From a virus, in IMG/VR virus record IMGVR_UViG_3300031857_001062, positions 1 through 28,119 of that record: DNA of 28,119 bases. One strand, written 5' to 3'. The position numbers and the translations under genes are program-made. Position 1 is the first letter of the stretch. The number at the start of each line of letters is the position of its first letter. The notes beneath the pieces are model-generated. The model searched no databases and was not told the origin of the DNA. It was given only the letters and a program-made list of their open reading frames with translations. Of this stretch, positions 1-28,119 are shown piece after piece.

Positions 1-1
1 T

Positions 2-283
2 AATATCAATATTACAGACGCAAGAACAACCAATCCAGGCGAAACACACACTATCACAGGTGATAGAGCAACTGGTTATGTAACAGTTGGTGGTGCAAAG
101 AACAAGGGTGTTTCACATGCCGGTTGGGTAATTCGTACTGAAGGAACTGGTGGACGTGCTGGACGTGTTCAGTATGAAACACTAGTTGCAATGGGATCGC
201 TAGGTGCTCAGACTGCTGGATTTGGTACAGCAGCAACTACATCTGATGCTTCTGACGATACTATTCTTCCTGACTCAAACTAA
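2..283 (+). CDS. C-terminal end of a virion structural protein (partial)
   Basis: An open frame enters from the left edge (codons start at base 2) and ends at TAA 281-283, giving about 93 residues. It is rich in Gly, Thr and Ala and contains the segments GGAKNKGVSHAGW and GTGGRAGRVQYETLVA. From memory this pattern recurs in small structural or tail-associated proteins of T4-like marine and rhizobial phages. There is no membrane segment and no catalytic motif. The gene just downstream is also structural-like, so this is probably the end of a virion gene block. The N-terminus lies outside the window and the exact role is unknown. Confidence 0.6.
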   Translation, partial: NINITDARTTNPGETHTITGDRATGYVTVGGAKNKGVSHAGWVIRTEGTGGRAGRVQYETLVAMGSLGAQTAGFGTAATTSDASDDTILPDSN

Positions 284-294
284 TAGAGTAAATA

Positions 295-567
295 ATGACA
301 GATAATAGCAAAAAGGTTTCACAGTTAGCAACAGCAGCTAACGTAGCTTCCACTGATAGGGTCTTAGTCCTCCGAGACCCTTCAGGAAATGCTTCCGTTA
401 GAACTGTCAATGTAGGAATTTTTGCTGCTAATCTTGTCATTTCAAATACTGTGCCAGCTAATTCATCTTCTAATGGAGTAGCTGGCACCTTTGCAAGAGA
501 CAATGATTATCTTTATGTTTGTGTTGCTAACAGCACATGGAAAAGAACTGCTCTAACTTCTTGGTAA
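295..567 (+). CDS. Small structural or tail-fibre-associated phage protein
   Basis: 90 residues, starting at ATG 295 about 11 bases after the previous stop, with only a weak ribosome binding site. The N-terminal part (STDRVLVLRDPSGNASVRTV) and the C-terminal motif (YLYVCVANSTWKRTALTSW) form a Thr/Ser/Asn-rich beta pattern. From memory, similar short modules occur in T4-like phage tail fibre or virion decoration proteins, often followed by 'YVCVATNTWKR..L'. It has no signal peptide or membrane segment. Its position after another structural-like gene fits a virion role, but nothing identifies a specific part. Confidence 0.55.
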   Translation: MTDNSKKVSQLATAANVASTDRVLVLRDPSGNASVRTVNVGIFAANLVISNTVPANSSSNGVAGTFARDNDYLYVCVANSTWKRTALTSW

Positions 568-568
568 T

Positions 569-958
569 ATGAATGAAAAACTGACAGAAGATAACTTTTT
601 ATTATACTGTGCATCACATTATGATAATGCAAGATATGCTTCGACCGAAGATTTTATTGAGGACATCAATAGAATCAAATACATAAAAAAATTAATTACA
701 AGATATGTTGAAAATGGGGAATTAAAAGAAAGATTAATTCTCAATCATATTATTGTATTAAATAATTGTTTTGGATCACCTGCGGTATGTAAGATTTTAT
801 ATCTTAAATTGAAACCGCAGATGAAATACATAAAACCTTTTTTACTTTTATTGAATGTATTACCAGATAGATTATATGAAGTTGGAGATGAAAAAATAAT
901 TGATACTGATCTAATAGAAATGGATCAAAATATAATCAATATTCTAAGGAAAGTTTAA
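569..958 (+). CDS. Conserved phage protein of unknown function
   Basis: 129 residues, starting one base after the previous stop and sharing its last base with the next ATG (TAATG). It is mostly helical in appearance, with a hydrophobic stretch around residues 85-100 (KPFLLLLNVLP), a Cys pair in the middle and an acidic C-terminal third (GDEKIIDTDLIEMDQNI). I recognise no domain with certainty. Proteins of this length and style sit between structural and lysis-type genes in T4-like phages. It is tightly coupled to the metallopeptidase gene downstream, so the two are probably co-translated. Confidence 0.5.
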   Translation: MNEKLTEDNFLLYCASHYDNARYASTEDFIEDINRIKYIKKLITRYVENGELKERLILNHIIVLNNCFGSPAVCKILYLKLKPQMKYIKPFLLLLNVLPDRLYEVGDEKIIDTDLIEMDQNIINILRKV

Positions 959-1476
959 TGGCTACAGAAATTAAAGAGTTACAAAAATTTGTAAAATTTG
1001 CAGCCAAAGAATTAGGTCTAAATGTATTACCAAAAATTCATTTTGTCGGTAAATCAGAAAACTCAAAAAACGCATTCGGTCATTCTATAGGACATGAGAT
1101 TTATATCAGAATAACTGATAGGCATCCAAATGATATTATGAGAACTATAGCACATGAATTGTTTCATTTCAAGCAAAATCTTATGGGTGTAAAAAATTCA
1201 GAAATCCAAAAAGAAGATGAAGCAAACGCAATAGCTGGTAGAATAATGAGAAAATATAATACTACATTCACTAGCGTATTTAAATTAAGAACAATCCCAT
1301 CACATGTTGCCGAATCAGAATCACCTGTTGCCGCCAATCTAGCCGGTGCTGGTGGTATTGAAGGTATTGGAGTTGGTCCAAAAGGCGAACCAGGTGGAAA
1401 AAGTCACATTATGGGTTTTGTAAGAAGAAAGAGATTGTCTGATATCCTAAAAAAAGAAAAGAAGGATGACAAATAA
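958..1476 (+). CDS. HExxH zinc metallopeptidase-like phage protein
   Basis: 172 residues. The zincin signature AHELFHFKQ places HELFH at residues 66-70, and a downstream acidic residue in KEDEANAIA (E88) is a candidate third zinc ligand, as in SprT-like or gluzincin folds. The C-terminal third is different: a Gly-rich linker (GAGGIEGIGVGPKGEPGG, about 130-147) followed by a very basic tail. Low-complexity tails like this occur in phage virion-associated proteins. It has no signal peptide, so a cytoplasmic or capsid-associated role is more likely than secretion. The substrate is unknown. It overlaps both neighbours by one base. Confidence 0.65.
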   Translation: MATEIKELQKFVKFAAKELGLNVLPKIHFVGKSENSKNAFGHSIGHEIYIRITDRHPNDIMRTIAHELFHFKQNLMGVKNSEIQKEDEANAIAGRIMRKYNTTFTSVFKLRTIPSHVAESESPVAANLAGAGGIEGIGVGPKGEPGGKSHIMGFVRRKRLSDILKKEKKDDK

Positions 1477-1874
1477 TGGCAGACTATGACGATTACCGTC
1501 AATCAAAACTAGAAGATGCCATAACGAAATTAACAGAAATTTCAGCCGATTTGAACAAAATGATTGCTGTCCACGAATTAAGAATTTCTCAGCAAGAAAA
1601 AACAATGGATAGTCTCGTTGACGTATTAGAAAGACGTAGAGACGAGGTTGATGGTAAACTTAACAACGTATACAATACAATGAGATCAGAAGATAAAAAT
1701 ATTTTAGAAGAATTAGAAAACATGCGTGAAGATTTTAAAGAACAATATGACAAAATTTCTAAAAAAATCAGTGACATGGAAAAAATGATGTGGACATACA
1801 TGGGCGGTTTCAGTGTTATTGCATTTTTTTTAGCCTATGGTGATAAAATTTTAGAACTGGTTCGTAAGATTTAA
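1476..1874 (+). CDS. Coiled-coil protein with one C-terminal membrane segment (XhlA-like layout)
   Basis: 132 residues. Residues 8-104 are a long charged heptad-type coiled coil. A single hydrophobic segment follows (about 105-122, WTYMGGFSVIAFFLAYG), then a short basic tail. This matches the layout of haemolysin XhlA-like phage proteins, which anchor a cytoplasmic coiled coil in the inner membrane and may help lysis. The family assignment rests on architecture only. It is the last gene before a strong promoter, so it ends the first transcription unit of the window. Confidence 0.6.
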   Translation: MADYDDYRQSKLEDAITKLTEISADLNKMIAVHELRISQQEKTMDSLVDVLERRRDEVDGKLNNVYNTMRSEDKNILEELENMREDFKEQYDKISKKISDMEKMMWTYMGGFSVIAFFLAYGDKILELVRKI

Positions 1875-1875
1875 C

Positions 1876-1903
1876 TTGACATTATTCTAGTTCGGTGTAT
1901 AAT
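1876..1903 (+). promoter_or_regulatory. Consensus sigma70 promoter before the primase block
   Basis: TTGACA at 1876-1881 and TATAAT at 1898-1903 match both host sigma70 hexamers perfectly, with a 16-base spacer. It lies in the 63-base gap between two genes, and the primase ribosome binding site (AAGGATATATAATG) follows about 25 bases after the -10. It should be read by unmodified host polymerase, consistent with early expression of the replication and accessory genes that follow. Confidence 0.85.
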
Positions 1904-1937
1904 TGTGCTGTGGTCATGAAGATATTAAGGATATATA

Positions 1938-2963
1938 ATGGATTGGTTAGCACAAAAATATATTGGTATTATTTCATCAAGATTAGAAAAATTCAAACGT
2001 AAGGGACCTAGCCTATATAACTTTAGGTGTCCTTTATGTGGTGATTCTAATACCCATAAGAACAAAGCCAGAGGCTATATCTATCAAAAAGAAGGTAAAC
2101 TAATGTTTCACTGTCATAATTGCAGTGCAACAATGGGTATTCCTAAGTTTTTGAAGATAATTGACGAAAATATATATAATGACTATCAACTAGAAAAACT
2201 AAAAGATTCAAAGACTCCTGAACAAATCAACTTAGAAAAGTTTGTTGAGAAGATGAAGAAACCTGTCTTCATGAAATCAGGGCCTTTAAAAGGATTGAAG
2301 AAAGTCAGTCAACTTTCTCCGGAGAATCCTATAAAAAAATTCGTTATGAACAGAAAGATACCTAATGAATATCATGCCAAACTATTTTCTTGTCCTAATT
2401 TTATGCATTATGTCAATAGTCTTGTTCCCGACAAGTTTTCAGTTGAAGCTCTGGCTAAGGATGAGACAAGATTGCTTATTCCTTTTCTGGATGGTGATAA
2501 GTCCGTTCATGCCCTCCAAGGAAGATCTCTTCGGGGATCTTCGAAAGTTAAATACATTACAATTATACTTAGGGATGATGTACCTAAACTTTATGGTTTG
2601 GACACTTTGGATAGTTCAAAGCGCATATATGTCCTGGAGGGTCCGATCGATTCTATGTTTATTCCAAACTCTGTTGCTACTGCTGGCGGCGACTTGGTAT
2701 CTGCATGCGGCAGTCTCAACAAGCCAAACCTGGTAATTGTGTATGATAATGAACCAAGAAGCAAAGAAACTGTAAAGAAACTGGACAAGGCAATTATGCA
2801 AGGATATAGTGTTTGTATCTGGCCAGAGAATCTAGAACACAAAGATGTTAATGATATGGTATTAGCAGGGTTGACTTCTGACTTCATTCAGTATATAATT
2901 GATCAGAATACATATAAAGATCTTGCAGCAAAACTAGCACTACAAAAATGGAGTAAAGTATGA
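1938..2963 (+). CDS. 61: DnaG-type DNA primase (T4 gp61-like)
   Basis: 341 residues. An N-terminal zinc-ribbon has Cys31 and Cys34 (CPLCG) and Cys59 and Cys62 (CHNC), as in bacterial and T4 primases. The C-terminal half has a TOPRIM-type domain: the Glu-containing strand VLEGPIDSMFIP, then LVIVYDNEPRSKE and the EHKDVNDMVLAG segment. The length fits T4 gp61 (about 340). It makes RNA primers for lagging-strand synthesis with the replicative helicase. The start at ATG 1938 is preceded by AAGGA. It is the first gene after the consensus promoter and overlaps the next gene by four bases. Confidence 0.88.
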   Translation: MDWLAQKYIGIISSRLEKFKRKGPSLYNFRCPLCGDSNTHKNKARGYIYQKEGKLMFHCHNCSATMGIPKFLKIIDENIYNDYQLEKLKDSKTPEQINLEKFVEKMKKPVFMKSGPLKGLKKVSQLSPENPIKKFVMNRKIPNEYHAKLFSCPNFMHYVNSLVPDKFSVEALAKDETRLLIPFLDGDKSVHALQGRSLRGSSKVKYITIILRDDVPKLYGLDTLDSSKRIYVLEGPIDSMFIPNSVATAGGDLVSACGSLNKPNLVIVYDNEPRSKETVKKLDKAIMQGYSVCIWPENLEHKDVNDMVLAGLTSDFIQYIIDQNTYKDLAAKLALQKWSKV

Positions 2964-3214
2964 GAGTTCGAAAGAAACCAGTTGAAGTTGAAGCAATGCA
3001 ACTTCTTGATTCTAATGCAGATATTGTAGCAAAATGGTGTAATGGATTGTCTCTTAGGAGAGAAGATAATGCAGAACCTTCTATTCAGATTATAACACTA
3101 GAAGGTGTTATGACTGCACGACTACGAGATTATATAATTAAAGGAGTGTATGGCGAGTTTTATCCTGTGGCTCCTGCTATTTTTGAACAGACATATGAGG
3201 TAATTGAATTATGA
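2960..3214 (+). CDS. Conserved small phage protein ('RKKPVEVEAMQ' family)
   Basis: 84 residues, ATGA overlap with the primase stop. It begins with RVRKKPVEVEAMQ and carries ITLEGVMTARLRDYIIKGVYGEFYP towards the C-terminus. This combination (KKPVxxEAMQ near the N-terminus, then TLEG and DYIIKGVxGEFYP) is a very common small protein in many unrelated tailed phages, with no established function. The family call is from memory of this pattern. Confidence 0.7.
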   Translation: MRVRKKPVEVEAMQLLDSNADIVAKWCNGLSLRREDNAEPSIQIITLEGVMTARLRDYIIKGVYGEFYPVAPAIFEQTYEVIEL

Positions 3215-3372
3215 ACGACAGAAACGTATGGAAAGAAAGATTTCAGGAATATTTTGACTGTTCTTCAAACGAACAAAAAGAAAATTATTGCCCATGGTAT
3301 TTTGAAGAAGATTTTATGATAGAGATTAGTCCTGACATTACTCTTTTTAAAAAAGAGTTTCATAAATTATGA
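3211..3372 (+). CDS. 53-residue acidic phage protein
   Basis: ATG at 3211 overlaps the previous stop (ATGA) and the frame closes at TGA 3370-3372. The product starts MNDRNVWKERFQEYFDC and is rich in aromatic and acidic residues (CPWYFEEDFM). There is no recognisable domain. Support comes from the translational coupling and from the good ribosome binding site of the following gene, which sits exactly at its stop. The function is unknown. Confidence 0.55.
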   Translation: MNDRNVWKERFQEYFDCSSNEQKENYCPWYFEEDFMIEISPDITLFKKEFHKL

Positions 3373-3382
3373 GGAGAAAAAC

Positions 3383-3553
3383 ATGACCGATGAAGAAACA
3401 AATAAGCTAAAGAAGATTCTTTTTGTCTTAACTCTTATTAAAAATAAAGAATCTGATGAACGCAAGCTTGCATACTCAGAAGCAATTGAAGAAGCAATTG
3501 AAGAAGCAATTGAACATGCAAAAGAACTTTTGGGAATAAAAGTTAAATTGTGA
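3383..3553 (+). CDS. 56-residue helical protein with an EAIE triplicate
   Basis: Starts at ATG 3383 after a strong GAGGAG site at 3371-3376. The product is predicted to be helical, with three perfect EAIE repeats encoded by a 12-base unit (3479-3514) and a short basic C-terminus. There are no Cys residues and no membrane segment long enough to span a bilayer. Function unknown; the strong ribosome binding site supports it as a real gene. Confidence 0.6.
   Translation: MTDEETNKLKKILFVLTLIKNKESDERKLAYSEAIEEAIEEAIEHAKELLGIKVKL
3479..3514 (+). repeat. 12-bp tandem repeat, three perfect copies
   Basis: The unit GAAGCAATTGAA occurs three times without mismatch and in frame inside the preceding gene, adding the residues EAIE per copy. 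Such perfect coding repeats can change copy number by slippage. Confidence 0.9.
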
Positions 3554-3561
3554 GACAATTA

Positions 3562-3666
3562 ATGAGCGAAGAACAGTTTGTCAAATGTTATGTTGTTTTT
3601 GGCTGTGTATTTCTGATCTTAATAGTGATGGATATGTTTGGATTATGGGGGAACAGTGATGAATGA
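3562..3666 (+). CDS. 34-residue single-span membrane peptide
   Basis: ATG 3562 to TGA 3664-3666. The product has a short polar N-terminus, then one hydrophobic span (CYVVFGCVFLILIVMDMFGLW) and a short acidic end. It overlaps the next gene by eight bases, and the next gene's ribosome binding site (GGGGGA) lies inside it, indicating coupling. Small one-span peptides like this are frequent among phage early genes. No function can be assigned. Confidence 0.5.
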   Translation: MSEEQFVKCYVVFGCVFLILIVMDMFGLWGNSDE

Positions 3667-4303
3667 CATTCATCAGCAGCAATTGAAGCAAGTAAGAGAA
3701 AGCGTATATGAGGAAAATCTGCGGCTTCGTGCCGAACTCGCCGCAGCCAATGAGTTTAAGAAGCATTACACTGATTTGATTTCAGTCAATGCTGAACTAA
3801 TGGGAGCACCTAATGACGGATCGATTACAGACTCAGTAGTTCAAATAGAGAAACTTGTAAAGAAACTTCGTGCCGACCTCGATGCCGCTAATGAGGAAGT
3901 CGAAAAATTACGGGAACGCCTTGGTCCACATGGACTAGTCGTCGTAGACATAGACAAGACGGGGCATTACGTGTCTGAGAAAGTTGCCGACGAAATCACC
4001 CGCCTCCGTACCGACCTTGCCGTAGCCAATGAGCGATGTGAGATGCTGACAAAGGAAGTCGTAGAGTGGCGTAGTCGCCCCGATGCTTTGCGGGCTGACA
4101 AAGCCGAAGCCGACCTCGATGCCGCCATTTCAGAGCGTAATGGCCATTACGCTACATTGAAGCATGTGGCTAAAGAGCGTGACGAAGCCTTGCGTAATCA
4201 AGCAGAAACTCAATCTAAACTAGATGCTCTTGAAAAACTGTTTCAGATGACCTGTCAACAGTTTGAAGAAAAGCGCCAGCGTATTCTAGAGGTTCTTGAC
4301 TAA
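3659..4303 (+). CDS. Coiled-coil repeat protein (Ea22-like)
   Basis: About 214 residues. I choose ATG 3659, preceded by GGGGGA at a good distance, over an upstream TTG. The protein is almost entirely coiled coil and contains three degenerate internal repeats (LRAELAAANE, LRADLDAANE, LRTDLAVANE), plus a YVSEKVADEITRLR segment typical of Ea22-like and other phage 'address' proteins. The gene is visibly richer in G and C than its neighbours, especially at 3830-4200, suggesting separate acquisition. Its role is unknown. Confidence 0.6.
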   Translation: MNDIHQQQLKQVRESVYEENLRLRAELAAANEFKKHYTDLISVNAELMGAPNDGSITDSVVQIEKLVKKLRADLDAANEEVEKLRERLGPHGLVVVDIDKTGHYVSEKVADEITRLRTDLAVANERCEMLTKEVVEWRSRPDALRADKAEADLDAAISERNGHYATLKHVAKERDEALRNQAETQSKLDALEKLFQMTCQQFEEKRQRILEVLD

Positions 4304-4346
4304 TGACGAAGCATTGTGTATATTTTTAGTGGAAAGGAGCCTACAC

Positions 4347-4652
4347 ATGACCAAGAATAAAGCAGAATCGGAGTATGTTATGATAAGGCGAAAGTGTGAA
4401 GATTCGGATATGGCAGAGTTAACATTCGCTAAGAATAACGAAAAACTTGACCTGACAGATTATAGGTGTATCCGAATGTTTTCAGAGACCACAGAGGAAT
4501 GGGTTCATAAAGATGAATACGAGCATTTCTATGAAGAGTATCGCAAATTCAATGGTCTGATGATGAGGCATGGTGCGATACTATCATATATAAGTGAACC
4601 GTGTGAAGAAAAGGCTGTCACCACTTTCTTGAGGATGAAGGCGAAAGACTGA
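4347..4652 (+). CDS. Hypothetical phage protein, paralogous to the 6396-6587 product
   Basis: 101 residues from ATG 4347, which follows a near-perfect AAAGGAG site (4333-4339) at seven bases. The in-frame TTG at 4296 lacks such a site. Residues around LDLTDYRCIRMFSETTEEW and VHKDEYEHFYEEY align with SVDLTEYKMVQVRDNGMEEY and VHVDEYDIYKKMYEK of the small protein at 6396, so the two are paralogues. The protein is charged, has no membrane span, and its function is unknown. Confidence 0.6.
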   Translation: MTKNKAESEYVMIRRKCEDSDMAELTFAKNNEKLDLTDYRCIRMFSETTEEWVHKDEYEHFYEEYRKFNGLMMRHGAILSYISEPCEEKAVTTFLRMKAKD

Positions 4653-4906
4653 TGACCTATACGTGGAGTAAGTATCCTGATGCCAAACCTAACCGATCTG
4701 GATACTATTACACATACTATTTCAATAACGAAATGAATGATTGTTTTTACAAAGCGATATACTATAATACTTCCGCAGACGAGTGGATCGGGTGGAGAAG
4801 AGGTATAGAACCTAAAGTTATAGGATATGTAGATAAGACGTATGCGAAGTTCTATGTTCCTTGTTTAGATTTGGTAACGCCAGACATAGGGAGTTTCTTG
4901 GAATGA
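4652..4906 (+). CDS. Small aromatic-rich phage protein (possibly DUF551-like)
   Basis: 84 residues, ATGA overlap with the preceding stop. It starts MTYTWSKYPDAKPNRSGYYYTYY. The opening pattern W-x-KYPD-x-KP-x-x-SG-YYYTYY resembles small DUF551-type phage proteins, which have an unknown role. The assignment is weak because it rests on the first 25 residues. It overlaps the next gene by four bases. Confidence 0.5.
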   Translation: MTYTWSKYPDAKPNRSGYYYTYYFNNEMNDCFYKAIYYNTSADEWIGWRRGIEPKVIGYVDKTYAKFYVPCLDLVTPDIGSFLE

Positions 4907-5181
4907 GTGAAGATATTGTGAAGCGACTGCGTGAACCATGCTTTTTCAATGGATACGATCAGCAAACTTCTGAAGAAGCCGCTGATGAAATCGAGCGTCT
5001 TCGTAAGTATGAACAACTAGTCAATTTCATTGCTACGGACTATGTTGAACTCTCGCATGATAAGGTTCAAAATGAATATCTTCTTATCATAAAGAAGTGC
5101 CGAGAGTTGGTTAAGGAAGATATGGTAAAGATATTTGATGAATACCTTGAGGGTCTCAAAGACGTAAAGGATATTTTCTGA
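4903..5181 (+). CDS. Hypothetical helical phage protein
   Basis: 92 residues from ATG 4903, which overlaps the previous stop. An upstream TTG-type extension is less likely because it would overlap the previous gene by 46 bases. The N-terminus (SEDIVKRLREPCFFNG, then EAADEIERLRKYEQLV) follows a pattern often seen in short phage proteins of the 'DIVxRLRxxC...AADEIERLR' type. The rest is charged and helical. Function unknown. Confidence 0.55.
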   Translation: MSEDIVKRLREPCFFNGYDQQTSEEAADEIERLRKYEQLVNFIATDYVELSHDKVQNEYLLIIKKCRELVKEDMVKIFDEYLEGLKDVKDIF

Positions 5182-5224
5182 TGGCCAGACAAATATAGAG
5201 GAGGTCAACGTGGAGGAGATAGAA

Positions 5225-5503
5225 ATGACTGACGATGTATATGTGATTATTCTTTCGAATGGTAGAGCAGAGAACGTTCCACCATCATACAACTGGTATG
5301 ATATTCTTATCCAAGCAGAAAGCGCTTGGAGACATAGTTGCAGTTCTTCGGCTATTCCTGAGAAGCTAATAAAGAACGGTAAGATCATTGTTGAAAAACA
5401 ACTTTGGTATGTAGCAAGTAACTATGTTATAGAAAAAAATCATCTGGTAGATAAGGCTTACGAACAAGCGAAAGAAATGTTCCCAGAACCAAAAGGTGAG
5501 TGA
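5225..5503 (+). CDS. Hypothetical phage protein
   Basis: 92 residues from ATG 5225. GGAGGAG lies six bases before this ATG. A second SD (AGGAGG, 5200-5205) sits four bases before an in-frame GTG at 5210, so a five-residue longer form is possible. The product is mixed alpha/beta, with SAWRHSCSSSAIPEK in the middle. No domain is recognised. It is followed by an ATGA overlap with the next microgene. Confidence 0.5.
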   Translation: MTDDVYVIILSNGRAENVPPSYNWYDILIQAESAWRHSCSSSAIPEKLIKNGKIIVEKQLWYVASNYVIEKNHLVDKAYEQAKEMFPEPKGE

Positions 5504-5601
5504 TGAACTACTGCTTCATGTATGACGGGATAGTTCTAGTGTTTCACAATGATCGATATGCTCATTGTTGGGACAAACAGTTTGTGACAGAGAACTGGTG
5601 A
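5503..5601 (+). CDS. 32-residue microprotein
   Basis: ATG 5503 overlaps the previous stop (ATGA) and the frame ends at TGA 5599-5601, nine bases before the next ATG. The product begins MNYCFMYDGIVLVFHND and is rich in aromatic residues. Its only support is the tight coupling between two better-supported genes. Function unknown. Confidence 0.4.
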   Translation: MNYCFMYDGIVLVFHNDRYAHCWDKQFVTENW

Positions 5602-5609
5602 GAAAGATA

Positions 5610-5846
5610 ATGAAATACAATATTGAACTAGACCATGACCAAACTGATGCTATTGTCATTGCTTCTCTAAAGGAGGCGTATCGTCTCAATGCTGATCCTC
5701 TTCCGGACGAAGGTGGAGAGAAATGGGTTGATGTCGAGTTTCTGGCTGCTATAGATCATGTCCTAGAATATTATCATAACTATGAGCAGAAGAAGTTATG
5801 GATTGTTGAAAAAGAATCGTTTAATAATGGAAAGAGTAACAAATGA
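5610..5846 (+). CDS. Conserved small phage protein
   Basis: 78 residues from ATG 5610, which is preferred because the upstream in-frame TTG would overlap the microgene before it. It opens MKYNIELDHDQTDAIVIASLKEAY; this 'DxxQxDAIVxASLKEAY' pattern is common in short proteins of large myoviruses. The second half contains a hydrophobic AAIDHVLEYY helix. No function is known. It overlaps the following thyX remnant by four bases. Confidence 0.6.
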   Translation: MKYNIELDHDQTDAIVIASLKEAYRLNADPLPDEGGEKWVDVEFLAAIDHVLEYYHNYEQKKLWIVEKESFNNGKSNK

Positions 5847-6052
5847 ACAACGCTAAGATTATTGCAGTAACACAGTCAATTATGAAAATCGAGACAGATG
5901 GAAAATATGGTGACGTTAACACTCGTCCAATGAACGCCGAAGAGTTCATTGCCTATACTGCCCGTGTTTCTAATCCCGGTAATCAATACAACACCCTCAC
6001 TGCACCAAAACTCCTAAAGTATCTAATCGATCATAAGCACTGGTCGCCATAG
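5843..6052 (+). pseudogene. Truncated thyX-like N-terminus
   Basis: 69 residues. The first two thirds align with the N-terminus of the full ThyX at 7716: both start N-x-AKIIAVT and share the block AEEF-x-AYTARVSNP-x-NQ and a KHWS tetrad. The frame stops one residue after KHWS, so the FAD- and dUMP-binding part, including the RHRxxSxxxxSxR motif, is missing. An extra 15 or so residues (around KIETDGKYGDVNTRP) are absent from the intact copy. The sequences differ enough that this is not a recent duplication; more likely it is a remnant of a different thyX left by recombination. It could still be translated as a short protein. Confidence 0.75.
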
Positions 6053-6193
6053 ATGAAATCCTGGAAAGAACTTGACTTCCGAGAACAGATGATGTATATT
6101 AGACAGGCTGAATATCTCCAGGAAAAAGGATACTTTCCTGGTATGGATTCCTTTGTTGTGGCGGAAATCTTGTATAAGAGAAGGAATAGGTGA
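6053..6193 (+). CDS. 46-residue hypothetical protein
   Basis: ATG 6053 directly follows the stop of the thyX remnant, and TGA 6191-6193 overlaps the next ATG. The product begins MKSWKELDFREQMMYIRQAEYL and is helical and basic at the end (YKRRNR). No recognised domain. It does not resemble the missing C-terminal part of ThyX. Confidence 0.5.
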   Translation: MKSWKELDFREQMMYIRQAEYLQEKGYFPGMDSFVVAEILYKRRNR

Positions 6194-6396
6194 TGTCTAA
6201 CGATACCGTTTATTATGAACTAGTGAAACGAACTATTCCATACAATCCTAACACCTTTGTAACTGCTGCTATATGGTCGTGTTCTCTTTGTGGTGAAACG
6301 ATTGATGGTATGGGTGGACCTGGCAGCGGTGAAATCTGTGTGAAATGCGGTGATGAAATACTAGCAAAAAAGATTGTGTATAGAAGGGAAGAATAA
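6193..6396 (+). CDS. Small zinc-ribbon phage protein
   Basis: 67 residues from ATG 6193. A CSLCGETIDGMGGPGSGEI segment followed by CVKCG gives a Cys4 zinc ribbon (two CxxC pairs separated by about 16 residues). The rest is short and charged. Such mini zinc ribbons occur widely in phage accessory regions and may bind nucleic acid or polymerase. It shares one base with the next ATG (TAATG). Confidence 0.6.
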   Translation: MSNDTVYYELVKRTIPYNPNTFVTAAIWSCSLCGETIDGMGGPGSGEICVKCGDEILAKKIVYRREE

Positions 6397-6587
6397 TGAG
6401 TGATTTTATTGTAATAAGACATATGACAGATAATCGAGGTAAAATTCATGTCGAAATGACAAAGAAATCGTCTGTCGACCTTACAGAATACAAAATGGTA
6501 CAGGTTAGAGATAATGGTATGGAAGAGTATGTCCATGTAGATGAATATGATATCTATAAGAAGATGTATGAAAAGATGGAAAAGTGA
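6396..6587 (+). CDS. Small phage protein, paralogue of the 4347 product
   Basis: 63 residues. Residues 25-60 (SVDLTEYKMVQVRDNGMEEY, then VHVDEYDIYKKM) align with the second half of the longer protein encoded at 4347-4652. The shared core suggests a compact domain with a conserved V/W-H-x-DEY segment. No function is known. It overlaps the next ATG by one base. Confidence 0.55.
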   Translation: MSDFIVIRHMTDNRGKIHVEMTKKSSVDLTEYKMVQVRDNGMEEYVHVDEYDIYKKMYEKMEK

Positions 6588-6862
6588 TGACTATACATTA
6601 CTCAACAAACTGGATGGGTCCAATCAATACTAAATGGATAGAAGAAAATGGTAATGATTGGTCTACTGGTCGTATTGATGTTTCAGGCGATGTTCCTGAA
6701 TATACCGAAATTGGCCTTCCTATGATGAAAGGTGATGATTGGAATAGATTTAGTGCTTGGTTGGATAATTTCACGACTCCATACCGTATATGGACTCTTG
6801 ATGAAATCGTAGAAGAATACGAAACGACTAATCCTAAGATAACATGGTGGATGGATCAATGA
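6587..6862 (+). CDS. Conserved hypothetical phage protein
   Basis: 91 residues from ATG 6587, overlapping the previous TGA. It starts MTIHYSTNWMGPINTKWIEENG and continues through WSTGRIDV and WNRFSAWLDNF. It is Trp-rich, with eight Trp in 91 residues. The motif order (NWMGP, then WSxGRID, then WNxFSxWL) is familiar from T4-like and rhizobial phage accessory proteins without known roles. Confidence 0.6.
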   Translation: MTIHYSTNWMGPINTKWIEENGNDWSTGRIDVSGDVPEYTEIGLPMMKGDDWNRFSAWLDNFTTPYRIWTLDEIVEEYETTNPKITWWMDQ

Positions 6863-7056
6863 GCATTGATGTAGAACGGTTACATGACATTCTTTATGAA
6901 TGTGATGGTAAATTGAGAACCGATGAAGAACTTATGGAAATCTACACTTCTCAACTACCAAAATCTATAAAAGCAGAAGTAGATGTTTGGGGTATGGACA
7001 CCGTAATTTCCGATGAGATATATCTTTTTTGGAAAGGAAGGAAACAAGATGACTGA
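6859..7056 (+). CDS. Hypothetical small phage protein
   Basis: 65 residues from ATG 6859, overlapping the previous stop. It is acidic and helical at the start (SIDVERLHDILYECDG). An upstream in-frame GTG exists but would overlap the previous gene further. The next gene's ribosome binding site (GGAAAGGAAGG) lies inside its last codons. Function unknown. Confidence 0.5.
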   Translation: MSIDVERLHDILYECDGKLRTDEELMEIYTSQLPKSIKAEVDVWGMDTVISDEIYLFWKGRKQDD

Positions 7057-7714
7057 AAGTGCTGTTTTACTAAATAGTGATGTAGGCCACGGAGTACCAG
7101 TCCCGCCTACTCTAACACTGTTTAGGAGTGCCAGCATGAGTATTTATCGCCGTCTCTACGAGCAACATTTCGGTCCAATCCCAAAAGATTCAGAAGGAAG
7201 AACTTATGATATCCATCACATAGATGGCAATCGTAAGAACAATGACCCATCTAATCTTGTAGCATTGACTATCCAAGAACACTACGACATTCACCACAAA
7301 CAACACGATTGGGGTGCCTGTTTTCGTATATCCCAAAGAATGAATTGTTCAGCAGAAGAACAATCAGAACTTGCTAAGAAAATCCAGAAAAAGAGAGTTG
7401 AGGAAGGAACGCACAACTGGCTTGATGGAGATAAGGCGAGTGAAAGAGAAAAGGAAAAAGTTAGGAATGGAACACACCACTTTCTTGGCGAAAGCAATCC
7501 TTCTGTAAAGAGAATGAAAGATGGCACCCATCCTTTTTGTGATAATGAAAGACAACGCCAACTATCAAAAATGATTACCAAAAAGAGATTGGATGAAGGA
7601 ACACACAATTTTCTAAATCAACCAGATATAGAATGTCCTCATTGTGGTAAGATAGGTCAAAGGGGTGCTATGTATAGATGGCATTTTGATAACTGTAAAA
7701 TGAAAGGTAAGTGA
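7049..7714 (+). CDS. HNH homing endonuclease (paralogue 1, upstream of thyX)
   Basis: 221 residues from ATG 7049, preceded by GGAAGGAAAC. The HNH core has the His pair at 56-57 (YDIHHIDGN), Asn69 and His78 (EHYDIHH). After it come four short repeats of the form GTH-x-(F/W)-(L/C), a NUMOD3-like pattern used for DNA binding, and a C-terminal CPHCG...H...C zinc finger. These are known traits of phage intronless homing endonucleases. Its N-terminal 95 residues align with the product at 9526, so the two are paralogues. It ends one base before thyX, the likely target locus. Confidence 0.88.
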   Translation: MTESAVLLNSDVGHGVPVPPTLTLFRSASMSIYRRLYEQHFGPIPKDSEGRTYDIHHIDGNRKNNDPSNLVALTIQEHYDIHHKQHDWGACFRISQRMNCSAEEQSELAKKIQKKRVEEGTHNWLDGDKASEREKEKVRNGTHHFLGESNPSVKRMKDGTHPFCDNERQRQLSKMITKKRLDEGTHNFLNQPDIECPHCGKIGQRGAMYRWHFDNCKMKGK

Positions 7715-7715
7715 A

Positions 7716-8483
7716 ATGAATACTGCTAAAATCATCGCCGTCACCAAACCTCTGGTAGAGGGCATTGATACTGCCGAGGAGTTTGTGGCTTATACTGCCC
7801 GTGTAAGCAATCCAAGCAACCAAATGAATAAAGAAACTTCATCCAAACTTCTCCGTTATTGTATCAATAACAAACATTGGTCCATCTTCGAGCAAGTTTC
7901 TATTACAATGGATATAGTAACCACCAGGGACATCGCCCATCAAATCATCAGACATAGATCCTTTAGTTTTCAGGAGTTCTCACAAAGATACTCCAATCCT
8001 ACCGAGGATATGGGTTTCGTAACAAGAGAGGCACGACTACAGGATCACAAGAACCGTCAGAATAGTATTGAGACGGATGATGAAAAGTTATTAGCAGATT
8101 GGGAACTATATCAAGAAACTGTTACAACTATTGCTAGTGGTTCTTATCGATGGGCTATTGAGAATGGTGTAGCAAAGGAACAGGCTCGTGCTATTCTACC
8201 AGAAGGTCTAACCACAACCCGTCTATATATGTCAGGGACGCTTCGTTCTTGGATTCATTACATTGACGTTCGTGCAGATGAAGGCACACAGAAAGAACAT
8301 CGTTTGATTGCTCTTGCTGCACAGGAAGAAATTCTAAAGCATTTCCCTTCATTGAAAGATTATTGGTTTCCAGAACCAATCAAAATGGAGCGTTTAGGTG
8401 AAGAATTTGAGAAAGTTCTTTATGATAATCTAGATGATTTATATGAGACGGACGAGAAGAAACCTTGGTGGAGATTTTGGTGA
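7716..8483 (+). CDS. thyX: Flavin-dependent thymidylate synthase
   Basis: 255 residues. The ThyX signature RHR-x-x-S-x-x-E-x-S-x-R is at residues 79-91 (RHRSFSFQEFSQR, with Gln in place of the usual Asn). It methylates dUMP to dTMP using methylenetetrahydrofolate, FAD and NAD(P)H, as a homotetramer in the cytoplasm. ARAILPEGLTTTRLYMSGTLRSWIHYIDVR near 155-185 carries the substrate-binding Arg residues. The length is normal for the family. An odd C-terminal tail, KKPWWRFW, is shared with the unrelated next protein. It works with nrdJ and the dCMP deaminase-like gene to supply dNTPs. Confidence 0.95.
   Translation: MNTAKIIAVTKPLVEGIDTAEEFVAYTARVSNPSNQMNKETSSKLLRYCINNKHWSIFEQVSITMDIVTTRDIAHQIIRHRSFSFQEFSQRYSNPTEDMGFVTREARLQDHKNRQNSIETDDEKLLADWELYQETVTTIASGSYRWAIENGVAKEQARAILPEGLTTTRLYMSGTLRSWIHYIDVRADEGTQKEHRLIALAAQEEILKHFPSLKDYWFPEPIKMERLGEEFEKVLYDNLDDLYETDEKKPWWRFW
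8457..8481 (+). repeat. 25-bp direct repeat, copy 1 (encodes the KKPWWRFW tail)
   Basis: 25 bases at the 3' end of thyX recur without mismatch at 8762-8786, at the 3' end of the next gene and in the same reading frame. Both copies end with a stop overlapping the next ATG. The 305-bp spacing equals one gene length, so unequal recombination between copies would delete or duplicate the gene between them. Confidence 0.95.
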
Positions 8484-8788
8484 TGAAACATAAAGAATAT
8501 ACATTTAAAGCAACAATTATCGAGACTAAAGAAGAACTTGATAATATTATGAAAAGAGACAAGTTTCGTAACTGGACCGAAGACGATTTTCTGACTGTAA
8601 GCACATTTATGGATAACACAACATTTCAACCGTGGATTGTTCTCGCTCTAAAGAAACCAGGAGTGCCATTTATGAACTGGTTGAAGTTTGCCATGCCTTT
8701 GGAATTGATCATAAAAGAAGATCCAAAAGAAAAAGATGTAATGGATGACTTTGAGATTGAAAAGAAACCTTGGTGGAGATTTTGGTAA
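8483..8788 (+). CDS. Hypothetical protein with a ThyX-like C-terminal tail
   Basis: 101 residues from ATG 8483, which overlaps the thyX stop. The body is mixed alpha/beta and charged (KEYTFKATIIETKEELDNIM) with a VPFMNWLKFAMPLEL segment. It does not resemble ThyX except for the last eight residues, KKPWWRFW, which are identical to the ThyX end. Function unknown. The shared aromatic tail could be a binding peptide for a common partner or merely a recombination scar. Confidence 0.6.
   Translation: MKHKEYTFKATIIETKEELDNIMKRDKFRNWTEDDFLTVSTFMDNTTFQPWIVLALKKPGVPFMNWLKFAMPLELIIKEDPKEKDVMDDFEIEKKPWWRFW
8762..8786 (+). repeat. 25-bp direct repeat, copy 2
   Basis: Second perfect copy of the repeat at 8457-8481, at the 3' end of the following gene in the same frame. 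Confidence 0.95.
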
Positions 8789-8994
8789 TGAGTAAAAATG
8801 ATGAAAAAATAAATCCATATGGTTATGAAGATTATAAAATTATTTTACCTGAATATGATCAGTGGAAATGTTATTTGTTTGGTAGCGATCTCAATGGTCT
8901 TGTTTGGGTACCCACGAAGGGTAATGTACCTAATTGGTTTCATCGCAAAATGCAATATATATTTTTTGGCAATAAATGGGTGAAGAATGTCTAA
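8788..8994 (+). CDS. Conserved small phage protein
   Basis: 68 residues from ATG 8788 (TAATG overlap with the previous stop). The C-terminal half (GLVWVPTKGNVPNWFHR, then MQYIFFGNKWVK) follows a pattern seen in hypothetical proteins of several large myoviruses. It is Trp- and aromatic-rich, with no membrane span. The end overlaps the next gene by eight bases. Function unknown. Confidence 0.6.
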   Translation: MSKNDEKINPYGYEDYKIILPEYDQWKCYLFGSDLNGLVWVPTKGNVPNWFHRKMQYIFFGNKWVKNV

Positions 8995-9322
8995 GATCGT
9001 ATTAGTTGAGACAATTTCTATGTTTCGTCACGTTTATGCAGTTGAACTAAATGATGATGAACCGAATGAATATGCACTTGATGATGTTATTGATTGTTTG
9101 AATGATTCAACTAAACTTGAAGAATTTGCACAAGAACATGTTAGTGAGGATATCTTCTCACATAGGGTCATATCAGAAGAAGAATATATAAGGATGTTCG
9201 ATGAGTTGAATAACTACACAGCATCATGGACTCCAGAACAAAAGAAGAAATTCATATATAAAAGAGAAAATCATAGAGCAGTGGACTTTGGTCCAGATGT
9301 AGGGAAAGAGGTAGTAGAATAG
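8987..9322 (+). CDS. Acidic hypothetical phage protein
   Basis: 111 residues. The N-terminal half is very acidic (VELNDDEPNEYALDDVIDCL), which could mimic DNA or RNA surfaces, but that is speculation from charge alone. The C-terminal part is more basic (PEQKKKFIYKRENH). No domain is recognised. It overlaps the preceding gene by eight bases, which favours co-translation. Confidence 0.5.
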   Translation: MSKIVLVETISMFRHVYAVELNDDEPNEYALDDVIDCLNDSTKLEEFAQEHVSEDIFSHRVISEEEYIRMFDELNNYTASWTPEQKKKFIYKRENHRAVDFGPDVGKEVVE

Positions 9323-9325
9323 AAA

Positions 9326-9529
9326 ATGATTGAAAATATCAAATGGGTCGTAAGATGGGAGCATTTCGAGGACAAAGAGTGGACTTTTGTTCCATATGCC
9401 AAAGAAGGAATGTCTTGTTGTATAATACAAGGATTTCCTAAAGGAAAAGTTTTTGTAAATGATTTGGAAGTAGAACCCGACACAGAAAGCCTATCGGGCT
9501 GGAAATATAAAGAGGAAGAGGAAGAATGA
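9326..9529 (+). CDS. Small hypothetical phage protein
   Basis: 67 residues, starting three bases after the previous stop and overlapping the next gene by four bases. It is Trp- and Glu-rich (WVVRWEHFEDKEWTFVPY) and ends in an acidic run (KEEEEE). No recognised domain. Confidence 0.5.
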   Translation: MIENIKWVVRWEHFEDKEWTFVPYAKEGMSCCIIQGFPKGKVFVNDLEVEPDTESLSGWKYKEEEEE

Positions 9530-10323
9530 GTAAAAACGCTCTCAAACTAAATATTGTTAATGTCCGTCACGGAACGCCAATTCCCACGGACTCTAACGCT
9601 AATTGGGAGCGCCAGCCTATGACTATTTATCGTCGTATTTACGAACAACATTTTGGACCTATTCCAAAAGGTCATCATATCCATCATAAAGATGGAAACC
9701 ATTCTAATAATCATATAGATAATTTGCAGTGTGTGACAGCACAGGAGCATTATGATATTCATTATTTTCAAGGAGACTTTGGCGCCTGTTGGGCATTAAT
9801 GACCACTGGTCATGTAACAGTTTCTCCAGAAGAAAGAGCGTTGCTTGTCAGTGAGCAACAAAAGTCTCTTGTAGAACAAGGTAAACATCCTTGGTTAAAA
9901 AGAGAAGATGGATCATCTGTTTCTGGCGATATATCTGAACAAAGAACCAAATCTGTAATTATAAAACAAAAAGAGTTAGTTGAATCCGGACAACATCATT
10001 TTCTAAAAGAAAACCGTGATGTAAATATGGATATTAAAAAATCCAAATCCTTAAAAGAAAGATATAAAGATCCAAATTTTAAAGAATACAAAAGACAAAG
10101 TTCATTAGGTAGAACTTGGAAATTAGATCCAGAGACTGCTGCAAAAGTTAGTTCTTATATTAAACCATTTACTTCAGAAACTGCGGATATATGTAAATAC
10201 ACTATCTGGATAAATGATGGTATCAAGAATAAAAGAATAAAGAAAGATCAAGAAATACCCGAAGGATATACTAAGGGAAGATTGTTTACGCCGTGGAATA
10301 AAGGAAAGAGAATAAATGACTGA
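9526..10323 (+). CDS. HNH homing endonuclease (paralogue 2, upstream of nrdJ)
   Basis: 265 residues, ATGA overlap with the gene before. The HNH core shows the His pair at 53-54 (HIHHKDGNHSNN), Asn66 and His75 (EHYDIHY). It is preceded by the block MTIYRRIYEQHFGPIPKG, nearly identical to the 7049 paralogue. Two KHPWLK/QHHFLK repeats follow. The C-terminal WINDGIKNKRIKK...IPEGYTKGR motif is a common DNA-binding end of phage homing nucleases. The two paralogues differ mainly after the HNH core, consistent with different target sites. It overlaps nrdJ by eight bases. Confidence 0.88.
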   Translation: MSKNALKLNIVNVRHGTPIPTDSNANWERQPMTIYRRIYEQHFGPIPKGHHIHHKDGNHSNNHIDNLQCVTAQEHYDIHYFQGDFGACWALMTTGHVTVSPEERALLVSEQQKSLVEQGKHPWLKREDGSSVSGDISEQRTKSVIIKQKELVESGQHHFLKENRDVNMDIKKSKSLKERYKDPNFKEYKRQSSLGRTWKLDPETAAKVSSYIKPFTSETADICKYTIWINDGIKNKRIKKDQEIPEGYTKGRLFTPWNKGKRIND

Positions 10324-12202
10324 GATGAATGTTTACCAATCCTACATACACAAAAGTCGCTATGCCCGTTATGTGCCAGAACTCAAGAGAAGAGAACATT
10401 GGCACGAAACTGTTCAGCGTTATGTTGATTATATTTTTGATAAGGTTAAAGTTGATGATGAAAAGTTAAAGAAAGAAGTCTTCAATGCTATTCATAATCT
10501 AGAAGTTATGCCTTCTATGAGGGCATTGATGACTGCTGGTAAGGCTCTTGATCGTGATAATGTTGCTGGTTATAACTGTTCATATCTACCCATTGACGAT
10601 CCTAAAGCATTTGACGAAGCAATGTGCATTCTTATGAATGGCACAGGTGTTGGTTTCTCTGTTGAACGTCAGTATGTAAACAAACTACCAGAAATTCCTG
10701 ATCAACTTTTTGATTGTGACACTGTAATTACAGTTCGTGACAGTAAGGAAGGTTGGTCTAAGGCATTAAGAATGCTTATCTCTCTACTTTATGCAGGAGA
10801 AATTCCTAAGTGGGATTTAAATCAGCTTCGTCCTGCTGGTGCTCCACTAAAGACATTTGGTGGGCGTTCTTCTGGTCCAGAACCATTGAACGATCTATTC
10901 AAGTTTGTTATTAAGATTTTCAAGAATGCACATGGGCGCAAACTTACATCTCTAGAATGTCATGACATTATGTGTAAGATTGGTGAAGTAGTTGTAGTTG
11001 GCGGCGTTCGTCGTTCAGCAATGATTTCTCTATCCAATCTATCTGATGATCGTATGCGTCATGCTAAATCAGGAGCTTGGTGGGAAGCAAATGTTCAAAG
11101 AGCTTTATCAAACAATTCGGCAGTCTATACAGAAAAGCCAGATGTTGGACAGTTCATGTCAGAATGGCTTTCGCTCTATGAATCCAAGTCAGGAGAACGA
11201 GGAATCTTTAGTCGAGATGCATCTCAACGAGTGGCTAAGAAAAACGGAAGAAGAGATCCTACTCATGAATTTGGAACCAATCCATGTTCGGAGATAATTC
11301 TTCGCCCGTATCAATTTTGTAATTTAACGGAAGTTGTTATACGAAGCACTGATACTGAAAAGGATCTTGCAAGAAAGGTTAGAATTGCAACAATTCTTGG
11401 AACCTTTCAATCTACTCTTACACATTTCCCTTACCTAAGAAAGATTTGGCAGAAGAATACTGAGGAAGAAAGATTGCTTGGTGTATCATTAACTGGTATC
11501 TATGACAATCCATTAATGAATGATTATAATGATTCTGAACTACCAGCAAGATTAGAGAAACTTCGCCAGGTTTCTATTGATACAAATAAAGAATGGAGTG
11601 AAAAACTTGGAATTAATCAGTCAGTGGCCATTACCTGCGTCAAACCAAGCGGAACAGTTTCTCAACTGGTTCTTAGTCCTTCCGGTATTCATCCAGGTCA
11701 TGACCGTTATTATTACCGTCGTGTACGCTCTGATAACAAAGATCCACTTACGAAGCATCTTATTGACGCAGGTGTTCCTCATGAGCCTGACGTTACTAAG
11801 CCTCATTCTACTACGGTATTTACATTTCCAATGAAGTTACCAGAAACTTCAATCACAAGAGAAAATGTGTCAGCTATTGATCATCTAGAACTTTGGTTGA
11901 AGTATCAGCGTCATTGGTGCGAGCATAAACCTTCTGTCACTATTAATGTGAATGAAGAAGAATGGCCACGAGTAGGTGCTTGGGTCTATGATCATTTTGA
12001 TGAAGTCTCAGGTATTTCATTCTTGCCATATGATGGTGGTTCATATCGTCAGGCACCTTACGAAACTATCACTAAAGAAGAGTATGAAAAGACAATCATA
12101 AATATTCCAACTACTGTTGATTGGGATAATTTGATTGAAATGGATGACAACGTAGAAGGTGTTCAGACATTGGCGTGCAGTTCAGGAAATTGTGAGATAT
12201 GA
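10316..12202 (+). CDS. nrdJ: Adenosylcobalamin-dependent (class II) ribonucleotide reductase, monomeric type
   Basis: 628 residues, versus about 740 in the Lactobacillus RTPR. Cys88 (GYNCSY) and Cys335 (FCNLTEV) fit the redox pair. Cys324 and Glu326 (NPCSEI) fit the thiyl-radical and general-base residues, and the 11-residue spacing from Cys324 to Cys335 equals that of the Lactobacillus enzyme. The C-terminal pair Cys621/Cys626 (CSSGNC) keeps the family's C-x4-C re-reduction tail. It turns ribonucleoside triphosphates into dNTPs and needs vitamin B12 but no oxygen or small subunit. The glutaredoxin at 17119 could supply electrons. Confidence 0.92.
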   Translation: MTEMNVYQSYIHKSRYARYVPELKRREHWHETVQRYVDYIFDKVKVDDEKLKKEVFNAIHNLEVMPSMRALMTAGKALDRDNVAGYNCSYLPIDDPKAFDEAMCILMNGTGVGFSVERQYVNKLPEIPDQLFDCDTVITVRDSKEGWSKALRMLISLLYAGEIPKWDLNQLRPAGAPLKTFGGRSSGPEPLNDLFKFVIKIFKNAHGRKLTSLECHDIMCKIGEVVVVGGVRRSAMISLSNLSDDRMRHAKSGAWWEANVQRALSNNSAVYTEKPDVGQFMSEWLSLYESKSGERGIFSRDASQRVAKKNGRRDPTHEFGTNPCSEIILRPYQFCNLTEVVIRSTDTEKDLARKVRIATILGTFQSTLTHFPYLRKIWQKNTEEERLLGVSLTGIYDNPLMNDYNDSELPARLEKLRQVSIDTNKEWSEKLGINQSVAITCVKPSGTVSQLVLSPSGIHPGHDRYYYRRVRSDNKDPLTKHLIDAGVPHEPDVTKPHSTTVFTFPMKLPETSITRENVSAIDHLELWLKYQRHWCEHKPSVTINVNEEEWPRVGAWVYDHFDEVSGISFLPYDGGSYRQAPYETITKEEYEKTIINIPTTVDWDNLIEMDDNVEGVQTLACSSGNCEI

Positions 12203-12567
12203 GCGAAGAATGGAAAGAAGGATACAAACAAGGTATCCGTGATGGTATTGAAATAGGAAAGAATAGGAGGGACTTTTCGGTCCCTCCACAATGGCCAAGA
12301 TCAACCGATTATGGCGAACAGAAATGTAAAGTCTGTGGAATGTCTTTTACAGATGGTCTTGGTAGAATAAAACTTATGGGTTATGTTTGTCCGCATAACA
12401 ATTGTCCTGGTAAGATTACATGTAATACAGGACAACCATATAACTCTTTATGGTCTTCTACTATGGCTGCATCAGTAATAAAAGATCCTGGTCCTAGTGA
12501 TGGTATGTCTTATGAGGAGATCTATGGTTCAGTGGTTTATCAACAAAATAATAAGAAGGAAGAATAA
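12199..12567 (+). CDS. Zinc-ribbon phage protein
   Basis: 122 residues, ATGA overlap with nrdJ. The N-terminus is helical and charged (EWKEGYKQGIRDGIEIGK). The centre has CKVCGMSF and CPHNNCPG, a Cys4-type zinc ribbon. The C-terminus is polar and low-complexity. Its partner is unknown. Its position directly after nrdJ suggests co-expression only. Confidence 0.6.
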   Translation: MSEEWKEGYKQGIRDGIEIGKNRRDFSVPPQWPRSTDYGEQKCKVCGMSFTDGLGRIKLMGYVCPHNNCPGKITCNTGQPYNSLWSSTMAASVIKDPGPSDGMSYEEIYGSVVYQQNNKKEE

Positions 12568-12789
12568 ATGGCAAGTTGGTCAGCAGGTACACAAATATTC
12601 GAAGAGATTGCTACAGTAATTAGAGCAAATGTTCCAGATTATGAAGCACGTTGTGACATTTATAGAGAATTGATTCCAATTTTTGAAGATAATGGCGCAG
12701 AACTTTTTGACATTTATGAATCTGTTGATGAAGCGTTTGATGAAGTTTGGACTGAAATGTATCCTCAAGATGACGGTGATGGGTGGTAA
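12568..12789 (+). CDS. Acidic small phage protein
   Basis: 73 residues, starting directly after the previous stop with AAGGAAG upstream. It is strongly acidic (IYESVDEAFDEVWTEMYPQDD) and probably helical. No recognised domain. It overlaps the next gene by seven bases. Confidence 0.55.
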   Translation: MASWSAGTQIFEEIATVIRANVPDYEARCDIYRELIPIFEDNGAELFDIYESVDEAFDEVWTEMYPQDDGDGW

Positions 12790-13013
12790 CTCGTATAGAT
12801 CCACCCATACCTGTTCTTACACCAAAAGGTAAAGCACTAGCGCATTTTCTTATTGATTATGGTTTTGAACACGATCTTTACTGGGTTTGTTTTCAAGATG
12901 AAACTGGTGAATGTTGGACTTGGAGTAATAAGGATATAAGGGCGCAGAATAATATTACTGCTGGCAGAATAAATATCCCGAAGGAGATTCGGGATGTGGA
13001 TATACAAAGGTGA
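12783..13013 (+). CDS. Conserved small phage protein (GTG start)
   Basis: 76 residues from GTG 12783; there is no ATG near the N-terminus. The sequence PVLTPKGKALAHFLIDYGFE, then WVCFQDETGECWTWSN and NITAGR, matches a widespread hypothetical family in large myoviruses and rhizobial phages. The aromatic WVCFQDETGECWTW core is diagnostic of that family. Function unknown. Its last codons overlap the next gene and carry that gene's AAGGAG site. Confidence 0.65.
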   Translation: MVTRIDPPIPVLTPKGKALAHFLIDYGFEHDLYWVCFQDETGECWTWSNKDIRAQNNITAGRINIPKEIRDVDIQR

Positions 13014-13398
13014 AGAACTAAAAGAGATTGGTGATTATATTGGATTTGTTTATTTAATCACCAATCTAAAAACCAATAAAAGATATATTGGTAAAAAGAA
13101 TTTCTATTTTTCTAAAACCAGACAGGTAAAAGGAAAAAAGAAAAGATCTAAAGTCGAATCCGACTGGAAAGATTATTATGGTTCCAACGAAGAACTTAAA
13201 GAACATGTTAATCTGTTGGAACCAAACCTATTTCACAGAGAAATATTAAGACTTTGCACCTCTAAAGGTGAAATGTCCTATTTCGAAGCAAAGTATCAGT
13301 TTCAATATGAAGTATTGGAATCTGATGGGTGGTATAATAGTTGGATATCATGTAAGATTCATAAAAAGCATTTGACTTTTTTGAAAAAAGGAGTATAA
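12994..13398 (+). CDS. GIY-YIG-like (Seg-type) endonuclease
   Basis: 134 residues from ATG 12994, with AAGGAG at 12981-12986. The N-terminal core GFVYLITNLKTNKRYIGKKNF (residues 17-37) is the 'GIY ... YIG' element in its F-V-Y/Y-I-G variant, followed by a basic patch and SDWKDYYGSNEEL, as in many phage Seg-like nucleases and restriction-like GIY-YIG proteins. Family members nick or cut DNA with a divalent metal. The protein is short, with no obvious DNA-binding extension. It is probably a mobile homing-type gene. Confidence 0.7.
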   Translation: MWIYKGEELKEIGDYIGFVYLITNLKTNKRYIGKKNFYFSKTRQVKGKKKRSKVESDWKDYYGSNEELKEHVNLLEPNLFHREILRLCTSKGEMSYFEAKYQFQYEVLESDGWYNSWISCKIHKKHLTFLKKGV

Positions 13399-13399
13399 T

Positions 13400-13522
13400 A
13401 TGAAAAGTGGTAAAAGACTGAGAAAATTGTTAATCAATCTTCAAAACAAACTTGGTAAAGTTGAAGGCAAGAACCTCTGGCGTCAGATGAAGAAGGAGAA
13501 TATGAATGGCGTGGCCCCATAA
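13400..13522 (+). CDS. 40-residue basic microprotein
   Basis: ATG 13400 follows AAAAAAGGAG at a good distance. The product is basic (MKSGKRLRKLLINLQNKLGK). It overlaps the next microgene by 17 bases in another frame and carries that gene's AAGGAG site at 13493-13498. No homologue is known to me. Confidence 0.5.
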   Translation: MKSGKRLRKLLINLQNKLGKVEGKNLWRQMKKENMNGVAP

Positions 13523-13604
13523 GAATAGACCCCGTAAGGGTCGTCGTAAGGTTGGAAGTCAGAAGCGTAAAGCACGTCGATTGAAGGGACGTAAGAGGAA
13601 GTAA
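13506..13604 (+). CDS. Extremely basic 32-residue peptide
   Basis: ATG 13506 is preceded by AAGGAG (13493-13498) at seven bases, and the frame ends at TAA 13602-13604. Seventeen of 32 residues are Lys or Arg and none is Asp or Glu, in runs such as RKGRRK and KRKARRLKGRKRK. This composition is protamine-like and suggests binding to DNA or RNA. It is nested between two other microgenes: 17 bases overlap upstream and one base is shared downstream. It is too short for standard gene callers. Function is inferred from charge only. Confidence 0.6.
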   Translation: MAWPHKNRPRKGRRKVGSQKRKARRLKGRKRK

Positions 13605-13732
13605 TGGAACAATATCATATTATTGAATTACTAGAGAATATTATTATTCTGAATAAAAAGATGATTAATCTTCTTGAAATTAAGCAGACTTCCAAGGAAA
13701 AGCACTCTGGTATTGGATATAACGGTCTTTAA
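13604..13732 (+). CDS. 42-residue hypothetical protein
   Basis: Starts on the A of the previous stop (TAATG) with GAGGAAG upstream and ends at TAA 13730-13732. The N-terminal two thirds form one amphipathic helix or short coiled coil (IIELLENIIILNKKMINLLE). Function unknown. Confidence 0.5.
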   Translation: MEQYHIIELLENIIILNKKMINLLEIKQTSKEKHSGIGYNGL

Positions 13733-13750
13733 TAGAAAGGTGAAACAGAT

Positions 13751-13987
13751 ATGAAGAAGATTTTAATTATTGCTGCAGTATTGTTTAGTGGTACGGCTTT
13801 AGCCGATCCTTATGGAACTTATTACAATCCAGTTCAAGATCCACCATTTCAGGGCGATTGGTCAGTTCCTGTACATCGTGGGATGTATTGTGTAAAGGGA
13901 ACATGGCATCTTGGATGGCTACGCCCATGGGAAAACTCACCTGTTATTAAAGAGTCCTGTGGAACAGCAGTATATCAAATTAGGTAG
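13751..13987 (+). CDS. Secreted small protein with signal peptide
   Basis: 78 residues from ATG 13751, with AAAGGTG upstream. Residues 1-18 (MKKILIIAAVLFSGTALA) form a classical Sec signal peptide with an ALA cleavage site. The mature part is about 60 residues, aromatic-rich, with two Cys that could form a disulfide. Three more exported proteins follow nearby, so it may act in the periplasm on the envelope. No family recognised. Confidence 0.6.
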   Translation: MKKILIIAAVLFSGTALADPYGTYYNPVQDPPFQGDWSVPVHRGMYCVKGTWHLGWLRPWENSPVIKESCGTAVYQIR

Positions 13988-13993
13988 GACAAA

Positions 13994-14452
13994 ATGAAAA
14001 AGCTGAATCTGAAAGAAGTAAGAGAATTTATTGCCAACACATCATTAGCAACTAAAATTTACATCGGTTCAGATTCAGCACGTCATCGTAAACGTGATGT
14101 CTGGTTTGCCGAATACTGTACTGTTGTAGTTGTTCATTATGATGGAAAACATGGTTGTAAGATTTTTGGTGAATTAGAAACTGAAAGAGACTATGATCAG
14201 AAAAAAGACAAACCACGTATGCGTCTCATGAATGAAGTAATGAGAACAGCACAAATGTTTCTTGATTTAGAAGAAGCAATTGGTGATAGAAAAGTTGAAA
14301 TTCATCTAGACATTAACCCAAACGAAAAACATGGCTCACATTGTGTTATTAGTGAAGCTGTTGGATATATAAAGGGAATGTGTAATGTAATTCCTTTTGT
14401 AAAACCAAAAGCATTTGCTGCTTCTATTGCTGCAGATAGACTGCTAGCATAA
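13994..14452 (+). CDS. RNase H-fold protein of the YkuK / DUF458 type
   Basis: 152 residues. The first strand carries YIGSDSARHRKR (residues 23-34), then a strand with acidic residues (IFGELETERDYDQ), then VEIHLDINPNEKHGSH, and near the end AASIAADRLLA. The order of acidic residues (SDS, E, HLDIN, ADR) matches the Bacillus YkuK RNase H-like family, suggesting a metal-dependent nuclease. The substrate is unknown. The stop lies just before the tRNA, so it may be co-transcribed with it. Confidence 0.7.
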   Translation: MKKLNLKEVREFIANTSLATKIYIGSDSARHRKRDVWFAEYCTVVVVHYDGKHGCKIFGELETERDYDQKKDKPRMRLMNEVMRTAQMFLDLEEAIGDRKVEIHLDINPNEKHGSHCVISEAVGYIKGMCNVIPFVKPKAFAASIAADRLLA

Positions 14453-14455
14453 TAC

Positions 14456-14531
14456 ACTCCAGTCGCCAAGCGGTTAAGGCCATCCGCTCATAACGGATCT
14501 ATCGGGGGTTCAAATCCCTCCTGGAGTACCA
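14456..14531 (+). tRNA. tRNA with anticodon CAU (elongator Met or Ile2)
   Basis: 76 bases. Perfect 7-bp acceptor stem ACTCCAG/CTGGAGT, discriminator A and encoded CCA. D arm GCC...GGC, anticodon loop CTCATAA on an ATCCG/CGGAT stem, T arm with TTCAAAT loop. The A1-U72 pair argues against an initiator tRNA. Met and lysidine-type Ile2 cannot be separated by eye. Confidence 0.95.
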
Positions 14532-14550
14532 TTTTCTGAAAGGATATATC

Positions 14551-14904
14551 ATGGATTGTTTGATCCCATTTCTATGTGCATTAGCACTTAATGCACCAGT
14601 AAATAACCATAATTCAAAGCACATAAATAATTATCACCAAGGTGGCGGGCATAACGCCTCTTGGTATAATGACCGGAGCGGACGGACAGCATCCGGTATG
14701 CACCATCACTATGGGGTGGCGCATAGAACTCTACCGTTTGGAACAACAGTTTGCATCAGCAATCCTGCAAACGGTAGATCAGTAGAAGCCGTTGTAACCG
14801 ATAGAGGGCCATTCGTCAGAGGAAGAACAATTGACGTTAATCAAAACGTGGCTCGTGCCCTTGGTTTTCGAGGAACCGCACATCTAAATTATCATCCGTG
14901 TTAA
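14551..14904 (+). CDS. rlpA: RlpA-like double-psi beta-barrel protein
   Basis: 117 residues, AAAGGA upstream. A short hydrophobic N-terminus (CLIPFLCALALNAPV) looks like an export signal. Residues 34-100 hold the RlpA/barwin fold: ASWYNDRSGRTASG, AHRTLPFGTTV, NGRSVEAVVTDRGPF (Asp84) and GRTIDV (Asp95). RlpA proteins bind, and some cleave, peptidoglycan glycan strands lacking stem peptides at the septum. The SPOR domain of cellular RlpA is absent. Together with the next gene it probably remodels the host wall during infection or lysis. Confidence 0.85.
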   Translation: MDCLIPFLCALALNAPVNNHNSKHINNYHQGGGHNASWYNDRSGRTASGMHHHYGVAHRTLPFGTTVCISNPANGRSVEAVVTDRGPFVRGRTIDVNQNVARALGFRGTAHLNYHPC

Positions 14905-14937
14905 GGGTTGGTTACACATAATAAGAAAGGTAAAATC

Positions 14938-15459
14938 ATGAAGAGGATTATTTTTGCTGCGATGACAGCAACGGCTATTTTTGCTTTCAGCAATGTAGCA
15001 GAAGCTGCTCGTGGCCAGAATACTCAGTATTCAAAACAAGAGGAAGTTACTTTTGATCCTATCAGTAACTTACTTGGCGGAAGTAATTGGTCTGTGACAC
15101 CACAGTTCCGAGTACGTTTACCAAAACATGCTGTTCATCATAACAGCCGTTATCATACTTACACTCACAACTATTCTGGACCTATTTCAAGATCAATTGT
15201 GTCTTATGGGCATATGTTACAGAATATGGGAATAAGAGTGTCCGAACATCCAGCTTTCGGAGGAGTCCATCATGTTCATCATGGTTGGGCACATTATGCT
15301 GGACGTGCGATTGACATTAATGTTGGTCGTGGCGTAGTTGAAGCACGTTCTGCTTATGCAGGTAAGTTTGACCGCATTGCGGCTTCTGCCCGTCGAGCAG
15401 GTTATACAGTTCTCTGGCGTGTTGCTGGTCATTTCAACCATATGCACATTCAGAGATAA
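14938..15459 (+). CDS. Secreted M15-like DD-peptidase fold protein
   Basis: 173 residues from ATG 14938 (AAGAAAGG upstream). Residues 1-23 are a Sec signal peptide ending AEA. The C-terminal domain has the M15/hedgehog-type zinc ligands: His119-x6-Asp126 (HYAGRAIDIN) and a final HMH at 168-170 with His168 or His170 as third ligand. It is expected to cleave D-Ala-containing peptide stems in the periplasm. The region 65-120 is unusually His-rich. The gene ends right before a strong terminator. Confidence 0.78.
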   Translation: MKRIIFAAMTATAIFAFSNVAEAARGQNTQYSKQEEVTFDPISNLLGGSNWSVTPQFRVRLPKHAVHHNSRYHTYTHNYSGPISRSIVSYGHMLQNMGIRVSEHPAFGGVHHVHHGWAHYAGRAIDINVGRGVVEARSAYAGKFDRIAASARRAGYTVLWRVAGHFNHMHIQR

Positions 15460-15469
15460 CTAAGTATAG

Positions 15470-15497
15470 GGGTGGCAGGTCCGTGCCACCCTTTTTT
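15470..15497 (+). terminator. Rho-independent terminator
   Basis: Stem GGGTGGCA (15470-15477) pairs perfectly with TGCCACCC (15484-15491) across a six-base loop, followed directly by TTTTTT. It closes the unit that includes the two cell-wall proteins. Confidence 0.93.
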
Positions 15498-15512
15498 ATC
15501 ATGGAGGATTAA

Positions 15513-16079
15513 TTGATCAAAGAAGAAGAAAAAACAGTAACAATTCCAGCAATAGAAGATCATCATTATTATATTTTCTCACAAGATTTCAATAATACTT
15601 CATGTTCAGACGCTATGAACTTTATTATAGCCAGAAATCTTATGATTGGAAAAGATAAACCCAAACAAATAAAAATGATTATTAACTCTCCTGGTGGTAT
15701 TGTCTCTTCGGCGTTTGCTCTTATTGACACTATGAAAGGTTCTAAGGTTCCTATATATACGTATGGTATGGGGGAAATTGCTTCTTGCGGATTGTTGACA
15801 TTTATTGCTGGAGTAAAAGGTCATAGATATATTACAAGAAATACATCTATCCTATCCCATCAGTTTTCTTGGGGAACTATTGGTAAAGAACACGAATTGA
15901 TGGCATCTGTAAAAGAATTTACCAATACAAGTAGAAGAATTATCGAACACTATAAACGTTGCACCGGACAGACAGAAGCAACAATCAAGAAATATCTATT
16001 ACCAGCAGAGGATGTATGGTTGACGCCCAAGGAGGCAATAAAATATGGTATCGCAGACCAAGTTGTGGATTTTTATTGA
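15513..16079 (+). CDS. ClpP-like serine protease (TTG start)
   Basis: 188 residues starting at TTG 15513, which follows GGAGG; no other start fits. The ClpP/crotonase fold is clear: INSPGGIVSSAFALIDTM, Ser91 (GEIASCGL), His116 (ILSHQFSW) and Asp167 (AEDVWLTPKEAIKYGIADQV) form the catalytic triad in the order and spacing of ClpP. The phage protein may form its own ring or partner with a host Clp ATPase. No ClpX/A gene is in the window. A head-maturation protease role is possible but there are no capsid genes nearby. Confidence 0.88.
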   Translation: MIKEEEKTVTIPAIEDHHYYIFSQDFNNTSCSDAMNFIIARNLMIGKDKPKQIKMIINSPGGIVSSAFALIDTMKGSKVPIYTYGMGEIASCGLLTFIAGVKGHRYITRNTSILSHQFSWGTIGKEHELMASVKEFTNTSRRIIEHYKRCTGQTEATIKKYLLPAEDVWLTPKEAIKYGIADQVVDFY

Positions 16080-16278
16080 GTGGTCAGCAACAGTAACATT
16101 GATGTTAGGCGTTGCTCTAACATCATGGAATATATATCCAGCTAACATATATATGAGTGTGGTGGGTAATTTTCTATGGTTTTTGATGGCCTTACATTGG
16201 AGAAAATTATCCCTTACCATAATTCAGACAATTGTTCTCATAATATATGTAGCGGGCATGATTAAAATTTTCGTTTAA
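16045..16278 (+). CDS. Small multi-span membrane protein
   Basis: 77 residues from ATG 16045, nine bases after AAGGAGG (16029-16035), both lying inside the clpP-like gene, so the genes overlap by 35 bases in different frames. Two or three hydrophobic spans are visible (around 12-30, 36-50 and 57-76), with SWNIYPANIYMSVVGNFLW between the first two. The short bundle is reminiscent of half-transporter folds, but no family is assigned. Confidence 0.6.
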   Translation: MVSQTKLWIFIEWSATVTLMLGVALTSWNIYPANIYMSVVGNFLWFLMALHWRKLSLTIIQTIVLIIYVAGMIKIFV

Positions 16279-16292
16279 TAATGGAGAAATAA

Positions 16293-16994
16293 ATGGCAAT
16301 TATCAGATTTAGTGATGAAGAAGTCTTTGCAGTAGACTCACAGGAATATGAAGTTTTGGTTAATGCTGTTGCAAGTGTAGGTAATACACCCGGTGGTATT
16401 GTTGAGATTGGAACACGCCGTGGTGGTTCTGCCAAGATGATCATTGATACGCTTGTTAGTAACCGTAACAGTAATCGTCCAATGTTCTGTATTGATCCTT
16501 ACGGTAATATTGATCTGGACATTACCAATATCAATGCTTCAATTCATTATCCTGGTAAATATGAAGTTGAAGGTGATCCCATGGCAAAGGATGTTAAATT
16601 TGCCACAAAGTTTGATTATACAAATGATATGCGTAATCGTATCATTCCTTCCCTTTATTACTATGCATTCAATGCTGGACTAAATTTCACATTCTTCTGT
16701 CTGGAAGATCATGAGTTTTTCAAGCGTTTCATTGATGGAGTTCCTGTTTATGATGAAAAGAAAACTTATGTTAACCAATATGCATTTGTTTTCTTTGATG
16801 GTCCACATACAAATGAAGCGGTGATTGAAGAAGTTTCATTCTTCGCATTAAGATCACCTGTTGGTGCTGTTTGGGTATTTGATGATATCTGGATGTATGA
16901 CCATGATATGATTGAAAAGGATTATTTGTTCACGAATGGATTTGAAATTCTTGAAAAGAAGAATATCAAGGCCAGTTACAAGAAAACTAAATAA
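16293..16994 (+). CDS. Class I methyltransferase-like protein (Methyltransf_24 / CmcI type)
   Basis: 233 residues, AATGGAG upstream. The Rossmann glycine motif GGIVEIGTRRGGSAKM (about 33-48), the second acidic strand PMFCIDPYGN and the later strand AFVFFDGPH with GAVWVFDDIW resemble cephalosporin-hydroxylase-like and Methyltransf_24 proteins, which modify small molecules or sugars. It sits upstream of the heptose cassette and could modify a sugar or surface glycan. That link is inferred from proximity only. Confidence 0.7.
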   Translation: MAIIRFSDEEVFAVDSQEYEVLVNAVASVGNTPGGIVEIGTRRGGSAKMIIDTLVSNRNSNRPMFCIDPYGNIDLDITNINASIHYPGKYEVEGDPMAKDVKFATKFDYTNDMRNRIIPSLYYYAFNAGLNFTFFCLEDHEFFKRFIDGVPVYDEKKTYVNQYAFVFFDGPHTNEAVIEEVSFFALRSPVGAVWVFDDIWMYDHDMIEKDYLFTNGFEILEKKNIKASYKKTK

Positions 16995-17018
16995 TCAATC
17001 TGAAATAAAGGAAAAACC

Positions 17019-17129
17019 ATGAGTGATCTTGAATTGTTGGTTATGGCTGATATGTATGATAATGGTTATGACCCATCTTCTAAGGAAGATATTGAGGCAT
17101 ATTGGAAGGAACTTTTAAATGGCAATTGA
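17019..17129 (+). CDS. 36-residue acidic microprotein
   Basis: ATG 17019 follows AAAGGAAA. The frame ends at TGA 17127-17129, overlapping the glutaredoxin start by 11 bases. The product is MSDLELLVMADMYDNGYDPS followed by a helical acidic end. Glutaredoxin's ribosome binding site (GGAAGGAA) lies inside it, so the pair is likely coupled. Confidence 0.5.
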   Translation: MSDLELLVMADMYDNGYDPSSKEDIEAYWKELLNGN

Positions 17130-17397
17130 AATTTATTCAAAAAATAATTGTTCATTTTGTGAACAGGCAAAACAACTTCTTCGTATTCACAAAAAGGATT
17201 TTGTTGAATACAAACTAGACGAAGATTTCACAAGAGAAATTCTTCTCAGTAAATTTCCAGAAGCAAAAAGCTATCCAGTAGTAGTTGTTGATGGGTTCCA
17301 TATAGGTGGATTTCATCAGCTTCAACAACAAATTAACGAGCAGACAAACGATACACGTAAAGTTCTTTTAGAAACTGATAGTTATTACGGAGCATAA
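17119..17397 (+). CDS. Glutaredoxin
   Basis: 92 residues with the redox pair Cys11/Cys14 (NCSFCEQAK), the cis-Pro strand SYPVVVVDG and the glutathione-binding IGGF. The length and the motif order are typical of class I glutaredoxins, such as T4 NrdC. It probably delivers electrons to the ribonucleotide reductase encoded at 10316. The CSFC active site differs from the common CPYC. Confidence 0.93.
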   Translation: MAIEIYSKNNCSFCEQAKQLLRIHKKDFVEYKLDEDFTREILLSKFPEAKSYPVVVVDGFHIGGFHQLQQQINEQTNDTRKVLLETDSYYGA

Positions 17398-17400
17398 AAT

Positions 17401-17676
17401 ATGATTTACGAACGTGATACAGTTCTGAAAGATCTTCGTGAAAATGCAATGGCTATTTATTTTACGGACACTACAGGAAATAAACATGAAATCCGTTGCA
17501 CTTTGATGCCAAGTCTTCTGCCTAAAACATATCTAAATGAAATGGCAGAAGAAAGAAAATATCATGAAGACAATCCAAACATGATTGCAGCTTGGAATAT
17601 TATGAAAAATATGTGGATTAACTTTGATATTTCACACGTTGATTATGTTCAAATTCTTGATTCACTTCAATATTAA
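17401..17676 (+). CDS. DUF2693-like small phage protein
   Basis: 91 residues. The pattern VLKDLRENAMAIYFTDTTGN, then RCTLMPSLLP, then MIAAWNIMKNMWINFDISHV resembles DUF2693/SH3-like phage proteins, in which a beta strand pair with T-x-x-G is followed by 'CTL...LLP' and a C-terminal W-x-x-F strand. No function is established for that group. It starts four bases after glutaredoxin. Confidence 0.6.
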   Translation: MIYERDTVLKDLRENAMAIYFTDTTGNKHEIRCTLMPSLLPKTYLNEMAEERKYHEDNPNMIAAWNIMKNMWINFDISHVDYVQILDSLQY

Positions 17677-17695
17677 TTTAGTAAAGGATTAGTAA

Positions 17696-18058
17696 ATGAA
17701 CGAAAACACCTATTGGGGTTATCACCTCATAGTTAATGCAGGCGACTGTAACAGAGAAGCAGTCACAAATCCAGAAACTATTCGTAAGTTCGCAAAAGAG
17801 TTAGTTGAGCGTATTGATATGGTAGCTTACGGAGAGCCACAAATCATTCATTTTGGAGAAGATAATAAGGCTGGATATACGTTAGTTCAGCTTATTGAAA
17901 CCAGTAATATTTGCGCTCATTTTTGCGACGACACAGGTGATGCCTATATAGATGTGTTTTCTTGTAAGCCATATGACATGAATATTGTATTGTCAATGAT
18001 TGATGATTATTTCCTACCGAATAGAATGAACCATAATTATATTGAGAGGCAAGCATGA
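17696..18058 (+). CDS. speD: S-adenosylmethionine decarboxylase-family protein (SpeD-like)
   Basis: 120 residues, AAAGGA upstream. Residues Ser70, His75 and Cys90 (TSNICAHF ... DVFSC) keep the exact 5- and 20-residue spacing of Ser63, His68 and Cys83 in bacterial class 1b AdoMet decarboxylases, where cleavage before the Ser makes the pyruvoyl cofactor. The residue before the Ser is Thr rather than the usual Glu. Phage SpeD relatives may act on AdoMet or on ornithine/arginine. The likely output is a polyamine precursor. Overlaps the next gene by four bases. Confidence 0.75.
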   Translation: MNENTYWGYHLIVNAGDCNREAVTNPETIRKFAKELVERIDMVAYGEPQIIHFGEDNKAGYTLVQLIETSNICAHFCDDTGDAYIDVFSCKPYDMNIVLSMIDDYFLPNRMNHNYIERQA

Positions 18059-18471
18059 TAGTTGGAATTACTTTTGGCGCTTTTGATTTACTTCATGCAG
18101 GACATGTTGCTATGCTAGAAGAAGCCAAGAGAAACTGTGATTATTTGGCTGTGGGATTACATGTTGATCCCACAGTCGAACGCCCAGACACTAAGAATAA
18201 ACCAATTCAGTCTGTATATGAAAGATGGAAACAGCTTAATGCTATGAAAGCTGTTGATGAAATAGTTCCGTATGAAACTGAACAAGATATTGTTAATATG
18301 TTAGCAACGCTTGGAGTAAATAAGAGATTTATTGGATCAGACTATAAAGATAAAAATATCACAGGTGAAGAAGTTTGTATAGCACGTGGTATTGAAATTA
18401 TTTTTATTGATAGAGTTCATAATTATTCTTCTAGTGAATTGAGAAAAAGATGTTCAAAGCAATATTCCTAG
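18055..18471 (+). CDS. HxGH nucleotidyltransferase (TagD / HldE-C type)
   Basis: 138 residues. GITFGAFDLLHAGHVAML carries the HAGH motif (14-17) of the cytidylyltransferase fold, with a later IGSDYKDKNITG loop and a C-terminal YSSSELRKR that replaces the usual STT segment. The size matches glycerol-3-phosphate cytidylyltransferase TagD and the C-terminal half of HldE, which makes ADP-heptose. The heptose genes around it favour a heptose-1-phosphate nucleotidyltransferase. The nucleotide cannot be read from sequence. Confidence 0.8.
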   Translation: MIVGITFGAFDLLHAGHVAMLEEAKRNCDYLAVGLHVDPTVERPDTKNKPIQSVYERWKQLNAMKAVDEIVPYETEQDIVNMLATLGVNKRFIGSDYKDKNITGEEVCIARGIEIIFIDRVHNYSSSELRKRCSKQYS

Positions 18472-18989
18472 ATAAAGATGGTGTTATAAATCATCTGGTT
18501 CAAAGACCTGATGGAAGATTAACCTCTCCATGGCATTTAGATGAACTAATTTTATTTCCTAATGTTTTTGAATCTGTTGAACAATTTAAGAAAATGGGTT
18601 ATAAAGTTTTCGTTGTCACCAACCAGCCAGGTGTATTGGACGGTGAAATGATGATGACTGATTTAGATGATATATGTTCTTTCCTTGAAGATGAAGTAGG
18701 TATTGATCATGTTCTTTACGCTTTAAAGAAAGATAGTCCTCTTTACAAACCAAACAATGGAATGATAGAGGCATTAATAAGAACATATGAAATAGATAGA
18801 GAACCCAGTTTTCTTATTGGGGATAGATGTAAAGATATTATTGCTGGAAATACATCTAATTTAAAAACTATATATATCAGTGATAATAATCATGTTGAAG
18901 ACTGTGGTTTAGTTAAACCTGATTATATCAAAACGAATATATGGGAAGCATGTAAATTAATAATGGAGTTAAATAATGAGCGGGTTTGA
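18450..18989 (+). CDS. gmhB: Heptose-1,7-bisphosphate phosphatase (HAD family, GmhB-like)
   Basis: 179 residues, overlapping the nucleotidyltransferase by 22 bases. HAD motif I is FLDKDGVIN (Asp8 and Asp10), motif II is VTNQPG (Thr57-Asn58-Gln59), the Lys is in YKPNNGM and motif III is LIGDRCKDI (Asp125, Asp129). GmhB removes the 7-phosphate of heptose bisphosphate. The Cys-rich zinc loop of E. coli GmhB is missing; residues 89-100 have no Cys there. This makes it a divergent member; a histidinol-phosphate-phosphatase-like role is less likely given the neighbours. Confidence 0.82.
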   Translation: MFKAIFLDKDGVINHLVQRPDGRLTSPWHLDELILFPNVFESVEQFKKMGYKVFVVTNQPGVLDGEMMMTDLDDICSFLEDEVGIDHVLYALKKDSPLYKPNNGMIEALIRTYEIDREPSFLIGDRCKDIIAGNTSNLKTIYISDNNHVEDCGLVKPDYIKTNIWEACKLIMELNNERV

Positions 18990-19968
18990 AGAAAACGAAA
19001 TTTCAAAGAATGCTAATGGCGGAACAGAAATTACCAAAAGAACATTAGCAAAATATGTTTCAGAAGACTTATTAAAAGAGTTTCAAATTATTCCTTCAAG
19101 ATTTAGAGATATTGAAGAAGACAAGATTCGTGTCTATTGGTGCCATGATTTACCAGAAGACCCAGAATTAAATCATTTAAAAGAGGAAAATAGTCGTAAT
19201 AGATTTCACAAGATGATATTTAATTGTAATTGGCAATTAAATGATTTTCATACTAAGCTTGGTATTCCTTTAGATGAAAAGATTGACATCATTGAAACTC
19301 CTTTCGAACCTTTAGAACTTACACCAAAATCAAAAGACAAAGTAAATCTAATTTACTTTTCTACACCACAACGTGGACTTAATCTTCTTTATCCTGTTGT
19401 TGATGCATTATCAAAAAAATATGATAACATTCATCTTGATGTCTTTTCTTCCTTTAAAATTTATGGTTGGGAAGATGCTGACAAGCAGTTTGAGCCATTG
19501 TATGATAAGATAAAAAATCATTCTCATATGACTTATCATGGTTTCGCACCACAGGAAGAATTAAGAAAGCATGTTCAGAACGCACATATTTTGGCTTATC
19601 CTAACACATGGAAAGAAACTGCTTGTAGAGTTCTGATTGAATCTATGTCTGCCGGATTAATGTGTGTTCATCCTAATCTTGCGGCTCTTAGTGATACTTC
19701 TGGAATGATGACCACTATGTATCAATTCAACGAAGACCCAAGTAAACATGCAGCAATTTTCTATAAATATCTTGAACATGCAATTACTGTAGTCAATACA
19801 GATGAAGTTCAGAATTATTTGAAGTTTGTTAAAGCATATTCTGATAATAGATTTAACATTAATAAAATCAGTTCACAATGGGAATCATTATTGAAAGAAC
19901 TATTGGAAATGTATCCTACTGTCGAATCAAGAAAACCTCAATCAGAAATGTTTGTGTATAAAGTATGA
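18976..19968 (+). CDS. Glycosyltransferase, GT-B fold (GT4-like)
   Basis: 330 residues, GGAG eight bases before ATG 18976, 14-base overlap with gmhB. The N-terminus has NANGGTEITKRTLAKY, the conserved GGTE acceptor-side loop. LIYFSTPQRGLNLLYPVV opens the nucleotide-sugar domain. HGFAPQEELRKHVQNAHILAYPNTWKETACRVLIESMSAG is the GT4 donor-binding region with the E-x7-E motif. It should transfer a sugar, plausibly the heptose activated by its neighbours, to an unknown acceptor. No signal peptide or membrane span. Confidence 0.85.
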   Translation: MSGFEENEISKNANGGTEITKRTLAKYVSEDLLKEFQIIPSRFRDIEEDKIRVYWCHDLPEDPELNHLKEENSRNRFHKMIFNCNWQLNDFHTKLGIPLDEKIDIIETPFEPLELTPKSKDKVNLIYFSTPQRGLNLLYPVVDALSKKYDNIHLDVFSSFKIYGWEDADKQFEPLYDKIKNHSHMTYHGFAPQEELRKHVQNAHILAYPNTWKETACRVLIESMSAGLMCVHPNLAALSDTSGMMTTMYQFNEDPSKHAAIFYKYLEHAITVVNTDEVQNYLKFVKAYSDNRFNINKISSQWESLLKELLEMYPTVESRKPQSEMFVYKV

Positions 19969-20939
19969 TAGTAACTAAAACACCATTAAGAATCTCCTTC
20001 TTTGGAGGAGGTTCTGACATTCCTACATTTTATGAAAATAATGAGGGGATGGTTATATCCACATCTATTAATAGTTACATATATCTTGCTATCAATAGGT
20101 GCGTTGCTTCACACATCAGAGTCATTTATTCTCAATTAGAACAAGTTGAAAATGTTGATGATGTCAAACATGATAGAGTAAGAGAAGCATTAAAGTATTT
20201 TGAGTTTCCAAATCATATTGAAATAGCTTCGTTTTCTGACGTTCCTGTTAAAGGAACAGGTCTTGGTTCGTCGTCTACATTCACTGTTGGACTGATTAAT
20301 GCTTTGTATCGTCTGACACATGGTAAAAATATAGAGACAACAGAATTGGCAGAACTTGCCTCTTATATTGAAATCAATAAGTGTAATGAACCTATAGGAA
20401 AGCAAGACCAATATGCTGCTGCATATGGCGGATTTAATGTCATGTATTTTAATGGTAATAACGTAAGAGTAAAATCTCTTGATGTTGATCCAGGAACAAT
20501 CTATGAATTAAATAATAATCTTTTATGTTTTAATACGGGTATCAATAGACAGGCTTCTTCTGTATTAACAAAACAGGTAGAAAACCTTCAAACAACAGCC
20601 ACTATTGAACACACAAAAGCCATAGTAGAATTAACCAAGAATGCTATAAAATTGTTACAGAAAAGAAAGGTAGATGACTTCGGTAATCTATTGGATCAAT
20701 CATGGCAAATTAAAAAGAAGTTGACAGACAACATAACTAATGATATTATAGACGAAATGTATGATCGTGCTATAAGGTCCGGTGCATTAGGTGGTAAAAT
20801 TCTTGGTGCTGGCGGCGGTGGTTATCTTTTAGTATATGTTCCTGAAAAGAACAAAAAAAGAGTTATTGAATCCATGAAAAATTATGAAAGATTTAATTTT
20901 AAATTTTCAAAAAACGGTTCAACTCTGGAGAGCATTTAA
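19965..20939 (+). CDS. hddA: GHMP kinase, D-glycero-D-manno-heptose 7-phosphate kinase-like
   Basis: 324 residues, ATGA overlap with the glycosyltransferase. The N-terminus TKTPLRISFFGGGSDIPTFY is diagnostic of HddA-type heptose kinases. GTGLGSSS (97-104) is the GHMP ATP loop, and GGKILGAGGGGYLLVYVP near 275-291 is GHMP motif 3. HddA phosphorylates heptose 7-phosphate at C1, giving the alpha anomer used in the GDP-heptose pathway; bacterial LPS cores use a PfkB-type kinase (HldE) instead. Length is normal for the family. Confidence 0.88.
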   Translation: MIVTKTPLRISFFGGGSDIPTFYENNEGMVISTSINSYIYLAINRCVASHIRVIYSQLEQVENVDDVKHDRVREALKYFEFPNHIEIASFSDVPVKGTGLGSSSTFTVGLINALYRLTHGKNIETTELAELASYIEINKCNEPIGKQDQYAAAYGGFNVMYFNGNNVRVKSLDVDPGTIYELNNNLLCFNTGINRQASSVLTKQVENLQTTATIEHTKAIVELTKNAIKLLQKRKVDDFGNLLDQSWQIKKKLTDNITNDIIDEMYDRAIRSGALGGKILGAGGGGYLLVYVPEKNKKRVIESMKNYERFNFKFSKNGSTLESI

Positions 20940-21526
20940 TGTTCAAAAAATATAAACAAATGATAAATGATGCGCTGGATACTGTTGATGAAGAAATTTT
21001 AAAAAATGTTTTTAATACTATAGTAGATTCAGCCTTATATAAAAAGCCAGTTTTAGTGATGGGAAACGGTGGTTCTGCTGCAATTGCAGAACACTGGAGT
21101 TGTGATCATACCAAAGGCGTCAAAACAGATGTTCACGATATGTTCCCCTGTGTACGCAATCTGGCGGCGAACATGTCACTTATGACAGCTATTGCTAATG
21201 ACATGTCATATGATGAAGTATTTTCAAAACAAATTGAATATGAATCATCACTTTATGCCACTGTAATTGCTATATCTTCTTCTGGTAATTCTCCTAACAT
21301 ATTAAAGGGACTTGAAATGGCCCGTAAAAAGAATTATAGCACTATTGCGTTTGTTGGGTTTGATGGTGGAAAAATCCTTGAAGAAAAATTAGCATGTAAA
21401 GTGGTTCATGTCAATGCTGATAATTATGGTGTGGTTGAAGATTGTCATCAGATATTGATGCATTCTTTGGCACAACAGATTAGAATTATTTTTTCGGAGA
21501 AAGAAAAATCCACTCTAAGATTATAA
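20939..21526 (+). CDS. gmhA: Sedoheptulose-7-phosphate isomerase (SIS domain)
   Basis: 195 residues, sharing one base with the kinase stop. The SIS motif VLVMGNGGSAAIAEH (39-52), the second phosphate loop IAISSSGNSPNILKG and the C-terminal YGVVEDCHQILMH with the catalytic-type Glu and His match GmhA. It isomerises sedoheptulose 7-phosphate, drawn from the host pentose phosphate pathway, to heptose 7-phosphate. It is the last gene of the five-gene heptose cassette. Confidence 0.9.
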   Translation: MFKKYKQMINDALDTVDEEILKNVFNTIVDSALYKKPVLVMGNGGSAAIAEHWSCDHTKGVKTDVHDMFPCVRNLAANMSLMTAIANDMSYDEVFSKQIEYESSLYATVIAISSSGNSPNILKGLEMARKKNYSTIAFVGFDGGKILEEKLACKVVHVNADNYGVVEDCHQILMHSLAQQIRIIFSEKEKSTLRL

Positions 21527-21529
21527 ATA
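21522..21529 (+). promoter_or_regulatory. T4-type late promoter box TATAAATA (candidate)
   Basis: The exact T4 late consensus TATAAATA straddles the gmhA stop, four bases upstream of a sigma70 -35 box. The octamer is common enough in AT-rich DNA to arise by chance, but intergenic placement next to another promoter favours function. Confidence 0.5.
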
Positions 21530-21533
21530 AATA

Positions 21534-21562
21534 TTGACAATCATAAAAAAACAGGATATAAT
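21534..21562 (+). promoter_or_regulatory. Consensus sigma70 promoter overlapping the next gene's start
   Basis: TTGACA (21534-21539) and TATAAT (21557-21562) are perfect hexamers with a 17-base spacer. The -10 ends one base before the GTG start of the next gene, so transcripts from it would begin inside that gene and mainly serve rnh and later genes. Confidence 0.85.
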
Positions 21563-21946
21563 GTGAAAGATAAAAAAGATAATGTAATAGTTTTTCCAAA
21601 AGCTAATGCACAAATTGAAAAGAATATTAATGCTGAAGATATTCAGCGTAATATGGATATGATGAAACATTATCACATTCAGGAAACAATACTAAATCTT
21701 GCTCCTATTATCTTTAATCAACTAGATATAGCAGGGTTTGGATTGTCAGACGAAGAAGATGATGACGTAAAAGACGGTGCAATGATCATCGAATCTTTAC
21801 GATCATACATGTGTAAGTATTATGACGAATATCATCCCTTTCAAATCATAGCGGAAAATGTTTTTATTCCTAAAGATGATGAAGAAGGTGCATTCAAAAT
21901 AGTAGAAGAACTAAGCGTAGAATTGAAAAATCCTAACAAAGAATAG
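21563..21946 (+). CDS. Hypothetical phage protein upstream of rnh
   Basis: 127 residues from GTG 21563 (AGGA seven bases upstream). The centre is FGLSDEEDDDVKDGAMIIESL, an acidic stretch followed by a helix, then YDEYHPFQIIAENVF. No domain is recognised. The start is uncertain: the consensus promoter's -10 abuts the GTG, so a transcript from it would lack this start and might use an ATG near 21650. Upstream read-through would express the full form. Confidence 0.6.
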   Translation: MKDKKDNVIVFPKANAQIEKNINAEDIQRNMDMMKHYHIQETILNLAPIIFNQLDIAGFGLSDEEDDDVKDGAMIIESLRSYMCKYYDEYHPFQIIAENVFIPKDDEEGAFKIVEELSVELKNPNKE

Positions 21947-21954
21947 GTGATTTT

Positions 21955-22806
21955 GTGATTATTGTTGACTTAAATCAGGTTATGTTGTCTAATATGCTTA
22001 TGCAGTTAGACAAGCATACTAATGCACCAATAGACGAAAATATGTTTCGTCACATGGTCTTAAATTCTCTGCGTTCATATAAAGTTAAATTCGGTAATGA
22101 TTATGGTGAAATGATCATTGCTTGTGACAATAAAAACTATTGGCGTAAGCAATTATTCCCATATTATAAAGAGAACCGTAAAAAGAATATAGAAGAGTCT
22201 GAAATCAATTGGAAAGAAATCTTTGATTATCTAAATAAAATTAGAGGTGAGATTAAAGAATATTTGCCATATAGAGTTATTGATGTAGAATCAGCAGAAG
22301 CAGATGATATCATTGCAACTCTGTGTGAAAATTTCAGTGATAACAATCAAACAACACTTGTCCTTTCAGGAGACAAAGATTTTATTCAGTTACATAAATA
22401 TAAAAATGTTGAACAATATGATCCTACTCGTAAAAAGTGGATTAAACACGAAAACCCAGAACAGTATCTCAAAGAGCATATAATGCATGGGGATGAAGGT
22501 GACGGGATTCCAAATATTCTAACACAAGATGATTATTATGTCACAAGGAAAAAAGGTGACAGACAGAAAAGACTTACTTCAAAGAAAATCAATGAAATAG
22601 CAAATTCTGAAAATATAGAAACTTCTATTGCTCGTAACTATGATCGCAATAGACATCTTATTGATTTGTCTTTTATTCCCAACAAAATAAAAGTACAGGT
22701 CATGGAACAATACAATTCACAAAATAATCGCAATCGTAATAAAATGCTGAGTTATTTTATGGAAAAGAAACTTAGAAACTTAATGGATAATCTGAGTGAT
22801 TTTTAA
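21955..22806 (+). CDS. rnh: T4 RNase H-type 5'-3' exonuclease
   Basis: 283 residues from GTG 21955 (AGGTGA upstream). The FEN-1/5' nuclease layout is clear: MIIVDLNQ (first Asp), IIACDNKNYWR, YRVIDVESAEADDIIATL with the acidic cluster, LSGDKDFIQL, and MHGDEGDGIPNIL, which supplies the last metal-binding aspartates. Length and order fit T4 Rnh (about 305). It removes RNA primers from Okazaki fragments with the phage single-strand binding protein. The primase is encoded at 1938. Confidence 0.92.
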   Translation: MIIVDLNQVMLSNMLMQLDKHTNAPIDENMFRHMVLNSLRSYKVKFGNDYGEMIIACDNKNYWRKQLFPYYKENRKKNIEESEINWKEIFDYLNKIRGEIKEYLPYRVIDVESAEADDIIATLCENFSDNNQTTLVLSGDKDFIQLHKYKNVEQYDPTRKKWIKHENPEQYLKEHIMHGDEGDGIPNILTQDDYYVTRKKGDRQKRLTSKKINEIANSENIETSIARNYDRNRHLIDLSFIPNKIKVQVMEQYNSQNNRNRNKMLSYFMEKKLRNLMDNLSDF

Positions 22807-22816
22807 GGAGAAAACA

Positions 22817-23236
22817 ATGGGTATGGTAATTGGACTATATGAATTATTAGAAAAGATTGGTAAAAAGAGACGTACAAATGATAAAATTGAAGCACTTCGA
22901 CAGAATGACTGTCTTGCTTTGAGAATTATTCTACAGGGTGCATTTGATCCGAATGTAGAATGGTTATTACCAGAAGGCATTCCGCCATATACACCAAACG
23001 AACTAGTCGATCAAGAACATGTGCTTCGAAAGGAAGCAGACAAAATTCGATATTTCGTTAAAGGATTTCACGATAATCTTCCACAGGCAAAGAGAGAAAT
23101 GATGTTTGTGGAACTTTTGGAGAGAGTTGCTCCAAACGACGCCAAGCTTCTATGTTCAATTAAGGACAAGAAGATGCCATTTCCAGGCATTACACTAGAA
23201 CAGATTAAGGAAGGACTACCAGGACTAATTCCATGA
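22817..23236 (+). CDS. Conserved phage protein (DUF6433-like)
   Basis: 139 residues from ATG 22817, preferred because AAGGAG lies six bases before it; an in-frame upstream start lacks a site. Begins MGMVIGLYELLEKIGKK and contains RIILQGAFDPNVEWLLPEG and PPYTPNE. It matches from memory a conserved T4-like/cyanophage protein beside rnh. Function unknown; the genomic position suggests a replication-associated role. Confidence 0.65.
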   Translation: MGMVIGLYELLEKIGKKRRTNDKIEALRQNDCLALRIILQGAFDPNVEWLLPEGIPPYTPNELVDQEHVLRKEADKIRYFVKGFHDNLPQAKREMMFVELLERVAPNDAKLLCSIKDKKMPFPGITLEQIKEGLPGLIP

Positions 23237-23433
23237 GTAAATCATCACTAAAAAAGTTTAAGAAGAACGACTATTCCGATCATGACGAATATCATGATGA
23301 TCCCCGTGAACGTGAGAATAAGCGCAAGGCAAAGCGTGTTGAACGTGCCTTGAGGACAAAAGACATCTCTGCTCTAATTGAAGATGAAGATCAAGATTTC
23401 ATTGATGATGTTTCAGACGATATGTGGAGATAA
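23233..23433 (+). CDS. Highly charged 66-residue protein
   Basis: ATGA overlap with the previous stop. Basic N-terminal half (SKSSLKKFKKND, ENKRKAKRVERALR) and acidic C-terminal half (IEDEDQDFIDDVSDDMW), so probably extended or disordered. Function unknown; phage scaffolds and adapters share this composition. Confidence 0.55.
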   Translation: MSKSSLKKFKKNDYSDHDEYHDDPRERENKRKAKRVERALRTKDISALIEDEDQDFIDDVSDDMWR

Positions 23434-23435
23434 AG

Positions 23436-23678
23436 ATGCCCACATATCGTTTTCAAAACAATGACACTGGCGAAGAGTATGAAGAATTCATGAGCATTTC
23501 TGCTCTTGAAACCTATCTTGAAGAAAATCCACATATAACTCAACTCGTAAATGGTGCTCCTATGATCCATTCTGGTAGAGGCATTGGTAAACCAGACCAA
23601 GGTTTCCGTGATCTATTAAAGCATATTAAGAAGGGAAATCAAAAAGGTATTTCAAGGAGTACTATCAATACTTTTTAA
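23436..23678 (+). CDS. Small conserved phage protein, FmdB-like without cysteines
   Basis: 80 residues from ATG 23436 (GGAG seven bases upstream); the in-frame GTG at 23424 overlaps the previous gene. MPTYRFQNNDTGEEYEEF resembles the first strands of FmdB-type zinc ribbons, but no CxxC follows, so zinc is not bound. The rest is a helix and a basic end. Conserved among T4-like phages near rnh or phoH, from memory. Confidence 0.6.
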   Translation: MPTYRFQNNDTGEEYEEFMSISALETYLEENPHITQLVNGAPMIHSGRGIGKPDQGFRDLLKHIKKGNQKGISRSTINTF

Positions 23679-23687
23679 AGGACAATA

Positions 23688-24449
23688 ATGGAAGAAGATA
23701 TTCAAGAAACAAAAAGATTAACCCGTAGAGAAAAAAGACTTCTTCGCCAACAAGGTAAAAGTAAAGAAAATTATCAAGAAAAATTAAATTTTAATTTAAA
23801 ACATTTTGATCCTTTGACTCAAAATCAAAGACATACTTTTCAATCTTTTGATCAAGACAAGAATCTAATGCTGCATGGTATTGCCGGAACAGGTAAATCT
23901 TTCATGGCAATGTATCTTTCTTTAAGACAAATTCTTAATGATCCAGATTGTCCTTATAAAAAGATTGTTATTGTGAGAACGGTAGTTCCTACCAGAGATA
24001 TGGGATTCCTTCCTGGTAACTCTAAAGAAAAAACTAAAGTATATGAGGCTCCTTATTATGCTATCTGTTCAGAACTATTTGGAAGAGGGGATGCATACGA
24101 CTACCTTAAAAATAAGAATCTTGTGGAGTTTATTTCTACATCTTTCATACGTGGCATCACTCTTAACAACTGTATAGTTATAGTTGATGAGATGCAGAAT
24201 GCAACTCTTCACGAATTAGATTCTGTTATCACACGTATAGGTCATAATTGTAAAGTAATATTCTGTGGTGATTTTAGACAATCAGACTTCACTAGAGAAC
24301 ATGAGAAAAGTGGTCTGACAGACTTCATGAGAGTTGTTAAGAGCATGAGATCGTTTGATCTTATAGAATTCAATGCTGCTGATATCGTAAGGTCCGCTCT
24401 TGTCAAAGAATATATAATACTAAAAGACAAAATGAGGATAATAGTATGA
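23688..24449 (+). CDS. phoH: PhoH-like ATPase
   Basis: 253 residues, AAAGGA upstream. Walker A GIAGTGKS (64-71), Walker B VIVDEMQN (Asp167, Glu168) and the FCGDFRQSDF sensor segment are all intact, giving a PhoH P-loop ATPase of typical phage length. A basic helical N-terminus precedes the core. PhoH proteins are thought to be RNA-linked ATPases or helicases; the phage role is unsettled. Confidence 0.93.
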   Translation: MEEDIQETKRLTRREKRLLRQQGKSKENYQEKLNFNLKHFDPLTQNQRHTFQSFDQDKNLMLHGIAGTGKSFMAMYLSLRQILNDPDCPYKKIVIVRTVVPTRDMGFLPGNSKEKTKVYEAPYYAICSELFGRGDAYDYLKNKNLVEFISTSFIRGITLNNCIVIVDEMQNATLHELDSVITRIGHNCKVIFCGDFRQSDFTREHEKSGLTDFMRVVKSMRSFDLIEFNAADIVRSALVKEYIILKDKMRIIV

Positions 24450-24811
24450 ACTTATTTCAATATGGAGATTTCGTATCTCATGCAGGTAAAGAACTAAAGT
24501 GGAAGATTGAATGTGACGCCTTGACAGACGATGATTGGGATTGTCTGGCACAGATCGTCGCTGATCGTTGTAACTTTGGTTCTGTTTATGGTATTCCCCG
24601 TGGTGGTGTTAAATTCGCACAGGCTCTGGAGAAATATATAACATCAAGTAATCCATATAGATTAGTTGTTGATGATGTGTACACCACAGGTAAGTCTATG
24701 AGAGAAGCTATGAACCCTGGTGATTTTGGATTCGTTGTTTTTGCAAGGAATCGAGTAGATTTTGATCCACAAAAATATGTCAGAGCAATATTTACAATGG
24801 ATATCATGTAA
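24446..24811 (+). CDS. Phosphoribosyltransferase-like protein
   Basis: 121 residues, ATGA overlap with phoH. SVYGIPRGGVKFAQAL (47-62) and the PRPP-binding motif LVVDDVYTTGKS (73-84) define a type I phosphoribosyltransferase fold. It is much shorter than orotate or adenine PRTases, so it may be a minimal domain. The base substrate cannot be predicted. Confidence 0.75.
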   Translation: MNLFQYGDFVSHAGKELKWKIECDALTDDDWDCLAQIVADRCNFGSVYGIPRGGVKFAQALEKYITSSNPYRLVVDDVYTTGKSMREAMNPGDFGFVVFARNRVDFDPQKYVRAIFTMDIM

Positions 24812-24816
24812 TTCAT

Positions 24817-25476
24817 ATGAGAAAAATATTTAATCATAATCTTGTTGATGAAATACCATTAGGTGAAGAATATATTGATGGAAAACGTCATTATGTTCTT
24901 CCTGATGGTAAAAAATTTCGTTCTGTCACTACTGTTCTATCTCAAAATAAAGATATGACACATCTTCTTGAATGGAAGAAAAGAGTTGGCGAGGAAGAAG
25001 CCAAGAAGATCATTACACAAGCGTCAAGACGTGGAACGGCAGTTCATAGTATTGCTGAGAAATATGTATTAAATAAAGAAGATTATACAAAAGGAGCCAT
25101 GCCTTCTGGGCTTGACTCCTTTAATTCATTAAAACAATATCTTGATAAGCATGTTGATAATATCTATGGAATAGAATTACCATTACATTCTGTTGGTCTA
25201 AGAACCGCAGGACGTTGTGATATGATCGCTGAATTTGATGGTGTTCCGTCAATCATAGACTTCAAGACTTCACGCAAGTTAAAAAGAGAAGACTGGATTA
25301 CAGATTATTTCCTACAGACAACATGTTATTCTATGATGTTTGAATGGATGTATAAAATAGAAATTCCACAAATAGTTGTAATGATCGCCGTTGATGACGA
25401 ATTACCACAACTATTTGTGAAAAACAGAAAAAACTATGTACAGAAAGTGATAGATATATTTACGGCTGGCAAGTAA
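24817..25476 (+). CDS. RecB-like PD-(D/E)xK exonuclease
   Basis: 219 residues, starting five bases after the previous stop with no obvious ribosome binding site. The Cas4/RecB nuclease order is visible: RGTAVHSIAEKY (72-83), GRCDMIAEF (Asp135), IIDFKTS (Asp148 and Lys150) and the Q-x3-Y helix (QTTCY, 167-171). It should degrade DNA ends with metal ions. Phages use such enzymes in recombination, host DNA breakdown or packaging. The end overlaps the opposite-strand gene by 17 bases. Confidence 0.85.
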   Translation: MRKIFNHNLVDEIPLGEEYIDGKRHYVLPDGKKFRSVTTVLSQNKDMTHLLEWKKRVGEEEAKKIITQASRRGTAVHSIAEKYVLNKEDYTKGAMPSGLDSFNSLKQYLDKHVDNIYGIELPLHSVGLRTAGRCDMIAEFDGVPSIIDFKTSRKLKREDWITDYFLQTTCYSMMFEWMYKIEIPQIVVMIAVDDELPQLFVKNRKNYVQKVIDIFTAGK

Positions 25477-25879
25477 TGACCCCTATGGGGTCAGATTCTT
25501 CCGTAGAATATACCACTCTCTTGATCCCAAAATGTTCTATAGCTCTTTTGCAGCCGGGACAAGGTTCAGCCATACCATCTACCCAAGCATGATCACCCTT
25601 TCTCTTTCTCTTCACTCTAAAGACGTATAGGGTGGTCCTTTTCATATCTTCCTTATCAATATGACGAAGTGCATTAATAATACAATCAACCTCTGCGTGT
25701 TTAAAGATTGCATCACTGTTCTTGGCAAATCTTTTCTGCATAGGATGTGACTTGTCTGAGTTATACCCAACAGAAATAACCTCGTTGTTTAGAACGAGGC
25801 AAGCTGCCAGTTTCATTTTCATGTCATTGTTTATGGCAAGGCGGCGAACGAACGCCATATATTTGTCATCACGATTCAT
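25460..25879 (-). CDS. dCMP deaminase-like zinc enzyme
   Basis: 139 residues. Zinc-binding HAEVDC (His61, catalytic Glu63) and PCPGC (Cys107, Cys110) place it in the cytidine deaminase fold, nearest to deoxycytidylate deaminases; the usual C-terminal helix is short. It would convert dCMP to dUMP, the ThyX substrate, linking it to the nucleotide pathway on the other strand. The ATG lies just after the terminator of the gene before it, so it may have its own weak promoter or depend on read-through. Confidence 0.82.
   Translation of the reverse strand: MNRDDKYMAFVRRLAINNDMKMKLAACLVLNNEVISVGYNSDKSHPMQKRFAKNSDAIFKHAEVDCIINALRHIDKEDMKRTTLYVFRVKRKRKGDHAWVDGMAEPCPGCKRAIEHFGIKRVVYSTEESDPIGVITCQP
25477..25493. 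other. Perfect inverted repeat in the convergent 3' overlap
   Basis: TGACCCC (25477-25483), a 3-base TAT loop and GGGGTCA (25487-25493) form a 7-bp hairpin immediately after the RecB-like stop and inside the end of the deaminase gene. No U-tract follows on either strand, so termination is uncertain; it may stabilise 3' ends. Confidence 0.55.
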
Positions 25880-25890
25880 GTCATCACCAT

Positions 25891-25915
25891 AAAAAAGGAG
25901 GGGAAGTACCCTCCT
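25891..25915 (-). terminator. Rho-independent terminator after the Ro-like gene
   Basis: Read on the minus strand, AGGAGGG (25915-25909) pairs with the following CCTCC arm ending at 25897, then TTTTTT (25896-25891). It closes the transcript of the Ro-like gene six bases past its stop. Confidence 0.85.
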
Positions 25916-25920
25916 ATCAT

Positions 25921-27345
25921 TCAGTAATTATAACGCTCATTCATTATAGTGTCAAGCATAATTGCTTCTGGAGAGAAGTTCTCTACATTTGCTAGACCCT
26001 TAACCAGTGCAGGAGAGAATCCAGAAACAAGAGCAACTCCAGAAGTATCATACTTAACTGGCTGATTGCCATAAGCAGCATTAAGGTTCCAGAACACTAC
26101 CTTTGGCATAGTATAACCAGCAGCATGATACTTACGAGCGATCATCTCATGAGCAGAATCATCATGACGAGTGCACTGATTGAACTGCATATCAGAAAGA
26201 ATCAGGAGCATGTCAGGCATTTCTTCCTGAGGAACATTACCTTCCTTTGCTACAGTAAGGATCTTGTCCAGAGCCTTGTGTAGATTAGTGTCCATTGCCC
26301 ACTTAGATCTAACCATCTGGTTAATCTTCTGAATAATGTTACCCTTGAGATGCAGTAATTCTGGATTTTCAGAGAAAGTCAAGAACGTATCCTTGAACTT
26401 ACCCTTGTTCTTATCAGCAAGATACAGTCCCAGAGAAACTGCAACGTCTAGACAAGTAACACCACTCTTTGATCCATATCCACCTGCAGGACAGGTCATT
26501 GACCCAGAAACATCAACCAGTGGTAGAATGTTAGCATCACCAACATAGTTAGGAAGCGCATCCCACTGCGCCTGGATATGTCCAAGTTCAGTGGCGTCGT
26601 AGCTCGACATATAATAATGATTAGCAGCACCCTTCAGAACATCGTAAGGATAAACTGCTCCAGCATTAACCTTTACGCCATCCTCGCCCTTTACGAGCTT
26701 CTGAACATACTCGGCAAACTTTACAGAGTGCTTGTTGAACGCCTTCTTGTAACGAGCAGCAGCAAGAGAAGGAACCTTATTAAAGTCAATCTCATCCCAC
26801 TTATTCGCACACATTGGAGTTTCAACAACGTTGGTTAGGTTAACCAGAGTCTTACGATACTGCTTTGGAGTCATACCAAGGAATGCACGTAGCTCTGCAG
26901 CCACTTCGCCCTTACGAGGCATCCACTTAGCAACAAGTCCAGCAGTGTTCTGGTTTGACAAACCTTCACGGATAAACTCGAAAGCAGACTTACGAACATC
27001 GCCCTTTGCAGTTAGGAGATCATCCCAACGGCCAAGTTCCGGAACCTTATGCACAATACGAGCAGCTAGTGCAGGATCGTTGTCACATAGATACTGGAAA
27101 ATATCACGGAAGATCTTGCGTTCGCCAGAACCACCACGAGCATCACGTGCCCAAAGAGCAATACGAGTTGCAATATCCTTGTTAGTAACATAAGCAGCTA
27201 CGAAAGCAGGGATGATATCCTTACCACGAGAAGCACCAATGTTGAAGTAAAGATCAACTAGCGGATTAGCAGTTGACTTTAGAGCCTTCATACCATTTTC
27301 GGTACGAGCAGACTGATTCTTTACAGCATTAACAAAAGTAGACAT
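25921..27345 (-). CDS. Ro60/TROVE-like protein with vWA domain (DUF2828 type)
   Basis: 474 residues, start preceded by GAAAGG. Residues 1-265 are helical and match the DUF2828/TROVE ring: LWARDARGGSGERKIF (64-79), GRWDDLL, WMPRK, VVETPMCANKWDEIDF and the AGAVYPYDVLKG segment. Residues 270-460 are a von Willebrand A domain with the MIDAS motif DVSGS (278-282), Thr353 and SDMQF (384-388). Ro60 proteins are HEAT-repeat rings that bind Y RNAs and misfolded RNA ends. Directly upstream lies an array of structured RNA units, one holding a permuted tRNA, which suggests they are its ligands. DUF2828 being Ro-related is from memory. Confidence 0.88.
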   Translation of the reverse strand: MSTFVNAVKNQSARTENGMKALKSTANPLVDLYFNIGASRGKDIIPAFVAAYVTNKDIATRIALWARDARGGSGERKIFRDIFQYLCDNDPALAARIVHKVPELGRWDDLLTAKGDVRKSAFEFIREGLSNQNTAGLVAKWMPRKGEVAAELRAFLGMTPKQYRKTLVNLTNVVETPMCANKWDEIDFNKVPSLAAARYKKAFNKHSVKFAEYVQKLVKGEDGVKVNAGAVYPYDVLKGAANHYYMSSYDATELGHIQAQWDALPNYVGDANILPLVDVSGSMTCPAGGYGSKSGVTCLDVAVSLGLYLADKNKGKFKDTFLTFSENPELLHLKGNIIQKINQMVRSKWAMDTNLHKALDKILTVAKEGNVPQEEMPDMLLILSDMQFNQCTRHDDSAHEMIARKYHAAGYTMPKVVFWNLNAAYGNQPVKYDTSGVALVSGFSPALVKGLANVENFSPEAIMLDTIMNERYNY

Positions 27346-27363
27346 ATTATATTTCCTTTCTAC

Positions 27364-27421
27364 GGTTTGAACTTTGAGTCATATTTCAAGTATGATTTTT
27401 GATAGTTGCGGAACTCAAACC
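27364..27421 (-). ncRNA. Array unit 5, in the leader of the Ro-like gene
   Basis: Closing stem GGTTTGA (27421-27415) with TCAAACC (27370-27364), extendable by two G-U and one A-U pairs. CCGCAA at 27411-27406. The insert has a small hairpin (TCATA with TATGA). It ends 18 bases before the Ro-like ATG and four bases before its GAAAGGA site, so it is part of that mRNA's 5' leader unless cut away. Confidence 0.75.
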
Positions 27422-27430
27422 AAAACTAAC

Positions 27431-27548
27431 AGGATGAACTTTTACGTGCTCTACTACTGAGCTACCTCCCCATAGATGGTGGAGAGGGTGGGATTTGCAC
27501 CCACGACCACGGGATTACAAGTCCTAGATTAATTGCGGCAGTCATCCT
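27431..27548 (-). ncRNA. Array unit 4, containing a permuted tRNA-Thr
   Basis: Closing stem AGGATGA (27548-27542) with TCATCCT (27437-27431). CCGCAA at 27538-27533. The 73-base insert is a full tRNA in permuted order (27445-27524). The unit is 118 bases, twice its neighbours, and keeps the shared frame, linker and motif, so the tRNA is embedded in the same scaffold as the other units. Confidence 0.85.
27445..27524 (-). tRNA. Circularly permuted tRNA-Thr(UGU) or tRNA mimic
   Basis: On the minus strand the 3' half comes first (27524-27477): anticodon loop CTTGTAA (anticodon UGU at 27519-27517), T arm GTGGG/CCCAC, acceptor arm CCTCTCC, then ACCA. A five-base linker (TCTAT, 27476-27472) leads to the 5' half (27471-27445): GGGGAGG, TA, D arm GCTC/GAGC, A, CG. 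The acceptor arms pair over all seven positions (one G-U). C27 and G28 of the 5' half pair with C42 and G43 of the 3' half, so the break is between 28 and 29. T loop TGCAAAT lacks U55 and the D loop AGTAGTA lacks a GG pair, which hints at a mimic rather than a translating tRNA. Confidence 0.88.
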
Positions 27549-27557
27549 AAAACCAAC

Positions 27558-27627
27558 GGGAAACAATGCTCACCATGAGCGTACCTTGGCCCAGGGGCCG
27601 AGTATAATTGTTTGCTGTATGCTTCCC
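27558..27627 (-). ncRNA. Array unit 3, with acceptor-stem and D-arm-like insert
   Basis: Closing stem GGGAAGCA (27627-27620) with TGTTTCCC (27565-27558), eight pairs with one G-U. CAGCAA at 27617-27612. The insert has a 7-bp hairpin (CTCGGCC with GGCCAAG, one A-C mismatch, CCTG loop; 27602-27585), then GTAC and a D-arm-like GCTC-ATGGT-GAGC (27580-27568). The order equals the acceptor-TA-D-arm part of the permuted tRNA in unit 4, without T and anticodon arms. Confidence 0.75.
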
Positions 27628-27636
27628 AAAACTAAC

Positions 27637-27703
27637 AGGATTGTATTTGTCGGCGTAACAAAGTTGAAAGTTTGTTACCTTTATTGTTTGCTGAAACAAT
27701 CCT
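27637..27703 (-). ncRNA. Array unit 2
   Basis: Closing stem AGGATTGT (27703-27696) with ACAATCCT (27644-27637), eight perfect pairs. CAGCAA at 27693-27688. The insert is a strong hairpin, GTAACAAA and TTTGTTAC around an eight-base loop (CTTTCAAC). No tRNA resemblance is visible. Confidence 0.8.
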
Positions 27704-27712
27704 AAAATTAAC

Positions 27713-27761
27713 GGGATCAACTTTTTTGCTCCAATGCATAGTTAGTTGCTGAACTGATCCC
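27713..27761 (-). ncRNA. Array unit 1
   Basis: Closing stem GGGATCA (27761-27755) with TGATCCC (27719-27713); three more positions could pair through G-U and A-U (GTT with AGT). CAGCAA at 27751-27746 opens the conserved motif. The insert is short and has no strong hairpin. It is the first unit, about 43 bases after tRNA-Gly, so processing of the tRNA 3' end may release its leader. Confidence 0.75.
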
Positions 27762-27804
27762 AAAACTTTTTTACTTAGCCCACTATTTCGTTGTGGCAGA
27801 ATTT

Positions 27805-27878
27805 TGGAGCGGGAGAAGGGAATCGAACCCTCGTCTTTAGTTTGGAAGACTATGGCTCTACCATTGAGCTACACCCGC
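27805..27878 (-). tRNA. tRNA-Gly(UCC)
   Basis: 74 bases with encoded CCA and discriminator U. Acceptor GCGGGTG with CTCCCGC (one U-U mismatch at the sixth pair), D arm GCTC/GAGC with GG in the loop, anticodon loop CTTCCAA (UCC), T loop TTCGATT. A 34-codon frame ends just upstream of it. It is followed by the structured RNA array. Confidence 0.93.
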
Positions 27879-27879
27879 A

Positions 27880-27984
27880 TTAACCAAACGTAAATAGATC
27901 TTGCGCTATAAATCCCATTGTAATGACTAGAAGAAAGAATGCTATAACTTTCATCCACATAATTCTTAAATGCATTTTATCCAT
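27880..27984 (-). CDS. 34-residue one-span membrane peptide between two tRNAs
   Basis: ATG at 27984 follows AGGAGATAAAT, a good ribosome binding site just after the tRNA-Thr CCA. The stop TAA ends one base before tRNA-Gly. A basic start (MDKMHLRIMWMKV) leads into a hydrophobic span (IAFFLLVITMGFIAQDLF). Small peptides inside phage tRNA clusters are known; function here is unknown. Confidence 0.6.
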   Translation of the reverse strand: MDKMHLRIMWMKVIAFFLLVITMGFIAQDLFTFG

Positions 27985-27994
27985 ATTTATCTCC

Positions 27995-28070
27995 TGGTGC
28001 TGGCAGAAGGAATCGAACCCTCGACCTGATGCTTACAAGGCAACTGCTCTACCGTCTGAGCTATACCAGC
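27995..28070 (-). tRNA. tRNA-Thr(UGU)
   Basis: 76 bases in normal order. Acceptor GCTGGTA with TGCCAGC, D arm GCTC/GAGC with GG in the loop, anticodon loop CTTGTAA (UGU), T loop TTCGATT, A73 and encoded CCA. It reads the same codons as the permuted tRNA in unit 4 and has an identical anticodon loop but a different acceptor stem. Confidence 0.96.
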
Positions 28071-28119
28071 GAAACTGATGTGGGCTAACCGTGGACCCAC
28101 GCGAGCTTATTACGTAGCC
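28071..28119. other. Window edge upstream of the tRNA cluster, no gene seen
   Basis: 49 bases with one 5-bp inverted repeat (GTGGG 28080-28084 with CCCAC 28096-28100) and no complete promoter, tRNA or frame. It may be the tail of another RNA gene cut by the window edge. Confidence 0.4.

What the first reader, a model, noticed from the sequence alone, without database searches (positions are those of the whole stretch)
27364..27761. Five-unit array of structured RNAs beside a Ro60-like phage gene: a candidate new Ro/Y-RNA-type system
Seen directly: five units on the minus strand, each closed by its own 7-8 bp stem. Each has the 11-base motif CMGCAAHYAWY beginning exactly 10 bases after the unit start, and the units are separated by a nine-base GTTRRTTTT linker. 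The closing stems differ in sequence yet always pair with their own partner, so pairing is conserved while sequence is not. Established: Ro60 proteins bind Y RNAs through a stem formed by the RNA's two ends, leaving the internal part free as an effector module; bacterial rsr genes often sit next to Y RNA genes. Inference: the array is a polycistronic set of Y-like scaffolds for the DUF2828 protein, each with a different head.
Basis: partly seen in the sequence, partly recalled or inferred. Interest (0 to 1): 0.96.

Follow-up and report, generated by a model that had tools for sequence, protein, structure and literature searches.

The report
tRNA-mimic RNA array beside Ro60-like gene
Five small RNA units lie next to a phage gene for a Ro60-fold protein; hundreds of relatives in phages and bacteria share the same paired foot and carry heads that often imitate whole, rearranged or partial tRNAs, which points to a widespread, undescribed branch of the Ro60/Y-RNA systems, probably tied to tRNA damage and repair.

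Summary
The array is real, exactly where described: five units, each closed by its own stem, motif at +10, nine-base linkers, against 0.03 expected by chance. It is not peculiar to this phage. The same foot (7-bp stem, NNTWCAGCAA, complementary arm, GTT) lies beside DUF2828 genes in 155 of 163 loci (antisense control 16), in phages of many hosts and beside DUF2828 in bacterial and archaeal assemblies (69 of 80 loci). The stem covaries: positions 4-7 all pair in 173 of 219 units against 18.5 with partners shuffled. A 15-base piece of the foot predicts DUF2828 only when its complementary arm follows (34/74 against 0/45 records). The protein model has the full-length Ro60 fold (Z 21 over 407 residues). 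Heads are tRNA-like far above chance: lone anticodon arms, T-arms, circularly permuted tRNAs, tRNAs without acceptor stem. In bacteria, RtcB often follows DUF2828 (25/80, same strand). Binding, processing and function are inferred. Most likely these are Y-like RNAs presenting tRNA mimics during tRNA damage and repair.

The parts
27713..27761 (-). Unit 5 (first in transcription order): stem GGGATCA/TGATCCC, motif CAGCAACTAAC at +10, short head with TGC-ATTGGA-GCA
   Evidence: almost the same foot (GGATCAGTTCAGCAA...AGTTGATCC) recurs in other contigs
27704..27712 (-). Linker GTTAATTTT
   Evidence: linker length of 9-10 nt is the mode among relatives
27637..27703 (-). Unit 4: stem AGGATTGT/ACAATCCT, motif CAGCAAACAAT, head with 8-bp hairpin GTAACAAA-CTTTCAAC-TTTGTTAC
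   Evidence: (z -3.4)
27628..27636 (-). Linker GTTAGTTTT
27558..27627 (-). Unit 3: stem GGGAAGCA/TGTTTCCC, motif CAGCAAACAAT, head with GC-rich hairpin and D-arm-like GCTCATGGTGAGC
27549..27557 (-). Linker GTTGGTTTT
27431..27548 (-). Unit 2: stem AGGATGA/TCATCCT, motif CCGCAATTAAT, head = circularly permuted tRNA-like RNA (3' half, then 5' half)
   Evidence: sub-gathering match to Rfam YrlA RF02553, 34.1 bits, E 9e-6
27512..27524 (-). Unit 2 anticodon-loop part GGA-CTTGTAA-TCC (UGU, Thr-like)
   Evidence: sequence; stem completed by CG from the other half
27488..27504 (-). Unit 2 T-arm GTGGG-TGCAAAT-CCCAC
   Evidence: sequence
27465..27487 (-). Unit 2 acceptor hairpin CCTCTCC-ACCATCTAT-GGGGAGG
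   Evidence: sequence
27448..27462 (-). Unit 2 D-arm GCTC-AGTAGTA-GAGC
   Evidence: sequence
27422..27430 (-). Linker GTTAGTTTT
27364..27421 (-). Unit 1, nearest the gene: stem GGTTTGA/TCAAACC, motif CCGCAACTATC, head with anticodon-arm-like TCATA-CTTGAAA-TATGA (27395-27379, UGA, Ser-like)
25921..27345 (-). DUF2828/DUF7788 gene, 474 aa, Ro60 fold (helical repeat domain + vWA with DxSGS MIDAS motif)
27805..27878 (-). tRNA-Gly (TCC) upstream on the same strand
27995..28070 (-). Ordinary tRNA-Thr (TGT), same anticodon as the permuted head of unit 2

Best explanation
The array is a polycistronic set of Y-like RNAs for the adjacent Ro60-fold protein. Shown computationally: a conserved foot (7-bp closing stem of free sequence, then NNTWCAGCAA on the 5' side and A-rich sequence before the 3' arm, then GTT), conserved association and strand with DUF2828, a Ro60 fold for that protein, and heads that mimic tRNAs or tRNA arms. 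Inferred: host nucleases cut the U-rich linkers and release 50-120 nt RNAs (up to about 220 nt in relatives); each binds one DUF2828 ring through the foot; the head stays outside as bait. Most likely job: presenting tRNA mimics (above all anticodon arms) so that the particle captures or diverts proteins that cut, modify, repair or degrade tRNAs, that is, a role in tRNA damage and repair. In phages this would counter host tRNA-targeting defences; in bacteria it belongs to an RtcB-type RNA repair locus. My estimates: array real and conserved 0.97; foot is the DUF2828 binding site 0.85; heads work as tRNA mimics 0.65; specifically decoys of anticodon nucleases 0.3.
For: Five units against 0.03 by chance. 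Units beside DUF2828 in 155/163 loci, antisense control 16; two or more in 144 against 3. Unbiased covariation 173/219 against 18.5, maximum 29. Foot-seeded contigs: DUF2828 in 34/74 with stem (12 of 14 records over 100 kb), 0/45 without, p 2e-9. Ro60 fold: 2i91 Z 21.0, 1yvp 20.7, phage phiLo Ro60 15.6, each over about 400 residues, unrelated vWA proteins 11 or less over about 170. Tandem units with 9-10 nt linkers, last unit a median 22 nt before the protein match. Heads: short ones carry an anticodon-type arm in 44/165 against 1.6 shuffled; phage units under 140 nt: T-arm 77/300 against 0.7, anticodon arm 70/300 against 4.3; cellular: 30/165 and 42/165 against 0.65 and 3.2. 60 of 80 T-arm heads are permuted tRNAs. 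Cellular DUF2828 loci: 173 sense against 7 antisense units; RtcB 25/80, all same strand; WYL-type regulator 32/80; RlaP 5/80. RtcB also near DUF2828 in Listeria phage P61. The literature calls Ro/TROVE a platform for RNA repair with a tRNA-like partner (PMC7824862) and suggests YrlA's tRNA-like domain as a competitive inhibitor of an anticodon nuclease (PMC7790460).
Against: No transcript, processing or binding data. The protein is not recognised as TROVE by sequence: Pfam reports only DUF7788 and DUF2828, and the TROVE match in the PDB is weak (E 0.024). About 60% of phage heads from units under 140 nt show neither a T-arm nor an anticodon arm by my patterns, and long heads form two families without an Rfam match. 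Eight of 163 DUF2828 loci show no permuted-type unit nearby, though in KVP40 and phiAS5 units lie elsewhere. RtcB is rare in the phages (1/28 records).
Confidence: 0.65

Rival explanations
1. The foot is a protein-spliced tRNA intron or permuted-tRNA junction: arms pair, the foot is removed, exons are joined by an RNA ligase, and functional tRNAs (and circular RNAs from non-tRNA heads) result.
For: Both orders exist: foot inside the anticodon stem of otherwise normal-looking tRNA genes (L001, L002, L003, KVP40, phiAS5) and circularly permuted. In several cases removing the foot restores a 5-bp anticodon stem. ATP-grasp RNA ligases occur in many of these phages (Rnl1 11/28, Rnl2 12/28).
Against: Most heads cannot become tRNAs: lone anticodon arms, acceptor strands fused by short loops, cellular heads in which the foot replaces the acceptor stem, linear forms in which it replaces the anticodon arm (L197 4142, L198 3560). 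KVP40 has two normal tRNA-Asn(GTT) besides the interrupted Asn-like one; the window has a normal tRNA-Thr(TGT) besides the permuted one.
Confidence: 0.12
2. Same RNP, different job: heads tether the Ro60-like protein to a partner such as PNPase or gate its central hole, for decay or quality control of structured RNA (as known for Deinococcus Y RNA), rather than acting as decoys.
For: Ro60 fold; Deinococcus Rsr is tethered to PNPase by Y RNA (PMC7790460).
Against: Many different tRNA-derived heads per array are more than one tether needs; no partner gene is constantly present in the phages.
Confidence: 0.25
3. Cis-acting leader: the units are 5' UTR structures that autoregulate DUF2828 translation through protein binding.
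For: The last unit ends a median 22 nt before the protein match and in the window runs into the ribosome-binding site.
Against: Units also lie 3' of the gene (L001, L003, Staphylococcus 6ec, Mycobacterium Rumpelstiltskin) and kilobases away within tRNA clusters.
Confidence: 0.1
4. Chance pairing or an ordinary repeat.
For: Single-unit folding z-scores are modest.
Confidence: 0.01

Closest known systems
Bacterial Ro60 (Rsr) with Y RNAs, e.g. YrlA (Rfam RF02553) and the Deinococcus Y RNA
   Same: Ro60-fold protein; RNA ends pair into a stem; RNA genes beside the protein gene; permuted tRNA-like head in YrlA and in unit 2
   Different: Protein is DUF2828/DUF7788, not TROVE by sequence; foot has a different consensus (CAGCAA at +10); arrays of up to 9 units with different heads; anticodon loops often kept; YrlA score below gathering (34-46 of 69 bits)
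rsr-yrlBA-rtcBA RNA repair operon (Salmonella)
   Same: Ro-type protein, Y-like RNAs and RtcB in one locus in bacterial relatives
   Different: WYL-type regulators instead of RtcR in the two loci annotated with Pfam; most phages lack RtcB; the window itself shows none near the array
Circularly permuted and split tRNA genes (archaea, red algae)
   Same: 3' half before 5' half, with flanking complementary arms
   Different: Most heads cannot give functional tRNAs; a normal isoacceptor is present where checked
'Ro-like RNA binding protein' of mycobacteriophages (annotation)
   Same: Same protein family, about 33% identical; units found beside it (L222)
   Different: As far as the held library shows, no RNA partner with this foot has been described for it

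Membership tests
Ro60/Y RNA ribonucleoprotein | Protein with the Ro60 architecture (helical repeat ring plus vWA with MIDAS) | tested here: met
   AlphaFold model pLDDT 80.5; Ro60 2i91 Z 21.0, 407 residues; DxSGS invariant in 22 sequences
Ro60/Y RNA ribonucleoprotein | TROVE sequence family (PF05731) | tested here: not met
   Pfam at E 0.001 reports DUF7788 and DUF2828 only; PDB TROVE proteins E 0.024. So I do not file the protein as TROVE
Ro60/Y RNA ribonucleoprotein | RNA with a stem formed by its two ends, gene near the protein gene | tested here: met
Ro60/Y RNA ribonucleoprotein | RNA physically bound by the protein | not testable with these tools
   needs co-purification or a binding assay
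YrlA (RF02553) | Score above the Rfam gathering threshold (69 bits) | tested here: not met
   window unit 2: 34.1 bits; L044 45.9, L015 36.5
YrlA (RF02553) | Permuted tRNA-like module: T-arm, acceptor helix, D-arm | tested here: met
   window unit 2 and 60 of 80 T-arm heads; not in the other window units
YrlA (RF02553) | Same protein-binding foot as the units here | tested here: inconclusive
   Rfam consensus foot differs; nine TROVE-hit loci show no credible unit, but the sample is small and stretches are short
RtcB RNA repair operon | RtcB in the locus | tested here: inconclusive
   none seen near the array in the 28-kb window; 25/80 cellular relatives, 1/28 viral records, Listeria phage P61
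Permuted or intron-containing tRNA gene | Complete functional tRNA after removal of the foot | tested here: not met
   possible for unit 2 and some relatives, impossible for lone-arm heads, fused-acceptor heads and acceptor-less heads

The most novel reading that the evidence does not exclude
DUF2828 with its CAGCAA-foot RNAs is a second, separate and widespread Ro60/Y-RNA-like system of phages, bacteria and some archaeal assemblies, in which one locus displays a menu of different tRNA mimics (anticodon arms, permuted and acceptor-less tRNAs) to catch or mislead tRNA-cutting enzymes and assist RtcB/RlaP-type repair.
Probability: 0.4. Interest if true: 0.95.

Novelty: new variant of a known kind. 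Interest (0 to 1): 0.88.

Why it matters
DUF2828/DUF7788 is a family of unknown function present in 681 of 50,697 phage records (including phages of E. coli, Vibrio, Listeria, Staphylococcus and Mycobacterium) and in many bacteria. Giving it a Ro60 fold and a cognate RNA partner with a simple, searchable foot makes an old question, what Y RNAs and Ro60 do in bacteria, testable in cultured phages. Arrays of tRNA mimics next to tRNA repair genes would also be a new layer in the conflict over tRNA cleavage.

Tried and rejected
1) Rfam at gathering thresholds: nothing in the array; only ordinary tRNAs. 2) Splicing hypothesis, first raised by the foot-in-tRNA genes of L001-L003, dropped as the general explanation because most heads cannot be tRNAs. 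3) RtcB as universal partner in phages: 1/28 records. 4) Folding z-scores alone: modest. 5) My anticodon-arm pattern also matches some T-loops, so the mid-size ASL counts and the CGA/CAA rows are contaminated; one search excludes T-loops. 6) Stem statistics from the scanner are biased because it demands pairing; anchors only on the ends and tests positions 4-7. For cells the same test is weaker (56/181 against 19, maximum 28) because the anchors fit less well. 7) Literature: no hit for DUF2828 with phage, or for permuted tRNAs encoded by phages; key Y RNA papers (Chen 2014, Sim and Wolin 2018, 2020) and Burroughs and Aravind 2016 are not held, so prior mention cannot be excluded. 8) TROVE-hit loci in one phylum: no credible units. 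9) DUF2828 in the same phylum: 8 of 398 genomes, units in some of those short loci only.

Full report
WHAT IS THERE. The window is a 28-kb virus record with phage genes such as PhoH, RNase H, primase and Thy1. On the minus strand, between two tRNA genes (Gly TCC, Thr TGT) and a 474-aa gene (25921-27345), lie five tandem units (27761-27364). Each starts with a 7-8 nt arm, has C[AC]GCAA exactly 10 nt after its start, ends with the complementary arm, and the first four are followed by GTTRRTTTT; after the last one comes the likely ribosome-binding site of the gene. A scanner for arm, motif and complementary arm finds all five, against 0.032 on average in 1000 shuffles.

RELATIVES IN PHAGES. The protein matches DUF7788 and DUF2828 and PHROG 850 'RNA-binding protein'. 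Relatives occur in 681 of 50,697 phage records. Loci from viral contigs and NCBI phages were scanned with the same rule. Of 163 loci with at least 600 nt before the gene, 155 have at least one unit within 1.5 kb on the gene's strand (antisense control 16) and 144 have two or more (control 3); 403 different units in all. Units were seen beside DUF2828 in phages of Escherichia (EC6), Campylobacter, Mycobacterium, Listeria, Staphylococcus (6ec), Klebsiella, Aeromonas, Sinorhizobium and Enterococcus, and in a 735-kb phage. Consensus: [AG]G[GA][AT]TNNNTWCAGCAA ... AAAA..NNA[TA]CC[TC]GTT; linkers peak at 9-10 nt and the last unit ends a median 22 nt before the protein match.

TWO INDEPENDENT TESTS. 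(a) Covariation: anchoring only on the conserved ends, positions 4-7 all pair in 173 of 219 units, against 18.5 (maximum 29 of 500 shuffles) when 3' arms are exchanged among units; all four Watson-Crick pairs occur at positions 4, 6 and 7, and position 8 is unpaired. (b) Association from the RNA side: 119 stretches were drawn by the DNA word GGATCAGTTCAGCAA alone. Where the complementary arm follows, 34 of 74 records carry DUF7788 (12 of 14 records over 100 kb); where it does not, 0 of 45 do (Fisher p 2e-9). Larger-scale scans of four genomes put the credible units in the tRNA/DUF2828 region on the strand of DUF2828, e.g. KVP40 175-182 kb with DUF2828 at 168-170 kb.

THE PROTEIN. An AlphaFold model from 27 relatives (pLDDT 80.5) matches Ro60 over its whole length: 2i91 Z 21.0 (407 residues), 1yvp 20.7, Thermus phage phiLo Ro60 15.6, Deinococcus Rsr 11.6; unrelated vWA proteins reach 11 or less over about 170 residues. 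DxSGS (the vWA metal site) is invariant. By sequence it is not TROVE, so it is a separate family with the Ro60 fold.

THE HEADS. The unit at 27548-27431 holds a circularly permuted tRNA: anticodon loop CTTGTAA, T-arm, acceptor strand with ACCA, five bases, other acceptor strand, D-arm. Rfam YrlA, the known tRNA-mimicking Y RNA, matches it at 34.1 bits, E 9e-6, below its gathering score of 69. Among phage units under 140 nt, T-arms occur in 77 of 300 (0.7 in shuffles) and 5-bp/7-nt anticodon-type arms in 70 (4.3); short heads alone give 44 of 165 against 1.6. 60 of 80 T-arm heads are permuted tRNAs, many with acceptor strands joined by a short loop. Anticodon arms are dominated by UGU, UGA and UUU. 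Linear forms also exist, with the foot inside or in place of the anticodon arm of a tRNA. Because lone arms, fused acceptors and acceptor-less tRNAs cannot serve in translation, and because KVP40 (two normal Asn tRNAs) and the window (normal Thr tRNA) already encode the isoacceptor, mimicry explains the set better than splicing.

BEYOND PHAGES. One scan of bacterial and archaeal genomes returned DUF2828 loci from Clostridia, Synergistetes, Akkermansiaceae, Treponema, Thermoactinomyces, Fusobacterium naviforme, a Lokiarchaeota MAG and others. 69 of 80 have units: 173 on the sense strand against 7 antisense. Heads again show T-arms (30/165 against 0.65) and anticodon arms (42/165 against 3.2), often a tRNA whose acceptor stem is replaced by the foot. 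RtcB is found in 25 of 80 loci, always on the same strand and often directly after DUF2828; WYL-type regulators in 32, RlaP in 5. Some of these contigs may be mobile elements: L370 and L373 carry ROOL RNA and tRNA clusters. In one drawn phylum sample, 8 of 398 genomes have DUF7788.

HOW IT PROBABLY WORKS. Shown: conserved covarying foot, linkage to a Ro60-fold gene, tRNA-like heads. Inferred from the Ro60/Y RNA precedent: each unit is released, bound by its foot, and displays its head. The link with RtcB and RlaP, and published views of Ro/TROVE as an RNA-repair platform with a tRNA-like partner (PMC7824862) and of YrlA as possible competitor of an anticodon nuclease (PMC7790460), make tRNA damage the likeliest setting. 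Whether heads are decoys, baits that recruit repair enzymes, or tethers for a nuclease is open.

VERDICT. It works like a Ro60/Y-RNA system; membership in TROVE or YrlA as defined is not met. New variant of a known kind, high interest.

Noticed in passing
L026 2748, L293 1165, L018 2547, L255 3266 and others; L015 2597, L259 1531, L206 5950, L265 400 and others: Long heads (units of 140 nt or more) fall into two conserved families of 43 members each (about 150-170 nt, many with a T-arm-like GAGTTTCGATTTCTC and AAAAAGTAG; about 180-220 nt, many with ACCACCGTAAGGTG) with no Rfam match.
   Followed up: partly
L002 6579-6827, L003 6895-7138, L001 6891-7125, KVP40 (L321) 2000-4560 minus, phiAS5 L225 9935-10089: tRNA-like genes of 113-121 nt interrupted in the anticodon stem by the same foot as a hairpin; deposited annotations call some tRNA-OTHER or pseudo.
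   Followed up: partly
Window 27713-27761; L226 7635-7688; L228 1533-1585 and 5852-5906; L051 2864-2917; KVP40 176722: Recurring short heads with a hairpin whose loop reads ATTGG(A/T) in very different phages; perhaps a D-loop mimic or a protein site.
   Followed up: no
L220 (Escherichia phage EC6) 7416-12837: 25 tRNA genes and four units in a region with no annotated tRNA in the deposited record.
   Followed up: partly
L002 737-1137 and L051 924-1320: Phage-encoded tmRNA matching both the permuted and betaproteobacterial tmRNA models; the L002 coding part also contains a CATTCAGCATGG stretch resembling the foot motif.
   Followed up: no
L370 2062-2636, L373 1674-2248: ROOL RNA upstream of a tRNA cluster, units and DUF2828 in Clostridiales/Mogibacterium MAG contigs, suggesting that some cellular loci are phage-derived.
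   Followed up: no
L402 1478-7315, L430 68-6808, L422 434-1066: Cellular DUF2828 loci with WYL-type regulators, RtcB, RlaP, a macro domain or NADAR-DarT1 genes.
   Followed up: partly
Window 17696-21523: Phage sugar/lipid-type genes: SAM decarboxylase, heptose adenylyltransferase-like, glycosyltransferase, GHMP kinase, SIS isomerase.
   Followed up: no
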